64,000 nt of DNA, taken from Bacteroidota bacterium (lineage in GTDB: Bacteria; Bacteroidota; Bacteroidia; Chitinophagales; JADIYW01). The notes beneath the pieces are model-generated. The model worked only from the letters and a program-made list of their open reading frames with translations. It had not been told where the DNA came from and ran no database searches. Positions 1 to 64,000 of this stretch are shown one piece after another (within the stretch, counting starts at the first letter, position 1; each line of letters starts with the position of its first letter). Location of the stretch: NCBI GenBank assembly GCA_963169645.1, contig CAUJCO010000007.1, forward strand, positions 77,803 through 141,802, written 5' to 3'. A program made the translations under genes and the position numbers.

Positions 1-2
1 CG

Positions 3-545
3 GATTATATTTTCCGCTCTGAAGAAGCAAAATACCAAAAATTAGTTGCCAATATACTTGCTCAAAAAAAGGTACTCTTATTGTATTATTTTGAAGATAC
101 CAAACAACAACTCATTCACACTTTACAGGCAAACAATATTGCATTTTCCGAAATGGAAAGCACAACAACAGCGGTTTATTTACTACAAGCAGCTACATTA
201 TTAAACAAAATAAATATTTCTGATTATCACTTAATTTTTGCAGAACATCATCCATCTTTCCAAACAGAAAATAACATCAAACAACATTTAGTAGAAACTT
301 TATTACAAAACGAAGTTATTTTTTATACTTCATTGGAAGATGTTTTATTACAAAAATTTGGTGCAGAAAGAATCATTGCAATTTTAGATAAAATGGGATT
401 CAAAGAAGATGAAATTATAGAGCATAAAATGATTTCCGATTCTATAGTAAATGTGCAACAAAAAATTGACAAGCAATTACAATATGCATCAGACACACGT
501 ATGCGAAAAGATTGGTTTGAAATCAATAAAATAAATTTGAATTAA
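3..545 (+). CDS. SecA-like protein, C-terminal part (5' end outside window)
   Basis: The reading frame is open from the first bases of the window with no start codon that must be used, so the gene begins upstream and only its last 180 residues are seen. The region reading FYTSLEDVLLQKFGAERI and then DKMGFKEDEIIEHKMI matches the end of nucleotide-binding domain 2 and the start of the scaffold helix of the SecA motor ATPase (family pattern: FYLSLED..M..FGSERI..IMD..G..E.E.I.H.MI..SI..AQ.K). The segment just before it, where SecA carries the GRxGRQGDxG helicase motif, reads AEHHPSFQTEN instead, so the arginine-finger motif is absent. It therefore looks like a divergent SecA-derived paralogue and probably not the working secretion motor. 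Its stop codon overlaps that of the convergent rhomboid gene by a few bases. The family link is from motif memory. Confidence 0.6.
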   Translation, partial: DYIFRSEEAKYQKLVANILAQKKVLLLYYFEDTKQQLIHTLQANNIAFSEMESTTTAVYLLQAATLLNKINISDYHLIFAEHHPSFQTENNIKQHLVETLLQNEVIFYTSLEDVLLQKFGAERIIAILDKMGFKEDEIIEHKMISDSIVNVQQKIDKQLQYASDTRMRKDWFEINKINLN

Positions 546-1150
546 AAAGGCAATTGCGAAATAAAATTCGATAACGCATCACGCCACAAAACCACCATAA
601 ACAAGACGCCCCAAATTGCGCCAAAAAGATGGGCATCGTGGCCAATATTATCCATTCCTTTTTTACTCATGTAATACGAGTAAACTAAATACAACGGACC
701 CAAAATATACGATGGAATGAAAAATGGAATTGGAAATATCATCAGCTTTTGTGCCGGATAAATAATGATGCTCGCAAACAAAATTGCCGACACGGCACCG
801 GAAGCACCGAGTGCGTTATAGCTTGGATTTTCTTTATGTTTATTATACGAATACATAGCACTCATTATTAATGCCGAAACATACAAGAGTATATACAACC
901 ACATTCCTAAGCCCGGAAAAATAATATCCATCGAATTTTCAACCAAGCTACCAAACAAGTACAAAGCATACATATTAAAGAACAGATGAAAAAAATCTGC
1001 GTGTATCAATCCGGCTGTAATGAAGCGATAATACTGTTTTCGGTTATAAATCACAAAAGGATTGAAAAGTAAATTAGACATCAATGTGCGATTATTAAAT
1101 GCTATAAAACTCACTATGCACGTAATGCCAATAATTATTAGTGTAATCAT
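542..1150 (-). CDS. Rhomboid family intramembrane serine protease
   Basis: This 202-residue polytopic inner-membrane protein has the rhomboid signature set: HLFFN with His55 and Asn59 in the second transmembrane segment, the catalytic serine Ser117 in GASGAVS, and the catalytic histidine His174 in GHDAHLFG near the last segment. Rhomboids cleave transmembrane helices of partner membrane proteins within the bilayer. It is a minimal six-helix form without a soluble N-terminal domain. The substrate cannot be told from sequence. It is monocistronic by layout and convergent with the SecA-like gene, overlapping it by four bases at the 3' ends. Confidence 0.93.
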   Translation of the reverse strand: MITLIIIGITCIVSFIAFNNRTLMSNLLFNPFVIYNRKQYYRFITAGLIHADFFHLFFNMYALYLFGSLVENSMDIIFPGLGMWLYILLYVSALIMSAMYSYNKHKENPSYNALGASGAVSAILFASIIIYPAQKLMIFPIPFFIPSYILGPLYLVYSYYMSKKGMDNIGHDAHLFGAIWGVLFMVVLWRDALSNFISQLPF

Positions 1151-1243
1151 ACTATTGTACTAGAATGTAAATATGAAAATATAAACAATGAATTGTATAT
1201 CTTGTTTAAACGAAACAAAATCTAATTAAAACTAAACTTGTAA

Positions 1244-2056
1244 TTATTTACTATCTTTCTTTTTTTTATTTGCAGATGGCAACATCTTTTTCAGCATAGA
1301 ACCGGTTAAGTTTTTTGCACCATTTCTATTTAGAATTCTTGTATTGATAAATACTTGTGTTTTATTTATAAAACCCGGCACCACATACGCTTGTTTTCCT
1401 ATATTGTCTAATGCTGCTTTCACCACAGGCGGAGCATCCATTAACATAGGACCATCTTTTAAACCTCTTGTCATTTCAGATTTTGTCATGCCCGGACACA
1501 ACGCAAGCACATCTACGTTTTTATCTTTAAACTCGAAGTTCATACTTTCCGCCAATGATAAAATATATGCTTTCGTAGCTGCATAATGTGACAAATACGG
1601 ATGTGCACTAAACGCACTTATACTCGATGTGAAAATAATACCACCTTTTCCTTTACTGATAAATTGTTTTCCAAACTCGTAAGCTAAAATAAAAGGTGCT
1701 CTGGTATTTAATTGCAACATCTGCACATTGCGTTCCAAGCTACCACGATAAAATTGACCTTCACAATTCATTCCGGCATTATTCACCAACAAACCAACAT
1801 CAATATCTTTTATGGTATCTAATATATCGTGATGAAAACCATCTTTCGATAAATCCGATTCTATGATGCGTGTTTGTACTTTATATTTTGCTGCTATGGT
1901 GGTTGCAACACTTTCTAACAATTGTTTTCTTCGGGCAACTAACACTACATTTAAACCTTTTTCTGCAATTTGATGAGCAAACTCTACACCAATACCACTA
2001 GATGCTCCGGTAATGACTGCCCAAGGTCCATATTTTTCTAAAAAAGAGGAATGCAT
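1244..2056 (-). CDS. Short-chain dehydrogenase/reductase (SDR)
   Basis: A classical SDR of 270 residues. TGASSGIG at residues 16-23 is the Rossmann nucleotide-binding loop, NNAG at 92-95 is the structural motif, and the catalytic Ser (144/145), Tyr158 and Lys162 (YAATK) are all present. ARR at about 41-43, after the second beta strand, suggests NADP(H). The C-terminal about 40 residues are basic and resemble the tail of membrane-associated SDRs acting on acyl or steroid-like substrates, but the substrate is not identifiable. It ends in a lysine-rich KKKKDSK tail. There is no operon partner: neighbours on both sides are separated by about 90-170 bp. Confidence 0.88.
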   Translation of the reverse strand: MHSSFLEKYGPWAVITGASSGIGVEFAHQIAEKGLNVVLVARRKQLLESVATTIAAKYKVQTRIIESDLSKDGFHHDILDTIKDIDVGLLVNNAGMNCEGQFYRGSLERNVQMLQLNTRAPFILAYEFGKQFISKGKGGIIFTSSISAFSAHPYLSHYAATKAYILSLAESMNFEFKDKNVDVLALCPGMTKSEMTRGLKDGPMLMDAPPVVKAALDNIGKQAYVVPGFINKTQVFINTRILNRNGAKNLTGSMLKKMLPSANKKKKDSK

Positions 2057-2194
2057 GATTGTATATTTAGATATGATAAATGAAATTATATGGATACTAA
2101 GTTACTCTTTTTATAGGCAAAAAATACTAAAACAAGAATATTTAGCGTTTGTAAAAGATATGCTCAAAAAATAGGAGAAATTGATTTTTGGCAA

Positions 2195-2202
2195 TATATT
2201 TG
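2195..2202 (+). promoter_or_regulatory. -7 promoter box (TATATTTG) of first lipoprotein gene
   Basis: TATATTTG matches the Bacteroidota -7 consensus TAnnTTTG in all fixed positions. It lies 23 nt upstream of the chosen ATG at 2226, giving a short leader, and shows that the in-frame ATG at 2181 is upstream of transcription. No convincing -33 TTG was found at the usual spacing. Confidence 0.6.
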
Positions 2203-2225
2203 TGCCACTTTTAAAAACAAAGAAA

Positions 2226-2726
2226 ATGAAAAGAAACAAACTATTTTTAATAGGTGCTGTTGTTGCAGCACTTACTACTATTTTTTCAACAGGATGTACG
2301 CCCGAAGAAACTACCTATGATGAAACCGGTTATCCGGGAACCTATGTTGGTTATCATCGCTTAGTAGATAGCGCTTCTTTAAGTGCACTTTTAGGTGATA
2401 TAGATTATTCTTTCTATGATACATTAGTAGTTACAAACGGAACATCTACTACAGATGGAAAAATATATGCAAAAAGTTCGTATTTAGGTGGTAACACGAT
2501 TGAGATAGACGTTTCTACTTCTCCGGCTGCAATTACGCCTAAAGTAATAGGTACTATTCAGGTAGATGCCACAACCTTAACAGATACTAAAATTGGATCC
2601 GGCAGTACAGCTACTTGGGATGCATCTAAAAATAATGTTGCAGTAAAAATAACTGCCGGTGCTACCTATGGTGTAATCGTATTGCCACCAAGTATTAAAT
2701 TATGGGGCGATTTCGTTAAACAATAA
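2226..2726 (+). CDS. Small secreted lipoprotein, unknown function
   Basis: I chose the ATG at 2226 over the in-frame one at 2181 because translation then begins with a lipoprotein signal (MKRNKLF, hydrophobic stretch, Cys24 in FSTGC) and because a -7 promoter box lies between the two. The mature about 143-residue protein is Ser/Thr/Gly-rich and looks all-beta (alternating VVTNGTS, GNTIEIDV, VAVKI). I do not recognise a family. The next gene has the same size class, lipobox and promoter (GCAATATATTTG in both), and the two proteins end in a similar hydrophobic-Gly-x-Phe segment, so they may be distant paralogues. Probably anchored in the outer membrane. A terminator follows. Confidence 0.75.
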   Translation: MKRNKLFLIGAVVAALTTIFSTGCTPEETTYDETGYPGTYVGYHRLVDSASLSALLGDIDYSFYDTLVVTNGTSTTDGKIYAKSSYLGGNTIEIDVSTSPAAITPKVIGTIQVDATTLTDTKIGSGSTATWDASKNNVAVKITAGATYGVIVLPPSIKLWGDFVKQ

Positions 2727-2751
2727 ACAACATATTAAATATAAATAAAAT

Positions 2752-2780
2752 ATAGCCGCCAATTGGTGGCTATTTTTTTT
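2752..2780 (+). terminator. Rho-independent terminator
   Basis: Nine-base arms ATAGCCGCC and GGTGGCTAT (one G-U pair) enclose AATT and are followed by an unbroken run of T. It ends the transcript of the first lipoprotein gene. Confidence 0.9.
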
Positions 2781-2850
2781 GACATTTCACAATAAATTAA
2801 ACAAAAACTAAAAAAACACACAATAATTTTAATTCTTAAACATTAAGCAA

Positions 2851-2858
2851 TATATTTG
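2851..2858 (+). promoter_or_regulatory. -7 promoter box (TATATTTG) of second lipoprotein gene
   Basis: A full match to TAnnTTTG, preceded by GCAA exactly as in the promoter of the preceding lipoprotein gene. It sits 36 nt before the chosen ATG at 2895 and overlaps the TTG at 2856 that would give a longer frame, arguing against that start. Confidence 0.6.
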
Positions 2859-2894
2859 AAAACATTTCGTAAACAACTAAAAAACAATTTAAAA

Positions 2895-3419
2895 ATGAAA
2901 AAAACACTTTTAATGGTATTTGCCTTAGCAGCAGGTTTCGTTGCAACCTTTATGTCAGGATGTTCAAACAATGAAGAAGGACCAACTTGTTACACTTCTA
3001 ATGGATTAGATACTGGCGCACATTTAGTTTATATTCAAGATTTTAATCCAGATTTATCTCCCATCAGAGATTCATTAACAGCAACTGTTTCCGGTAGTAA
3101 TGTAACTATAAAATCTACTGCATTAGGAAGAACGCTAACAGGAACTATCAGTGCCTCTAATTGTAATTTAATTGAATTAGATTCTGTTATTTTTTCTGAT
3201 GGTGACACTTTAAAACTACCAACTTCTTTACCGGTTCCTGGCGGAATTATTAAAATTTGGGGAATCCGTGGTGATGGTACAGGTACTATTACTTCTACAG
3301 GTTCTACAACAAGAATTGATATTGCAAAAGGTAAAACAAATATCACTTCACCAATCGATTTATCTAACTTAAACGGTTTAAAATTAAATATCAGAGGTAC
3401 ATTCTTAAATGTAAACTAA
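2895..3419 (+). CDS. Small secreted lipoprotein, unknown function
   Basis: A 174-residue protein starting at the ATG at 2895; the upstream in-frame TTG at 2856 falls inside the promoter box. The N-terminus MKKTLLMVFALAAGFVATF ending in SGC (Cys23) is a lipoprotein signal. The rest is beta-rich with Ser/Thr repeats (GRTLTGTISAS, GTGTITSTGSTT) and two further cysteines (Cys32, Cys56) that could form a disulfide. No family recognised. It is flanked by terminators on both sides, so it is transcribed alone. See the preceding lipoprotein for the possible relationship. Confidence 0.75.
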   Translation: MKKTLLMVFALAAGFVATFMSGCSNNEEGPTCYTSNGLDTGAHLVYIQDFNPDLSPIRDSLTATVSGSNVTIKSTALGRTLTGTISASNCNLIELDSVIFSDGDTLKLPTSLPVPGGIIKIWGIRGDGTGTITSTGSTTRIDIAKGKTNITSPIDLSNLNGLKLNIRGTFLNVN

Positions 3420-3451
3420 GATTATTCCTTTTTAAAAATTTTATTTTATAT

Positions 3452-3483
3452 AAGATGCTCCTTTTTGGAGCATCTTTTTTTTT
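3452..3483 (+). terminator. Rho-independent terminator
   Basis: Perfect ten-base arms AAGATGCTCC and GGAGCATCTT enclose a five-T loop and are followed by T9. Confidence 0.93.
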
Positions 3484-3560
3484 GACAAATGCCAAGAAAG
3501 TAAAACAACACTATTAACTTACATTTTTTTAACATATTTTAGCAAACAAATGATTATATA

Positions 3561-5981
3561 ATGAACAAATTAATTTTATCCATTCTCACGCTGGTTGCAT
3601 TACAAATGAGTGTATTGGCTCAAAATGCTACAGTAAAAGGAATATTGAGAGATGTAAACAACAAAGAAACACTGATAGGTGTAAATGTTTCCGTAGAAAA
3701 CACTACGTTAGGCACTACGTCTGATATGGATGGCAGATACGAATTATCATTAGATGCTGGAACGTATAAATTAGTATTTAGTTATGTTGGATATGATAAT
3801 ATCGTAAAAACCATCACCTTAAAAGCAAACCAAACTCAAACTTTGGATGTGGATATGGGTGAAATGCAAAGTATGCTCGATGAATTAGTTATTACCAGTA
3901 GTAAATTCGAGCGTAAAATTGGGGAAGAATCTGTTTCTATTGACGTCATTAAACCGGCAACCTTAGAAAAACAAAATATTAACAACGTAAGTGAAGTACT
4001 TCAAAAAAGTTCCGGTGTAACGGTAGTGGACGGACAAGCAAATATTCGCGGTGGTTCCGGTTATTCTTACGGTGCCGGCTCAAGAGTTTTATTGTTATTA
4101 GATGATTTACCTATTTTACAAGCAGATGCCGGTTTTCCAAGCTGGACGAACTTACCAACAGAAAACATCGGTCAAATAGAAATTATTAAAGGTGCAGCAT
4201 CCGCATTATATGGCTCATCGGCTATGAATGGTATTGTGAATGTTCGTACGGCATCACCAACATCTAAACCGTATGCAAAATTTTCTATTTTCGGTTCCGT
4301 AATAGATAATCCAAATAAAAAAGATTATATCTATGATCCGGCTACTGAAACTATTACAAAAACAAAAGTAAACAAACAATGGTGGAAATTAGATAGCATC
4401 ACTTTGTTATCCGGTGGTAATGGTTTGTTTGGAAAAGATACGACCATCAAAAACAATTACATGACTAGACCTTATTCCACAGGCTTTTCATTTGCATATC
4501 GTGAGAAAATTAAAAAATTAGATTTAGTTGCTGGCGGTATGGTTTATAAAGAACAAAGCCACAAATGGGGTGCAAATGAAACAAGAGGTCGTTTTACACT
4601 TAGCACACGCTACAAAATTAACGACAAAATGAGCGTTGGTGTAAACTTAAATTTACAAATGTCTAGAAGTCAAACTTTCTTCTTATGGAGCGGTGATGGT
4701 GTAAGCAAATATTTACCAAGTGCCGTAACCGGAATTCCTACTGCATCTAAAACATTTAGAGGTAGCATTGATCCATTCTTCCGTTACTCAGACATGAAAG
4801 GAAATAGCCATAAAGTTTTAGGAAGATACGTAAGAACGGCTATTGACAATAGCAATAACCAAGATAACTCTAATGACTTCTATTATGGTGAATACCAATA
4901 TCAACGTAGAATAGAAAAATGGAATTTTACGGTAACGGGCGGTTTAGTTGCTAACCACGTACGTTCTAAATCTGAATTATTTGGCGATACGACACATATT
5001 GGCACAAACATCGCCGGTTATTTCCAATTAGATAAACAATTCTTCAAACGATTAAATATTACCTACGGTTTCCGATTCGAATCCAATAAATTGGATAATC
5101 AAAAATGGGAAACAAAACCGGTATCTCGTGTTGGCGTAAGCGTTCAAGCTGCTAAATACACATTCATCCGTACTTCATTTGGTCAAGGATATCGTTTTCC
5201 AACCATCGCAGAGAAATTCATCACTACGGAGTTAAGTCCGGGCTTCGGAATTTATCCAAATGCAGATTTAATTTCTGAAACAGGATTAAGCGTGGAATTG
5301 GGTATCAAACAAGGTATTAAATTAGGCAAACACGTAAGAGCATTTGCTGATGTTGCGGCATTCTATACGCAATACAAAAACATGATGGAATTTAACTTCA
5401 TCAGTAATCCAACATTTGGTTTCCAAGCAAGTAACGTAAAAAGCCAAACAATGATTTTTGGTGCAGAAGCTACAATTGGTGGTGAAGGAAAATTATTCGG
5501 TAAATTTCCAACTACGGTACAATTAGGTTATACGTATATCAAACCGCAATATAAAAACTACGACGAAAATAGTCCGGATTACAAAGACATCGCAAAATAC
5601 AATATCTTAAAATACAGAATCCAACATCAATTCGTTGGTGTTTGGGATATTGATTTCAAAGGATTCACATTTGGTGTAACCGGCTCTTATTTCAGTTTCA
5701 TGGAAAATATAGACAACGTGTTTGCTACTATTTTACCTAGTTTTTATTCGTATGCAGCAAATCACTTGAAAAAAGGTTCCTCACTAAACGATGTGAAACC
5801 TAAATTCAAAGGTGATTTCATCTTAGATATGCGTATCGGATACCACTTTACAAAAGAAAACAGAGATTTTAATTTCTCATTCAACGTTAAAAACATCACC
5901 AACAGAGAATATACGTTACGACCTGCATTATTAGAAGCTCCAAGAACGTATGGTTTCCGTATGGATATGACATTTAATTAA
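3561..5981 (+). CDS. TonB-dependent outer-membrane receptor
   Basis: 806 residues: signal peptide ending LAQ at about residue 21, a carboxypeptidase-regulatory-like (CarbopepD_reg_2) domain from about 24 to 105 (VKGILRDV...LIGVNV...GTTSDMDGRYEL), a plug domain from about 115 to 235 (VLQKSSGVTVVDGQANIRGGSGY, GQIEIIKGAASALYGSSAMNGIVNV), then a 22-strand barrel. It should import a scarce ligand (siderophore, cobalamin or similar) across the outer membrane using TonB energy. No SusD-like lipoprotein is adjacent, so a glycan-uptake SusCD system is unlikely. It is strongly related along its length to the next gene. Ligand unknown; no Fur-like box could be recognised by eye. Confidence 0.92.
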   Translation: MNKLILSILTLVALQMSVLAQNATVKGILRDVNNKETLIGVNVSVENTTLGTTSDMDGRYELSLDAGTYKLVFSYVGYDNIVKTITLKANQTQTLDVDMGEMQSMLDELVITSSKFERKIGEESVSIDVIKPATLEKQNINNVSEVLQKSSGVTVVDGQANIRGGSGYSYGAGSRVLLLLDDLPILQADAGFPSWTNLPTENIGQIEIIKGAASALYGSSAMNGIVNVRTASPTSKPYAKFSIFGSVIDNPNKKDYIYDPATETITKTKVNKQWWKLDSITLLSGGNGLFGKDTTIKNNYMTRPYSTGFSFAYREKIKKLDLVAGGMVYKEQSHKWGANETRGRFTLSTRYKINDKMSVGVNLNLQMSRSQTFFLWSGDGVSKYLPSAVTGIPTASKTFRGSIDPFFRYSDMKGNSHKVLGRYVRTAIDNSNNQDNSNDFYYGEYQYQRRIEKWNFTVTGGLVANHVRSKSELFGDTTHIGTNIAGYFQLDKQFFKRLNITYGFRFESNKLDNQKWETKPVSRVGVSVQAAKYTFIRTSFGQGYRFPTIAEKFITTELSPGFGIYPNADLISETGLSVELGIKQGIKLGKHVRAFADVAAFYTQYKNMMEFNFISNPTFGFQASNVKSQTMIFGAEATIGGEGKLFGKFPTTVQLGYTYIKPQYKNYDENSPDYKDIAKYNILKYRIQHQFVGVWDIDFKGFTFGVTGSYFSFMENIDNVFATILPSFYSYAANHLKKGSSLNDVKPKFKGDFILDMRIGYHFTKENRDFNFSFNVKNITNREYTLRPALLEAPRTYGFRMDMTFN

Positions 5982-6004
5982 TAGTTTTCTAACAGTAACC
6001 ATAT

Positions 6005-6053
6005 AAAAACTTTTGTGAACTCACTATAAACGTGTATGTTCACAAAAGTTTTT
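6005..6053 (+). terminator. Strong terminator, 16-bp perfect stem
   Basis: AAAAACTTTTGTGAAC and its perfect complement GTTCACAAAAGTTTTT are separated by 17 nt that can themselves pair through CAC/GTG. A T run follows. The stem is unusually long for this genome and has A-rich and T-rich ends on both strands. Confidence 0.85.
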
Positions 6054-6085
6054 TTCGTTTTATATAATATGTAATACTTCTACTG

Positions 6086-6093
6086 TATTTTTG
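6086..6093 (+). promoter_or_regulatory. -7 promoter box (TATTTTTG) of second TonB receptor
   Basis: A full match to TAnnTTTG located 17 nt before the ATG at 6110, immediately behind the terminator of the upstream receptor gene. The two receptors are therefore separately transcribed. Confidence 0.55.
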
Positions 6094-6109
6094 TATAAAA
6101 ATAGCGCGA

Positions 6110-8554
6110 ATGCATCCAAGATTTATCCTCTCTTTTTTACTTACAATAGCACCCTATTTTATTTTTGCACAAAATGCAATCATTAAAGGAAAAATAGCTG
6201 ACAGTAAAACACACGAAGGTTTAGTAGGTGTCAATATTTTATCCGGTAATGATATTGCTTCTATTACTGATTTAGAAGGTAACTATGAAATAAAAACAAC
6301 AGGTGGTACGCACACTTATACTTTTTCGTATGTTGGTTATAAAGAAATCACCCAAACAATTGAAGCAAAAGAAAATGAAAGAATTGAAATCAATATAGAT
6401 TTAGAAGAAGAATTAAAAAATGTTTTAGGAGATGAATTGGTTATTACCGGTTCCTTGTTTCCTAAAAAAGCCAGCGAAGAAATTATTTCTATAGAAGTTA
6501 TCAAACCTAAATTAATACAAAATACAAACGTTACCAGAATTGATGAAGCTTTCAGACGTGTTTCCGGTATCAACGTTGCAGATGGACAAGCCAATATTCG
6601 TGGTGGCAGTGGTTGGGCTTATGGCGTAGGTTCGCGCGTGGGCTTCGTTTTAGATGGACAAACTATTTTATCACCGGACAGAGGTGATATTAAATGGACC
6701 TTGTTGCCAATCGAAACTGTAGGACAAATAGAAGTATTAAAAGGTGCATCTTCTGTTCTTTATGGTTCATCAGCCATGAATGGAACCATACACTTACAAA
6801 CAGTAGTGCCTACAAAAAAACCACAAACTCGCTTTACTAGTTTTTTATCTTTCTATGGATCACCCAAACGTAAAGAAACGAAATGGTGGGAAATTCCGCA
6901 ACCAAGCACCGGCGTATCTTTTATGCGTGCACACAAAGTAAATAACCATTTTGAATATACCGTTGGTGGAAATGCGTATATCCAAAATCAACAATATGAA
7001 GATGGATTGGAATACTTAGCACGTGTTACCTACCGTACAAAATGGATTAGCAAAAAAAATGAAAAATTAAGTTGGGGCTTAGCCGGAAGTTTCTCGTACA
7101 ATAGAGAAACAGAATTTTTCTATTGGCAAAATAGTACAGATGGTGCATACAAACCTTCTGCCAACAATGTATTTACCAACTTGCGTTTAACCGTTGATCC
7201 GTATGTTACTTTCTACGACAAGAAAAATAATAAACACGAAGTACTCACCAGAACCTATTTTAATAGACCTTCTTTTGATACAAAAACCTTATTGGAAAAT
7301 ATAGATTACCGATTTACTAAACAATATGCAGCTAAAGACTTAACAATTATTGCCGGAGCCAATAATCAGTTTTTATGGATTAATGTACCAGCGTTTGTAG
7401 GTTCACCAAATAAAGTAGCTAATTTATTTGCTGTGTTCACGCAAATCGATAAAAAATACAAAAAACTTACCTTATCGGGTGGTGTGCGTTTTGAGACGTT
7501 TGCATTTCAGAAAAAAGCAGGTGTAACCGGATCTGAATTCAGAGATAAAAATGGAAAATTAAAATTTTATTTACCGGGACAATGGCGAGCAGGTTTAAAT
7601 TATCAAGTAACAGAAAAAGCAGCAATCCGTTTCAATATCGGTCAAGCTTACCGTTTCCCAAGCTTTGCAGAACGATTTGTGGATGAAGGTTTAGGCAGTT
7701 CAAATATTGTTTACCCTAAAGTACGCTATGAATACAGTCCAATGGGCGACACTGTATATGTATATAAATACGACTCTACTATTTATAGAAAAACCTTGGC
7801 GATTTTACCAAATGAAGATTTAGTTCCGGAATACGGTTGGACTTCTGAAATTGGCTATCAACAAAAAGTATTTTCAAAAAATAAAAAATATTCCGGTTTG
7901 TATGATTTTGCTTTCTTCTGGCAAGAATATAAAAACTTAGTAGATTTTAACGTGAATTTATCCGACACTACGGTGTTAGCATTAGTAAAATTAAAAGCAG
8001 AAAACATTACGAATGCACGTATAGCAGGATTAGATATTTCTTTCAAACATGCTATCACACATAAAAAACATAACATCAATATTTTAACCGGTTACACCTA
8101 TACATTACCTGTACAATTAGATAAATACTTAGGATACGGATTAGATAGAGTTGGCCCATATTTAGGTGCATTCTTCAAACACATGTTTAAACCAGTAACC
8201 GGAGATACTGCAAGCTATGTTTTAAAATACAGAAACAGACATCTTATTACTTTAGATTTTGAATATGTGTTTGATAACAAATTAACCTTAGGAATTGATG
8301 CTCGTTACTATAGCAATCAAGAAAATTTTGATAAATTATTCTTAGCTATTCCGGGAGCAGGTATTGATACGTATTACAAAAACATGCCTAAAAATGGAAA
8401 CTTTATCGTAAATGCTCGAGCTTTCTATACCTATAAAGACAGACATACATTTGGTTTTATAGTCAAGAATTTAACCAATCGAGAATATTGGCTACGGGTT
8501 GGAAGGCTAGAACCACCCATCAATTTCACGATGCAATATCGATTTGAATTTTAA
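6110..8554 (+). CDS. TonB-dependent outer-membrane receptor (paralogue of upstream gene)
   Basis: 814 residues with the same architecture as the upstream receptor: signal peptide to about residue 21 (FIFAQ), CarbopepD_reg-like domain about 24-105, plug domain (RVSGINVADGQANIRGGSGW; GQIEVLKGASSVLYGSSAMN), barrel with the terminal segment ending in aromatic Phe (QYRFEF), as expected for BAM recognition. Blocks of near identity in the plug and the conserved barrel segment YRFPSFAERFVDEGL (YRFPTIAEKFITTEL in the neighbour) show tandem duplication followed by divergence. Own promoter and own terminator. Ligand not identifiable. Confidence 0.92.
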   Translation: MHPRFILSFLLTIAPYFIFAQNAIIKGKIADSKTHEGLVGVNILSGNDIASITDLEGNYEIKTTGGTHTYTFSYVGYKEITQTIEAKENERIEINIDLEEELKNVLGDELVITGSLFPKKASEEIISIEVIKPKLIQNTNVTRIDEAFRRVSGINVADGQANIRGGSGWAYGVGSRVGFVLDGQTILSPDRGDIKWTLLPIETVGQIEVLKGASSVLYGSSAMNGTIHLQTVVPTKKPQTRFTSFLSFYGSPKRKETKWWEIPQPSTGVSFMRAHKVNNHFEYTVGGNAYIQNQQYEDGLEYLARVTYRTKWISKKNEKLSWGLAGSFSYNRETEFFYWQNSTDGAYKPSANNVFTNLRLTVDPYVTFYDKKNNKHEVLTRTYFNRPSFDTKTLLENIDYRFTKQYAAKDLTIIAGANNQFLWINVPAFVGSPNKVANLFAVFTQIDKKYKKLTLSGGVRFETFAFQKKAGVTGSEFRDKNGKLKFYLPGQWRAGLNYQVTEKAAIRFNIGQAYRFPSFAERFVDEGLGSSNIVYPKVRYEYSPMGDTVYVYKYDSTIYRKTLAILPNEDLVPEYGWTSEIGYQQKVFSKNKKYSGLYDFAFFWQEYKNLVDFNVNLSDTTVLALVKLKAENITNARIAGLDISFKHAITHKKHNINILTGYTYTLPVQLDKYLGYGLDRVGPYLGAFFKHMFKPVTGDTASYVLKYRNRHLITLDFEYVFDNKLTLGIDARYYSNQENFDKLFLAIPGAGIDTYYKNMPKNGNFIVNARAFYTYKDRHTFGFIVKNLTNREYWLRVGRLEPPINFTMQYRFEF

Positions 8555-8570
8555 TATTAAATCAACAGCT

Positions 8571-8600
8571 AAAAATCCTTTCTTTATGAAAGGATTTTTT
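8571..8600 (+). terminator. Rho-independent terminator abutting the next start codon
   Basis: Twelve-base arms AAAAATCCTTTC and GAAAGGATTTTT with a five-base loop and a T run. The run ends only 10 nt before the ATG at 8611. Confidence 0.88.
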
Positions 8601-8607
8601 ATTTTTA
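8600..8607 (+). promoter_or_regulatory. Possible -7 box (TATTTTTA) overlapping terminator T-tract
   Basis: TATTTTTA agrees with TAnnTTTG at all but the last position. It is formed by the tail of the terminator and lies three bases before the ATG. The same eight bases in the same setting precede hisA. A promoter role is inference. Confidence 0.35.
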
Positions 8608-8610
8608 GGT

Positions 8611-9810
8611 ATGTCAAACAAAACCTATTCCTATTACAACCAACTATTCAAAGACAAACAACTACCTTTAGCATTTTGTGATTTGGATTTATTAGATAAA
8701 AATTGTCACGATATAGCTAAACGTACCAAAGGAAAAAATAAAACCATACGTATCGCTTCTAAATCTATTCGTTGCATTGCAATGATAAAACGAATTTTAG
8801 ATTCCGACCCAATTTATAAAGGTATAATGTGCTTTTCCGGAAACGAAGCACACTTTCTGATGGAACAAGGTTTAGATGATTTGTTATTAGGATATCCTAT
8901 TGTCAACCAACATGAAATAGAACAAATTTGTATTGCCACCAAAAATGGGAAAAAGATTGTTTTAATGGTGGATAGTGAAGCACATTTACAATTGGTGAAT
9001 GAAATAGCAAAAAAAGTTGGTGTTGTTCAGCCTTTGTGCATGGATATTGACATGTCCACAACATTTCCGGGCATACATTTCGGCGTAATGCGTTCACCAT
9101 TAAATAGCATTGATAAGGCAGAAAAATTAGTGGACGCATTTTCAAAATTCCAACATATTAGGCTGAGTGGCATAATGGGATATGAAGCACAAATAGCCGG
9201 TTTAGGCGAAAAAAATCCGGCTAATGGAATTAAAAATTATATTATACCAACATTAAAGAAAATTTCGAATGTAGATTATACAAAAAGACGTAAAGCTATT
9301 TTTGAATACATCCAATCCAAAAATATAAAGTTGGATATTGTAAATGCCGGCGGAACAGGTAGTATTGAAAGTAGCAAACAAGAAGATTGGGTTACAGAAA
9401 TTACCGTCGGTTCGGGCTTCTACTCACCTGCCCTTTTTGATTATTATTCCAATTTTAAACATGAGCCTGCGGTTGGTTTTGCAGTACAAATTGTTCGAAA
9501 ACCAAAAGATAATATTTACACTTGCTTAGGTGGTGGTTATGTTGCCAGTGGTACTGCTGGCGTAGATAAAATTCCCAAACCTTATCTTCCTTCAGGCATA
9601 CAACTTACCGAAAACGAAGCATGTGGTGAAGTACAAACACCTTGTATTTATAATGGTAAAGAACAAATTAGCATTGGAGATACTATTTTATTTAGACATG
9701 CTAAAGCCGGAGAAATCTGCGAACGCTTTACAGAATTACATCTTATTTCAAATGGTAAAATTGTAGCAGTAACACCTACATACAGAGGTCAGGGAAAATG
9801 CTTTTTATAA
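8611..9810 (+). CDS. PLP-dependent amino acid deaminase/aldolase (fold-type III, alanine racemase-like)
   Basis: 399 residues with the N-terminal alanine racemase barrel typical of D-threonine aldolase/D-serine dehydratase-like enzymes. Lys51 in RIASKSIRC is the expected Schiff-base lysine; NAGGTGS is the phosphate-binding loop; the C-terminal beta domain carries LGGGYVASG and the HAKAGEICERF signature with the metal-binding region typical of this group. It probably acts on a D-amino or beta-hydroxy amino acid in the cytoplasm. It overlaps nothing but is followed after 11 bp by a hydrolase gene, so they are likely co-transcribed. No alternative Met exists before the conserved PLAFCDLD segment, which fixes the start next to the terminator. 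Confidence 0.8.
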   Translation: MSNKTYSYYNQLFKDKQLPLAFCDLDLLDKNCHDIAKRTKGKNKTIRIASKSIRCIAMIKRILDSDPIYKGIMCFSGNEAHFLMEQGLDDLLLGYPIVNQHEIEQICIATKNGKKIVLMVDSEAHLQLVNEIAKKVGVVQPLCMDIDMSTTFPGIHFGVMRSPLNSIDKAEKLVDAFSKFQHIRLSGIMGYEAQIAGLGEKNPANGIKNYIIPTLKKISNVDYTKRRKAIFEYIQSKNIKLDIVNAGGTGSIESSKQEDWVTEITVGSGFYSPALFDYYSNFKHEPAVGFAVQIVRKPKDNIYTCLGGGYVASGTAGVDKIPKPYLPSGIQLTENEACGEVQTPCIYNGKEQISIGDTILFRHAKAGEICERFTELHLISNGKIVAVTPTYRGQGKCFL

Positions 9811-9821
9811 ACTAATACTTC

Positions 9822-10697
9822 ATGATAAAAACAATCAGAAAACAATTAGGCATGCGTAAAACTTCCGCTGCCTATTTAAAAACAAAGTACGGACAAGATT
9901 GTACATACAAAATAATTGACAATGTTGAAGTACGATTAAAAATAAGTGGTGAAGGCGATACCATTTTTTTAATTCATGGATTTTGTTCTATGTTAGAAAC
10001 ATGGAATGGTTGGCAAAAAGAACTATCTAAACATTTTAGAGTGATTAGTTTCGATATGCCACCTTTTGGAATTACAGGTCCTTTAGCTACACGGAAATTA
10101 ACCGGCTATAACGATTATTTTTCGTTCATAGAAAAATTAATCGATACGTTTAATCTGACTTCCTTTTATATTGGAGGCAATTCATTAGGTGGTTTTATTT
10201 CTTGGAATTATGCTTTAAAATATCCGGAAAGAATTAAAAAAATGATCTTGGTAGATAGTGTAGGGTATAAATTTATTCCACCAACTACTATGATTTCGAT
10301 GTTATATCCATTAGGCAGCATAACTAAATTAGCAACACCAAAGCCTATTTTAGACACCATTTACGCACAAGTATATGGCAACAGAAATAACATGTCTGAT
10401 AAAACAAAAAAAATGTATTACGATTTCTTGCGAAGAAAAGGTACACGTGCTGCATTAAGTAAAATGGTCAACGATTTAGATTTAAGTGGTTCACGAATAA
10501 AAAATATCCAAGTACCTACATTAATACTTTGGGGTAAAAAAGATGCTTGGGTGCCACCAAAAACTGCATACTATTTTCATAATGATATTCAACAATCACA
10601 ATTAATTATGTATCCACATTTGGGACATGTGCCACAAGAAGAAGCACCTGCCACAACTGTTCGGGATGCCTTACAATTTTTATTAGCAAAAAATTAA
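9822..10697 (+). CDS. Alpha/beta hydrolase
   Basis: 291 residues with an intact alpha/beta-hydrolase catalytic set: oxyanion-hole HGF (52-54), nucleophile elbow GNSLGG with Ser121, acid Asp241 (GKKDAW) and His269 (LGHVPQEE). The lid region (150-220) is helical. There is no signal peptide, so it is cytoplasmic. The substrate is unknown; the closest architecture is that of the MhpC/haloalkane dehalogenase-like superfamily hydrolases. It is probably in an operon with the PLP enzyme upstream (11 bp). Confidence 0.85.
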   Translation: MIKTIRKQLGMRKTSAAYLKTKYGQDCTYKIIDNVEVRLKISGEGDTIFLIHGFCSMLETWNGWQKELSKHFRVISFDMPPFGITGPLATRKLTGYNDYFSFIEKLIDTFNLTSFYIGGNSLGGFISWNYALKYPERIKKMILVDSVGYKFIPPTTMISMLYPLGSITKLATPKPILDTIYAQVYGNRNNMSDKTKKMYYDFLRRKGTRAALSKMVNDLDLSGSRIKNIQVPTLILWGKKDAWVPPKTAYYFHNDIQQSQLIMYPHLGHVPQEEAPATTVRDALQFLLAKN

Positions 10698-10769
10698 TCC
10701 ACTAGAAATCAATCCATTTTTAATTATCACCATTTATAGGTATATTGGCACTTAAATTATAGAAACAAT

Positions 10770-12344
10770 ATGGAAGTACTTGCGACGAACTCAATTAAAG
10801 TAAACAACCCGATTAACAGCAAAACACTTTATGAAATTGATGAAGTTTCTGCTGAACAAGCAAAAGAGATTTTTTCCAAAGCACACGCAGTTCAACATAA
10901 AATACAATCTATGAGCGTGGAACAACGCATTGCAGAAGTATTTAAAATTAGAGATTACGTTATTGAACACAGCGATTTTATTTTAGATTGCATCATTGCA
11001 GAAACCGGAAAGGCAAGAACCGATGCATTTGCAGCAGAAGTATTTGAAGTAACCGATGTAATTGATGTATATACTAAATTAGCACCTAAACAGTTAAAAG
11101 ACCAGAAAATGAATTGGCCTATTTTCTTAATGGAAAAAAAATCTCGCCAATTTAGAGAACCATTAGGTACTGTTTTAGTAATTACACCTTGGAATTTCCC
11201 ATTTTATCAAGTAATTGTACCGGGATTAATGTCCTTTTTAGCCGGCAATGCAACTATCGTAAAACCATCTGAAGTAACACCATTAAAACCACTTTGGGAA
11301 CACTTTTTTGCAAATAGCGGATTTATGAAAGATGCTATTCAAGTAGTAATTGGTGGGAAAGAAACGGGTGCAAATTTATTAGCCCAAAAACCGGATAAAG
11401 TGCATTTTACAGGTAGTGTAAACACCGGAAAACGCTTAATGGAAGCATGTGCTAAACAACTTATTCCGATTGATTTAGAATTAGGCGGAAAAGATCCAAG
11501 CATCGTGTTTGATGATGTAGATATTGATAGAACCGTAAACGGAATTATGTGGGGTGCCTTTACAAATGCCGGACAAAACTGTACCGGAATAGAACGGTTA
11601 TACGTGCAAGAAGGCATTTACGATAAATTGGTTCCTTACTTAGTGGAACGCACCAAACGCTTGAGAACATCACACCCGAACAGAGATACTACTTCTCCGG
11701 AAGATTGCGATGTTGGTGCAATCACAGCTTCTTTTCAAGTAAAAGTAATTGAAGACCATATCGAAGATGCCTTGGCAAAAGGGGCTAAATTATTGTGCGG
11801 TGGCATTCAAGAAAAAGGCTCACACCACATACCACCTACTATTTTAGAAAATTGCAACCATAGCATGAAAGTAGCATCCGAAGAAACATTTGGACCTACA
11901 TTAGCCATTATGAAATTTAAAACAGAAGAAGAAGCCATTGCGTTAGCAAATGATTCTGCTTATGGTTTAAGTGCATCTGTTTGGACGAAAGATGACGAAC
12001 GCGGAACTCGTGTTGCTCGTGCACTTAAGTGCGGAAATGTTTGTATCAATAATCACATGTTGAATGAAGCCAATCCATATTTACCATTTGGTGGTGTGAA
12101 AGATAGTGGAATAGGCCGATTTAAAGGTGAAGATGGCTTGCTGGTATTCTGCAATTTAAAATCAGTATTGATAGACAAACAAGGCAAATTAATTGAAGCA
12201 CAATGGTATCCATATACCAACTCCAAATACAAATTGTTACATGCAGTAATGGTAAGTTGGTTTGGCAAATCCAGAAACTGGTTTAAATTTATCGCCAATG
12301 TATTGCCATTAGATAGCATAGGAAATAAAGAAAGATTTAAATAA
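10770..12344 (+). CDS. Aldehyde dehydrogenase family protein
   Basis: A 524-residue NAD(P)-dependent aldehyde dehydrogenase. Asn142 (TPWNFP), the cofactor loop FTGSVNTG (213-220), the general base Glu237 (LELGGKDP) and the nucleophile Cys271 (NAGQNCTG) are all present. The C-terminal extension of about 45 residues after the ALDH fold is hydrophobic and basic and may bind membrane. The sequence is closest in feel to medium-chain or succinate-semialdehyde-type dehydrogenases, but the substrate is not decided. A near-consensus -7 box (TATATTGG at 10741) precedes it and a terminator follows, so it appears monocistronic. Confidence 0.85.
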   Translation: MEVLATNSIKVNNPINSKTLYEIDEVSAEQAKEIFSKAHAVQHKIQSMSVEQRIAEVFKIRDYVIEHSDFILDCIIAETGKARTDAFAAEVFEVTDVIDVYTKLAPKQLKDQKMNWPIFLMEKKSRQFREPLGTVLVITPWNFPFYQVIVPGLMSFLAGNATIVKPSEVTPLKPLWEHFFANSGFMKDAIQVVIGGKETGANLLAQKPDKVHFTGSVNTGKRLMEACAKQLIPIDLELGGKDPSIVFDDVDIDRTVNGIMWGAFTNAGQNCTGIERLYVQEGIYDKLVPYLVERTKRLRTSHPNRDTTSPEDCDVGAITASFQVKVIEDHIEDALAKGAKLLCGGIQEKGSHHIPPTILENCNHSMKVASEETFGPTLAIMKFKTEEEAIALANDSAYGLSASVWTKDDERGTRVARALKCGNVCINNHMLNEANPYLPFGGVKDSGIGRFKGEDGLLVFCNLKSVLIDKQGKLIEAQWYPYTNSKYKLLHAVMVSWFGKSRNWFKFIANVLPLDSIGNKERFK

Positions 12345-12399
12345 TTTTTTTATTCAGCATGCAATTCAATGTCAATAATTGAATGCATTCAAAGAAAAC

Positions 12400-12432
12400 G
12401 TCGGACAACTTAATATGTCCGACATTTTTTTT
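12400..12432 (+). terminator. Rho-independent terminator
   Basis: GTCGGACA and TGTCCGAC form a perfect eight-base stem with an eight-base loop, followed by A and T8. Confidence 0.92.
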
Positions 12433-12482
12433 ACTGACAACTTACAATAAACGATGATGGAGCCTTACTCTTAGATTTTATG

Positions 12483-12490
12483 TATCTTTG
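12483..12490 (+). promoter_or_regulatory. -7 promoter box (TATCTTTG) directly before a GTG start
   Basis: A perfect TAnnTTTG match that overlaps the ATG at 12480 of the long frame and ends four bases before the in-frame GTG at 12495. It therefore decides the start and implies a leaderless or nearly leaderless mRNA. Confidence 0.65.
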
Positions 12491-12494
12491 CACG

Positions 12495-14165
12495 GTGCGT
12501 ATTTTATTAGCTACTCTAAATTCTAAGTATATCCATACAAACCTCGCTATTCGTATTTTGTATCAATTAAACAAAAAATACGAAGGATTGAGGTGGAAAG
12601 AATTTACCATTCATGAAGCTACTGAGCTAATTGCTGAATATTGCTCCCAATTTGAAATTGTTTGTTTTAGTTGCTATATCTGGAACATTACACCGACGTT
12701 GAAAGTGGCAGCAAAAATCAAACAAATAAATCCATCTATAAAAATATTGTTAGGTGGCCCGGAAGTGAGTTATGAATACGATTCAGTGCTCAAAAATGAT
12801 TATGTAGATTATATTATTTCGGGTGAAGGTGAGGTTGCCTTTCAACAATTTATTTCGCAATATCCAAACATCGAACAAGTGGAAGGTTTGGTTTATAAGA
12901 AAGAAGATAAAATCATTGAAAATAAAAACGTCACTGTTTTTGACTTGCAACAATACTTGCATTTTATGCCGTATGCTGATGATGAAATTTCGGAATTAAC
13001 TTCTAAAATTTTATATATAGAAACATCGCGTGGCTGTCCGTACAAATGTGGTTTTTGCTTGGCAAGTTTAGATAACAAAGTAAGAAACTTGCCCAATATT
13101 GCAATCAAAAATATGTTGTTATTTATGATGCGACATGGCAAAACCATTAAATTTTTAGATAGAACATTCAACATCAAAAAAGATTTCACGATAGATATTT
13201 TTCAATTTATTTTAGATAATCATCGTCCCGGAAATATTTTCCAGTTTGAAATTACAGCAGACATTATTCATCCGGATATCATTCAATTTATTGAAGAAAA
13301 AGTACCACAAGGTTTATTTAGATTTGAAATTGGCATTCAAACAGTCAACCAAAAAGCCAACTTAGAAGTAAGCAGAAAACAAAACTTTGATAAAACAAAA
13401 AGTATCATCAAACAATTAGATCACAAAATAGAAATGCATTTAGATTTAATTGTAGGTTTAGCTTTAGATTATATCGATGATATTAAATATTCATTTGAAG
13501 AAGTTTTTAAATTATTTGCTCCGGAATTACAATTGGGTTTTCTCAAATTTTTAAAAGGCACTCCGGTTCGAAACACATTCCAACAACATGGTTTTGTTTT
13601 TGATGAAAATCCGCCATATCAAATTATTGAAAGTAACTATTTAAGCAAAGATGATTTGCAAAACATTTTGTTATTAGAACACGCTTTAGAAGTGTATTGG
13701 AATAAAAAACGAGCCATTTATACTCTAAAATACATCACACATTATTACAGTATTTTTGATTTTTTGATGGGACTTGGAAAATATTTTGCATCGCAAAGCG
13801 ATTTACATCGTTATACATTAAAAGACATCTATGTATATTTATTCGATTATGCCAATGCTACCTTTCCAGAAGATAACATCTTAAAAGAAACCATTGCGGT
13901 AGATTATTTTTTACAATACAAAATAAAACCTCAACAATTATTTTTACAAGAAATAGACAAACACGATAAACAATATTTATTGCAACAACTTTTTGTAAAC
14001 ACGAAAGATTACAGATACAACGTACTTCCGTTGCAATTTAATTTCGAGAAATTTATGCACGAAAATTCTATCGAACTAAAACCAAGCAATTTAATCATCC
14101 GTTACAATGTAACAGAAAAAGCTACGGTAATTCCGAACCGATTAGAAAAAGAAATTACGATATAG
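12495..14165 (+). CDS. B12-binding domain radical SAM protein (DUF4080-type)
   Basis: I take the GTG at 12495 as start: the protein then begins MRILLATLNSKYIH, the usual N-terminus of this family, and the ATG at 12480 lies inside the promoter. The 556-residue protein has an N-terminal cobalamin-binding Rossmann-like domain (about 1-130; LLGGPEVSYE, ISGEGE), then a radical SAM core with the cluster motif SRGCPYKCGFC (Cys181, Cys185, Cys188), and a C-terminal domain of about 200 residues. Such proteins catalyse radical methylation or rearrangement using a [4Fe-4S] cluster, SAM and often B12; the substrate here is unknown. The neighbouring convergent ferredoxin could donate electrons, which is inference from position only. 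Confidence 0.85.
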   Translation: MRILLATLNSKYIHTNLAIRILYQLNKKYEGLRWKEFTIHEATELIAEYCSQFEIVCFSCYIWNITPTLKVAAKIKQINPSIKILLGGPEVSYEYDSVLKNDYVDYIISGEGEVAFQQFISQYPNIEQVEGLVYKKEDKIIENKNVTVFDLQQYLHFMPYADDEISELTSKILYIETSRGCPYKCGFCLASLDNKVRNLPNIAIKNMLLFMMRHGKTIKFLDRTFNIKKDFTIDIFQFILDNHRPGNIFQFEITADIIHPDIIQFIEEKVPQGLFRFEIGIQTVNQKANLEVSRKQNFDKTKSIIKQLDHKIEMHLDLIVGLALDYIDDIKYSFEEVFKLFAPELQLGFLKFLKGTPVRNTFQQHGFVFDENPPYQIIESNYLSKDDLQNILLLEHALEVYWNKKRAIYTLKYITHYYSIFDFLMGLGKYFASQSDLHRYTLKDIYVYLFDYANATFPEDNILKETIAVDYFLQYKIKPQQLFLQEIDKHDKQYLLQQLFVNTKDYRYNVLPLQFNFEKFMHENSIELKPSNLIIRYNVTEKATVIPNRLEKEITI

Positions 14166-14175
14166 AATTTACAAA

Positions 14176-14457
14176 TTAAGCTTCGTCGTAACTAATTAAG
14201 CAACCTTCACTTTTGGGATGCGATTGACAAGTAAGTATAAAGCCTTCTTCTTTTTCTTCTTCTGTCAATGGTTCATCATCATCCATCACCACATCGCCTT
14301 CAATTAATTTAGCTTTACAACTACAACAAGCTGCTACTCGACAAGCATACGGCGGATCTATTCCTGCATCAATTGCTGCTTCTAAAATTGTTTCATCATC
14401 GCTAACTGACAATGAATGTTCAACGCCATCTAAAATTACTCTTACTTTGTATGCCAT
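14176..14457 (-). CDS. Plant-type [2Fe-2S] ferredoxin
   Basis: A 93-residue ferredoxin with the plant/cyanobacterial ligand pattern CxxxxCxxC...C: Cys39, Cys44, Cys47 and Cys77 in YACRVAACCSCKA and LTCQSHP. It is very acidic (DDDEPLTEEEKEEG), as usual for soluble electron carriers. Members of this kind resemble the ferredoxin domain of phenylacetyl-CoA or ring-hydroxylating reductases. It stands alone, with 10 bp between its stop and the convergent radical SAM gene and about 230 bp to the gene behind it. Confidence 0.93.
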   Translation of the reverse strand: MAYKVRVILDGVEHSLSVSDDETILEAAIDAGIDPPYACRVAACCSCKAKLIEGDVVMDDDEPLTEEEKEEGFILTCQSHPKSEGCLISYDEA

Positions 14458-14684
14458 TTTAAAATATTACTGCTTCAAAATTAGTAAAATCGAAAAGATA
14501 AGCAAACAGAATTTACTTTTATCCATATTAATTAACTGTTGAATAGTCTATTTCATTTCAAGGATATAAATGGCAATAAGCGGTAGTTTAAACAATCTTA
14601 TTATACTTGATTATTTTCAATAAGAATTTTCATCTAAAATCATTAATTTTAGGTACAATTTAAAATCTAAAAATCAAGCTATAC

Positions 14685-16430
14685 ATGCAAACCACCATTA
14701 TTCGAAACGGACTTTATTTTGATGGATTAGGGAACAAAGGTATTCCTAAAGATGTAGTAATTAAAAACAATAAAATTGAGGCTGTTTTAGATAAAGCACC
14801 TGCAATTGAGAATGCAAAAGAAATAGACGCAACCGGAAAATGGGTAATGCCGGGTTTATTAGATATTCACGCACATTACGATGCTGAATTAGAAGTATTA
14901 CCGGCGTTGGAAGAATCTGTTCGACATGGTGTTACTACAGTGGTTATTGGAAACTGCTCGCTTTCTGCAGCACTCGGTAAAGAAGAAGAAATAGTTGATT
15001 TATTTGCTCGAGTTGAAAATATTCCGGCGAAAGTATTGAGTAATTGGTTGATTGGAAATATAAAATGGAAGAATGTAAAAGAATATTATGACCATTTAGA
15101 TACGGTTCCGGTGGGACCAAATATTGCATCTTTTTTAGGACATTCCAACTTACGTATGCATGTAATGGGTTTAGAGCGAAGTTTTACTGAAAAAAATGCC
15201 ACAGAAGAAGAATTGAAAAAAATGGAATCCATTGTTTCGGATGCATTGGATGCCGGATTTTTAGGTGTATCGATTGATATGTTACCATTTCATCGTTGGG
15301 CCGGTGTGTATGCACCACAATTTACCGGATATTCTGTACCATCACAATTAGCACCTCGTTCCGAGTATAAACGAATTGCCAATGTATTACGCAACCGAAA
15401 TCGCGTATTGCAAATTACACCCAACGCATTAGACAAAACATCATTTGCTACTATTACACGTTTAAGTCAAGGAGGATTTTTTAAGAAAACATTGAAAACA
15501 ACTATCGTAGCAGCATTAGATTTAAAATCGAATGAACGCATTTATCATCTATTAAAATTATTAGGATTTTTAGGTAATAAAATTCTGCGTACCGATATGA
15601 AATTCCAAACATTGGCGGTTCCATTTATGAATTATGGCGATGGCCCTGTAACACCTTTATTTGAAGAGTTTCCATGTATGATAAAAGCCATTTCGGCAGA
15701 TGAAGCTGGCAGAAGAGCAATGTTTACCAATCCGGAATTTAGAAAACAATTTGTAAAAGAATGGAATCACAAATCGGCTTCTGTATTTCCAAAAGCGTTG
15801 AAAGAAATGTGGGTCGTTAAATCTCCGGTTGAATCCCATGTTGGTAAAAACTTTGTACAAATTGCGGAAGAAGCCAAAGTGGAACCGGTGGAACATTTCA
15901 TGAATTTATTGGCAGAATATGACACACAAATCCGATGGAAATGCGAAACATCCAACCATAGAGAAAGTGTACGCATGGAATTGTTAAGTAATGAAAATTG
16001 TTTTCCTGGTTTCAATGATTCCGGTGCACACAACTTAAATATGGCATTTCACGATGGTGCGTTGCACTTGCTAAAACAGGCGGTTCGCCATCCAAATATC
16101 ATGAGCATTGAAAGAGCTGTTTATAGATTAACAAAAGAGCCGGCAGATTATTTAGGCATAGATGCAGGTGATATATCTGTAGGAAAACGTGCGGACTTAA
16201 TTGTAATTGATCCAACTCGTTTTGAAAGCGACTTAAACACCGATCCGATTGAAGATTACCACGAACAATTTGAAGGCTCTTACCGTTTGGTAAAACGCAG
16301 CGGAAAGGTGGTGCAACACGTATTCATTAATGGAAATGAAGCCTACACCAATAATGGCGAAGTTAAATTCCACGAAGCCTTAGGTAAAGAGAAAATATTT
16401 GGACAATTATTGCGTAGTAAGTTGAATTAA
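14685..16430 (+). CDS. N-acyl-D-amino-acid deacylase-type amidohydrolase
   Basis: 581 residues of the metal-dependent amidohydrolase superfamily, D-aminoacylase subgroup. The N-terminal beta domain leads to PGLLDIHAHYDAELEVLP with the metal-ligand motif HAHYD, and GHSNLR, NDSGAHNLNMAF (metal-binding Asp) and the C-terminal GKRADLIVIDP segment follow. It hydrolyses an N-acyl amino acid, or a related cyclic amide, in the cytoplasm. It is longer than usual for the family (about 480-540), with an insertion around 230-310 (FFKKTLKTTIVAALDL). A bidirectional terminator lies just downstream; it is transcribed alone. Confidence 0.85.
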   Translation: MQTTIIRNGLYFDGLGNKGIPKDVVIKNNKIEAVLDKAPAIENAKEIDATGKWVMPGLLDIHAHYDAELEVLPALEESVRHGVTTVVIGNCSLSAALGKEEEIVDLFARVENIPAKVLSNWLIGNIKWKNVKEYYDHLDTVPVGPNIASFLGHSNLRMHVMGLERSFTEKNATEEELKKMESIVSDALDAGFLGVSIDMLPFHRWAGVYAPQFTGYSVPSQLAPRSEYKRIANVLRNRNRVLQITPNALDKTSFATITRLSQGGFFKKTLKTTIVAALDLKSNERIYHLLKLLGFLGNKILRTDMKFQTLAVPFMNYGDGPVTPLFEEFPCMIKAISADEAGRRAMFTNPEFRKQFVKEWNHKSASVFPKALKEMWVVKSPVESHVGKNFVQIAEEAKVEPVEHFMNLLAEYDTQIRWKCETSNHRESVRMELLSNENCFPGFNDSGAHNLNMAFHDGALHLLKQAVRHPNIMSIERAVYRLTKEPADYLGIDAGDISVGKRADLIVIDPTRFESDLNTDPIEDYHEQFEGSYRLVKRSGKVVQHVFINGNEAYTNNGEVKFHEALGKEKIFGQLLRSKLN

Positions 16431-16449
16431 CGTTTTCTTTCTATATAAT

Positions 16450-16489
16450 AAAAAAAAGTAAGAGCAAATTGCTCTTACTTTTTTTTTAT
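16450..16489. terminator. Bidirectional terminator
   Basis: AAAAAAAGTAAGAGC and GCTCTTACTTTTTTT form a perfect stem around AAATT with A and T runs on each side, so it serves the plus-strand amidohydrolase and the minus-strand lipoprotein that converge here. Confidence 0.92.
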
Positions 16490-16515
16490 AATCTATTTTA
16501 GGAGATGAATTATTT

Positions 16516-16905
16516 TTATTGCCGAACTAAATCTATTTGTCCTCCATCGTTATTATTTGGTGCATTACCCCATGTTCCTACTAATTTGGTAGAATTAACT
16601 CTTATTTTTAATCTATACATTTCCAACCAATCGGGTATCTCCACATTAATAATACTATCACTTTCTATTGTATAGGTACCGGAAGCCTTATTTAATCCAT
16701 TTGTATCAGTTGGATCTACATACCATCTCAATGTACCGTCCGAACGGAATAAGGCAAAACTGAATTCAATAGTTGGTGGAGCAGCTGGAGCATTACTATA
16801 TGTTCCTTTCCAATACCCAACAGCATTAAAATTCTCCTTTTCTTTTTTACATGCGTTTATCAAAATAAAACACAATAGTCCTATTAAGAATGCGTACTTT
16901 TTCAT
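16516..16905 (-). CDS. Small lipoprotein, unknown function
   Basis: I use the ATG at 16905, giving 129 residues beginning MKKYAFLIGLLCFILINAC, a clear type II signal with Cys19; the longer frame adds 17 residues with no support. The mature part (GYWKGTYSNAPAAPPTIEFSFALF, then SGTYTIESDSIINVEI and KLVGTWGN) reads as an up-and-down beta structure of the kind found in small Bacteroidota lipocalin-like lipoproteins, where W-x-G-x-Y, G-x-Y and GTW motifs recur. No specific function can be assigned. Confidence 0.8.
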   Translation of the reverse strand: MKKYAFLIGLLCFILINACKKEKENFNAVGYWKGTYSNAPAAPPTIEFSFALFRSDGTLRWYVDPTDTNGLNKASGTYTIESDSIINVEIPDWLEMYRLKIRVNSTKLVGTWGNAPNNNDGGQIDLVRQ

Positions 16906-16979
16906 AATAATTGATTTTTGTAATCTTAATTTACAATAATTATTTAAATAAATCAATATGCAGATTAGCTAGAAGAATA

Positions 16980-17133
16980 AATTATCAATGAAAATAACAC
17001 ATTTGATTATATTCTTATATCAGCAGCGAAAGCTGAAGGAAATTCTGCCAAAAGGAAATATCCTATAAATACTTTAAGTCCGTTTCGTAAGACGCTATAT
17101 ACAATGCGATTGATTTCATTACCCAATTCATAT
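16980..17133. other. Structured intergenic segment, possible dispersed repeat
   Basis: This gene-poor stretch contains the imperfect hairpin TCAGC...GCTGA (17020-17037), the palindromic AGGAAATATCCT (17055-17066) and a duplicated AGGAAAT. It is free of stops in one frame on each strand (plus reading SAAKAEGNSAKRK; minus reading FLLAEFPSAFAADIRI) yet has no start codon or ribosome site. This pattern fits a conserved, folded intergenic repeat or RNA better than a gene. Confidence 0.35.
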
Positions 17134-17171
17134 AAAAAAATAAAGGTCAGCAATTGCTGACCTTTATTTTT
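17134..17171 (-). terminator. Rho-independent terminator
   Basis: AAATAAAGGTCAGCAA is followed by its complement TTGCTGACCTTTATTT with no gap. Read on the minus strand, it ends the transcript of the small gene at 17187-17393 with a T run. Confidence 0.9.
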
Positions 17172-17186
17172 AAATTCAATGTTGGA

Positions 17187-17393
17187 TTAGAATCCTTGTT
17201 TTGCAACACCATCTTTGATAGCTTGTAACGCTTTCGCTTCGCCTAAGATTGCAGCCATTTTGTTTCCTTTTCCATCATTACCGGAAGCCATATAACCACC
17301 TCTTGAAGTTTTAGTGATTACGGCATCGTGCATCGGTACATCTTTTTCTTTTGTTTTGAGGCAATAAGCCTTAATCATTTTCGATTTGTCCAT
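17187..17393 (-). CDS. Small protein resembling a DUF5679 zinc ribbon that has lost its cysteines
   Basis: 68 residues, start ATG at 17393, own terminator. The core KAYCLKTKEKDVPMHDAV, then GYMASGNDGKGNKMAAIL, follows the outline of the DUF5679 family (AYCVKCK.K..M....V, then G.CP.CG.K..RI), but three of the four metal-binding cysteines are replaced (CLKT instead of CxxC; GNDGKG instead of G.CP.CG). The lysine- and glycine-rich tail is predicted helical (EAKALQAIKDGVAKQ). If the relation is right it is a metal-free descendant. Function unknown. The family link is from memory. Confidence 0.65.
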   Translation of the reverse strand: MDKSKMIKAYCLKTKEKDVPMHDAVITKTSRGGYMASGNDGKGNKMAAILGEAKALQAIKDGVAKQGF

Positions 17394-17552
17394 TTTACTT
17401 ATTTTTTTAGTTATAAATACTATTATTCAAATTTAATAAACTCTACAAATAAGCAAAGACCTCTATTATTTTATAAAAAATCTACCAACATTTACAAAAA
17501 TTAAGAAATCAACACAATACCATGAATATCAATTACTTAAGAGACAAAGCAA

Positions 17553-18644
17553 TTATTCTGCTAAAATATTGTTCATAATTTTTGTTTGATGTCGGATAGA
17601 TTCTTGGTGAATTGCCTCCATCATATCTTTAACAAAATCCTCTGTTAAGTCTTTTTTGGCTGCTTTTTTCACTCTATCTTGGATGATTTCGTCCCAACGA
17701 TTGGTTTGTAAAATAGTAATTCCGTTATCTCGTTTGAACTCACCTATTTTACGTGCAATGTCCATACGTTCACCCATGATTTCCAACATATAGTTGTCTA
17801 TTCTATCAATTTGAGCTCTTAGAGCGTCCAATTTATTTTCTGCATAATCATCTAATTTGCTGCTACGAACCACCAAAGAAGAAACGATTTCACCTAAACG
17901 CTCCGGTGTAACCTGTTGTGCGGCATCGCTCCAAGCATTATCCGGGTCGCGGTGAGATTCTATCATCAAACCATCAAAATCTAAGTCTAACGCTTTTTGT
18001 GATACAGAAGGAATCAATTCTCTAGAACCACAGATATGTGAAGGGTCAACGATGATAGGCATATTTGGATACAAACGACGCATTTCCACCGGCAATTCCC
18101 ACATTGGTTTATTTCTATATTTTGATTTCTCGTATGCAGAGAATCCACGATGAATAGCACCTAATTTAGTGATGCCTACTGCATTTAAGCGTTCCATACT
18201 GCCTAACCACAATTGCAAATCCGGATTAATTGGGTTTTTCACCAATACCGGAATATCCACACCGCGCAATGCATCCGCAATTTCTTGTACAGAAAACGGA
18301 TTCACAGTGGTGCGGGCACCAATCCAAAGAATATCTACACCGGCTTCTAATGATTCTTCCACGTGTTGTGCGGTAGCCACTTCTACGGTAGTTGGCTTGC
18401 CGATTTGTTTGCCGGCATTTACTAACCAAGTTAAGCCTTCTTTTCCGATACCTTCGAACATACCCGGACGTGTACGTGGTTTCCAAATTCCGGCTCTTAG
18501 CACATGAATTCCTTTGTCTGCTAAACGTTGGGCTGTTTCCAACATTTGTTCTTCTGTTTCGCAAGAACATGGACCTGAAATAATTATCGGTCTTTCAAAA
18601 TTAAAACCCCAATCTTTCAGAGGTACAATGTTTAAGTTGCTCAT
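17553..18644 (-). CDS. Bifunctional DAHP synthase / chorismate mutase
   Basis: 363 residues. Residues about 15-262 are a class I (KDO8PS-like, type I-beta) 3-deoxy-7-phosphoheptulonate synthase: SGPCSCETEEQ, RAGIWKPRTRPGMFEG, IGART, GAIHRGFS, PIIVDPSHICGS with metal and PEP/E4P ligands. Residues about 268-360 form an AroQ chorismate mutase helix bundle (LDALRAQIDRIDNYML, RMDIARKIGEFKR). It catalyses the first step of the shikimate pathway and the first step of the Phe/Tyr branch. The fused mutase usually also serves as the regulatory domain that senses prephenate. It is the last gene of the attenuated pheA operon. Confidence 0.93.
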   Translation of the reverse strand: MSNLNIVPLKDWGFNFERPIIISGPCSCETEEQMLETAQRLADKGIHVLRAGIWKPRTRPGMFEGIGKEGLTWLVNAGKQIGKPTTVEVATAQHVEESLEAGVDILWIGARTTVNPFSVQEIADALRGVDIPVLVKNPINPDLQLWLGSMERLNAVGITKLGAIHRGFSAYEKSKYRNKPMWELPVEMRRLYPNMPIIVDPSHICGSRELIPSVSQKALDLDFDGLMIESHRDPDNAWSDAAQQVTPERLGEIVSSLVVRSSKLDDYAENKLDALRAQIDRIDNYMLEIMGERMDIARKIGEFKRDNGITILQTNRWDEIIQDRVKKAAKKDLTEDFVKDMMEAIHQESIRHQTKIMNNILAE

Positions 18645-18718
18645 TCTATAAAGTTATTTATTAATTATTAATTGAATTTATTCTATGTTTTAAATTTGGA
18701 TAAACTTTACTGCTTAAA

Positions 18719-19015
18719 TTATTTAGGATATACACAAACGAAGTGTTCCACATTAGGTTTCGGTTCAAAATACGGATGAATAATAGTTCTCCATTGCTCA
18801 AATAAATCGGCTGTTCTAAAATCTACCGTATGGTTTTCCAAGGTTTCCCATTGTACCATCAATATAAATTTATTTTCCTGTTCCAAGCATTTTTGTAATT
18901 CATGTGTAATATAGCCTTTGGCTTGTGCAATAAATTGGGATGCTTTTACAAAATCTGCTTCAAATGTTGGCATTAATTCCGGTTTTACATATAACGTTGC
19001 TACTTCAAGAATCAT
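18719..19015 (-). CDS. Antibiotic biosynthesis monooxygenase (ABM) domain protein
   Basis: A 98-residue single ferredoxin-like ABM domain: the N-terminal strand ILEVATLYVKPE, FVKASQFIAQAKGYITHEL, and FILMVQWETLENHTVDFR with the conserved W-E-s-x-x-x-H-x-x-h-r pattern. Such proteins are dimeric quinol or anthrone oxygenases, or heme-related enzymes, without a cofactor. It sits inside the aromatic amino acid operon, 5 bp after tyrA and 74 bp before aroG; a role in quinone or phenol chemistry is possible but not shown. Confidence 0.8.
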   Translation of the reverse strand: MILEVATLYVKPELMPTFEADFVKASQFIAQAKGYITHELQKCLEQENKFILMVQWETLENHTVDFRTADLFEQWRTIIHPYFEPKPNVEHFVCVYPK

Positions 19016-19020
19016 GTTAA

Positions 19021-19863
19021 TTATTTTAAAATTTTACGTATTTCATTTGCTTCACGCATTAAATCTAACAACTCTTCATTTTTATTTTTATTGATTAAAT
19101 TTCTAAAATGATAGATTTTTTCTATATATGTATCCATTACTTCTAATAAGTAATGTTTGTTTTGTTGGAAAATAGGTGCCCACATTTCAGGTGAACTTTT
19201 CGCCAAGCGAACAGTGCTTTCAAAACCACCGCCGGCCATTTCCAAAATAGCAGCTTCATCTTTTTCTTTTTCTAAAACAGTAGCTGCTAATACAAACGAG
19301 CTGATATGTGAAATATGTGAAATATATGCTGCGTGCATATCATGTTGATGTGCATCCATATATTTCATTTTCATGCCTAATGTTTGGTATAATTTTTCAA
19401 CTAAAACTAAAGCATCAGCAGCACTCTTTTCTTTATCACAAATAATACAGATTTTATCTTTAAACAACCCTTGAATAGCGGCTTGTGGCCCGCTGTTTTC
19501 CGTTCCTGCCATAGGATGCGAAGCTACATATCTATTTCTGTTGGGATGGTCTTTAATGGCATCTATAATTATTCCTTTAGTAGAGCCCATATCCGTTACT
19601 ACTTGATGTGGTTTTATTCTATCTAAAATAAATTTCAATTCCTCAATCAATACATTTACAGGCACTGTTAACACCAATAAATCTGCATGTTCTAAGGCTT
19701 CTTCTTTGGTAATAATTTTATCTACTAAGCCTAATGACAATGCGGTTTCATTCGTTTTTGCACTTCTACCTACACCATATATTTCTGTACAGAATTCTGA
19801 TGCTCTCAAATCTTTTGCTACTGAGCCACCAATTAATCCAATACCGAAAATTGCTACTTTCAT
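19021..19863 (-). CDS. tyrA: Prephenate dehydrogenase
   Basis: 280 residues. The N-terminal Rossmann fold has GIGLIGGSVA (7-16), then DMGSTKG and SHPMAGTENSGP with the catalytic His of the TyrA family, and a helical dimerisation domain (ISHISHISSFVLAA, AGGGFESTVRLAKSSPEMWAPIF). It oxidatively decarboxylates prephenate to 4-hydroxyphenylpyruvate using NAD(P). No ACT or chorismate mutase domain is fused; the mutase is on the DAHP synthase of the same operon. The gene begins 2 bp after the aminotransferase stop, suggesting coupled translation. Confidence 0.95.
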   Translation of the reverse strand: MKVAIFGIGLIGGSVAKDLRASEFCTEIYGVGRSAKTNETALSLGLVDKIITKEEALEHADLLVLTVPVNVLIEELKFILDRIKPHQVVTDMGSTKGIIIDAIKDHPNRNRYVASHPMAGTENSGPQAAIQGLFKDKICIICDKEKSAADALVLVEKLYQTLGMKMKYMDAHQHDMHAAYISHISHISSFVLAATVLEKEKDEAAILEMAGGGFESTVRLAKSSPEMWAPIFQQNKHYLLEVMDTYIEKIYHFRNLINKNKNEELLDLMREANEIRKILK

Positions 19864-19865
19864 GT

Positions 19866-21044
19866 TTAATTTTTTGTATTTAATTTTTCTATACGTTGCA
19901 ATGCTTCTTTTAAATCAGCTTCCGGACTACACAATGAAATGCGGATAAAACGCTCACCATTGCTTCCAAAAATAAAACCCGGTGTAATAAACACATCTGC
20001 TTTGTGTAATATTTTTTCTGTTAATTCTTCCACATTTTGGTATGTATCCGGAATTTTTGCCCACAAAAACATCCCGATTTGTGTGCTGTCGTACACACAG
20101 TGTAATGCATCCATAATAGCGTACGCAAACTTTCTGCGTTTTTTATATTCTTCGTTTCTTTGGGCATGCCAATTTGCATCATTGGAAAGTGCAGCTATTG
20201 CCGCTTCTTGCACCGGCAAATACATTCCGGAATCTACATTGCTTTTTACTTTTAATACCGTATCAATATATTCTTTTGCTCCGGCAATTAAACCAACACG
20301 AGCACCGGCTAAATTGTGAGATTTACTCAACGAGTTCAATTCCAAACACACCTCATTAGCACCTGCAATTTGTAAAATAGAAACCGGCTTTCCTTCGTTT
20401 AAAACCAAACTATACGGATTATCATTTACAACAAGAATTTGGTATTTACGAGCTATCTCAATAATCGTTTTAAAAATAGTTTCGTTGCCACTTGCTCCGG
20501 TTGGCATATTCGGATAATTAATCCAAATTAATTTTGCAGCTTCTAATGTTTGTTCATCAATCGATGAAAAATCGGGTGCCCAATTGTTTTTCTCATCTAA
20601 TGCATAATGCACCGGTGTGGCACCTGCTAAGTAAGTTGCTGAAGTGTAGGTTGGATAGCCCGGATTGGGAACTAATACCACATCACCCGGATTTAAGAAT
20701 GCATTAGATATATGTGATATACCTTCTTTAGAACCCAACAACGGCAAGATTTCTGTTTCCGGATTTAAAGTAACTCCATACGTAGTATTATACCAATCAC
20801 TCATAGCTTTGCGCAATGCCGGAATACCGATATAACTTTGATATCCATGATTTTTTATATTGTCAGCAGCTGTTTTTAAGGCTTGTATGGTATTATCAGA
20901 TGGAGCTTGGTCCGGATTTCCGATACCTAAATTAATAATCGGTTTCCCTGCTGCACGTAATTGTACAATTTGTTTCAACTTCATACTAAAATAGTATTCA
21001 TTGATATGTTGTAATTTATTGGCTGCTTCAATTATCATTTTCAT
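19866..21044 (-). CDS. PLP-dependent class I/II aminotransferase, probably aromatic
   Basis: 392 residues, fold-type I aminotransferase: GIGNPDQAPS, NPGYPTY, NYPNMPTGA, NDNPYS and the Schiff-base Lys241 in SLSKSHNLAGARVG, with the phosphate-binding Arg (AGARVG). It resembles the DapL/AspC-like group found in Bacteroidota. Its place between pheA and tyrA implies that it transaminates phenylpyruvate and 4-hydroxyphenylpyruvate to Phe and Tyr; that assignment rests on context. The start may be Met1 or Met3. It lies 25 bp behind pheA. Confidence 0.88.
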   Translation of the reverse strand: MKMIIEAANKLQHINEYYFSMKLKQIVQLRAAGKPIINLGIGNPDQAPSDNTIQALKTAADNIKNHGYQSYIGIPALRKAMSDWYNTTYGVTLNPETEILPLLGSKEGISHISNAFLNPGDVVLVPNPGYPTYTSATYLAGATPVHYALDEKNNWAPDFSSIDEQTLEAAKLIWINYPNMPTGASGNETIFKTIIEIARKYQILVVNDNPYSLVLNEGKPVSILQIAGANEVCLELNSLSKSHNLAGARVGLIAGAKEYIDTVLKVKSNVDSGMYLPVQEAAIAALSNDANWHAQRNEEYKKRRKFAYAIMDALHCVYDSTQIGMFLWAKIPDTYQNVEELTEKILHKADVFITPGFIFGSNGERFIRISLCSPEADLKEALQRIEKLNTKN

Positions 21045-21069
21045 TTGTTCTTCTCTACTTAGTTTTAAA

Positions 21070-21906
21070 TTAGGATAATTTTATTCCTTGTTTGTATTCT
21101 CCTAAAATTTTTAATTCGGTTGTAAATGGTTCAATCATTTGAATCATTTTTCGATATACTGCAACATCATCAAATTCTAAATCTGCATACATATAATATT
21201 GCCACTCTTGCCCTATCACAGGTAAGGATTGAATTTTTGTAAGATTGATATTATGCTCTCCGATAATGGTTAAAACTTTTGCCAAACTGCCCGGTGTATG
21301 GTGTGCTCTAAAAGAGATAGATGCTTTATTGATGATATCCGGTTGATATTCGGAATGTAATGATTTAGACAAAATTAAAAAGCGTGTAAAATTGCGTTTA
21401 TTGTCGTGAATATCGGCAGCCAAAATATCTAAATTGTATAATTCTGCTGCACGTTTACTGGCAATTGCTGCTCTATTTTTTATGTTGTTTTGTCTTATTT
21501 CTTTTGCACTCAATGCTGTATCATGCGATTCAATTAATTGAATATTCGCATGTTTTTCAAAGAAAAGTTGGCATTGCAATAAAGCCATCGGATGTGTATG
21601 CACTTCAAAAATAGTATCTATAGTTTGATTCGGCAACGCCATTAAGTTCATTTCTATTCGCAAATACACTTCTCCGATAATGTGTAATTTAGAATTTCGG
21701 AGATGTGCGTAATTAGGTAATATAGAACCCGCTAATGTATTTTCAATTGCACAAACAGCATAGTCTGCACCATCTTTTTTCATTACATCAAATAACTTTG
21801 TAAATGAGGCACACTCCACAGTTTTTATATCTTTTCCAAAAAAATTAAGTGCAACAATCTCGTGGAAAGAAGCTTCAAATCCTTGTATAGCAATCTTTGG
21901 TTTCAT
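21070..21906 (-). CDS. pheA: Prephenate dehydratase with ACT domain
   Basis: The start is set at the ATG at 21906 (MKPKIAIQGFEASFHE), the normal N-terminus; the longer frame runs into the leader. The 278 residues comprise the dehydratase lobes (AIENTLAGSI, the NFTRFLIL motif with the catalytic Thr-Arg-Phe) to about residue 185 and a C-terminal ACT domain (HHTPGSLAKVLTIIGEHNINLTKI). The ACT loop that reads ESRP in many phenylalanine-inhibited enzymes is QSLP here, so inhibition may differ. It converts prephenate to phenylpyruvate. It is the first gene of the five-gene operon and is controlled by the attenuator upstream. Confidence 0.95.
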   Translation of the reverse strand: MKPKIAIQGFEASFHEIVALNFFGKDIKTVECASFTKLFDVMKKDGADYAVCAIENTLAGSILPNYAHLRNSKLHIIGEVYLRIEMNLMALPNQTIDTIFEVHTHPMALLQCQLFFEKHANIQLIESHDTALSAKEIRQNNIKNRAAIASKRAAELYNLDILAADIHDNKRNFTRFLILSKSLHSEYQPDIINKASISFRAHHTPGSLAKVLTIIGEHNINLTKIQSLPVIGQEWQYYMYADLEFDDVAVYRKMIQMIEPFTTELKILGEYKQGIKLS

Positions 21907-21927
21907 ATCTATTATATACATCTATTC

Positions 21928-21959
21928 AAAAAAAAAGTCTCGATACCAATCGAGACTTT
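21928..21959 (-). terminator. Attenuator terminator (3:4 hairpin) in the pheA leader
   Basis: On the minus strand AAAGTCTCGA, loop TTGGTA, TCGAGACTTT, then a T run. It lies between the leader peptide and pheA, with no gene ending before it in this orientation, so its only sensible role is premature termination of the leader RNA. Confidence 0.88.
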
Positions 21960-21993
21960 ATACTTTATATACATTACGGTAGTATTCGTCTCG
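21951..21993 (-). promoter_or_regulatory. Antiterminator (2:3 pairing) of the pheA attenuator
   Basis: CGAGAC (21993-21988) is complementary to GTCTCG (21956-21951), the 5' arm of the terminator, and ATACT (21985-21981) to AGTAT (21964-21960), giving an 11-bp two-part stem that excludes the terminator. A competing 1:2 pairing TCGTT/AACGA (22004-21991) lies over the last leader codons. The three pairings are mutually exclusive, as in classical attenuators. Confidence 0.82.
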
Positions 21994-21994
21994 T

Positions 21995-22039
21995 TTATGA
22001 ACGAAAAAAATAATAACCGTAAAAATATCCTTTAATCAT
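21995..22039 (-). CDS. Phe/Tyr leader peptide MIKGYFYGYYFFRS
   Basis: A 14-codon frame (ATG at 22039, TAA at 21997-21995) in which residues 5, 6, 7, 9, 10, 11 and 12 are Tyr or Phe, four Tyr and three Phe. A ribosome stalled on these codons for lack of charged tRNA-Tyr or tRNA-Phe would leave region 2 (CGAGAC, starting one base after the stop) free to form the antiterminator, whereas a ribosome that reaches the stop would cover it and let the terminator form. No Shine-Dalgarno is seen; a 7-base near-match to the -7 box (TAATTTG, 22050-22044) ends four bases before the ATG, so the message may be leaderless. Confidence 0.85.
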   Translation of the reverse strand: MIKGYFYGYYFFRS

Positions 22040-22179
22040 GTTACAAATTAAAAAAGAATTTGTTTAAAATACAACGATTTCAATATTAATTCATAGTTAA
22101 GGTAAAAAGTATCGCTCTTTTTTTTTGGAAATATGAATTCATCTTATAAAATTGCACTTCTTATTTTTTTTAGAAACGT

Positions 22180-23004
22180 ATGATACAAAAAGAATCGAAA
22201 TTATCTTATTGTGACACAAAATATCCGGTTATTTTGGTAAGTGGATTAGGTTTCCAAGATAGAAATCGATTGTTACATTATTGGGGAAATATTCCGGATT
22301 ATTTAAAACAACACGGCTGCGATGTATATACAGCAAAACAAGATGCTTTCATGTCTATTCCGGACAATGCCATCAAATTAAAATATCGGATATTAGATAT
22401 TTTAGAAAGCACTAAAAAGAAAAAAATAAATATTATTGGTCATTCCAAAGGCGGTTTAGAAGGTCGTTATTTAATCAGCCGACTAGGAATGGACGATCAT
22501 GTTTCCAGCCTTACCACCTTAGGCACACCTCATCAAGGAACGCACTTAGCAGATATTGTAGTGGGAAAATTACCTTTGCCAAAATTTGCCACGGCACGTT
22601 TGGTGAATTTATATGCAACCCTAATTGGCGATAAACGGCCGGATAGTTTACGCTCCGTGGTGCAGATGACGATAGACGGCATGAAACAATTTAACGATGA
22701 AGTGCCGGATTCTTCCAAAGTATATTATCAAAGTTATGCAAGCCATGTCAACAAAGAATATCCGAATATAATTTGGAAAACAATGGCATATATTATCAAA
22801 GAATACGAAGGAAAAAATGATGGAATGGTCGGCGTTGAATCCAGTAAATGGGGCAATTATCGTGGCATCATGCTTTCGAGTGATGCACCTTCTGTCAGCC
22901 ACGGCGACATGGTTGGATTGACGCAATTTTTTGGAAATACGAAATTTGATGCGAAAGCTTATATTGCTGATATTATCCACGATTTAAAAGAAATGAATCA
23001 TTAA
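22180..23004 (+). CDS. Triacylglycerol lipase/esterase-like alpha/beta hydrolase
   Basis: 274 residues resembling Pseudomonas/Burkholderia family I lipases and PGAP1-like esterases: the N-terminal YPVILVSGLGFQDR oxyanion region, YLKQHGCDVY, nucleophile elbow GHSKGG with Ser89, the diagnostic TTLGTPHQGTHLAD, and a late SHGDMVG that supplies His. The first oxyanion residue is Ser (VSG) where the family has His (VHG), a visible deviation. No signal peptide is present, so it is cytoplasmic unless exported by another route. It is transcribed divergently from the pheA leader; a weak -7 box (TAAAATTG, 22147) lies upstream. Confidence 0.8.
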   Translation: MIQKESKLSYCDTKYPVILVSGLGFQDRNRLLHYWGNIPDYLKQHGCDVYTAKQDAFMSIPDNAIKLKYRILDILESTKKKKINIIGHSKGGLEGRYLISRLGMDDHVSSLTTLGTPHQGTHLADIVVGKLPLPKFATARLVNLYATLIGDKRPDSLRSVVQMTIDGMKQFNDEVPDSSKVYYQSYASHVNKEYPNIIWKTMAYIIKEYEGKNDGMVGVESSKWGNYRGIMLSSDAPSVSHGDMVGLTQFFGNTKFDAKAYIADIIHDLKEMNH

Positions 23005-23059
23005 ATTGACAATCTTCGGAAATTGGCATTTTAATTGATAATTTTAAGAAAAAACTAAG

Positions 23060-23527
23060 ATGAAAAATTTATTATCTATACTATTGATATCTTTCGCTTC
23101 CGTTTCTATGGCACAAAACTACGATGTAAATGCATATCAATTTCATCAATCTATTTTAGAAGCACAAAAAAATATTGGCAAAGAAATGTTTGAGTTTAAC
23201 GAACGTGCAACAGAACTCAATCTTAAAATATTAAAATTTGAAATAAAAAGAAGTATTCAATTTATAGATAGCTTAAAAATATACAACAACGAAACAACCT
23301 ATTATAACGCTGCTAAAAATTTATTTGCTACGTACAATAATATTGCCAACAATGACCACACGAAACTATTAGAAATTATTGAAAACCCGGATTTAGAATT
23401 CAAAGATTTTAAAGCTCAGAAATTGGCTATATTTGAAACTATAAAAAAGAAAATGGCAAAAGTATATCCGGCATATAACGAAGCTCAATTGCAATTTTGC
23501 ACCAAATATAAACTGAAAATAGAATGA
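23060..23527 (+). CDS. Secreted helical protein, unknown function (paralogue A)
   Basis: 155 residues with a Sec signal (MKNLLSILLISFASVSMAQ) and a mature part that is almost entirely charged amphipathic helix. It aligns with the product of the next gene over most of its length: FHQSILEAQKNIGKEMFEF against NDKIIAEQTKIGEQIMAF, and NLFATYNNI...HTKLLEIIE against KLFKFYANI...YKEMLKLIE. The two genes overlap by four bases (ATGA), so their translation is coupled and a hetero-oligomer is conceivable. I do not recognise the family. Likely periplasmic. Confidence 0.75.
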   Translation: MKNLLSILLISFASVSMAQNYDVNAYQFHQSILEAQKNIGKEMFEFNERATELNLKILKFEIKRSIQFIDSLKIYNNETTYYNAAKNLFATYNNIANNDHTKLLEIIENPDLEFKDFKAQKLAIFETIKKKMAKVYPAYNEAQLQFCTKYKLKIE

Positions 23528-24024
23528 AAAATAGCATCCTCGTTTTACTAATCCTTTTTTCAGCAACTTCACTTTTTGCCAATTCGGACGAAGCTGTTGC
23601 CTACAACGATAAAATCATTGCAGAGCAAACAAAAATTGGTGAGCAAATCATGGCATTTTCCGGCACAGTAAATGAATTTTCGTTGCAATCGTTGCGTGAG
23701 CAAATAGATAAAAGTATCGCCGTTTTAAATAAAATGAAGCCTTACAAAGGCAATAAAAGCTTATTAAACAATGTTAAAAAATTATTCAAATTCTATGCAA
23801 ATATTACAGATGGTGAATACAAAGAAATGTTGAAACTTATTGAACATAGAAACAAATATACGGACGATGAATTGAAAACAAAGTTGGATAAATTAAGCGA
23901 AAAAATATCAAAACAAGAAAAACTCTTAGATGCTAATTTCCAACGAGCGCAAAAAGAATTTGCACTTGAATACGGTTTTACATTAACCACTAATCCATTG
24001 GAAGAAAAAATAAAAAAACAATAA
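23524..24024 (+). CDS. Secreted helical protein, unknown function (paralogue B)
   Basis: 166 residues with a Sec signal (MKNSILVLLILFSATSLFA) and a helical, Lys/Glu-rich mature domain homologous to the preceding gene product. The C-terminal segment (LDKLSEKISKQEKLLDANF) has heptad character. Start ATG overlaps the upstream stop. It converges with the methyltransferase gene at 24037 with 12 bp between the stops. Function unknown. Confidence 0.75.
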   Translation: MKNSILVLLILFSATSLFANSDEAVAYNDKIIAEQTKIGEQIMAFSGTVNEFSLQSLREQIDKSIAVLNKMKPYKGNKSLLNNVKKLFKFYANITDGEYKEMLKLIEHRNKYTDDELKTKLDKLSEKISKQEKLLDANFQRAQKEFALEYGFTLTTNPLEEKIKKQ

Positions 24025-24036
24025 AAAATATTCCAT

Positions 24037-24978
24037 TTATTTCTCTATAAAATAACAAACTCTTCTCAATTTCCCTTCAAAATCGAAAGGTGTAGTTTGT
24101 TTGGTGATATCTTTAACGGAAGTAGCATTTATTTTTTCGGCATCCATTTTAAAACCTCTATAATTTGTACTAAAAATAAGTTGACCAGTATCGGTTAACG
24201 CATTCATGCATTTATTAATGATATCTATATAATCGCGTTGAATATCCAACTCCGATTCCATGCGTTTACTATTTGAGAATGTCGGTGGGTCGAGGATAAT
24301 TAAATCATACGAATTGGGTTCCATTTTTTTCAAAAACTGCAATACATCTTCTTGTATAAATGTATGTTTTTTTTCATCGTATAGTTTATTGTATGAAAGG
24401 TTGCGTTTTGCCCAAGTTAAATACGTTCTAGACATGTCAACTGTAGTAATTGTTTGTGCATTTCCGGCAGCTGCATATACCGAAAAACTTCCGGTGTAAG
24501 CAAATAAATTCAAAACTTTTTTTCCGGTTGCAATTTCACGTACTTTTTGTCGTGTAAGGCGATGATCTAAAAACAATCCGGTATCTAAATAATCAGAAAG
24601 ATTGACAATAAAACTTAAGCCATTTTCTGGCACAATCATTTCTGATTTTGTTTGTTCTATTTTTTCATATTGTTGTTTACCTTTTTGTCTTTCTCGTAAT
24701 TTTAAATAAATTTTAGAGGTATCTACTTCCAATATTTCATGAATAATTTGGATAGAGGTATCAAGCCAATTTTTGTAATCTTCATCACTCAATTTATGTT
24801 TACTCTTATACTCTGACACATACACACAATCTTTGTAAACATCAATAATAAAAGGGAACTCAGGCAAATCTACATTATAGATACGATAGCAAACAACTTG
24901 TTGTTTGCGAGCAATTTTAGAAAGGTGTTTATACACTTTCCTCAATCTATTTTCAAATGCTGTGAATTTATCTTCCAT
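24037..24978 (-). CDS. rlmK: Stand-alone RlmK-like 23S rRNA methyltransferase
   Basis: 313 residues that correspond to the C-terminal half of E. coli RlmL/RlmK, the enzyme that makes m7G2069 in 23S rRNA. It starts directly at the equivalent FENRLRKVYKHLSKIARKQ segment, followed by LRERQKGKQQYEK, LDTGLFLDHR, SAM motif I LNLFAYTGSFSV (156-167), VDMSRTYL, and the catalytic-region motif DPPTFSNSKRM (230-240). The THUMP domain and the RlmL (m2G2445) half of the enterobacterial fusion are absent. The methylation product is inferred from homology. Confidence 0.82.
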   Translation of the reverse strand: MEDKFTAFENRLRKVYKHLSKIARKQQVVCYRIYNVDLPEFPFIIDVYKDCVYVSEYKSKHKLSDEDYKNWLDTSIQIIHEILEVDTSKIYLKLRERQKGKQQYEKIEQTKSEMIVPENGLSFIVNLSDYLDTGLFLDHRLTRQKVREIATGKKVLNLFAYTGSFSVYAAAGNAQTITTVDMSRTYLTWAKRNLSYNKLYDEKKHTFIQEDVLQFLKKMEPNSYDLIILDPPTFSNSKRMESELDIQRDYIDIINKCMNALTDTGQLIFSTNYRGFKMDAEKINATSVKDITKQTTPFDFEGKLRRVCYFIEK

Positions 24979-25132
24979 AGAATAATGTAGTAATGAAAAA
25001 ATATTGCATTAAAATAATTGTTTTAAAAATTCTATATAAAAGACAAATAAAATACTGAATTGAAGTACAAAGGAAAAAGAAAAAAAACTTTAAAATATTC
25101 AACTATATTTTGTTCAATATCACATTATTTAT

Positions 25133-25897
25133 TCAACCTTTCTTCTTCAAATTCTCTACAAACTGCGTAACAATGGAACGAACCGGCTGGCTCCACCATT
25201 GTTGCAGCATTGTTTTCATTTCAAAATCAGAAATAGATGAAATAGATTGCAATTGCGCTCGCTTCATTTGTTTTTTTGTAATACGCCAACTGGTTTGCTC
25301 GTATTTTAAATATTGTTTCATTTTTTGTTCGGCTACTTCTAATACTTTATCTGCCGGAACAACTTCATCCACTAATCCAATTTCTTTTGCATGTTCAGGT
25401 GTATATAGTTTTCCTTCTAATAAATATTGAAAGGCTCTTTTTCTTCCAATCCAAAAACTATAAATATCAAATACACCTCTTGGCACTACAATACCAATTG
25501 GAATTTCATTTAACCCAATTTTATAATTCCCTTCGGCCATTACTCTGTAATCGCAACCGATAGCTATAATGCATCCACCCGCCGGTGCATGTCCATTAAT
25601 TGAAGCAATCAATGGTTTATCAAACGAGACTAAATCGCAAACTAACTCCATAAAATTTCGCCAAAATTTTTCGAATTGTAATTCATCATACGAATACAAT
25701 TCCGGCAAATCTAATCCGGCAGAAAAGAAATTCTCTTTTCCATTTATAATGGCACCTTGTATACTGTCATCTTCCAATAAATTTTTTAAGGCTATACGTA
25801 ATTGTGCAACAAATTCATAATTCATCGGGTTGGCTTTCTCTCTATCCATCTGAATTATTCCGTAATTTTCTCTTTTTATTAAATGAATGTGCGACAT
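25133..25897 (-). CDS. Enoyl-CoA hydratase/isomerase family protein
   Basis: 254 residues of the crotonase fold. The oxyanion-hole pairs are FSAGLD (Ala60/Gly61) and NGHAPAGGC (101-109). Only one acidic catalytic candidate is visible, Glu131 in GLNEIPIG, where hydratases have two; this favours an isomerase of the delta3-delta2-enoyl-CoA type over a hydratase. It would take part in unsaturated fatty-acid oxidation. It stands alone with gaps of 150 bp on both sides. Confidence 0.82.
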   Translation of the reverse strand: MSHIHLIKRENYGIIQMDREKANPMNYEFVAQLRIALKNLLEDDSIQGAIINGKENFFSAGLDLPELYSYDELQFEKFWRNFMELVCDLVSFDKPLIASINGHAPAGGCIIAIGCDYRVMAEGNYKIGLNEIPIGIVVPRGVFDIYSFWIGRKRAFQYLLEGKLYTPEHAKEIGLVDEVVPADKVLEVAEQKMKQYLKYEQTSWRITKKQMKRAQLQSISSISDFEMKTMLQQWWSQPVRSIVTQFVENLKKKG

Positions 25898-26044
25898 AAA
25901 AAGTGTTTATTTTTATAATTGAAAGGCTGTAAATATAATAGAAATAACACTAGTGTAGAATAGATTTAATCTTAAATAAATATTTTTCGATTAATTTTAC
26001 AAAAGTTCAGTATTCAAAAATAAATAAAACTAAAAATTTAAGCT

Positions 26045-27340
26045 TTGGATTTAAAAATACCTTCAACCGGACAAAAAAGAGTAGTAATTATTGGTGGCGG
26101 ATTTGGTGGCATTGAGATTGCTAAAATTTTAAAAGATAAAGAAGTTCAAATTGTATTACTTGACAAAAACAATTACCATTGTTTTCAGCCTTTGCTATAT
26201 CAAGTAGCAACCGGAGGTTTAGAGCCAGGTAGTATTGCATATCCATTGAGAAAATTTATGCAAGAAATTCCAAATGGAATTTTCAGAATGGCTGAAGTAC
26301 GCAATATCGATGTTGCGAATCAAAAAGTGCACACTGACATTGGCGATTTGCAATACGATTTTTTAATTATCGCAACCGGAAGTACAACTAATTTTTTCCG
26401 TTTTCCAAAAGAGGTGTCATCCAAGATGATGCAAATGAAAGATATTCCGCAAGCACTGAATTTAAGAAGTTATATTTTAGAAAACTTTGAAGAAGCCTTG
26501 CTTACGTATGATGAATCTAAAAAAGAAAAACTCATCAATATCGCCATCGTTGGTGGCGGGCCAACCGGTGTGGAATTGGCTGGTGCATTAGGTGAAATGC
26601 GAAAAAATATTTTGCCAAAAGATTATCCTGAAATCGATTTCAGAAAAATGCAAATTCATCTTTTTGAATCTGCAGATAGATTACTCGGTGCTATGCATCC
26701 TGAAAATTCTGAAAAAGCATTGAAATATGTGAAAAATTTTGGTGTAAGCGTGTGGTTAAATACAATGGTTACGGATTACAACGGTGAAGAAATTACTACG
26801 GCCGATGGGAAAGTTATTAAAAGTGAAACCGTAATTTGGACTGCCGGTGTAAAAGGAAATCCGGTGCAAGGATTTAGTCCGGAAACGATTGTTGGTGGCA
26901 ATCGAATTTTGGTGGATGAATATTGCCAAGTAAAAAATTATCCCAATATTTATGCTATTGGCGATGTGGCTGCAATGCTTAGTGAAGACTACCCAAGAGG
27001 GCATCCGATGGTAGCACCTGTTGCTATACAACAAGGTGAATTGGTTGCTAAAAATATAGTAGCACTTTTAAAAAACAAAACGACTAAACCATTTAAATAC
27101 TACGATAAAGGTGCTATGGCAACCGTAGGTAGAAACAAAGCCGTGATGGAAAGCAAAGGCTTGAAAATGGGCGGTTTTATTGCATGGTTAGCTTGGTTAT
27201 TTGTACATGTAACCACGTTAATTGGTTTTAGAAATAAATTAACTGTTACCATTGGTTGGTTATACAACTACATTACCTATGATAGAACGTTGCGCTTAAT
27301 TATCCGACCGTTTAAAAACCTAGACGATGACGAAGCATAA
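26045..27340 (+). CDS. ndh: Type II NADH dehydrogenase (NDH-2), TTG start
   Basis: 431 residues. FAD-binding GGGFGG (17-22) and NADH-binding VGGGPTGVELAG (about 172-183) define a two-dinucleotide oxidoreductase; DKNNYHCFQPLLYQVATGGLEP is the NDH-2 quinone-side signature and the tail (GFIAWLAWLFVHVTTLIGF) anchors it in the inner membrane. It transfers electrons from NADH to quinone without pumping. The start must be the TTG at 26045: a stop codon lies one codon further upstream in frame and the first internal ATG is after the FAD motif. A minus-strand terminator begins at its stop codon. Confidence 0.9.
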   Translation: MDLKIPSTGQKRVVIIGGGFGGIEIAKILKDKEVQIVLLDKNNYHCFQPLLYQVATGGLEPGSIAYPLRKFMQEIPNGIFRMAEVRNIDVANQKVHTDIGDLQYDFLIIATGSTTNFFRFPKEVSSKMMQMKDIPQALNLRSYILENFEEALLTYDESKKEKLINIAIVGGGPTGVELAGALGEMRKNILPKDYPEIDFRKMQIHLFESADRLLGAMHPENSEKALKYVKNFGVSVWLNTMVTDYNGEEITTADGKVIKSETVIWTAGVKGNPVQGFSPETIVGGNRILVDEYCQVKNYPNIYAIGDVAAMLSEDYPRGHPMVAPVAIQQGELVAKNIVALLKNKTTKPFKYYDKGAMATVGRNKAVMESKGLKMGGFIAWLAWLFVHVTTLIGFRNKLTVTIGWLYNYITYDRTLRLIIRPFKNLDDDEA

Positions 27341-27369
27341 AAAAACAGCTCAAGTTGTACAACTTGAGC
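27341..27369 (-). terminator. Rho-independent terminator (minus strand)
   Basis: GCTCAAGTTG-TA-CAACTTGAGC is a perfect ten-base stem; on the minus strand it is followed by TGTTTTTTT, ending the Pmp3/YqaE transcript directly at the ndh stop codon. Confidence 0.85.
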
Positions 27370-27397
27370 CGTCAAACTAAAAACATAAAAACCCCTT

Positions 27398-27565
27398 TTA
27401 TCTTATTTCATATTTCGGATTATTTAAAATTACTAATGCAGCAATAACGCCCGGCACCCAACCAATTAAGGTTAACAGCAAGGTGATGATGATGCTTCCA
27501 CAACCTTTATCGTAAACGGCTAAAGGCGGGAAAAGGATACTTAAAATAACTCTCCAAATACTCAT
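27398..27565 (-). CDS. Pmp3/YqaE family small membrane peptide
   Basis: A 55-residue gene beginning MSIWRVILSILFPPLAV and continuing YDKGCGS, then GWVPGVIAALVIL. This is the UPF0057/Pmp3 proteolipid pattern: two hydrophobic helices with FPPLAV before a Cys-containing turn, and W-x-P-G before a second helix. These peptides sit in the inner membrane and are often induced by salt or cold stress, acting on membrane potential. It has its own terminator; no clear -7 box was found. Confidence 0.9.
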   Translation of the reverse strand: MSIWRVILSILFPPLAVYDKGCGSIIITLLLTLIGWVPGVIAALVILNNPKYEIR

Positions 27566-27738
27566 TCTTTTATTTTTTATTTTAATTAATACTTACAAAA
27601 CACATACCAATCTTGTATAGTTCCATTAAAAATTAGTATTTATAATAAATTAACAAACAACAAAAGTGTTGTAATAGAATAATAGCTACGCAACTATTTA
27701 AAATAAGAAATAGATTAGAATATAAATGAGTAAAGAAT

Positions 27739-28335
27739 TTATTTATGTCGATGTTTTAAAACATCTAAAATTTCATTGAATGAAATATTTTTTTCACGAA
27801 GCAAAACCATTAAATGAAACAACAAATCGGCGGTTTCATTTTTAAATAAATCATCATTGTTGTCTTTCGCTTCAATCACTACCTCTACTGCTTCTTCACC
27901 AACTTTTTGTGCAATTTTATTGATGCCTTTATTAAACAATATATTGGTGTAAGAACCTTCTTTTGGATGTAATTTTCTATCTGCAATTACGCTTTCCAAA
28001 GCGTGTAAAAATGAAAATACGGTTTCGTTTTTTTCATTCCAACATGTATCACTTCCGGTATGGCATACCGCACCTACCGGATTTACTTTTATTAAAAATG
28101 TATCGTTATCACAATCTAATTTTATATCCACAACATCTAAAAAATTACCACTTTCCTCTCCTTTTGTCCAAAGCCTATTTTTGCTTCTAGAAAAAAATGT
28201 AACTTTATTTGTTTCTTTCGTTTTAGCAAAACTTTCATTATTCATATAACCTAACATTAACACATTTCCGGTTTGTGCATCTTGGATGATGGCAGGCAAT
28301 AATCCGTTTATATCTTTTGAAAAATCAGGTGTCAT
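27739..28335 (-). CDS. hisIE: Bifunctional phosphoribosyl-AMP cyclohydrolase / phosphoribosyl-ATP pyrophosphatase
   Basis: 198 residues. The N-terminal HisI domain (1-105) has the metal site DCDND (74-78) and the zinc cysteines Cys91 and Cys98 in CHTGSDTC. The C-terminal HisE domain (106-198) has KVGEEAVEVVIEAK and ETADLLFHLMVLL with the acidic Mg-binding helix pair. It performs steps 2 and 3 of histidine synthesis. Last gene of hisA-hisF-hisIE, 59 bp after hisF. Confidence 0.96.
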   Translation of the reverse strand: MTPDFSKDINGLLPAIIQDAQTGNVLMLGYMNNESFAKTKETNKVTFFSRSKNRLWTKGEESGNFLDVVDIKLDCDNDTFLIKVNPVGAVCHTGSDTCWNEKNETVFSFLHALESVIADRKLHPKEGSYTNILFNKGINKIAQKVGEEAVEVVIEAKDNNDDLFKNETADLLFHLMVLLREKNISFNEILDVLKHRHK

Positions 28336-28394
28336 GGTTTATTATTTAAGTCAATATATTTAAAAAACGATTTACTTTTTTTGATAAAAATTAC

Positions 28395-29147
28395 TTACAA
28401 GCGCACAGAAATTCCTTCTTTTTTTAAATATGATTTTAAATCCGGAATTGGAATTTCGCCAAAATGAAAAACACTTGCAGCTAAAGCAGCATCGGCATTG
28501 GCTATATTAAAAACATCTGCAAAATGCTGTTTTGTTCCTGCACCACCGCTGGCAATAACCGGAATATGCAAATGTGCGGAACACCAATGCGTGATGTCTA
28601 ATGCAAACCCGTTTTTAGTACCATCGTTATTCATCGAAGTTAATAAAATTTCTCCGGCACCGCGTTCTTGAATTTCTTTTGCCCAATTTTTCGTGGAAAG
28701 CGGAGTTGCTTCTCTTCCACCTTTTACATATACTTTCCAATCATCTTCTAATTTAGTATCAATTGCAACTACAATGCATTGCGAACCAAATTGCTTGCTC
28801 AGCTCATCAATTAAATTAGGATTTTTTACGGCGGATGAATTGACAGAAATTTTATCGGCACCTGCATTTAGCAACACATCTACATCTTGAATTGTTGAGA
28901 TGCCTCCACCAACTGTGAAAGGAATATTGATAGCTGCTGCTACATTTCTCACTAAATCTACTAATGTTTTACGCGCTTCCACTGTTGCAGTGATATCTAA
29001 AAAAACCAACTCATCTGCACCTTGGACAACGTATTGTTTTGCCAATTCAACCGGATCGCCCGCACTGCGTAAATCCACGAAGTTGATACCTTTTACGGTT
29101 TCTCCGTTTTTGATATCTAAGCATGGTATGATACGTTTGGTTAACAA
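28395..29147 (-). CDS. hisF: Imidazole glycerol phosphate synthase cyclase subunit, TTG start
   Basis: I set the start at the TTG at 29147, giving 250 residues beginning [20 protein letters not shown], the normal N-terminus and length; the longer frame (to 29252) would overlap hisA by 79 bp and adds unrelated residues. The (beta/alpha)8 barrel has the catalytic Asp11 and Asp130, and the phosphate loops FTVGGGI and ASGGAGT. With HisH it makes imidazole glycerol phosphate and AICAR from PRFAR. It follows hisA after 26 bp. Confidence 0.95.
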
Positions 29148-29173
29148 GGATGATATATTGTAATGAATAAATT

Positions 29174-29893
29174 TTATGATAAAAAAGATTGTAAATCTTT
29201 CAACGAAAGCTTGTTTTCGTATAATGCTTTCCCAACAATAGCTGCATAACAACCCATTTGTTGTAACGCCGCTAAATCAGCTATAGAAGTAACACCACCT
29301 GATGCAATTAATTTTATTTCTTCGTATTCTTTGATAATTTTATCGTACAATTCAAACGAAGGACCTTGCAACATTCCATCTTTAGAAATATCGGTACATA
29401 GTACATAATCGATGCCTTCTTCGAAATAAAAATCTAAAAACGAAAAAATATCCTGTGTGCTATTTTCTTGCCAACCACTCACTGCAATTTTTTCGTTCAT
29501 GACATCGGCACCTAAGATGAGTTTTTCTTCTCCAAATTCCCAAATCCAATCCACAAATTCTTTTTTGTTTTTAGCAGCTAAACTACCTACTGCAATTTGA
29601 TTAGCACCGCAATTAAAAGCTTGTTTTGCTGCTTCTTTCGATTTTATTCCACCTGAGAAATCAACTTTCAAGTTGGTATTTTGGGTTATTGCCTCCAACA
29701 CGTTCCAATTCACTACTTTTCCGGATTTAGCACCATCTAAATCCACTAAATGTAAATGTGTGATGCCATTTGCTTCAAATTCTTTAGCAACCTCCACCGG
29801 ATTCTCGTTATATATTTTTTTGGTATCGTAATCACCTTTAGTGAGTCGCACACATTTTGCATCAATAATATCTATTGCCGGAATAATTAGCAT
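29174..29893 (-). CDS. hisA: ProFAR isomerase
   Basis: 239 residues from the ATG at 29893 ([21 protein letters not shown]); the longer frame reads through a terminator. It is a (beta/alpha)8 barrel with catalytic Asp8 and Asp168 (CTDISKDGM), VDFSGGI and ASGGV phosphate loops. It catalyses the Amadori isomerisation in histidine synthesis. It is separated from hisH by a protease gene and its terminator, so the hisA-F-IE unit needs its own promoter; a TATTTTTA box lies four bases before the ATG. Confidence 0.95.
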
Positions 29894-29897
29894 AGTG

Positions 29898-29905
29898 TAA
29901 AAATA
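29898..29905 (-). promoter_or_regulatory. Possible -7 box (TATTTTTA) overlapping terminator T-tract, before hisA
   Basis: TATTTTTA on the minus strand, then CACT and the hisA ATG. Seven of eight positions fit. It arises from the T-tract of the protease terminator, in the same arrangement as at 8600-8611. Confidence 0.35.
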
Positions 29906-29932
29906 AAAAAGCTGCATCATAAAATGCAGCTT
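29901..29932 (-). terminator. Rho-independent terminator of the protease gene
   Basis: On the minus strand AAGCTGCAT, loop TTTATG, ATGCAGCTT, then TTTATTTTT. It isolates hisA from the protease transcript. Confidence 0.9.
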
Positions 29933-29952
29933 CTGTTGTTATATAAACATTT

Positions 29953-32052
29953 TTATTGTATCAAAATACTTTGTGTACTCACACCTTCATCGTCCGTAAT
30001 GCTGAGGTAGTACATTCCTTTTTCGATATGCTCTAACGAGATATGTTTATTGTTTAAGCCAATTCGCAAATCTAAATTTTCTTCCAATAAAACTTGTCCA
30101 TTTATGTTATACAATTTCAGTGTGTAATTTTTTGCTTGTTTGGATGTAATATTTAAATCAAAATTCCCATTGCTTGGATTAGGAATTATTGCATAAACTA
30201 TATCCAATTGATGCTGCTTTAATCCGGTTACAACGCTATTATATACATTGATATTATCTACATAAACATTATTGCCATACGCACCATTATTTCTAAAAAT
30301 AAGTTTAATTTTTTGGTTGATAAATGCCGGTGGAATATTGATAGAATCGGTTCTCCATTGTGCTGAAGTAGGCACAAAGTTGTTATTATAATTAGCAGCA
30401 GTTGCCAATGTACTACCACCTTTTTTGTAGATTGACTGAACGGTATTGGAACAAGCTAATGCTACTAAAACTTCTAGCGTATCTGTAGAAAGATTACTAT
30501 ATCTAGCATACGCAACATCAAATTTTATTTTCGGATTAGATGCACCCGTTAAATTGATATAAGGTGAATGAATTTCATCTTTTAGATACGAAGCATCGAT
30601 GTCATAATTATTATAATACATACATGCATTGGAAGCACCATACGCACCTACACTGGTTTTTCGTTCCCAATTATGTGTAGAATTAGAAACTAAACTCCAA
30701 CCTGTTGGTGGAAAAGTGGCATTTTGAAAACCTTCCGAAAATGGCAACGATTGCCCTGTTGGTGTTGATACTTTGATATAGTTTGTTTTGACTTCAGTAT
30801 CGTTGCCAATACTATTCGTTGCTTTTAAAGTGATGGTATAATTTCCTGCTGTATTAAAAAGTATTTTAGGATTTTTAGAAGCAGATGTAGTACCATTGGT
30901 AAATGACCAACCGGAAGCCGGAGTAATTGTCCATAGCCAACTTGTTGGTGTATTAGAAGATAAATCAGAAAAAGTAATGGTGGTACTTGGACAAACATCT
31001 GTTTTATCTGCACTAAAATTAGCAACCGGAGCTGAAGGTGTAGAAGTACAAACAGTAGAAGTAACTAAAGCTGCTCGCATGGCATCGGACGTGATGGCAT
31101 TGTGCATACGAGTTGATTGTCCGGCAGTGAACATATACATACAGGCATCATCTACATAATCCATAAAATTCATAAACATTTCACCATTTGGACTTGTTCC
31201 AGCACCACAGCTATTTGCTTGGAATGGGAATGTTGGACAGCCAAAATTTAATCCACCAGAACCACCATCGTTTCCACCGGCTTGCGGCGGTGTATCACCT
31301 ACATAATCATTACCACAAGCTTCATCACCACTTATATGCGACAAACCTAACCAATGTCCAATTTCATGTGTTGCTGTTCTACCTTTATTGTAGGGAGCAA
31401 CTGCTGTCCCTGAAGTGCCAAAACATTCATAATTTATTACAACACCATCTTCTTCTTCATAACCACCCGGAAACGTTGCATATCCTAAGGTTCCACCATC
31501 TATTTTCAATACCCAAATATTCAAATATTTAGTAGGATCCCAATACGTTTGCGGTTTAATAGTATTGTCGATATAGGTGTCTGACCAACCACTGCTTCCT
31601 GGATTAGTGAACCCGGCAGTTTGGGCATTTACTCTATGTATGCCGGTTTCTACTAAGGTATTACCATACGGATCTTTAGAAGCTAAACAAAATGAGATAT
31701 TGGTATTGGCTTTATATGGCAAAAAAGCAGCCGGACAATTAGATGAATTAAAACCGGTTCCGGCAAAATCAGCATTTAAAACAGGTATCTGTGAATTGAC
31801 TTGTGCTTGTGATATGTTTTCTACGGAATTCCAGTACACAACATGCACAATAACCGGAATAGTGTATGAGGCTTCAGTACGCTGTGTGGCACTTTGAAGT
31901 GCAGCCAATTGCAATTTTTGATTAAATTGTTGATACCAACTTGCAGTAGGTATTTTTGTTGCACATGTTCTATTTTTGGGCAGTTTATCATTAGAAAATA
32001 CATTCCAATTTGATAAACATACCAAAATAATTACAAGATAAAAGTTCTTCAT
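29953..32052 (-). CDS. Secreted M43 (pappalysin-type) metalloprotease with PKD domain and T9SS sorting domain
   Basis: 699 residues. A signal peptide (about 1-20) is followed by an M43 catalytic domain with the extended zinc motif HEIGHWLGLSH (His229, Glu230, His233, His239) and the Met-turn segment MNFMDYVDDACM. Cysteines around it probably form disulfides. A PKD domain follows (about 343-430, VANFSADKTDVCPSTTITFSD), then a jelly-roll-like domain (LPFSEGFQNATFPPTGW), and a C-terminal type A sorting domain (about 620-699, IIPNPSNGNFDLNI, GMYYLSI). The enzyme is exported by the type IX system and either surface-anchored or released. It is inserted between hisH and hisA with its own terminator. 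Confidence 0.93.
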   Translation of the reverse strand: MKNFYLVIILVCLSNWNVFSNDKLPKNRTCATKIPTASWYQQFNQKLQLAALQSATQRTEASYTIPVIVHVVYWNSVENISQAQVNSQIPVLNADFAGTGFNSSNCPAAFLPYKANTNISFCLASKDPYGNTLVETGIHRVNAQTAGFTNPGSSGWSDTYIDNTIKPQTYWDPTKYLNIWVLKIDGGTLGYATFPGGYEEEDGVVINYECFGTSGTAVAPYNKGRTATHEIGHWLGLSHISGDEACGNDYVGDTPPQAGGNDGGSGGLNFGCPTFPFQANSCGAGTSPNGEMFMNFMDYVDDACMYMFTAGQSTRMHNAITSDAMRAALVTSTVCTSTPSAPVANFSADKTDVCPSTTITFSDLSSNTPTSWLWTITPASGWSFTNGTTSASKNPKILFNTAGNYTITLKATNSIGNDTEVKTNYIKVSTPTGQSLPFSEGFQNATFPPTGWSLVSNSTHNWERKTSVGAYGASNACMYYNNYDIDASYLKDEIHSPYINLTGASNPKIKFDVAYARYSNLSTDTLEVLVALACSNTVQSIYKKGGSTLATAANYNNNFVPTSAQWRTDSINIPPAFINQKIKLIFRNNGAYGNNVYVDNINVYNSVVTGLKQHQLDIVYAIIPNPSNGNFDLNITSKQAKNYTLKLYNINGQVLLEENLDLRIGLNNKHISLEHIEKGMYYLSITDDEGVSTQSILIQ

Positions 32053-32121
32053 AGATACTTGTTAATGAAATAAGATATAAATATACTACATTTTAGCAAC
32101 ACAGCAAGGATTGAGCCAAGA

Positions 32122-32715
32122 CTAACAATGTTTGATGAAATTCTCCAATATCAAATTTCCAACATCTGCACTCTTTTCCGGATGGAATTGAACTGCATAA
32201 AAATTATCTTTTTGTAAGGCCGCAGAAAATGGAATAATATAATCAGTAGTGGCAATTGTATAGTTACTTAATGCACAATAGTAACTATGCACAAAATAAA
32301 CAAATGCATTTTCAGGAATAGCTTTAAATAAGGGCGATTTAAGTTGATGAATCTCATTCCATCCCATTTGTGGAATTTTTTCATTAGGATTGTTGGAGTT
32401 AAACTTTTTCACTTGTACAGGAAAAATACCTAAACAATCTACATTGCCTTCTTCACTGTGCGTACACATCAGTTGCTGCCCCAAGCAAATTCCTAAAACA
32501 GGTTGTTTTAAATTTTTAATTACAATATCTAAATTTCGCTCTTTTAAATATTGCATCGTAGGTGCAGCATGGCCTACACCCGGAAAAATAACCTTATCTG
32601 CTTGTTGAATCGTTAAAATATCATCTGAAATAATAGGTTGTATTCCTAAACGTAACAATGCATTTTCTACGCTTTTAGTATTTCCGGCATTATAGTTTAT
32701 GATTACAATATTCAT
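32122..32715 (-). CDS. hisH: Imidazole glycerol phosphate synthase glutaminase subunit
   Basis: 197 residues, class I glutamine amidotransferase: catalytic Cys77 in GICLGQQLM, His178 and Glu180 in FHPEKS, and the PGVGHA oxyanion strand. It supplies ammonia to HisF. It begins 39 bp after trpA and is therefore at the end of a trp operon rather than beside its partner hisF, which lies about 3 kb downstream behind a protease gene. Confidence 0.95.
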   Translation of the reverse strand: MNIVIINYNAGNTKSVENALLRLGIQPIISDDILTIQQADKVIFPGVGHAAPTMQYLKERNLDIVIKNLKQPVLGICLGQQLMCTHSEEGNVDCLGIFPVQVKKFNSNNPNEKIPQMGWNEIHQLKSPLFKAIPENAFVYFVHSYYCALSNYTIATTDYIIPFSAALQKDNFYAVQFHPEKSADVGNLILENFIKHC

Positions 32716-32754
32716 GTATTATAGATTTCAGATGTATGGAATGTGAATTCAGCT

Positions 32755-33534
32755 TTATACGGTTTTAATATTTCGAATAAATTGGCTAATATCTTTAGTT
32801 AGATTAGATGATTTATCTATTGCATTGATAAATGCTGTTCCAATAATTGCTCCATTGGCATATTTACATGCTGTTTCAAACGTTGATTTATCTTTTATTC
32901 CAAAACCAATTAATGTTGGATTTTTCAAGTTTAACGACTTTATATATTGAAAATATCGTTCTTGATTTTCTTGAATATTTGAAGTACCACCTGTAATTGC
33001 ATTGGATGAAACGACATAAATAAAGGCATCTGTTAACGCATCTATTTTTCTAATTCTTGCTTCGGAAGTTTGCGGTGTTACCAAAAAAATATTTTGTAAT
33101 TGGTGTGCTTCAAAAGTAGATTGATACATGGTTTCATATTCATACATGGGTAAATCCGGAATAATGATACCATCTATGCCACAAGCTTGTGCATCCTTTA
33201 AAAAATTGTCGATTCCATATTGATAAACCGGATTAAAATATCCCATCAACACCAATGGAATATTTATTTGTGAACGAATTGATTTTAGTTGTTCAAATAA
33301 TGTTTTCAACATCATTCCATTATTAATAGCAATGGTATTGGAATATTGAATAACGGGCCCGTCGGCAGTTGGATCAGAAAAAGGCATTCCAATTTCAACC
33401 ATATCTACACCATTATTTTGTAATTCAACTAAGATGGGTACGATACTATTTAACTCAGGAAATCCTGCGGTACAAAAAACACTTAAAATATTTTTCTCTT
33501 TCTTTTGAAATAGTTCTTTAATTCGATTCGTCAT
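32755..33534 (-). CDS. trpA: Tryptophan synthase alpha chain
   Basis: 259 residues with the catalytic Glu47 (VEIGMPFSDP) and Asp58 (TADGP), the phosphate-binding GFGIKD and SNAITGG segments of the (beta/alpha)8 barrel. It cleaves indole glycerol phosphate to indole for TrpB. It is 27 bp after trpB. Confidence 0.96.
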   Translation of the reverse strand: MTNRIKELFQKKEKNILSVFCTAGFPELNSIVPILVELQNNGVDMVEIGMPFSDPTADGPVIQYSNTIAINNGMMLKTLFEQLKSIRSQINIPLVLMGYFNPVYQYGIDNFLKDAQACGIDGIIIPDLPMYEYETMYQSTFEAHQLQNIFLVTPQTSEARIRKIDALTDAFIYVVSSNAITGGTSNIQENQERYFQYIKSLNLKNPTLIGFGIKDKSTFETACKYANGAIIGTAFINAIDKSSNLTKDISQFIRNIKTV

Positions 33535-33561
33535 TTTATGTTATTTCAGTACAAGGAAATA

Positions 33562-34764
33562 TTATTGTAATTCTCGGATATAGGTATCTAAATCTTTGTC
33601 ACCACGACCGGATAGATTCACCACAACTACATCGGTTGGTTTTGCTCCTATCCTATCTAACACGGCTATTGCATGTGCACTTTCTAAAGCCGGAATAATA
33701 CCTTCAGTTCGAGCCAACAATTGCACAGCCTGCAATGCTTCTGTATCTGTAGCACTCAAAAACGTTGCTCTTTGGGTGTCAAACAAATTAGCATGAATTG
33801 GACCAATTCCGGGATAATCTAAACCGGCAGAAATAGAATGCGGTTCAATTACTTGACCATCTTCTGTTTGCATAAACAAGGTTTTCGAACTGTGCAACAC
33901 ACCAATTCTTCCGAGTTGAGTGGTAGCAGCACTCATACCGGAATGCACACCATGACCTGCGGCTTCGACAGCAACTAACTGAACTGCTTCATTATCTAAA
34001 AAATGATAAAAAGCACCGGCGGCATTACTTCCACCACCAACACAAGCCACTACATAATTTGGATTTTCGTTGCCTGTTTTTTCTTTTAATTGTTGCTTCA
34101 TTTCTTCCGAAATGACGCTCTGAAAACGAGCCACCATATCCGGGAAAGGATGTGGACCCACAACACTACCGATGATATAATGTGTATCTGTTGGGTTGGC
34201 AATCCAATCGCGCATAGCTTCGTTGGTAGCATCTTTTAAAGTTTTAGAACCCGAAGTAGCCGGACGCACCTCTGCTCCTAACATTTGCATTCGTTTCACG
34301 TTGGGTGCTTGTCGCTGAATATCTACTTCACCCATATACACTACACAAGGCAAATTCATTAACGCACATACTGTAGCGGTAGCAACGCCATGTTGTCCAG
34401 CTCCGGTTTCAGCAATAATACGTGTTTTCCCTAATCGTTTTGCCAATAAAATCTGACCTATTGTATTATTTACTTTATGCGCACCTGTATGGCATAAATC
34501 TTCTCGTTTAAGGTAAATTTGCGTATTGAATTTTTCACTCAATCGCTTGGCAAAATAAAGTGGTGTTGGTCTTCCAACATAATCTTTCAACAACGCATGA
34601 AATTCATGCTGAAAAGCTTCATCGTAAATGATTTCCAAATATTTTTGCTGTAATTCTTCAATATTCGGATGTAACATTTCCGGAATGTAAGCACCACCAA
34701 ACTGGCCATAATAACCCTGTTCGTTTACTTGGTATTTAGATTTAAAATTTGTGGATTGAGCCAT
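33562..34764 (-). CDS. trpB: Tryptophan synthase beta chain
   Basis: 400 residues, TrpB1 type. The PLP lysine is Lys97 in [15 protein letters not shown] binds the phosphate; [10 protein letters not shown] and [12 protein letters not shown] are the usual flanking signatures. It condenses indole and serine to tryptophan. It follows trpF after 58 bp. trpE, trpG, trpD and trpC are not in the window. Confidence 0.97.
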
Positions 34765-34822
34765 TATAATTTAATAAAGAAGCAATTTAGTCATTAAATA
34801 ATTCAATTAAAATGGAAACTTA

Positions 34823-35470
34823 TTATTTCATTGTTACATTTCTACACAACGATATTAATGCTGAGCATTTTTCAATGTCTTTTAATGCAGGTTCGATTTC
34901 TAATTTGCTATTAAAATCTAACGCATGGATTGGAATTACTTTTGCTAAATCTTGTATGATTGATATATCTTTTATCTCCAAACCGCCTGACAAAAATATA
35001 GGTTTTGACAATGTATATTGATTTAACAGCAACCAATCAAAATGTGTTCCGGTGCCACCATATTCTTTAGATTTGGTATCAAAAAGAAAAAAAGAACAAG
35101 CATCTTCATACGCATCTAAAATTGAAAAATCGAAATACGCATCAATGCCAAAAGCTTTTATTACTTGAAAACCGAGCAATTGTAAATCTTCACAAAACTC
35201 GGGCGATTCATCGCCGTGTAATTGAATAATTTGTATATCGTATTCCGTAGCAACACGAATGATGCTTTGAATGGTTTCATTTACAAAGACACCAACTTTT
35301 TGTACTCTTAAATCCGCATTAAAAATAAATTCCGAGAATTGTTGTTGATGTGCACCTAATACAAATCGTTTTGATTTCGGATAAAAAATAAAACCTAAAT
35401 AATCCGGATACAAATCTGCAACAGCCTGAATATTTTCAGGATATTTCATGCCACAGATTTTAATTTTCAT
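34823..35470 (-). CDS. trpF: Phosphoribosylanthranilate isomerase
   Basis: I use the ATG at 35470 (MKIKICGMKYPENIQAV), the conserved N-terminus with catalytic Cys6; the frame can be extended 19 residues upstream but into a palindromic non-coding region. The 215 residues form a small (beta/alpha)8 barrel with IQLHGDESPE, AFGID and LSGGLEI. It is the first gene of trpF-trpB-trpA-hisH. Confidence 0.95.
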   Translation of the reverse strand: MKIKICGMKYPENIQAVADLYPDYLGFIFYPKSKRFVLGAHQQQFSEFIFNADLRVQKVGVFVNETIQSIIRVATEYDIQIIQLHGDESPEFCEDLQLLGFQVIKAFGIDAYFDFSILDAYEDACSFFLFDTKSKEYGGTGTHFDWLLLNQYTLSKPIFLSGGLEIKDISIIQDLAKVIPIHALDFNSKLEIEPALKDIEKCSALISLCRNVTMK

Positions 35471-35498
35471 ATCTATAATTTTATCTAAGAAATAAATA

Positions 35499-35538
35499 TT
35501 AGATAAATAATGAAACACGTGTTTCACTATTTATCTAA
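35499..35538. promoter_or_regulatory. 40-bp near-perfect palindrome upstream of trpF
   Basis: The left arm TTAGATAAATAATGAAACAC and the right arm GTGTTTCACTATTTATCTAA are complementary at 19 of 20 positions with no loop, centred on ACACGTGT. A third copy of TTATCTAA lies at 35481-35488. Only a weak T-rich stretch follows on either strand, so this could be an operator or an imperfect terminator for the lipase gene that ends at 35564. Confidence 0.5.
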
Positions 35539-35563
35539 CAAAATTAAAAAATAGCACGAACTA

Positions 35564-36853
35564 TTAATAACGTATACCGTCTTGTCCGGTTTTTAAATAT
35601 TTTTTCTCTTCTTTCTTTTTCACGATATTAGAAAGTGCTCTTTTAAAACCGGGTACATCTTTCATCTTTGGATTTTCACCATTATTTTTAAATCTATCAA
35701 AAAAGAATTTAGTAGCCATTACAGCAAAAGGAGCACATGTATTGTGATCTAACTTATCGCTTAAGTTATTCAGTTTAATATTGGTTACACCTAAAGCACG
35801 CATGTTGTTGTATGTAACTTCAGAGTTTTTATAGTTAACTTCTCTATCACCTTTGCAATAGCACAATTGAACCGGTGCTCTAGGCTTCCAATTAGTTAAA
35901 TTATTTTCGCGCAATCGTTGTTTGAAAATAAAATTGGAATCGCGATTATACATTTGTACAAATGAATCAATTACTACATCTGCCGGAACTTTAGGCATTA
36001 TTTTATCCAAATCATACAATGTTTTATTATCATTGTGCGAATAATATTGAGGTAGCAACGTATCAAAAGGTGGTTTGAAAACAGAATAAATATTATTTGT
36101 ATTTATAACCTTATAGGCTGTTTGATAAGAGACTAATAAATACGGCAAATAGAATGGACGCGGATACTCTTGGAACATATATTTTTCTTGTTCGCCTGTC
36201 ATATCATACGCACCACTCATAGGTGATGATGCGGTAACTTGGAAACGTGGGTCATTGAGTTCTTCTAAATATTTATGAGCAGCAAAAGAGGCATGTCCAC
36301 CTTGCGAATAGCCGGTTAAGAATAATTGACCATTGGTTTGCACATTTAGTTTCTTGTTGAGTTCATCTACTGCATACAACATATAAATAAATGACATTGC
36401 TTCCGACCATGCATGTTGATAGATATGTTCTTTTTCGCCTTTTCCGATGCCGTAATAATCGGGATAGCAAGCAGCATATCCATCCGTGGCAAATCCTAAG
36501 CAGATACCTTGTTGTGCATCATCATCACTAATATCACGATGTTTATGAATTTGAGTACCATGACCAAACATCATAATAGGAACTGATTTCTTTACATTTT
36601 TCGGAGCATAATATATACCGGAACACGTTATCCAAGAACTATCCAACCATTTCGCTTTATAAATAATTTCATAAATATCGACGTCGTTTTTTACATGTAA
36701 GATAACTTTAGGAATATGGTGTTTTTTCCATAAATCGGAAATGGTTTTCGTCGTATGAGATTTTACTAAGGTATAGCTAACAAGATATTTATCTTCCGCT
36801 TTTAAAGTGGTAAAAAACAAAACGCAACAAGCAACAAACAGGATTTTTTTCAT
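35564..36853 (-). CDS. Secreted alpha/beta hydrolase (secretory lipase-like)
   Basis: 429 residues. The signal peptide runs to about residue 19 (TLKAED). The hydrolase core has MMFGHGTQ as oxyanion strand, the GYSQGGHAS nucleophile elbow with Ser183, and a late acid/histidine region (KGDREVNYKNS; KLDHNTCAP). The layout (SGIYYAPKN, PDYYGIGKGE, GYSQGGHA) is that of the LIP-type secretory lipases and related esterases. The C-terminus is basic (NIVKKKEEKKYLK) with no T9SS sorting domain, so it is probably periplasmic. Confidence 0.82.
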   Translation of the reverse strand: MKKILFVACCVLFFTTLKAEDKYLVSYTLVKSHTTKTISDLWKKHHIPKVILHVKNDVDIYEIIYKAKWLDSSWITCSGIYYAPKNVKKSVPIMMFGHGTQIHKHRDISDDDAQQGICLGFATDGYAACYPDYYGIGKGEKEHIYQHAWSEAMSFIYMLYAVDELNKKLNVQTNGQLFLTGYSQGGHASFAAHKYLEELNDPRFQVTASSPMSGAYDMTGEQEKYMFQEYPRPFYLPYLLVSYQTAYKVINTNNIYSVFKPPFDTLLPQYYSHNDNKTLYDLDKIMPKVPADVVIDSFVQMYNRDSNFIFKQRLRENNLTNWKPRAPVQLCYCKGDREVNYKNSEVTYNNMRALGVTNIKLNNLSDKLDHNTCAPFAVMATKFFFDRFKNNGENPKMKDVPGFKRALSNIVKKKEEKKYLKTGQDGIRY

Positions 36854-36995
36854 TATTTATAAAATTTCCTTTAAAATATAACTGTTTTTGGTGATATCCT
36901 ATTTTATCATCTTATTTAAAAGAAATTTAACGGATAATCTAAAATCAGAAAATGTATGACCACATATTTGTATATTTAAAGTACAAAACCATAGA

Positions 36996-39179
36996 ATGTC
37001 AATAAGCACATTAGAGCAAGCAGAAGCTTATGTATTACATTTAAAACGCTCCGATAATTGGGTGAGTGATGCTGCCATGTTACAGAATTTACAAGAAAGC
37101 CAAACTTTTATCGAAAATAATAAGAGAGCTGACTTACTTCCACATCTTGGTATTCATTTTGCTTTATATTATATAGATAATGGCGAATATCAACAATCTT
37201 GGAAATACACAGAAATCGCCAAGGAAAATGCCCTTTTGTATGCGAATAATGCCAAATTATTAGAAGCCATAAGTTTACAGATTCGAATACAACGTTATTT
37301 AGGAAATTTAGAAGCTGCACAGAAATTAGTGCATGAGCAAATAGAAATTGCGTATCGCATCAACGACTATTTGCAAATTGCAAGTGCCTACCAAAACCAA
37401 ACATTATTACTACATAAACAACATTTAAAAGAAGATTGTATTGAAGCCGGTAGAAAAGCAATTGAATATATCCAAAAATCTAAAATGGACTATTATATCG
37501 CCAATTTCAAGATTGGTTTTTCCGGCATTTTATTAGATTTTAATGAAACTTCCATTGCATTTGAACAATTAAATCAAGGTTTTAACATTGCTAAAAAAAA
37601 TAAATTCAAACTACCTTTAGCACTTGCCTATTCAAACTATGGAACGTATTATCAGCTTGTAGGCAATGAAAAAAAATGTATTGATGCGTATAAAAAATGT
37701 ATCGCTTTATTTCATCAAATAAATAATACAACAGATGAGATGACAGCTAAAATAATGTTGGCAGATGCTTATGAATATTTTAATAAAATTAGTGAAGCCG
37801 AACAAACATTAAAAGAAACGATTGCTTTTTCGGAGCAAAATGGCATAAAATACAACTTGATTGGCATTTATGAAACACTGAGTAAATTACAAGAAAAGAA
37901 AGGAAACTACATAGATGCATTAGCAAATTATAAAAAATTAAATCAGATAAAAGAAGAATACCTCAATAATGAAACAAAAAACAAACTACAAAAATTGGAA
38001 ACCAACATGAAGTTGGATGTCTTAAAAATAGAAAAAGAAAATGCAGAGAAAATGGCATCTGTAAAACATGATTTTTTAGCCAATATGAGTCATGAAATTA
38101 GGACACCAATTAATAGTATTTTAGGCATTTGTTATTTATTAGAGCAACAAACACTCAACGAAATTCAACATAACTATATACAAAGATTAAAACGATCCGG
38201 AGAAAATTTATTAGGAATTATTAATGATGTATTAGATATATCAAAGATTGAATCCGGAAAAATGGAACTTACCAATGACCTATTTTCTTTAGATGATTTG
38301 ATAAATGACATTTTTAATGCACTCGAACCAAAAGCAAAAGACAAAGAAATTCAGTTTAAAATTATTAACAGATTTAAAAAGAAAAAGCAACTACTCGGTG
38401 ATAAAATAAGATTATATCAAATATTACTCAACATCGTTTCTAATGCTATTAAATTTACAAATGAAGGCAGTGTTACACTACTTACGGATTGCAAGGAAAC
38501 GGATGAACATCACAGTCAAATAACGTTTACCATAAAAGATACAGGAATTGGTATTACAAAAAATAAAATAGATAAAATTTTTGAGCGATACGAACAAGCA
38601 GATGCAACTATTAAAGATAAGTTTGGTGGAACCGGATTAGGTTTATCTATTTCAAAAAAAATAGTGCAATTAATGAATGGTACTATTGACATTAAAAGTA
38701 AATTAAATAAAGGAACTGAGTTTATTATAAGCATTCCAATGAAAAACGCTGTGCAAATGAATGAAGTTGCTACAGATGATATAATGATTACTCCTGAATT
38801 ACTAAATAATAAGTTGATTTTAATTGCCGATGATAATTTAGAGAACAGATTAGTAGCTAAAGAAATTTTATTAAACTTCAACAAGACCATAAAAGTGATT
38901 GAAGCCAATGACGGCAACGAAGTAATCAATTTGCTTTTCAAAAAAATACCGGATATTATTTTTATGGACTTAGATATGCCGAATTTAAATGGCATTGAAA
39001 CAACACAACAAATACGAAAAAATAAAAAATACCATACCATAAAAATAATTGGAAATACGGCTTCCTTATCGTCATTTACAAAAGAAGAATTTCACGAAAT
39101 TGGATTTGATGCATTTATTTACAAACCATACAAACCCAAAGATTTGTATCGGTTATTAGTAACTTTGCTTACAAAGTAA
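36996..39179 (+). CDS. Cytoplasmic TPR hybrid histidine kinase/response regulator
   Basis: 727 residues without signal or membrane segment. About 330 N-terminal residues are TPR-like helical repeats (LALAYSNYGTYYQLVGNEKKCIDAYKK; NYIDALANYKK), then a short coiled coil, HisKA with phospho-acceptor His366 (FLANMSHEIRTPIN), HATPase_c (NIVSNAIKFT, DTGIGI, GGTGLGLSIS), and a C-terminal receiver domain (ILIADDN, FMDLDMPNLNG, conserved Lys in YKPYKP). No DNA-binding output and no separate phosphotransfer domain are seen. It likely senses an internal protein partner through the TPRs. Its stop is one base from that of the convergent protease gene. Confidence 0.92.
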   Translation: MSISTLEQAEAYVLHLKRSDNWVSDAAMLQNLQESQTFIENNKRADLLPHLGIHFALYYIDNGEYQQSWKYTEIAKENALLYANNAKLLEAISLQIRIQRYLGNLEAAQKLVHEQIEIAYRINDYLQIASAYQNQTLLLHKQHLKEDCIEAGRKAIEYIQKSKMDYYIANFKIGFSGILLDFNETSIAFEQLNQGFNIAKKNKFKLPLALAYSNYGTYYQLVGNEKKCIDAYKKCIALFHQINNTTDEMTAKIMLADAYEYFNKISEAEQTLKETIAFSEQNGIKYNLIGIYETLSKLQEKKGNYIDALANYKKLNQIKEEYLNNETKNKLQKLETNMKLDVLKIEKENAEKMASVKHDFLANMSHEIRTPINSILGICYLLEQQTLNEIQHNYIQRLKRSGENLLGIINDVLDISKIESGKMELTNDLFSLDDLINDIFNALEPKAKDKEIQFKIINRFKKKKQLLGDKIRLYQILLNIVSNAIKFTNEGSVTLLTDCKETDEHHSQITFTIKDTGIGITKNKIDKIFERYEQADATIKDKFGGTGLGLSISKKIVQLMNGTIDIKSKLNKGTEFIISIPMKNAVQMNEVATDDIMITPELLNNKLILIADDNLENRLVAKEILLNFNKTIKVIEANDGNEVINLLFKKIPDIIFMDLDMPNLNGIETTQQIRKNKKYHTIKIIGNTASLSSFTKEEFHEIGFDAFIYKPYKPKDLYRLLVTLLTK

Positions 39180-39180
39180 A

Positions 39181-39867
39181 TTACTTACAATTATCATTTT
39201 TACATTTTGGAATTGGAATATTCTTTTCAGAACCGGCTTTAAAAGTACTATCTCTGCAAGCTACATCTTTATGATAGCCTGCTTCTGTATAACCCTTTTC
39301 TTTGGAAATAAATTCGATGATTGCGGGCACTCCTTTTTGGATAATTTTTGCTGTTACATCTGTAGAAAAAACAGTAGGCAAAATCAATCGAGTTGCACTA
39401 AAATCTGCAACTTGCTCGTGATGAGAGCAAAAATCGGAAGCACATTTTATGCAAATGGTATTACAATTCACTATTCTTGGATTATTGCAAACCGAATCAT
39501 AAACATGTCCAACTTCATGAGCGAGTATCAAAATAATACTTTCCGTATTTATATATTTACTATTAACCAAACCGGCAGAAATATAGATACACTCATTTGA
39601 AATAAAAGCTCGAATATTATCCTCATTTATAAAATAAAATGATAAATCAGGATATTTTGGTTTAAATAAATTGAAAATAGAATCAACCAATGCAATCTTT
39701 GACTGATTTATTTTCTTATTAATCCGAATATGTTTATACGAATATAAAGAAGCCGTACTGTATTTGGTAAAACAATGAATTGTGTCTATTTTATCTGCAG
39801 CGTTTATGGGCAAATACGATAAAAACAGCATTCCAATAAAACAAATAATCCATTTTAAATATTGCAT
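39181..39867 (-). CDS. Putative secreted M48-like zinc metallopeptidase, cysteine-rich
   Basis: 228 residues with a signal peptide (to about NAAD, residue 25). The zinc motif is HEVGH (His117, Glu118, His121); EQVADFSATR (Glu151, Asp155) matches the third-ligand helix E-x-x-A-D-x-x-A of M48 peptidases. Between them lies a compact insertion with Cys127, Cys135, Cys139, Cys142 and Cys147, and three more cysteines occur near the C-terminus, suggesting disulfide bonds in the periplasm. Peptidase activity is inferred. It follows a small gene of unknown function with 3 bp between them, so they probably work together. Confidence 0.75.
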   Translation of the reverse strand: MQYLKWIICFIGMLFLSYLPINAADKIDTIHCFTKYSTASLYSYKHIRINKKINQSKIALVDSIFNLFKPKYPDLSFYFINEDNIRAFISNECIYISAGLVNSKYINTESIILILAHEVGHVYDSVCNNPRIVNCNTICIKCASDFCSHHEQVADFSATRLILPTVFSTDVTAKIIQKGVPAIIEFISKEKGYTEAGYHKDVACRDSTFKAGSEKNIPIPKCKNDNCK

Positions 39868-39870
39868 ACA

Positions 39871-40266
39871 TCAGAAAGGATGATTCGCTTCTATAATAAT
39901 TTTTCTTTGTGTTTTAGGAATACCACTTGCCGTTAATTTTGCCGGAATATCATCTACAATAACATGAATAATATTTTTTTGTCCTTTTCTTATTTTTTCT
40001 AAATAAACTTTTGTAATAATTGATACCGGATATACTGTATAAATTACATGTTCTATGCTTGATGTAATCCAAACTTCTACAGTAAAATTCTCTTTAGATA
40101 AATCTACTCTTCCGTCCAATTCTCTGGTGGGCAATGTACCATTATAAGCAATTCCGGTTTCATATTTACTGTTGCCTAAAATACCGGCGTTCACTACTAA
40201 ATCATCTGATAATGTGCTACCTGCTTTTCCTATTAATTCAAATGCAAAATTTACTTTACTTTTCAT
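39871..40266 (-). CDS. Hypothetical protein, unknown function
   Basis: 131 residues from the ATG at 40266 (MKSKVNFAFELIGKAGS); an ATG two codons earlier is possible, while the longer frame to 40368 crosses a terminator and is rejected. The protein looks beta-rich (FTVEVWITSSIEHVIYTVYPVSIITKVYL, KNIIHVIVDD) and has no signal peptide. No family recognised. The gene for the M48-like protease follows immediately in the same orientation. Confidence 0.7.
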   Translation of the reverse strand: MKSKVNFAFELIGKAGSTLSDDLVVNAGILGNSKYETGIAYNGTLPTRELDGRVDLSKENFTVEVWITSSIEHVIYTVYPVSIITKVYLEKIRKGQKNIIHVIVDDIPAKLTASGIPKTQRKIIIEANHPF

Positions 40267-40356
40267 AATCATAGTTTTTGTTGGTTTATAATTGATTTTT
40301 GATTCTATCAAGATAATACATATTTTGACGAAATGCAACAATCTATTGCAACATAA

Positions 40357-40392
40357 ACAAAAAAACATCGGATATTTTAATTTACCCGATGT
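40357..40392 (-). terminator. Rho-independent terminator of pruA
   Basis: On the minus strand ACATCGG, a 14-base loop, CCGATGT, then T7. It lies 29 bp after the pruA stop. Confidence 0.85.
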
Positions 40393-40420
40393 CTTTTATT
40401 CTATTAACTAAGGATTAAAC

Positions 40421-42052
40421 CTACTCTTCGCTCATATATGGATAAGCATAGTATTTGGGTGAAATGTAGCTTTCTTTTACCGTTCTTGGAGACACCCATC
40501 GTAGTAAATTCCATTTGCTTCCAGCCTTATCGTTTGTTCCACTTTTTCTGGCACCACCAAATGGTTGCTGACCAACTACTGCTCCGGTGCATTTATCATT
40601 TATATAAAAATTTCCGGCACTATTGGTCAATGCTTTTTTCATTTTTTCTATTGCATAAATATCTTGAGCAATGATGGCTCCGGTAAGTGCATATTCTGAT
40701 GTCGTATCTACTAAGTGAAGGGTGGCATCTAAATCTTCCTCATCATAAACATAAATCGTTAATACCGGACCGAAAATTTCTTCTCGCATGGTTAAGGATT
40801 TTGGATCTTTTGTAAGTATTACGGTTGGCTCAATGAAATACCCTTTTTTATTATCGTAGTTACCACCATACATGATGATATTATCCGGATTGGATTTAGC
40901 TTGTTCGATGTAATTGGTGATGCGTTTATAAGCATCTTCTGAAATAACAGCACCCATTAAAACGGTAAAGTTTTCTACATTTCCGATTTTAAATGTTTTT
41001 AATGCTTCATACATTTTTTCCCATGTGGCATCCCAAATAGAATTTGGAACATAGGCACGCGAACATGCCGAGCATTTTTGCCCTTGAAACTCGAATGCAC
41101 CACGCAGTAAGGCGGTGGCTAACACATCAATATCCGCACTGCTGTGTGCAATAATAAAATCTTTACCGCCTGTTTCACCTACTAATCTTGGATAGTTTTT
41201 ATATAGATGTAAATTTTTTCCTACGGTTTCCCAAATATGATTAAACACGCCGGTAGATCCGGTAAAATGTACACCTGCAAAATCAGGATGAGCTAAAATA
41301 AGATTGGTCGTTTCAACAGCATTGGCAAATACCATATTAATAACACCATCCGGCAAGCCGGCTTCTCTAAAAATTTCCATTACAGTCCAAGCCGAATAAA
41401 TTTGAGTATTAGATGGTTTCCATACAATTACATTGCCCATTAATGCCGGAGCCGCTGATAAATTTCCGGAAATAGCCGTAAAATTAAATGGTGTAATGGC
41501 ATAAATAAATCCTTCTAATGGTCGATACTCTAACGTATTACGCATTCCGGGCGAAGAAATCGGCTGTTCACTATAAATCTGTGCAGCAAAATAAACATTG
41601 AAACGTAAAAAATCTGCTAACTCACATGCAGCATCAATTTCTGCTTGAAATACATTTTTGGATTGTGCCAACATCGTAGCCGCATTAATGGATGCTCTGT
41701 ACGGACCGGCAATTAAATCGGCCGCTTTAAGAAAAATGGAAGCTCGCTCTTCCCAATGCATATTTGCCCATTTCTCTCTGGCACTTAATGCTGCATCTAT
41801 TGCTTGCTGAACATGTGTTGCATTGCCTTTGTGGTATTGTGCAATTTTATGGTCGAGTTCGTGAGGCGGAAATATATCGGCTGTTTCGTTGGTACGAACT
41901 TCTTTTCCATTAATAAACATTGGAATATCGTACACACAATTTTTGCGACGAGCAAGTTCAAGTTTTAATTGTTTGCGTTCGTTGCTATTAGGTAAGTACG
42001 ATAAAATGGGTTCATTGTTTGGAATTGCAATGGAAGCGATTTTATTAGGCAT
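40421..42052 (-). CDS. pruA: L-glutamate gamma-semialdehyde (P5C) dehydrogenase
   Basis: 543 residues, the stand-alone Group 4 ALDH form found in Bacteroidota and eukaryotes. Nucleophile Cys327 in GQKCSACSRAYVP, general base Glu293 (GETGGKD), FTGST cofactor loop and TPFNFTA are present, and the N-terminus (NEPILSYLPNSNERKQL) is the usual one of P5C dehydrogenase. It oxidises glutamate semialdehyde to glutamate in proline and arginine catabolism. The PutA proline dehydrogenase domain is not fused and no putA is nearby. A full -7 box lies about 57 bp upstream. Confidence 0.93.
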   Translation of the reverse strand: MPNKIASIAIPNNEPILSYLPNSNERKQLKLELARRKNCVYDIPMFINGKEVRTNETADIFPPHELDHKIAQYHKGNATHVQQAIDAALSAREKWANMHWEERASIFLKAADLIAGPYRASINAATMLAQSKNVFQAEIDAACELADFLRFNVYFAAQIYSEQPISSPGMRNTLEYRPLEGFIYAITPFNFTAISGNLSAAPALMGNVIVWKPSNTQIYSAWTVMEIFREAGLPDGVINMVFANAVETTNLILAHPDFAGVHFTGSTGVFNHIWETVGKNLHLYKNYPRLVGETGGKDFIIAHSSADIDVLATALLRGAFEFQGQKCSACSRAYVPNSIWDATWEKMYEALKTFKIGNVENFTVLMGAVISEDAYKRITNYIEQAKSNPDNIIMYGGNYDNKKGYFIEPTVILTKDPKSLTMREEIFGPVLTIYVYDEEDLDATLHLVDTTSEYALTGAIIAQDIYAIEKMKKALTNSAGNFYINDKCTGAVVGQQPFGGARKSGTNDKAGSKWNLLRWVSPRTVKESYISPKYYAYPYMSEE

Positions 42053-42108
42053 AATTAAAATTATTTGATTTTAGATAATGATTTGAGAACTTATATCTAA
42101 GTATAAAA

Positions 42109-42116
42109 CAAAATTA
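42109..42116 (-). promoter_or_regulatory. -7 promoter box (TAATTTTG) of pruA
   Basis: A full TAnnTTTG match on the minus strand, about 57 nt before the pruA ATG; the same octamer precedes tamB. Confidence 0.55.
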
Positions 42117-42169
42117 CGCCTTTTTAGTTGAAAATGAAAATTAGTTGTTGTAACAAGTATTTTTATTAT

Positions 42170-43798
42170 TTAAACTTGTTTAAAGGCAATAACTGCTTTA
42201 TACTCTTTTTCAAAATCTTTCAAATTCTTAACTGCAATTTCAGCAGAATAATTTAATTGTGTATTAAAAAAGTGATCTAATTTATCCAAATTAGCATCAA
42301 TATCCGGACGTTCAAAATATAATCTTCCGGTTCTACGGATAATAAAATCGGATGAATTATTTGTCATTTCATATTCTAAACAATATTCAGCTTCTGCCAA
42401 TAATAAGTCATTATTAAAATTGGTTTGTGCAGATGCCAAAATATACTGTGTGTTACTTCCATATTTTAACACTAAATTCAACACATCATCTAAATAAAAT
42501 TGTTTGAAATCATCTTGCAAATCTCGGGCGTAATCGTACGGATATTTATCTAAATGACCGCCACTTAATTTAATAAACTCTGTGTTACACTTTGGAAACT
42601 GTCTACCTTCTTCTATTTTTAATTGTTTACAAACTACGTTCACGCTACGTTCTGCCATTTTACGAAATCCGGTTAATTTTCCACCGGCGATGGAAATTAA
42701 GTTTGAATCAGAAATAAAAATTTCATCTTTCCGAGATAAATCAGAAGGTGATTTTCCATCTTCATGTATCAACGGTCGCAAGCCTGCCCAAGTAGATTCC
42801 ACATCGTCCAAATTTAATTGTGCTGCCGGAAACATAAAATTGGCTGCATCCAATAAATATTGAACATCCTCTTTTTCAGCATGTGGGAAATTGGTATCTC
42901 CGGAATAGTTCGTATCGGTAGTGCCTAAATATACTTTTTTTCCTCTGGGAATGGCAAACATCATACGTCCATCTTTAATATCAAAATAAACGGCTTGTTT
43001 GATTGGTAATTTCTCTTTTCCAATAACGATATGAATACCTTTGGTAAGATGCAATCTTTTTTTATTGATAGATTTATCTATCTTTCTTAAATCATCTACC
43101 CAAGGACCGCAGGCATTGATGATTTTTTTTGCTTTAATTTTAATATTATTTCCTGAAATAACATCATTGCAAATCGCTCCTTTTATCTTGTTTTTATCAT
43201 CCAATATAAAAGTATCGAATGCCATATAATTGATACACATCGCACCTTTTTCTACGGCTGTTTTTAATACTTCTATTGTTAAACGAGCATCATCACTTCT
43301 ATACTCAACATACATACCGCCTCCTTTTAATATTTTTTCATTCAAGAGCGGCTCTTGTTGGATAGTTTCTTTTTCAGATAGCATGTTTCTGCGTTCATCG
43401 CTCTCTACGCCGGCTAATCGGTCGTACACATATAAGCCCAATGAAGTAGAATATTTACCGAGAGAACCACCTTCAACAATAGGCAACAACATGCGCTCCG
43501 GAATAACAATATGTGGTGCATTTTTATATAAAATAGCGCGCTCCTGCCCTACTTCTCGTACAATACCAAATTCCAATTGTTTTAAATAACGCAAGCCACC
43601 ATGAATTAATTTGGTGGAGCGAGAACTTGTACCGGAAGCAAAATCGGATTTTTCAATTAGTGCAACACGCAAACCACGTGTGGCAGCATCTAATGCTATG
43701 CCGGCACCGGTGATGCCACCACCAATTACTAATAAGTCGTATTTTTCTGTTTGAAGTTGCTGAATGTATCGGGCTCTGTTGCGTGCTGAAAAGGACAT
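42170..43798 (-). CDS. glpD: FAD-dependent glycerol-3-phosphate dehydrogenase/oxidase
   Basis: 542 residues. The FAD-binding GGGITGAG (26-33) is followed by the GlpD signatures TSSRSTKLIHGGLRYLK and GACVYYEY-like MYVEYRSDDARL, then KKIINACGPWVDD, KGIHIVIG, and AGGKLTGFRKMAE. The C-terminal helical cap domain (about 400-530) is present. It oxidises sn-glycerol 3-phosphate to dihydroxyacetone phosphate and passes electrons to quinone at the inner membrane. No glpK or glpF is adjacent. Confidence 0.93.
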   Translation of the reverse strand: MSFSARNRARYIQQLQTEKYDLLVIGGGITGAGIALDAATRGLRVALIEKSDFASGTSSRSTKLIHGGLRYLKQLEFGIVREVGQERAILYKNAPHIVIPERMLLPIVEGGSLGKYSTSLGLYVYDRLAGVESDERRNMLSEKETIQQEPLLNEKILKGGGMYVEYRSDDARLTIEVLKTAVEKGAMCINYMAFDTFILDDKNKIKGAICNDVISGNNIKIKAKKIINACGPWVDDLRKIDKSINKKRLHLTKGIHIVIGKEKLPIKQAVYFDIKDGRMMFAIPRGKKVYLGTTDTNYSGDTNFPHAEKEDVQYLLDAANFMFPAAQLNLDDVESTWAGLRPLIHEDGKSPSDLSRKDEIFISDSNLISIAGGKLTGFRKMAERSVNVVCKQLKIEEGRQFPKCNTEFIKLSGGHLDKYPYDYARDLQDDFKQFYLDDVLNLVLKYGSNTQYILASAQTNFNNDLLLAEAEYCLEYEMTNNSSDFIIRRTGRLYFERPDIDANLDKLDHFFNTQLNYSAEIAVKNLKDFEKEYKAVIAFKQV

Positions 43799-43936
43799 GT
43801 TTAAAAAGATAAAAAATGGATAATAATTTAAAGATACGTGTTGTATTTATTTAGTTGGATATAGGAAATAGAAAATACAAATAAATAAGGATAAAATTTA
43901 GATTAAAAAAAACAGACTAATTGTTCAACCAAAATT

Positions 43937-44365
43937 TCATTTTTTTTCAAATACTTGAAGGTATGAATCCGGTAATGCGTTTATTTTTCGTTCTTTAAAG
44001 TTAAAATAAACACAACCGGTACGCAATACAGCCAAGCTACGTTCTTGATTTTTGATAAAATGAAAAATTAAATCAAAGCTACATTCCGTAATGGTATCTA
44101 CGCCTACTTCACAAACGATTTCATCGCCTAAAAAACCTTCCGATTTATAATTGATGGTGTGGTTGGCAACTATTATTCCAACTTTATTTTCAACATCCAC
44201 ATAATTTAATTTAAAATAGGCAAAGAAATTTTCTCGCACGGTATTGGCAAAAACCAAGATACGTTCGTTGCCCATGTGTTCCGCAATATTGATATCGGCC
44301 TGTGTGATTGTAAACGGAAAGGAATATAAAATTCGTTGTGGTATTTCTATTTTTACACGTTGCAT
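43937..44365 (-). CDS. Acyl-CoA thioesterase, hotdog fold
   Basis: 142 residues of the 4HBT/YbgC-like hotdog type: ITQADINIAEHMGNERILVFANTVRENF gives the DxNxxxHxxN-like catalytic region (Asp/Asn and His), and VANHTINYKSEGFLGDEIVCEVGV the central helix-sheet. It would hydrolyse acyl-CoA or acyl-ACP in the cytoplasm. It starts 10 bp after tsaD ends, so the two are likely co-transcribed. Confidence 0.8.
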   Translation of the reverse strand: MQRVKIEIPQRILYSFPFTITQADINIAEHMGNERILVFANTVRENFFAYFKLNYVDVENKVGIIVANHTINYKSEGFLGDEIVCEVGVDTITECSFDLIFHFIKNQERSLAVLRTGCVYFNFKERKINALPDSYLQVFEKK

Positions 44366-44375
44366 ATTCTATCTA

Positions 44376-45383
44376 TTAAAATTCTAATCTTGCTTTAATT
44401 GGAATATCTAATGTACAAAACTCATTTCTTAAGTATTTATAGTATGCACTTATAGCAATCATTCCTGCATTATCTGTACAATATTGAAATTGAGGAATAT
44501 ATACATTCCAATTATTTTTCTTTCCAAATTCACTTAACGTATTTCTCAAACCGGAATTAGCACTTACACCACCGGCAATAGCAATGTCATTTATTCCGGT
44601 TTCTTGAGATGCCTTCAATAATTTCTTCATTAATATAGATATAATTGTTTGCTGTACAGAGGCACATATATCATTTAAATTTTCTTGAATAAAGGAAGGG
44701 TTTAACTTCGATTCTTTTTGTAAAAAATATAAAACATTGGTTTTTAACCCACTAAAGGAAAAATCTAAACCATCTATTTGAGGTTCTGAAAAAGAAAACC
44801 GCTTCGGATTTCCTGTTTGCGCATATTTATCAATTAATGGACCACCCGGATACGGCAATTGTAACATCTTTGCTGTTTTATCAAAAGCTTCACCGGCAGC
44901 ATCGTCAATCGTAGTTCCAATAACTTCCATTTCTAAATAATCTTTTACTAAAACTATTTGCGTATGACCACCTGATACAGTAAGACATAAAAAAGGAAAA
45001 TTTGGTTTAGGTTCATCTATAAAATGAGCCAATACGTGTGCGTGCATGTGGTGCACGTCTATCAATGGAATATTCAAAGCTTGTGCATACGATTTTGCAA
45101 ACATACCACCTACCAAAAGAGAACCCATCAAACCTGGACCTCTTGTAAATGCCACTGCTTTCAAATCTTTAGCCGTTACGTTTGCTTGCTTCATCGCTTC
45201 TACTACAACCGGAACTATATTTTTGGTATGCTCTCTGCTTGCCATTTCCGGCACTACACCACCATATTGCTCGTGCACTTTTTGATTTGCCGTCAAATTA
45301 GAAATTACTTTGCCATCCACACACACTGCAGCAGAAGTATCATCACAAGAAGATTCAATCGCTAAAAGGATAATTTCAGGCAT
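44376..45383 (-). CDS. tsaD: tRNA N6-adenosine threonylcarbamoyltransferase
   Basis: 335 residues with the Kae1/TsaD signatures: LAIESSCDDTSAAV at the N-terminus, metal ligands His112 and His116 in HHMHAHVLAH, SGGHTQIVLV, and GGVSANSGLR plus the Asp of TDNAGMIA. With TsaB and TsaE it transfers threonylcarbamoyl to A37 of ANN-decoding tRNAs. The start at 45383 is divergent from tamB, about 43 bp away. Confidence 0.97.
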   Translation of the reverse strand: MPEIILLAIESSCDDTSAAVCVDGKVISNLTANQKVHEQYGGVVPEMASREHTKNIVPVVVEAMKQANVTAKDLKAVAFTRGPGLMGSLLVGGMFAKSYAQALNIPLIDVHHMHAHVLAHFIDEPKPNFPFLCLTVSGGHTQIVLVKDYLEMEVIGTTIDDAAGEAFDKTAKMLQLPYPGGPLIDKYAQTGNPKRFSFSEPQIDGLDFSFSGLKTNVLYFLQKESKLNPSFIQENLNDICASVQQTIISILMKKLLKASQETGINDIAIAGGVSANSGLRNTLSEFGKKNNWNVYIPQFQYCTDNAGMIAISAYYKYLRNEFCTLDIPIKARLEF

Positions 45384-45403
45384 AAAAATTGGTTATTTTT
45401 GGG

Positions 45404-45411
45404 TAATTTTG
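45404..45411 (+). promoter_or_regulatory. -7 promoter box (TAATTTTG) of tamB
   Basis: A full TAnnTTTG match followed by CAC, 15 nt before the TTG chosen as tamB start and within the tsaD-tamB divergent region. It overlaps the TTG at 45409 of the longer frame, excluding that start. Confidence 0.6.
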
Positions 45412-45426
45412 CACTTTTCAAAATCG

Positions 45427-48400
45427 TTGAGAAAATTTTTTAAATATACACTTAGAACTATATTAGCCATACTGCTAATTGTATTAGTGCTATTTACAGC
45501 AACATTTTTTCTCATACAACAACCTAAAGTGCAAACCTTTTTGGTGCACAAAGTAAGTGATTATTTATCAAAGCAACTAAATAGTACCGTAAAAATTGAC
45601 TCCGTTAGTATTGATTTCATTCGAACAGTAGAAATTCATAACGTTTTTTTATCTGCGCAACACAAACACAACGACACTATATTGTTTGCTAAAAAATTGG
45701 ATGTTGATTTAATGTTGGGACGAACCCTCTTAGACCAAATTCGAAGTATCCGCAATAAAAAAATTTACATTGATAATGTAGAACTTGATGGTGTTCAATT
45801 TAATGGCTATAGAGCAAAAGAGGACAGCCTATTTAATTTTCATTTTTTATTAGAGCAACTATCTTCCAACGATAAACCTAAAAAAGAAGAAAAGAAAAAA
45901 CCGGGCAAACCAATAGAATTAAGATTAAATAAATTATTACTCACCAACTCCAATATAGTTCTTGATGATCCGCATACGGATAAACGCATGGACATTCGAT
46001 TCTCAAAAGTTGGAGTTGATGTTCGCAAGTTAGATATCAACAACCTAAAAATTGACGCCAAAAAACTAGAATTAATTGACCCTTTTTTCAAACTGACAGA
46101 CTATAACGAAATAGATAAACCAAAATCAAAAAAACCAAGTAAAGGTTTTGACGTTCAAGGCTTAGGTAAGAAACTAAATATTACCGTTGATAAACTCATT
46201 ATGCGTAATGGAAATCACGCAATGGATTTTAAAAAGAAAAATCAAAAAGTTGGTTCTTTCTTAATTAGCCAAATGAATATTCATAAAATCAACATTGACG
46301 TTAGTGATTACAGATGGGATTCTACCGGTATGCATGTTGATATTGATAAACTAAATACGGTATGCGATAATGGAATTAATGTAAAACAATTACAAGCCAA
46401 CGCATTATTAGATAACGATGGAATTTATTTAGATAATTTTCTGTTGCAATTTAATCAATCCGAATTGGAAGGAAATTATGCTTTAAAATTTAGCGACGAA
46501 TGGCGTTCATTTGGTGATTTTGCCAACAAAGTAACGTTAAAAACAGAAACTAAAAAAGCAGTAGTTTATGCGAAAGATGTTGGATTATTTGCACCAAAAG
46601 TATTAAAATTTATTCCGGAATCCATAAACATGCATGGTAGTGTAAATGGAAAATTAGCCAATTTAAGAACGGAAGAATTGCATATTCATGCCGGAAAAAA
46701 TACAGTAATTGATATAAGTGGCAATATCAAAGGATTGCCTAAAATTAAAAACACACTCTTTGATTTAAAAATTAACGAGCTCAAAACAAATGCAACAGAA
46801 TTAAAAAAATATTTGGCATTTGTAAAACTTCCCAAACAAATAGACAATGCCGGAAACATCTCATTTAATGGAACGTATTTCGGATTCATCAATGATTTTG
46901 TAGCCAAAGGTAATTTAAAAACCAGCAACCTGGGCGAACTCACTACCGATTTAAGAATGTTGTTCCCAAGTGGAAAACCACCCAAATATTCCGGAAAAAT
47001 TATTGCAAAAAATTTAAACCTTGCCGAGATAACCGGAAATAAAAAATTATTAGGAACGATAGATTTAGATGTGAATGCTGATGGAAATGGATTTGGCACT
47101 AAAGATTTGCATACCAAATTAAGTGGAACCGTACGTAATTTTTATTTAAACGGATACATATTTGATAAAATAAAAATTGATGGCATTATAGATAAAAAGA
47201 AATTTAAAGGAAAAGCATTTTTTGATGATGATTGCTTTTTAATTGATTTTAATGGAACAGCAGATTTTAACGAAAAAATACCAAAGTTTGATTTTATTAC
47301 CAGCATCAAAAATGCCGATTTAAACAAACTGAATCTATCAAAAGATTCTTTGATGATTTCATTAGATGGCGAAATTCATGGCAGCGGAAACAAAATTGAA
47401 AATTTTACCGGAAATGGAAAATTTAGCAACATCATTATTCAAAACAATAAAGACATTCTTGCACTTTCTGATGTAGATATTAAACTTGAAAATGACGGAA
47501 TTAATAAAAATTACACCATCACTTCTGACCAATTTAATGCTAATATGAATGGTAATTTCGATCCACTTACGATAGTACCTTCTATGAAAGTATATTTAAG
47601 TAAATATTCTAAATTAATAAAACCAACAGCCAAAGATTACAAATTGGCAAAAGCACAACAGTTAGATGCTAATATTAAACTTAAATCTGATTTTGGATTG
47701 ATAAAAGTATTCGTGCCTCAAATCAAATATTTAAGTGAATTAGATTTGAATACGGCTATCAATACCAGTCAAAATATTTTTAATGTAAATGCCAAAATGG
47801 ATTCAGCGAATTATAGTGGCTTAGCATTTAATCAGATTAATATAGATGGCAGCACCAACAATACTGAGTTATTACTCAATGGAAATATACAAAAATTACA
47901 AATCAGCAAAACAGATGTTAACGACATCAAAATTAGCTTAAACAGCTCGTTAGAGCAACTCTTAAGCAATATCAGTATTTCTAATGATACAGCGGCCAAT
48001 GCCGTTCGTTTATTATCTATTTTAGATTTTAGATACGATAGTATAATTGCAAAAATTATTGATTCAAAATTAACGCTCAACAATAAAATTTGGGAAATAG
48101 AAAAAAGCAATCAACTCATTTTTGTAGACAGCTCCATTATTGCAAAAAATTTCTCTCTATTACAAGGCAAGCAACGTATCCATATTCAAAATGGAAGAAA
48201 CACCTTATCCGATGCAAAAATTAATATCGAAAATATTGAGCTTTCAGATATTGGACAATTAATCAATTCAAGTGGTGCTATTAAAAGCGGAACCATTTCC
48301 GGTACAGTCAATCTGAAAAATATGCTTACAAAATTGCAAGCCAATGCCGATGTAACCATCCAAGATTTACAAGTATTGGATTATAAAGTAAAATACATTG

Positions 48401-50235
48401 GTTTAGATGCCGTGTATGGTAGAAATGGTTTAAAAATAGTGGAAGCCGGTGGAACTGTTGAGGACCCGAATTATCAATTTTCATTTGATGGAAAATATGA
48501 TATGCAGTTAAAAGATAAAGAAAAATTAGATATAGATGCTGATATAGAACGTTTAAATCTTAACTTCTTAGAGGCATTGTTGAAAAAAGAATTGTTAGTT
48601 CCGCGTGCTTTCATAAAAGGTAGCATCAATGTTTCCGGCACTTTAAAAAAACCAATACTCACCGGAACAGCGCAAGTTATTGATACCGCCGAATTGAAAA
48701 TGCGTTATTTAGGAACTACCTTTAAAATGGTTAATGAAGAAATTAAACTTACCAATAAAGGATTTGATTTTGGCAATATCACGCTGTACGATAACTATGG
48801 TAATACAGCCTTGTTATCCGGAAAATTAAACCACACCGGCTTTAAAGATTGGAAAGTAGATAATGCCAATTTAAGTGCACCAACCGGCTTTAATTTCATG
48901 AATACAACCTACGCAGATAATCAAGATTTTTATGGTGTTGTTTTTGCCAAAGGCGATGTAAATATCGATGGATATTTCAATAATTTAAATATCAATGTCA
49001 TGCGATTGGAAACGATGAAAAATACAGTTTTCAACTTACCAGTTTCCGGAAAATCATCAGATAAAGGCTACACTTTTGTTCGTTTCATCGACCCCAAAAA
49101 CACAGAAAAACCAAAGGAATATAAAACCAAATTAAGTGGTCTAAATATCAACATGAATATTGAAGCTACGCCAGATGCAGAAGCAAATATTATTTTAGAT
49201 CCAAGTACAAATGATAAAATCGTGGCACGTGGTTTTAGTGATAATCTCAATCTATCAATGGATAAAAAAGGAGATTTATTAATTAATGGAACATACAATC
49301 TCACAGAGGGAAAATACGATTTTAGTTTTCAAGGTGTTTTAAATAAAACATTCACCATTAAGCAAGGTAGCAAAATAAACTTTGCCGGAAACCCGATGAA
49401 AGCAGAATTGGATATTACCGCTTTATACAATGTAAAATCAGCATCGGTACGCAACTTATTCGACAGTACGTATGCCATGCGTAACAGAACCTTCCCTATC
49501 GACTTAAACCTATTAATTAATGGTACGTTAGAAAAGCCTGAAATTGTATTTAAAATAGAACCTACATCCGGAACCATTTCGGCACAATCCGATGAATTAA
49601 CCAGAAAATTAAGTGAGATAAACAGCAACGAAAACGAACGAAACAACCAAGCTGTTGCCTTGCTTTTATTCAATACATTTTTCCCTTCCGGTGCTTCTAG
49701 CGACCAGCGATTTACAGGTGCTTCCAATACCGTTACACAGTTAGTTTCCGCTCAACTTTCTAATATTTTATCTAAAGGATTGAGTAGCGTCATCAAAGGT
49801 GCTTCTATTGATTTATTATTATCTGATTTAGAATCTAAAGATTCAAGAAATTTTGGATTTAGTTACAAACAAGAATTATACGGCAATCGGATTATATTAA
49901 CCATTGGTGGCAATGTAAACTTTGGTAGTTCTACTACAACCACAACTAATGGAAATATTACGGGACAACCTGCTAACAATGCAGCCATTGCCGGTGATTT
50001 TATGTTTGAATATTTAGTAACAGCGGATGGAAGAATCCGTCTAAAAACATACGCCAGAACAGCCAACTACGACATCATCAATCAAGATAGAATACGAACA
50101 GGTGGTGCTATTTCATTCCAAAAAGATTTTGACAATATCAAAGATTTATTTCAACTCAGAGATAAAAAAGAAAAGAAGAAAAAAGAAGAAAAGGATAAAC
50201 CAACATCCAATACAGTAAAAGATTCTATTCCTTAA
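45427..50235 (+). CDS. tamB: Translocation and assembly module protein TamB-like, TTG start
   Basis: 1602 residues from the TTG at 45427 (MRKFFKYTLRTILAILL); the longer frame to 45310 overlaps tsaD and its promoter. A single N-terminal transmembrane helix (about 11-30) is followed by an AsmA/TamB-like N-terminal region (VKIDSVSIDF...), a very long beta-helical taper of repeated strands, and the C-terminal DUF490 domain (about 1250-1600; NAEITALYNVKSASV-like, QDFYGVVFAKGDVNIDGYF, SAQLSNILSK, LGNRIILTIGGNVNFG-like). TamB-type proteins bridge inner and outer membrane and are now thought to carry phospholipids. The very C-terminus is Lys/Glu-rich. A terminator overlaps its stop codon. Confidence 0.9.
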   Translation: MRKFFKYTLRTILAILLIVLVLFTATFFLIQQPKVQTFLVHKVSDYLSKQLNSTVKIDSVSIDFIRTVEIHNVFLSAQHKHNDTILFAKKLDVDLMLGRTLLDQIRSIRNKKIYIDNVELDGVQFNGYRAKEDSLFNFHFLLEQLSSNDKPKKEEKKKPGKPIELRLNKLLLTNSNIVLDDPHTDKRMDIRFSKVGVDVRKLDINNLKIDAKKLELIDPFFKLTDYNEIDKPKSKKPSKGFDVQGLGKKLNITVDKLIMRNGNHAMDFKKKNQKVGSFLISQMNIHKINIDVSDYRWDSTGMHVDIDKLNTVCDNGINVKQLQANALLDNDGIYLDNFLLQFNQSELEGNYALKFSDEWRSFGDFANKVTLKTETKKAVVYAKDVGLFAPKVLKFIPESINMHGSVNGKLANLRTEELHIHAGKNTVIDISGNIKGLPKIKNTLFDLKINELKTNATELKKYLAFVKLPKQIDNAGNISFNGTYFGFINDFVAKGNLKTSNLGELTTDLRMLFPSGKPPKYSGKIIAKNLNLAEITGNKKLLGTIDLDVNADGNGFGTKDLHTKLSGTVRNFYLNGYIFDKIKIDGIIDKKKFKGKAFFDDDCFLIDFNGTADFNEKIPKFDFITSIKNADLNKLNLSKDSLMISLDGEIHGSGNKIENFTGNGKFSNIIIQNNKDILALSDVDIKLENDGINKNYTITSDQFNANMNGNFDPLTIVPSMKVYLSKYSKLIKPTAKDYKLAKAQQLDANIKLKSDFGLIKVFVPQIKYLSELDLNTAINTSQNIFNVNAKMDSANYSGLAFNQINIDGSTNNTELLLNGNIQKLQISKTDVNDIKISLNSSLEQLLSNISISNDTAANAVRLLSILDFRYDSIIAKIIDSKLTLNNKIWEIEKSNQLIFVDSSIIAKNFSLLQGKQRIHIQNGRNTLSDAKINIENIELSDIGQLINSSGAIKSGTISGTVNLKNMLTKLQANADVTIQDLQVLDYKVKYIGLDAVYGRNGLKIVEAGGTVEDPNYQFSFDGKYDMQLKDKEKLDIDADIERLNLNFLEALLKKELLVPRAFIKGSINVSGTLKKPILTGTAQVIDTAELKMRYLGTTFKMVNEEIKLTNKGFDFGNITLYDNYGNTALLSGKLNHTGFKDWKVDNANLSAPTGFNFMNTTYADNQDFYGVVFAKGDVNIDGYFNNLNINVMRLETMKNTVFNLPVSGKSSDKGYTFVRFIDPKNTEKPKEYKTKLSGLNINMNIEATPDAEANIILDPSTNDKIVARGFSDNLNLSMDKKGDLLINGTYNLTEGKYDFSFQGVLNKTFTIKQGSKINFAGNPMKAELDITALYNVKSASVRNLFDSTYAMRNRTFPIDLNLLINGTLEKPEIVFKIEPTSGTISAQSDELTRKLSEINSNENERNNQAVALLLFNTFFPSGASSDQRFTGASNTVTQLVSAQLSNILSKGLSSVIKGASIDLLLSDLESKDSRNFGFSYKQELYGNRIILTIGGNVNFGSSTTTTTNGNITGQPANNAAIAGDFMFEYLVTADGRIRLKTYARTANYDIINQDRIRTGGAISFQKDFDNIKDLFQLRDKKEKKKKEEKDKPTSNTVKDSIP

Positions 50236-50250
50236 TAGAATCTATTTTTA
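50220..50250 (+). terminator. Rho-independent terminator overlapping the tamB stop codon
   Basis: AGATTCTATT and AATAGAATCT form a ten-base stem around CCTT, followed by ATTTTTAAT. The TAA stop lies in the loop and right arm. Confidence 0.8.
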
Positions 50251-50277
50251 ATAAAAATAGAAAAAAGAAAATGGAGA

Positions 50278-50745
50278 TTATTTACCAAATAATCTACCGA
50301 TATCAGCACCAACTTTCGAAAATATTTCTTGAGCCTTGCCTTGAAAATCAACTAAATTAACTTTGCTCATTATTTTAGCAAAATCCGGTTTTCCGTTCTC
50401 ATCTAAAAGTTCTGTTTTAAAACGTTCAAAAATTTCCGTCATTGAAAAATCACGCACTTTTTGTGCAGTTTCTTCCGGCAAGCCTACTTTATTTACTAAA
50501 TCGTTCAACACATTTTCACGCAATTGATGTAATAACGGATTGCTTTTAATGTCGTTAATGCCATTATTCATCAATTCTTTTAAGCCACTCATGCCGCCGG
50601 CCATTAAATCTTCTGAAAAGAATTTTCTGAAATTCTCCAACAATACATTGGTACTTTGAGTTGTTTGGTCGGCACTTAATCCAAATTTTTCTTGAATTTG
50701 TTGCTGTATTTTTGCTTGAATATCGTTATAAATATCTTGTAACAT
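50278..50745 (-). CDS. Conserved helical protein of unknown function
   Basis: 155 residues, wholly helical and without signal or membrane segment: IYNDIQAKIQQQIQEKFGLSADQTTQ, then GLKELMNNGINDIKSNPLLHQL, and a repeated segment GLPEETAQKVRDFSM. The two similar GL-S/P-x-x-x-A/T-Q motifs suggest an internal duplication, and the LSADQ...LPEETAQ layout recalls DUF937-type proteins, without certainty. Preceded by a perfect -7 box. Confidence 0.65.
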   Translation of the reverse strand: MLQDIYNDIQAKIQQQIQEKFGLSADQTTQSTNVLLENFRKFFSEDLMAGGMSGLKELMNNGINDIKSNPLLHQLRENVLNDLVNKVGLPEETAQKVRDFSMTEIFERFKTELLDENGKPDFAKIMSKVNLVDFQGKAQEIFSKVGADIGRLFGK

Positions 50746-50762
50746 AAGTTGGTTTATTTCTT

Positions 50763-50770
50763 CAAATATA
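50763..50770 (-). promoter_or_regulatory. -7 promoter box (TATATTTG), minus strand
   Basis: A full TAnnTTTG match 18 nt before the ATG at 50745, behind a long pyrimidine tract on the minus strand. Confidence 0.55.
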
Positions 50771-50868
50771 AGAAAGAAAAAAAAAGAAAAAAGTCAAAAA
50801 ATGTCATTTTTTAAAACCACTAAAAATAGTTGTACATTCGTACTAGTATTTAATAAATTAAATAAAAG

Positions 50869-52260
50869 ATGAAAATTCAATTTTGTGGAGCGGCACAAAC
50901 TGTAACCGGAAGTTGCCATTTAATTACACTCGACAATGGTTTTAAGATAGTATTAGATTGCGGTTTGTATCAAGGCAGAGAAGAAGAATTTGAAAGTTTT
51001 AACAATCATTGGTATTTCCAACCATCTGACATTGATGTATTGATACTATCGCATGCACATATTGACCACAGTGGCCGAATTCCAAAATTTGTAAAAGATG
51101 GTTTCAATGGTACAATTTATTGCACTTCCGCAACCAGAGATTTATCTGCAATCATGTTGTTAGATAGTGCATTTATACAAGAGAGCGATGCAGCTTATGA
51201 AACAAAAAAAAGAAAAAAAGTGCAACTTCCACTTTACACGCAATACGATGCTAAACGAAGTTTAAAACAATTTAGAACCATTGAATATGATCATTGGTTT
51301 TCCATTCATGAAAATATAAAAGTTTTATTCTCAGATGCCGGACATATATTAGGCAGTGCCACTGTAACACTTAAAATAAATGAAACGGGAAAAGAAGATA
51401 AAGTTATTGGATTTTCCGGTGATATTGGACGCTACAACCGACCTATATTAAATGATCCAAAGCCAATGCCATTATTAGATGCGTTAATTTGCGAATCAAC
51501 GTATGGCGGAAAAACACACGAAGAAACACCGGAAAGTGACGACACGTTTCTTAAAATAATTCGAGAAACTTGCATTCAAAACAGCGGCAAACTCTTAATT
51601 CCGGCATTTAGTGTCGGTAGAACACAAGAATTGGTATATCGTTTAGACAAATTGCACAACGCCGGAAAACTTGATAATATTCCTGTTTATATTGATAGTC
51701 CGTTGGCAATGAATGCAACTGAAGTATTCATCATGCATCCGGAATGTTACGATAAAGATATAGAAGCATATTTACAAAAAGACGATAATCCGTTTGGTTG
51801 GAATAACCTGATTTACGTACGCGATGCTGCACATTCCAAACGCTTAAATGAATCGGATGAACCTTGCATTATCATTGCTGCTTCCGGAATGGCAAACGCC
51901 GGACGAATTCGGCATCACATCTATCATCAAATAGAAAAAAAAGAAAATACCATTTTAATAGTAGGATATTGTGCAAATGGTACTTTAGGACAACAACTCA
52001 CGCAAAAGCCGGATAAAATCAGGGTGTTTGGCGATGAAAAAAATGTAAAAGCACGCATAGAAATACTTGGAAGCATGAGTGCACACGCAGATGAACCGGA
52101 ATTATTGCAATTTCTATCCAATCAAAATAAACAAAAATTACAAACTATTTTTTTAGTACATGGCGAACCCAAAAGACAAGAAGCATTTAAAAATACGTTA
52201 TTAGCACATCAATATCAAAAGGTAGAAATTCCGGAATTAGGTGCAATTTTTGAGCTATAA
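50869..52260 (+). CDS. MBL-fold beta-CASP ribonuclease (RNA-specificity domain)
   Basis: 463 residues. The metallo-beta-lactamase motif SHAHIDHSGR (His62, His64, Asp66, His67), SDAGHILGSA, and FSGDIGR bind two zinc ions; the beta-CASP insertion (about 190-380) has IPAFSVGRTQEL and IIAASGMANAGRI, and the C-terminal RMMBL segment carries GSMSAHADEPELLQF. Homologues are CPSF-73-like exo/endoribonucleases with roles in RNA processing. A near-consensus -7 box (TACATTCG, 50833) lies upstream. Confidence 0.92.
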   Translation: MKIQFCGAAQTVTGSCHLITLDNGFKIVLDCGLYQGREEEFESFNNHWYFQPSDIDVLILSHAHIDHSGRIPKFVKDGFNGTIYCTSATRDLSAIMLLDSAFIQESDAAYETKKRKKVQLPLYTQYDAKRSLKQFRTIEYDHWFSIHENIKVLFSDAGHILGSATVTLKINETGKEDKVIGFSGDIGRYNRPILNDPKPMPLLDALICESTYGGKTHEETPESDDTFLKIIRETCIQNSGKLLIPAFSVGRTQELVYRLDKLHNAGKLDNIPVYIDSPLAMNATEVFIMHPECYDKDIEAYLQKDDNPFGWNNLIYVRDAAHSKRLNESDEPCIIIAASGMANAGRIRHHIYHQIEKKENTILIVGYCANGTLGQQLTQKPDKIRVFGDEKNVKARIEILGSMSAHADEPELLQFLSNQNKQKLQTIFLVHGEPKRQEAFKNTLLAHQYQKVEIPELGAIFEL

Positions 52261-52311
52261 GAAAACAATAATCTTATTCCTTTTTTATAATTTTATCGAT
52301 AAATAATTTAT

Positions 52312-53859
52312 ATGGCAAATCAAGAACAATTTGTTCAAACAATACAACAAGGATATACGTTTAAAGGTGCTTCCATTACAATTGGTGGTGGCATGCTCGA
52401 TGCGGCAGCAGTTCCCAACACTCACATCAAATTACCCTTAAAAACTTTAAATAGACATGGTTTAATTGCCGGAGCAACCGGAACCGGAAAAACAAAATCA
52501 ATACAAGCAATTTCCGAACGTTTATCGGAAAATGGAATTTCTGTTTTGATGATGGATATCAAAGGTGATTTTTCCGGCGTAGCTGAACCCGGTGTTTCCA
52601 ATCCAAAAATTGAAGAACGCGTAGCAGCCATAGGAAATACTTGGAATCCGAAAGCATATCCCGTTGAGTTGATGTCTATTTCTACGCAAGATGGTGTTCG
52701 TATGCGTGCTACGGTTTCTGAATTTGGTCCTGTTTTAATATCAAAAATATTAGACTTAAACGATACACAAGAAGGTGTAGTTGCTATGGTGTTTAAATTT
52801 TGTGATGATCAGAATTTGGCATTGGTAGATTTACCGGATTTTAAAAAAGTATTGCAATTTTTAACCAACGAGGGCAAAGATATTTTTGAGAAAGAATACG
52901 GTGCTATTAGTCCGGCTACGGTGGGTACTATTTTAAGAAAAGTAGTAGAATTAGAGCAACAAGGTGCTGCGTTATTTTTTGGAGAAACGTCGTTCAATGT
53001 AAATGATTTATTGCGTAAAGATGAAAATGGATATGGCTACATCAACATTGTTCGATTAACTGACATACAAGATAAGCCAAAATTATTCTCAACTTTTATG
53101 TTGAGTTTATTGGCTGAAGTATATTCCAAGTTTCCAGAGCGTGGCGATGTAGAACAACCGGAATTAATTATCTTTTTAGATGAAGCGCACCTCATATTTG
53201 ACAATGCCAGCAAAGCATTAAAAGACCAATTAGAAGCTATCATAAAATTGATACGCTCCAAAGGTGTTGGAATTTTCTTTTGCACACAAAATCCAAATGA
53301 TATTCCGGAAAGCATCTTAGCACAATTAGGTTTAAAAGTGCAACATGCCTTGCGTGCATTTACGGCAAAAGACAGACAAGCCATAAAATTAGTAGCGGAT
53401 AATTATCCATTAACGGAATTCTATAAAGTAGAAGATTTAATTACGCAATTAGGTATCGGAGAAGCCTTTGTTACCGCATTAAATGAAAAAGGAATTCCGA
53501 CACCATTAGTACATTGCATGATGAGTGCGCCACAATCTCGTATGGATATTTTGAATGAAGAAGAAATGAAATCCTTGCTTCAGAAATCCAACCTATATAA
53601 AAAATATAAAGATAGTTTAGATCCGGAAAGTGCTTTTGAAGTTTTGAGTGCTAAAATGGAACAACTGCAACAACAAGAACTAGCAGAAGAACAAGCGAAA
53701 GCAGAAGCGAAAGCTCAAAAAACAACATTGAGCGGAAGAGCACAAAAAACAACTTTAGAGAAAGTACTCAACAGCACCGTTACGAAACAAATTGCACGCA
53801 CAGCAACCACTACGTTAACACGAGGTTTATTGGGTGCTTTAAAAGGAATGTTTAAATAG
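52312..53859 (+). CDS. HerA-like DUF853 ATPase
   Basis: 515 residues. Walker A GATGTGKT (54-61), DIKGDFSGV, Walker B IIFLDEAHLIF and the arginine-finger region IIKLIRSKGVGIFFCTQNPNDIP belong to the HerA/DUF853 branch of the FtsK-HerA superfamily. The C-terminus has a Gln/Ala/Lys-rich coiled coil (QQQELAEEQAKAEAKAQK) and a Thr-rich hydrophobic tail. It is likely a hexameric DNA or protein translocase of unknown target; the NurA nuclease that partners classical HerA is not adjacent. It heads a probable operon with PPK2 and argH. Confidence 0.9.
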   Translation: MANQEQFVQTIQQGYTFKGASITIGGGMLDAAAVPNTHIKLPLKTLNRHGLIAGATGTGKTKSIQAISERLSENGISVLMMDIKGDFSGVAEPGVSNPKIEERVAAIGNTWNPKAYPVELMSISTQDGVRMRATVSEFGPVLISKILDLNDTQEGVVAMVFKFCDDQNLALVDLPDFKKVLQFLTNEGKDIFEKEYGAISPATVGTILRKVVELEQQGAALFFGETSFNVNDLLRKDENGYGYINIVRLTDIQDKPKLFSTFMLSLLAEVYSKFPERGDVEQPELIIFLDEAHLIFDNASKALKDQLEAIIKLIRSKGVGIFFCTQNPNDIPESILAQLGLKVQHALRAFTAKDRQAIKLVADNYPLTEFYKVEDLITQLGIGEAFVTALNEKGIPTPLVHCMMSAPQSRMDILNEEEMKSLLQKSNLYKKYKDSLDPESAFEVLSAKMEQLQQQELAEEQAKAEAKAQKTTLSGRAQKTTLEKVLNSTVTKQIARTATTTLTRGLLGALKGMFK

Positions 53860-53884
53860 ATGGTAGCATCTAAAAATTAAAACT

Positions 53885-54643
53885 ATGCAAGAAATTAAAT
53901 TAGCCAAGATAAACACGGTAGCACCCAAAACTTTTGATAAGGAATTAACTAAAATCAAAACAAAAGAGATGATTTTAAAAATTTCCGAATTGCAAGATGT
54001 GTTGATTGCATCCAAAAAAAATAGCTTATTAGTTATCTTGCAAGGAATGGACGCCAGCGGAAAAGATGGTGCTATTAAAAAAGTATTTAGTGGTTTAAAT
54101 CCGGCAGGCTTGCGAGTGGAAACATTTAAACGACCAACACAAGAAGAATTAGAGCACGATTTTTTATGGCGATTGCATAAGGTTACGCCACAAAAAGGTG
54201 AAATTGTGATTTTTAATCGTTCACATTACGAAGATGTATTGATACAACGTGTGCACAAATGGATAGATGAAAAAACTGTGCAGCAACGTTTTGAGGCGAT
54301 TAATAATTTTGAAAAATTATTAGAACAAAACGGAACAAAAATTATTAAATGCTACATGCATATTTCACCGGAAGCACAATTAGAACGATTGGAAGAACGA
54401 AAAACCAATCCGGCGAAGATGTGGAAACACCGCGACAGCGATTGGGAAGAACGTAAGTTATGGAAAGAGTACATGAGTGCATACGAAGATGCGTTTCAAC
54501 ATTGTTCTAAATCAGCAAAATGGAATATTGTTTCCGTAGATCAAAATTGGTATAAAGAATTTCAAATTGCATCCTTAGTATTAGATGCATTAAAATCCAT
54601 GAAATTAAAATATCCTGCATTAATTATAGAAGAAAAAAAATAG
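53885..54643 (+). CDS. Polyphosphate kinase 2 family protein
   Basis: 252 residues. Walker A GMDASGKDGA (54-63), the FNRSHYEDVLIQRVH motif containing the Walker B-like Asp, and WKHRDSDWEER, which forms the lid, define a one-domain class I PPK2-type nucleotide kinase. Such enzymes use polyphosphate to phosphorylate ADP or GDP (or AMP in other classes). It is 25 bp after the HerA-like gene and its stop is one base from the argH start. Confidence 0.92.
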   Translation: MQEIKLAKINTVAPKTFDKELTKIKTKEMILKISELQDVLIASKKNSLLVILQGMDASGKDGAIKKVFSGLNPAGLRVETFKRPTQEELEHDFLWRLHKVTPQKGEIVIFNRSHYEDVLIQRVHKWIDEKTVQQRFEAINNFEKLLEQNGTKIIKCYMHISPEAQLERLEERKTNPAKMWKHRDSDWEERKLWKEYMSAYEDAFQHCSKSAKWNIVSVDQNWYKEFQIASLVLDALKSMKLKYPALIIEEKK

Positions 54644-54644
54644 C

Positions 54645-55982
54645 ATGGCAAAGCTTTGGCAAAAAGGCTCGGCAAACGAAAGTGAGCTGGCAAAAAAAGT
54701 AGAAAAATTTACCGTTGGGAAAGACAAAGAGCTGGACACACTTTTAGCTAAGTATGATGTATTAGGCACATTAGCACACACCAAAATGTTACAAGCTGCG
54801 CATTTATTATCGGATGAAGATTATCAATCGGTGCAACAAGAATTAAAAGCTATTTACCACGAAATTGAAAAAGGAAATTTTGCTATCAATGCAACAAGTG
54901 AAGATATTCACTCCGATATTGAATTCCGATTGACGAAAGGAAAAGCAACACATACCGGACGAAGCAGAAACGATCAGGTTTTGGTTGACATCAAATTATT
55001 TACACGAGCAAAATTAGAAGCCATTGTTCAAAGAACAAAAACTGTTTTTGATTTGCTTATTCAATTATCCAATCAACATAAAGATAAATTATTGCCCGGC
55101 TACACACATTTGCAATTAGCAATGCCAAGTAGTTTTGGGTTATGGTTTGCCGCGTATGCAGAAAATTTAGTTGATGATATGGAATGCATGTTGGCAGCAT
55201 TTAAAATGGCCAATAAAAATCCGTTGGGTTCCGGTGCCGGCTATGGTAGCTCTTTTCCATTAAATAGAACACTTACCACACAATTATTAGGTTTTGATGA
55301 TTTAAACTACAACGTAGTATATGCACAAATGAATCGTGGAAAAATGGAACGTGTAGTTACACAAGCACTTTCCAATATTGCGGCAACGCTTTCAAAATTT
55401 TCGATGGATGCAACGTTGTATCTGAACCAGCATTTTTCTTTTATCTCATTTCCGGATGTATTGACGACAGGTTCATCCATCATGCCACATAAAAAAAATC
55501 CGGATGTTTTTGAGTTAATTCGAGCAAAATGCAATAAGCTACAAACACTTCCATTTCAAATACAAACTATTCAAAATAATTTGCCCTCCGGCTATCATCG
55601 CGATATGCAAATTATCAAAGAAGATTATTTAACCGCATTTGATGTGTTGTTAGATTGTTTAGAAATGATGCAACATTTATTAGAAAATATCACAGTTAAA
55701 GTTAATTTATTGGAAGATGCCAAATTTGATTATCTCTTTACCGTAGATAGTATCAACCAATTAATACACAATGAAAATAAATCTTTCCGAGATGCCTATG
55801 TAGAAATTGGAAAGCAAGTAGAAAGCAACCAATACAAAAGACCGACTGAATTAACACATACGTTGGAAGGTAGTTTGGGAAATTTATGTAATGAAAAAAT
55901 CCAACAAAATATGGAAAAAGCCATAGCACAATTTCCATTTCATACTATAAAATTAGCCTTGGATAGTTTAATTCGGGAATAA
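54645..55982 (+). CDS. argH: Argininosuccinate lyase
   Basis: 445 residues of the fumarase/aspartase superfamily. HTGRSRNDQV (103-112), the catalytic His155 in GYTHLQLAMP, and the flexible catalytic loop GSSIMPHKKNP (276-286) are intact. It cleaves argininosuccinate to arginine and fumarate. It is separated from the argC-argD-argF' unit and faces it, with a DUF1571 gene and crcB in between. Confidence 0.96.
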   Translation: MAKLWQKGSANESELAKKVEKFTVGKDKELDTLLAKYDVLGTLAHTKMLQAAHLLSDEDYQSVQQELKAIYHEIEKGNFAINATSEDIHSDIEFRLTKGKATHTGRSRNDQVLVDIKLFTRAKLEAIVQRTKTVFDLLIQLSNQHKDKLLPGYTHLQLAMPSSFGLWFAAYAENLVDDMECMLAAFKMANKNPLGSGAGYGSSFPLNRTLTTQLLGFDDLNYNVVYAQMNRGKMERVVTQALSNIAATLSKFSMDATLYLNQHFSFISFPDVLTTGSSIMPHKKNPDVFELIRAKCNKLQTLPFQIQTIQNNLPSGYHRDMQIIKEDYLTAFDVLLDCLEMMQHLLENITVKVNLLEDAKFDYLFTVDSINQLIHNENKSFRDAYVEIGKQVESNQYKRPTELTHTLEGSLGNLCNEKIQQNMEKAIAQFPFHTIKLALDSLIRE

Positions 55983-56056
55983 GAATAAAAAATTGGCAAG
56001 TATTTTGTATAACTAATCCTAAAACAGTATTTTTAAAGATAAATTTTAATAAAAAC

Positions 56057-56866
56057 ATGAAAAAAGTAAACAGTTTTTTATTGCTTGCCGCATTATTCTT
56101 GGCAAGTACCTCTTTTGGACAAAATGTAACAGAGATGATACCCAAAGTAATGGCTGCAATGGGTAATGCTAAAACAATGAAGTATCATTTTTATGCACAA
56201 GAACGTATGCACGACGGTAAATACAGCAAAAGTGATGTGGAATTTACAGTAATAGCTAATCCATTAAAAATATATGCCAAAGCTAAATTACCACAATCAG
56301 CACAATTATTTTATAATGATGCTGTTTCAAAAGATGTGAAAGTAAAAAAAGGTTTCAAATTAAACTTAAGTCCAACAAACAGCTTATTAATGAAAGGTGT
56401 TCATAATCCGGTTACTAGAGCAGGATTTGGTCAAATCAAAAAAATATTGGAAACCAGCATGAACCAACGTAAAGGTGAAAACTTAGCAAATTATGTAAAA
56501 GTATTAGGTACTGTAAACTATGACGGAAATGCTTGCTGGAAAGTAGAAATTAATGACGATGATTATAAAATTACTACCTACAAAGTTGCTGCCGGTGAAA
56601 CATCAGTTTGGCAAATTGGAAAAAAATTAGCAATCTCTGAATACAAAATCAAAGAATTGAATGATATCGGTGATGAAGTAAAACCAGGACAAGTAATTAA
56701 AGTTCCTTCTTCTTATGCTAAGAAAACGACGTTATATATTGACCAATCAAACTACTTACCTATCTACCATAAAATGGAAGACGAAAAAGGTGTGTATGAA
56801 ATCTATGAATTTAAAGGATTACAATTAGGTGTAAACTTAACAGATGCTGATTTTGAATTCAAATAA
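56057..56866 (+). CDS. DUF1571 family protein with an embedded LysM domain
   Basis: 269 residues with a Sec signal (MKKVNSFLLLAALFLASTSFG). Residues about 25-165 follow the DUF1571 pattern (MKYHFYAQERMHDGKYSKSDVEF, NPLKIYAK, MKGVHNPVTRAGFGQI), a LolA-like half-barrel of envelope proteins. Residues 174-217 (TYKVAAGETSVWQIGKKLAI then LNDIGDEVKPGQVIKVP) read as a LysM peptidoglycan-binding repeat inserted before the last strands (TTLYIDQSNYLPIYHKM). The combination suggests an envelope protein that contacts the cell wall. The function is unknown. Confidence 0.82.
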   Translation: MKKVNSFLLLAALFLASTSFGQNVTEMIPKVMAAMGNAKTMKYHFYAQERMHDGKYSKSDVEFTVIANPLKIYAKAKLPQSAQLFYNDAVSKDVKVKKGFKLNLSPTNSLLMKGVHNPVTRAGFGQIKKILETSMNQRKGENLANYVKVLGTVNYDGNACWKVEINDDDYKITTYKVAAGETSVWQIGKKLAISEYKIKELNDIGDEVKPGQVIKVPSSYAKKTTLYIDQSNYLPIYHKMEDEKGVYEIYEFKGLQLGVNLTDADFEFK

Positions 56867-56887
56867 ATTCAACTTTAAAAACAAAAT

Positions 56888-56921
56888 AAAGAAGGCGGAA
56901 AATAAATTTTCCGCCTTCTTT
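56888..56921. terminator. Bidirectional terminator
   Basis: AAAGAAGGCGGAAAA and TTTTCCGCCTTCTTT form a perfect 15-base stem around a four-base loop between the convergent DUF1571 and crcB genes. Confidence 0.93.
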
Positions 56922-56922
56922 A

Positions 56923-57303
56923 TTATTTCCATTTTAGCGCAACAAAATAACCTACAAATGCCATTGATATGGCTAATACATTCGTAAGTATAACATAAAA
57001 AAATGCTGTTATAATTTGTTGGTTTTGCATCAACTTAATATTTTCTAATGCAAAAGAAGAAAAAGTAGTAAAACCACCCAAAAACCCAATAAACACGAAT
57101 AGTTTCAGGCGTTCATTTATTTCATTATTGACAGAAAAATAGCCAAATAGAAATCCAATCAATAATGAACCAATGATGTTTACACTCAACGTTCCTAATG
57201 GAAATGATGTTGTGTTTTTAGTTTGAATGAACTCCGAAAAATAATACCGGAACAAACTACCTAAAGCACCGCCTATTCCAATATATATCCATTTCGTTAG
57301 CAT
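56923..57303 (-). CDS. crcB: Fluoride channel CrcB/Fluc
   Basis: 126 residues, four transmembrane helices with the Fluc motifs GGALGSLFRYYFSE near the N-terminus and GFLGGFTTFSSFALE in helix 3 (the TTFSSF sodium/fluoride region). It works as an antiparallel dimer that exports fluoride. It starts 10 bp after the argF' stop; no fluoride riboswitch can be fitted in that gap, so it is transcribed with the arginine genes. Confidence 0.95.
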   Translation of the reverse strand: MLTKWIYIGIGGALGSLFRYYFSEFIQTKNTTSFPLGTLSVNIIGSLLIGFLFGYFSVNNEINERLKLFVFIGFLGGFTTFSSFALENIKLMQNQQIITAFFYVILTNVLAISMAFVGYFVALKWK

Positions 57304-57313
57304 ACAATTTATT

Positions 57314-58264
57314 TTAAACGTTTTGTTCTAATAAAGTTTTGAGTACAATTTGTGCTGCAATTTCTCTATTAGCAGCCTCTTTAATTACCAATGAATAATC
57401 GGAATCTAATACATCATCGGCAACTTCAACATTTCTTCGCGTTGGCAAGCAATGCATAAATTTAGCATTATTCGTTAATTGCATTTTTTTATCGGTAATC
57501 ATCCAATCATCATGCGAACCTATAATTTTACCATACTCAGCATAAGCACTCCAATTTTTTGCGTAAATAAAATCAGCATCTTTAAATGCTTCCTCTTGAT
57601 TATAAAGTATAGTGGCATTTCCGGAAAATCGTTCATCCAACTCATAACCTTCCGGATGTGTTATTACAAACTCAACATCTGCCCTATTCATCCACTCTGC
57701 AAACGAATTAGAAACACATTGTGGTAAGGAACGAATGTGCGGTGCCCAAGACAACACTACTTTCGGTTTTGATTTGGTAGTATGTTCTCGAATCGTGATT
57801 AAATCCGTAAGCGATTGCAACGGATGCACGGTTGCTGATTCCATATTTACCACCGGAACATTTACATTTTCTAAGAATTTATGTAATACAAATTCCGTAT
57901 AGTCTTTTTCTTTATCCGTTAAAGTAGGAAACGCACGAATACCAATAATATCGGCATATTCGCTGATAACCGCCGCTCCTTCTTTGATGTGTTCTGCGGT
58001 TGTTCCGTTCATGATGGCACCGTCTTCAAATTCCATCTGCCAACTATCTTGTGTCAAATTCAACACGATGGTATTCATTCCCAAATTTTGTGCAGCTTTT
58101 TGGGTAGAAATACGCGTACGTAAACTCGAATTAAGAAACAACAAAACCATGGTTTTATTATTGCCGAGTTGCTTAAAATCAAATTTATGATTTTTTAGTG
58201 CAATTGCTTGTTGTGCTAATTCTTCGACATTGGCTACATCGTGAACATTTAAAAAGTTTTTCAT
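57314..58264 (-). CDS. argF': N-succinyl/acetyl-ornithine carbamoyltransferase
   Basis: The start is the ATG at 58264, overlapping the argD stop (ATGA). The 316 residues align throughout with the Bacteroides fragilis N-succinylornithine carbamoyltransferase: the carbamoyl-phosphate motif NSSLRTRISTQKAA, GTTAEHI, WAPHIRSLPQ, CLPTRRN and EAANREI. Residue 90, Glu in the acetylornithine enzymes (Xanthomonas Glu92) and Pro in the B. fragilis succinyl enzyme, is Ala here; Ala at this place is reported to confer succinylornithine activity, so I predict succinylated intermediates. It transfers carbamoyl to the acyl-ornithine in arginine synthesis. Confidence 0.92.
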   Translation of the reverse strand: MKNFLNVHDVANVEELAQQAIALKNHKFDFKQLGNNKTMVLLFLNSSLRTRISTQKAAQNLGMNTIVLNLTQDSWQMEFEDGAIMNGTTAEHIKEGAAVISEYADIIGIRAFPTLTDKEKDYTEFVLHKFLENVNVPVVNMESATVHPLQSLTDLITIREHTTKSKPKVVLSWAPHIRSLPQCVSNSFAEWMNRADVEFVITHPEGYELDERFSGNATILYNQEEAFKDADFIYAKNWSAYAEYGKIIGSHDDWMITDKKMQLTNNAKFMHCLPTRRNVEVADDVLDSDYSLVIKEAANREIAAQIVLKTLLEQNV

Positions 58265-59388
58265 TTTAGGCATGACTTTAAAGCATGAATAAAGATATCT
58301 ACTTCAGGTTTGCCAATCGTCATACTCGGCAATAGTCGAAGTGTATTGGCATTGTTTGAGTTTCCTACAAACACGCGGTGTTCAAACAATAATTTATTTC
58401 TTAAATCTTTAATTGGAAAATCAAATTCCAAACCTATCATTAATCCTTTTCCACGAATTGATTTTATTTCCGGAATTTGTTGGCATTGTGCAATAATGTA
58501 TTCGCCAATTTGGTGTGCGTTTTCAATTAAATTTTCTTTTTCGATAACTTCCAAAACTGCCAAACCTGCTGCACACGCTAACGGTGAGCCTCCAAAGGTT
58601 GTACCTAACATGCCATGTTTAGCCACAAATTTTGGATGCGTTAAAATTCCGGCAATCGGAAAACCATTGCCCATTCCTTTTGCCATAGTTATAATATCCG
58701 GTTGCACATTTGCATATTGATGTGCGAAAAATTTCCCACTTCGTCCGTAGCCGCTTTGAATTTCATCGGCAATAAAAACAGCATTTTGTGCTTTACACAA
58801 TTTTTCTATCAATTGAAAAAAGGAAACAGTCGGTTCATAAATACCATTCAATCCTTGAATAGATTCTACTACTACAGCACAAATTTCATTTTCTTGAAAT
58901 GCATTTATTAATGCAGCTTCATCATTTAACGGTACAAAAATTACATGTTCATCACTATTGATAGGTGCTTTAATTTTTGGATTATCCGTGATGGCAACCG
59001 CTGCTGATGTTCTACCATGAAATGAACCATTGAACGCAATTATTTTTTTTCTATTATTGTAAAATGATGCCACTTTCAACGCATTCTCGATAGCTTCTGC
59101 GCCACTGTTGATTAAAAATAAATTATAATCGATATATCCGGAAACGGTGCCTAATTTATCAGCTAATTGTTGCTGAATAGCCAACTGAACAGAATTAGAA
59201 TAGAAAGATAATTGATCTAATTGTGCTGTGATGCGTTGTATATAATGTGGATGAGCATGGCCAATAGAAATTACAGCATGACCGCCATAAAAATCAAGAT
59301 ATTTTATGTCGTTTTGGTCGTACACATAACAACCTTTTCCGTTTTTAAGTTCGATATTAAATAGTGGATATACGTCGAAGAGATTCAT
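58261..59388 (-). CDS. argD: Acyl-ornithine aminotransferase
   Basis: 375 residues, class III aminotransferase. The Schiff-base lysine is Lys237 in TMAKGMGNGFPIAG; NSGAEAIENALK, FHGRTSAA and DEIQSGYGRSGK are the PLP and substrate motifs. It converts acyl-glutamate semialdehyde to acyl-ornithine with glutamate; given the carbamoyltransferase next door, the substrate may be the succinyl derivative. The stop overlaps the argF' start by four bases. Confidence 0.93.
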   Translation of the reverse strand: MNLFDVYPLFNIELKNGKGCYVYDQNDIKYLDFYGGHAVISIGHAHPHYIQRITAQLDQLSFYSNSVQLAIQQQLADKLGTVSGYIDYNLFLINSGAEAIENALKVASFYNNRKKIIAFNGSFHGRTSAAVAITDNPKIKAPINSDEHVIFVPLNDEAALINAFQENEICAVVVESIQGLNGIYEPTVSFFQLIEKLCKAQNAVFIADEIQSGYGRSGKFFAHQYANVQPDIITMAKGMGNGFPIAGILTHPKFVAKHGMLGTTFGGSPLACAAGLAVLEVIEKENLIENAHQIGEYIIAQCQQIPEIKSIRGKGLMIGLEFDFPIKDLRNKLLFEHRVFVGNSNNANTLRLLPSMTIGKPEVDIFIHALKSCLK

Positions 59389-59443
59389 GTTTACGTTGTT
59401 ATTAGTGATTAGTTGTTATATATTTTTTTTAAAAAAAGCATAA

Positions 59444-60409
59444 TCAATATGCAATTGATTTTAAATGTAGTCCGGCTGTTTCATCCAATCCAAACATCAA
59501 GTTCATATTTTGTACCGCTTGTCCGGATGCTCCTTTTATCAAATTATCGGTTGCTGCAATTATCATCAATTTATTTGCTACTTTTTCTATATAAAGCAAG
59601 CATTTATTGGTATTTACAACTTGTTTCAGGTTGATATTTTTTTCAGAAATAACAACAAAAGGTGCATCGGCATAATAACTTTTATAAAGAGAAATGGCAT
59701 TTTCAATCGTGTCATTATATGGAATATATGCTGTAATTAAAATACCGCGTGTGTAGTTTCCTCTGTACGGAATAAAATTTATCTCTGCATTAAAAGTAGG
59801 TTGCAACTGTAAAATAGACGCTGATATTTCGTCTAAATGTTGATGTGTAAATGCTTTATAAACAGAGATATTGTTGTTACGCCAAGAAAAATGGGATGTT
59901 TCACTTAACCCAACGCCTGCTCCGGTACTTCCGGTAATGCCGGAAATATGTATATCATTTTGCAATAATTGTGCATTGGCAAGTGGTAATAATGCATATT
60001 GAATAGTCGTTGCAAAACATCCGGTATTCGCCACTTTTTGTGCATTTTTGATTGCCTCTTTATTCAATTCCGGTAAGCCATAAACAAAATCACCTGCATT
60101 TTTTTTCAACCTGAAATCATTGCTTAAATCGATGATTTTAGTGTTTGATGAAAACGGATTTTCTTTTAAAAATTGTTTCGATTCACCATGTGGCAAACAC
60201 AAAAATACGACATCAATAGCTGCATTTATTTCTCCGGAAAATCGCAAATCTGTATCACCTAATAAATCGGAATGTACATCGCTGAGCAATTTACCTTGTT
60301 GACTTCTACTAAAACAAAAATCAATTTTTACGTTGGGATGCTGTAATAAAATACGAAGTAATTCTCCGCCGGTGTAACCGGCAGCACCAATAATACCTGC
60401 ATAAATCAT
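59444..60409 (-). CDS. argC: N-acyl-gamma-glutamyl-phosphate reductase
   Basis: 321 residues. The NADP-binding GAAGYTGGELLR (8-19), the catalytic Cys131 in ANTGCFATTIQ, and HQHLDEI, containing the active-site His, are present. It reduces the acyl-glutamyl phosphate to the semialdehyde, the step before ArgD. argB, argG, argA and argE-type genes are not in the window. It lies 55 bp before argD. Confidence 0.95.
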   Translation of the reverse strand: MIYAGIIGAAGYTGGELLRILLQHPNVKIDFCFSRSQQGKLLSDVHSDLLGDTDLRFSGEINAAIDVVFLCLPHGESKQFLKENPFSSNTKIIDLSNDFRLKKNAGDFVYGLPELNKEAIKNAQKVANTGCFATTIQYALLPLANAQLLQNDIHISGITGSTGAGVGLSETSHFSWRNNNISVYKAFTHQHLDEISASILQLQPTFNAEINFIPYRGNYTRGILITAYIPYNDTIENAISLYKSYYADAPFVVISEKNINLKQVVNTNKCLLYIEKVANKLMIIAATDNLIKGASGQAVQNMNLMFGLDETAGLHLKSIAY

Positions 60410-60472
60410 TTTTCTAAATTAATAGAAAAAGTTGGGTAAAAAGGAATTAAAAAATGATGTTTGTATTAAGTG

Positions 60473-60772
60473 TTATCTATTTGTAGAAAAAATATAATCG
60501 TTAAAGATTTTTATGCTTGCTAAGAAATCTTTGTTGGTTACTTTATCGTTGGTTGCTGTAAATCTAATTTTGATGGTATCTTTATTGAAATCGGGCATTA
60601 TAAAATCATCTTCAATACTATTCAAATCTTTAATTTCTAAGAAATGAATTAAATGATTGATGATTTGTTTGGCTTCCAATACGGAATCAATTTTTACAGA
60701 TTGCGTGATGTGGGTAGCTTTCTCAAAGGATGCTATTAATGCTTTTCTGTTGTAGGTTAATGTTTGTTCCAT
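60473..60772 (-). CDS. Hypothetical protein, unknown function
   Basis: 99 residues, no signal or membrane segment, mixed alpha/beta (LTYNRKALIASFEKATHITQ; TIKIRFTATNDK). No family recognised. Located between ffh and argC in the same orientation with about 60 bp on either side, so it may be part of the arginine unit or independent. Confidence 0.6.
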   Translation of the reverse strand: MEQTLTYNRKALIASFEKATHITQSVKIDSVLEAKQIINHLIHFLEIKDLNSIEDDFIMPDFNKDTIKIRFTATNDKVTNKDFLASIKIFNDYIFSTNR

Positions 60773-60830
60773 AGTTATATTTCTATACTACAACAATAAA
60801 TCGGTATAAAAAATTCCAACATATAAAAGA

Positions 60831-62138
60831 TTATCGTTTGCCCATGCCCATGCTTTGCATGCGTTTCATCATCACTTTCATTTGGTCGAATTGTTTTACA
60901 AAAGTATTGACTTCCTGTATCGTATTTCCGGAGCCTTTGGCAATGCGTTCTCTACGTTTTCCATTTAAGATATCCGGATTGCGTCTTTCTTCAACAGTCA
61001 TAGAAAAAATAATTGCTTCAATTTTTTTGAATGCACTATCGTCGATGTCAATATCTTTCACCGCTTTGCCTACACCCGGAATCATTCCTAACAAATCTTT
61101 GATATTTCCCATTTTTCGAATTTGATTGATTTGTTGTAAGAAATCTTCAAAATCGAATTGGTTTTTAGCAATTTTCTTTTGTAAACGTTGTGCTTCTTTC
61201 TCGTCGAATTGTTCTTGGGCTTTTTCTACGAATGAGACGATATCACCCATACCCAAAATACGTTGCGACATACGTTCCGGATAAAAGATATCCAAAGTAT
61301 CAATCAACTTTTCACCGCGTGACACAAACTTAATGGGTTTGTTTACCGTGTATTTAATTGATAACGCAGCACCACCGCGCGTATCACCATCTAATTTAGT
61401 TAATACTACACCATCAAAATTAATTCTATCATTGAAAGCCTTTGCTGTGTTTACGGCATCTTGTCCCGTCATGGAATCTACGACAAACAAGGTTTCTTGA
61501 GGTTGAATGGCTTGTTTTACATTATAGATTTCGGCCATCATTTCCTCATCTACGGCTAAGCGTCCTGCGGTATCGACAATTACAACATTTTGCCCTTTTT
61601 GTTTTGCGTGTGCAATGGCATTTTGTGCAATGGTAACCGGATTTTTATTTTCTGTTTCTGTATAAACTTCTACACCTATTTGTTCACCCAATACTTTCAA
61701 CTGATCGATAGCAGCCGGACGATACACGTCGCACGCTACTAACAACGGTATTTTGTTTAATTTTGTTTTAATGTGGTTGGCCAATTTTCCGGAAAAAGTA
61801 GTTTTACCGGAACCTTGCAAACCGGATATTAATATCACTGCCGGATTACCTTTGATGTTAATTTCTGAAGCTGTGCCACCCATTAATTGTGTCAACTCAT
61901 CACTTACAATTTTCACCATCAATTGCCCCGGAGAAACGGCAGTTAATACGTTTTCGCCTAAAGCTTTATCTTTTATGGTGTCGGTAAATTCTTTTGCAAT
62001 TTTGTAATTAACGTCTGCATCGACCAATGCACGTCGAATATCTTTTACTGTAGCAGCAATATTTAACTCGGTTAATTTCCCTTGACCTTTTAAATTCTTA
62101 AACGCACCTTCGAGTTTATCTTGTAAGTTTTCAAACAT
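60831..62138 (-). CDS. ffh: Signal recognition particle protein Ffh
   Basis: 435 residues. The N and G domains have GLQGSGKTTFSGKLA (P-loop), the insertion-box segment DVYRPAAIDQL, VDTAGR, TKLDGDTRGGAAL and SRGEKLIDLD-like FVSRGEKLIDTLD; the C-terminal M domain is methionine-rich and ends MKVMMKRMQSMGMGKR, close to the usual finish. It binds the 4.5S RNA and signal sequences and delivers nascent chains to FtsY and SecYEG. Confidence 0.97.
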   Translation of the reverse strand: MFENLQDKLEGAFKNLKGQGKLTELNIAATVKDIRRALVDADVNYKIAKEFTDTIKDKALGENVLTAVSPGQLMVKIVSDELTQLMGGTASEINIKGNPAVILISGLQGSGKTTFSGKLANHIKTKLNKIPLLVACDVYRPAAIDQLKVLGEQIGVEVYTETENKNPVTIAQNAIAHAKQKGQNVVIVDTAGRLAVDEEMMAEIYNVKQAIQPQETLFVVDSMTGQDAVNTAKAFNDRINFDGVVLTKLDGDTRGGAALSIKYTVNKPIKFVSRGEKLIDTLDIFYPERMSQRILGMGDIVSFVEKAQEQFDEKEAQRLQKKIAKNQFDFEDFLQQINQIRKMGNIKDLLGMIPGVGKAVKDIDIDDSAFKKIEAIIFSMTVEERRNPDILNGKRRERIAKGSGNTIQEVNTFVKQFDQMKVMMKRMQSMGMGKR

Positions 62139-62160
62139 AGCTAATATTTATTGTCTGTAA

Positions 62161-62300
62161 CGCTGTTTCAGCGGATTCAATGATTTTATTTATTTCGTTA
62201 AAATGTTATTGAATTATGAGTTAATAACTCGTTTAAATTCTAAACTAGAACTTCCAAAATTTATAAACAAACCAATTTCCACTAAAAAAGACCTACTCTT
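62161..62300 (-). pseudogene. Remnant of a GxxExxY (PDDEXK_3) family gene
   Basis: On the minus strand, bases 62300-62214 encode, without a start, a segment ending GLFINFGSSSLEFKRVINS and a TAA stop. That is the C-terminal hallmark of GxxExxY proteins (VGLLINFG..SLEFKRII). The region upstream is interrupted by a stop at about 62304. A few bases after this stop comes a short stretch (62199-62161) reading NEINKIIESAETA, resembling the N-terminus of the same family (NEISKIIxxSAxxVH), as if the start of a second decayed copy were present. The C-terminal match is good, the N-terminal one tentative. Confidence 0.6.
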
Positions 62301-62354
62301 ATTTTATCTACTATCTCACCTTTATAACAGAATCAAATAGATAAGTAGTAGAAA

Positions 62355-63776
62355 CTAATAATACGTTAAACGTTGTACTTTACCTAAGTATTTTGCTAAA
62401 CGAATTACTTGACGAGTATAGCCGTATTCATTATCGTACCAAACATATAATACAATTGATTTTTTATTTGGTGAAATTAAAGTGGCATGTGAATCTACAA
62501 TAGATGCATGTGAGTTACCAACACAATCCGTAGAAACTAGTTCTTGCGAAGTAGAATATTCTATTTGTTCAACTAAATTTCCGTACGTAGATGCATCTTT
62601 AATTATCGCATTTACTTCATCAATTGAATCAACAGCACGAGATAAATTTAAATTTAAGATTGCCAACGACACATCCGGTGTCGGTACGCGCACTGCATTT
62701 CCGGTAAACTTACCGGACATTTCCGGCATTACCTTCGTAATAGCACTTGCCGCTCCTGTTTCTGTTATGACCATATTTAACGGTGCAGAACGACCTCTTC
62801 TATAGCTTTTGTGATAGTTATCCAATAAATTTTGGTCATTCGTATAAGAGTGTACCGTTTCTACGTGTCCGCTTTCAATACCTAATTTATCAGATATAAC
62901 TTTAATAATCGGAGAAATGGCATTTGTAGTACAAGATGCAGCTGTAAATATTTTATTATCATCCGGATTATAATTTAAATGATTTACACCATAAACGATA
63001 TTCGGTAAACTTCCTTTTCCAGGTGCCGTTAATAAAACTTTGGCTATTCCTTTTGCTTTTAAGTGTGTGCTTAATTTTTCTTCATCGCGGAAAATACCGG
63101 AATTATCAATTAATAATGCATCTTTAATGCCATATTGCGTATAATCTATTTCAGCAGGATTATCGGCTACAATTAAATGCACTTTATTACCATTGGCAAT
63201 TAATGCTTTATTTTCAAAATCTTCTTTAATTACGCCACGGAATTTACCATGCACTGAATCTTTTCTTAATAAAGAAGAACGTTTTTTAATTTCTTCATCT
63301 GTATTTTTTCCTCTTGTAACAATTGCTCTTAAAACTAATTGTTCGCCTTTTCCATATTGTTGAATTAATTCGCGTGCTGCTAAACGACCAATACGTCCAA
63401 ATCCGAATAATACAACGTCAATAGGTTGTATGCTTCTTTTCTCTTTGCCGTATTCTTTTAATTTGCCTGCAACAAATGCATCAACGTCTGTTACTTTTTC
63501 ATTTAACCATTGGGTTGCTAATGTTGCTAAATCGATACGTGTTGGAGCTAAATCCAATTTAGAAATGGCAGTTGCCAAGCTTACAAATAATTCGATTGAT
63601 ACCGGTAAATTTAGATGCCCTTTTGCAAACTCTTTGTTATTTAAAACTTCGGTATAACGTGCGTCTGCGATGTTTCTTCTTAGAATTACTAATTCTATAT
63701 TCTTATCTAACCAAAGTGAACCAGCGATGTTTATTAATTCTAATGCACTTTTTTCTTTAGAAGTCCAATTGCTCAT
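62355..63776 (-). CDS. gap: Glyceraldehyde-3-phosphate dehydrogenase, long form
   Basis: 473 residues, well above the usual 335. A helical N-terminal extension of about 118 residues (SALELINIAGSLWLDKNIELVILRR...) precedes the Rossmann motif GFGRIGR (125-131); the catalytic Cys282 in AASCTTNAISPI, the SYTNDQNLLDNYHKSYRRGRSA region and WYDNEYGYTRQ are intact. Long GAPDHs of this type are known in Bacteroidota and may serve gluconeogenesis or use NADP, but cofactor use is not decided by sequence. Monocistronic by layout. Confidence 0.93.
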   Translation of the reverse strand: MSNWTSKEKSALELINIAGSLWLDKNIELVILRRNIADARYTEVLNNKEFAKGHLNLPVSIELFVSLATAISKLDLAPTRIDLATLATQWLNEKVTDVDAFVAGKLKEYGKEKRSIQPIDVVLFGFGRIGRLAARELIQQYGKGEQLVLRAIVTRGKNTDEEIKKRSSLLRKDSVHGKFRGVIKEDFENKALIANGNKVHLIVADNPAEIDYTQYGIKDALLIDNSGIFRDEEKLSTHLKAKGIAKVLLTAPGKGSLPNIVYGVNHLNYNPDDNKIFTAASCTTNAISPIIKVISDKLGIESGHVETVHSYTNDQNLLDNYHKSYRRGRSAPLNMVITETGAASAITKVMPEMSGKFTGNAVRVPTPDVSLAILNLNLSRAVDSIDEVNAIIKDASTYGNLVEQIEYSTSQELVSTDCVGNSHASIVDSHATLISPNKKSIVLYVWYDNEYGYTRQVIRLAKYLGKVQRLTYY

Positions 63777-63873
63777 TTTGTTTTTTGTTAATAGTGAAAG
63801 GTTATTAGTTGTTCGATATAAATATTAAATTTTTACTACTTGTAATTTGCTACATAATAGGTATTACTAAATG

Positions 63874-64000
63874 TTAGTTTCCTAAATAGTTTTTCAATAA
63901 TTTGCTACGTGAAGTGGCTCTTAATTTATTGATGGCTTTATCTTTAATTTGACGAACACGCTCGCGAGTCAAACCAAATTTTTCACCAATATCTTCTAAG
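63874..64000 (-). CDS. rpoD: Housekeeping sigma factor C-terminus (partial)
   Basis: Only the last 41 residues are in the window; the gene continues beyond base 64000. The reading [20 protein letters not shown] followed by KAINKLR is sigma region 4.2, the helix-turn-helix that contacts the -33 element, and the tail [12 protein letters not shown] is the usual C-terminus of Bacteroidota primary sigma factors. Such factors read the TAnnTTTG promoters seen in this window. Confidence 0.93.

Follow-up and report, generated by a model that had tools for sequence, protein, structure and literature searches.

A putative Phe/Tyr leader-peptide attenuator upstream of the pheA-tyrA operon in Bacteroidia

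The window analysed here, a 64,000-nt stretch of DNA from a member of the order Chitinophagales (Bacteroidota), carries on its minus strand a five-gene operon whose products make exactly Phe and Tyr. The first gene, pheA (21070–21906), encodes a prephenate dehydratase with an ACT domain (PF00800, E 2.3e-56; PF01842). It is followed by the gene for a class I/II aminotransferase (19866–21044; PF00155), by context a probable aromatic aminotransferase, which adjoins pheA in 10 of 11 relatives. Next come tyrA, encoding prephenate dehydrogenase (19021–19863; PF02153/PF20463, and NF006307 above its cut-off), a gene for a 98-aa ABM-domain protein (18719–19015; PF03992), detected in the operon of one of the 11 relatives (L001), and aroG/chorismate mutase, which encodes a DAHP synthase fused to a type II chorismate mutase (17553–18644; PF00793 and PF01817). 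An earlier reading of this DNA from the letters alone (hereafter, the sequence-only reading) had named these five genes, and Pfam confirms all of them.

Directly before pheA, on the same strand, lies a complete attenuator arrangement. A leader frame at 21995–22039 starts with ATG at 22039, ends with TAA at 21997–21995 and encodes the peptide MIKGYFYGYYFFRS. Its codons read ATG ATT AAA GGA TAT TTT TAC GGT TAT TAT TTT TTT CGT TCA TAA; seven of the 14 are aromatic, four for Tyr and three for Phe, and these are the candidate control codons (Tyr5, Phe6, Tyr7, Tyr9, Tyr10, Phe11 and Phe12). A single base, 21994, separates the stop codon from the hexamer CGAGAC (21993–21988). Past the stop codon, CGAGACgaATACT (21993–21981), ACCGTAA (21980–21974) and AGTATaaaGTCTCG (21964–21951) follow in that order, and then the remainder of an intrinsic terminator. 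The terminator hairpin spans 21934–21959 and has the form AAAGTCTCGAT-TGGT-ATCGAGACTTT, with a run of nine T at 21928–21936; 21 nt lie between the end of this run (21928) and the pheA ATG (21906). The window carries a single such leader-plus-terminator unit. The 14-codon frame with its four Tyr and three Phe codons, the one-base gap to CGAGAC and the terminator with its T run had all been pointed out by the sequence-only reading, and each was found as described.

A probable promoter of the Bacteroidota type can be recognised by its match to the consensus. The -7 element, TTAATTTG (22044–22051), departs from TAnnTTTG at one position and lies 4 nt before the leader ATG, and a -33 element, TTG (22072–22074), lies 20 nt upstream of this -7-like box. 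The same layout recurs in relatives L013–L016. The distance between the leader ATG and the -7 box, whether TAnnTTTG exactly or close to it, is 4–8 nt in the window's genus as well as in many f21 genomes; most other families have about 15–30 nt there. Since transcription in Bacteroidota starts a few nucleotides past the -7 box, a gap of 4 nt indicates that the window's leader message is probably leaderless or nearly so. More broadly, the short gap implies leaderless leader mRNAs in two families, as judged from promoter spacing. Few messages in the phylum have a very short 5′ UTR: in Bacteroides thetaiotaomicron, about 3.7% are under 10 nt (PMC7366714), and in Flavobacterium psychrophilum, 5.5% are leaderless (PMC9723704).

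The RNA of this region is predicted to fold strongly. The folding z-score is -4.9 for a 141-nt region and -5.3 for the terminator alone (-14.2 kcal/mol). The terminator pairs regions 3 and 4. Its 5′ arm shares the strand GTCTCG with region 3 of a competing antiterminator (AGTAT-AAA-GTCTCG, 21951–21964), whose 5′ arm is region 2 (CGAGAC-GA-ATACT, 21981–21993); here CGAGAC is complementary to GTCTCG and, on the minus strand, ATACT (21985–21981) to AGTAT (21964–21960). A third helix, the 1:2 hairpin, has an inner part made of TCGTT (22000–22004) and AACGA (21991–21995), the latter overlapping the antiterminator 5′ arm. All three pairings (CGAGAC/GTCTCG, ATACT/AGTAT and TCGTT/AACGA) lie at the positions that the sequence-only reading had claimed for them. 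Its account of the 1:2 hairpin was right about TCGTT/AACGA and missed the outer part, a 7-bp helix that closes the hairpin and is seen both in the fold and in covariation; this helix joins the region 1 arm, TTACGGT (22016–22022), to the distal arm of region 2, ACCGTAA (21980–21974). The 1:2, 2:3 and 3:4 helices are mutually exclusive. When sub-segments are folded, the terminator forms once the leader is masked up to its stop codon. With the first ten codons masked and the terminator 3′ arm not yet made, the antiterminator forms instead, region 2 pairing with 21964–21951.

These elements suggest how the operon could be controlled. Transcription would start at the leader ATG or just before it. 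With both tRNAs charged, the ribosome would read past the aromatic codons, reach the stop codon and cover CGAGAC, thereby blocking the antiterminator; GTCTCG would then pair with the downstream CGAGAC, and RNA polymerase would stop at the U run (21936–21928). If Phe or Tyr were short, the ribosome would stall on any of the seven Phe/Tyr codons, breaking the 1:2 hairpin; CGAGACgaATACT, lying immediately beyond the ribosome's leading edge, would stay unpaired. The free strand would pair with AGTATaaaGTCTCG, pre-empting the terminator and allowing the operon to be transcribed. Without translation, the 1:2 hairpin would form and termination would prevail. We are strongly persuaded that the element is a classical ribosome-mediated transcription attenuator of this kind, which would sense Phe-tRNA and Tyr-tRNA and control the pheA-aminotransferase-tyrA-ABM-aroG/chorismate mutase operon. 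This reading draws on the elements themselves and on their conservation, covariation and spacing, from which the promoter position, termination, leader translation and the response to Phe and Tyr are predicted.

Short aromatic-rich frames can occur by chance in a region as AT-rich as this one, and the arrangement might be a fortuitous frame beside a constitutive terminator that serves an upstream transcription unit. The upstream gene (22180–23004), however, is divergent, so that there is no upstream transcript needing termination. To gauge conservation and the chance level, pheA homologues were gathered from the family, the order and the phylum, and their upstream DNA was examined; one set of these relatives is mostly titled Chitinophagales or Bacteroidota MAGs. 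A scripted search for a short FY-rich frame followed by a U-run terminator found 135 units in 117 of the 158 sampled pheA loci, against two units in 790 dinucleotide-shuffled copies. Within the window's family, all 10 members that have pheA keep the Phe/Tyr leader and the terminator. By family label, the unit is present in 38 of 41 loci in f21, which we take to be Chitinophagaceae, 16 of 16 in f19, 18 of 18 in f25 (presumably Flavobacteriaceae) and 7 of 7 in f23. Frame, terminator and antiterminator are kept together across order and class, and conservation and covariation refute the fortuitous frame with a constitutive terminator, to which we give practically no credence.

Loci without the unit are many elsewhere in the phylum and few inside the class. 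It is absent from the upstream DNA of 20 of 20 loci with a distant pheA from outside the class, and none was found at the divergent pheA loci of f24 and f30, both inside the class. It does occur outside the class at three loci whose pheA is unusually close (49–51% identity; L110 in f40, L113 in f55 and L138 in f37), which suggests that operon and attenuator travel together. A MAG labelled Pyrinomonadaceae (Acidobacteriota; L006) contains pheA (64% identity), tyrA and aroG/chorismate mutase and has, at -240 to -80 upstream of pheA, the aromatic leader MNLTPNNKNFNTVNAFGFFFGYFGYYFKLPKRRF together with a hairpin that resembles a terminator; this case reflects either horizontal transfer or a mis-binned contig. 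A genome of the window's own genus (G001, 100% complete) gave no match for pheA or hisG and does have ilvD; loss of some amino-acid pathways is possible there.

Conservation extends to the alternative helices. Helices were compared one locus at a time, not along alignment columns, because MAFFT put the antiterminator arm of the more divergent members in the wrong place. Within the window's family, the triple CGAGAC/GTCTCG/CGAGAC that underlies the 2:3 and 3:4 helices changes to CGGGAC/GTCCCG/CGGGAC with pairing kept, and both helices are preserved in 10 of 10 members despite sequence change. In L016, the shared strand is still GTCTCG and both competing strands are now CGGGAC. The 1:2 helix changes as well: TACGGT/ACCGTA becomes TATAGC/GCTAT in L018, L020 and L021, along with a Gly-to-Ser codon change, and TTACGG/CTGTAA in L014 becomes CTACGG/CTGTAG in L015, compensatory changes in both cases. 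In L017, the 1:2 hairpin is mostly lost. The expectation that Tyr/Phe codons and both pairings persist despite sequence drift was borne out within the family, across the order and in a large part of the class, and with all parts present, kept together in relatives and joined by covarying helices, the attenuator proposed by the sequence-only reading is supported.

In each unit, the segment past the last aromatic codon was also tested for pairing with the terminator 5′ arm, with dinucleotide shuffles as controls. The antiterminator duplex was better than the shuffles (p<0.05) in 85% of the 135 units, with a median energy of -14.2 versus -6.7 kcal/mol in shuffles. For the 1:2 pairing, p<0.05 was reached in only 30% of the 135 units, which is significant overall. 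The window's own 1:2 pairing is no better than shuffles (p = 0.22), so support for this hairpin comes from comparison with relatives.

The spacing of the antiterminator is informative about what controls it. In the window, its arm starts 10 nt past the last Phe codon, and across the 135 units the best antiterminator arm begins 6–16 nt past the last aromatic codon in 94%, versus 23% when shuffled. This distance fits the footprint of a ribosome held up at a codon whose charged tRNA is scarce. Many relatives have a frame that runs on beyond the antiterminator arm, which means that the position of the arm is set by the control codons and not by the stop codon. Structure and a terminator, conserved upstream of biosynthetic genes, might also point to a metabolite-binding riboswitch or a T-box, sensing Phe and Tyr directly or via tRNA, with the small frame incidental. 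But the in-frame Phe/Tyr codons are conserved, and spacing tied to the last of them argues against a free riboswitch. In addition, the family alignment has no long conserved unpaired block outside the coding part, the pheA upstream region has no Rfam match at gathering score, and no T-box was matched in Rfam scans at either gathering or relaxed score. We regard a riboswitch or T-box as extremely improbable.

Turning to the amino acids sensed, at least two Phe and at least two Tyr codons are present in 134 of the 135 leaders, with a mean Tyr share of 42%. Mixed codon content of this kind supports joint sensing of tRNA-Phe and tRNA-Tyr, as the sequence-only reading had proposed, and joint sensing suits an operon that holds both pheA and tyrA. 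Trp codons occur in 28% of leaders and are regular in the upstream leader of tandem g90 loci. It could also be imagined that the aromatic peptide itself arrests the ribosome during its synthesis, perhaps jointly with free Phe or Tyr, in the manner of TnaC or Erm leaders, since close relatives conserve its aromatic part, YGYYFF. Among relatives generally, however, residue order, number and flanks vary freely (MIKGYFYGYYFFRS, MNSVFFYSYYFYL, MRQTITNTFFYFFFYYFNQSSRVVFVKA), and what is kept is the density of Phe/Tyr codons; moreover, biosynthetic genes are expected to respond to the lack of an amino acid, not to its presence. Peptide-mediated arrest is therefore a very unlikely explanation.

Whether the leader also, or even mainly, acts through Rho-dependent or translational control of pheA is a question raised by hisG in the same genomes. 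There, the search turned up a His-rich leader with a hairpin around the stop codon but not an intrinsic terminator, and so another read-out may exist. At pheA, by contrast, a strong U-run terminator is present in nearly every leader-bearing relative, and we consider such control of pheA unlikely, though less so than peptide arrest. The His-rich leader frames upstream of hisG (MTISFLAAFHSIHHSV, MLFSAIHHIAHLHHSK, MRIIFFLASHFTHHSK) were seen in L199, L193–L197, L201 and L202; in L199, the window's own genome, the leader lies at -153 to -102 before hisG. A CACTCC-GGAGTG hairpin around the stop codon of the His leader is conserved in the window's genus, and no U-run terminator was found for these leaders, which may possibly be read out differently, by a translational or Rho-dependent route. 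Upstream of ilvD, no terminator-bearing branched-chain leader was found.

How does the element compare with known systems? In E. coli, the pheL leader has Phe control codons and no Tyr control codons. The pheL/pheA attenuator resembles the present one: upstream of pheA it too has a leader peptide with control codons, an intrinsic terminator and alternative helices (1:2, 2:3 and 3:4). Unlike pheL, the leader described here mixes Phe and Tyr codons, and tyrA lies within the same operon. Leaderless trpL leaders, whose peptide is translated from or near the RNA 5′ end, occur in Actinobacteria and Sinorhizobium. They concern another amino acid and other phyla, and the leaderless start proposed here is deduced from promoter spacing. 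At a relaxed threshold, the Rfam family Phe_leader (RF01859) gave 25.8 bits over 21928–22032. This is no evidence of membership: the family's gathering score is 55, and plainly unrelated families reached comparable or better values in the same search (MicC, for one, 34.8 bits). Bacteroid-trp RNA, which is located upstream of trp genes, was matched neither at gathering score nor in the relaxed scan to E 5. It is a cis-regulatory candidate in Bacteroidetes (RF01692; Weinberg 2010, PMC2864571).

The sequence-only reading had left open whether the element was already described in this lineage, and the answer is partly. In F. psychrophilum, pheA has a transcribed 5′ region that is structured, lacks an Rfam match and is conserved in Flavobacteriaceae, and there are clues of leader-peptide attenuation upstream of amino-acid operons (PMC9723704). 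Because 18 of 18 loci in f25 carry the unit, the element in that family is probably the same as the one described here. The main text of that paper gives no explicit account of Phe/Tyr codons, of alternative pairings, of the spread through the class or of tandem copies. Our search of mainly open-access literature found no paper on a Phe/Tyr leader across Bacteroidia or on its tandem form. The mechanism is textbook; the window's element is very well supported, widespread and missing from Rfam.

Finally, two complete Phe/Tyr leader-plus-terminator units stand in series before pheA at 18 loci (L025, L031, L032, L035, L037, L039, L043, L045, L047, L049, L078, L079, L081, L085, L094, L096, L104 and L109). 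Additional tandems were recognised by eye in L033, L036, L042, L116, L120 and L155, in f29 and other families. For example, L031 reads, from -348 to -60 of pheA, MNKQTTFGFFGFYYFWYQE - terminator - MLQPATSNYFFYYFSYFFYAKKQGTRLQ - terminator - pheA. A perfect TAnnTTTG with TTG at the right distance precedes the first unit in 18 of 18 loci and the second in 0 of 18, from which it follows that both units are very probably on a single transcript. Recent duplication was considered as an origin and is not supported, units of the same locus being hardly more alike than first and second units across loci; on this sequence comparison, the tandem arrangement would be old or have arisen independently. Among described systems, mgtCBR of Salmonella comes nearest: a single transcript there has two leader frames with attenuation, sensing proline and ATP, and its authors termed the tandem attenuators singular (PMC3641672). 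Unlike mgtCBR, with its two different signals, both units here carry Phe/Tyr codons and U-run terminators.

Taken together, the comparisons incline us, by a modest degree, to the view that this is an ancient, class-wide element of Bacteroidia in which one ribosome senses tRNA-Phe and tRNA-Tyr jointly for both branches of the pathway, leaderless in some lineages and tandem in at least three. If this is true, polymerase at the tandem loci passes two independent starvation checks, and such a cascade could respond more steeply than a single attenuator. The tandem form, if confirmed, would be an unusual case of two ribosome-mediated attenuators that answer to the same signal one after the other, and a natural setting in which to learn how attenuators act together. 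A leaderless start is relevant to the way in which ribosome and polymerase are synchronised in a short leader, in bacteria mostly without Shine-Dalgarno sequences. For the class Bacteroidia, the element provides a concrete, testable Phe/Tyr regulator that probably controls the pathway in many species.
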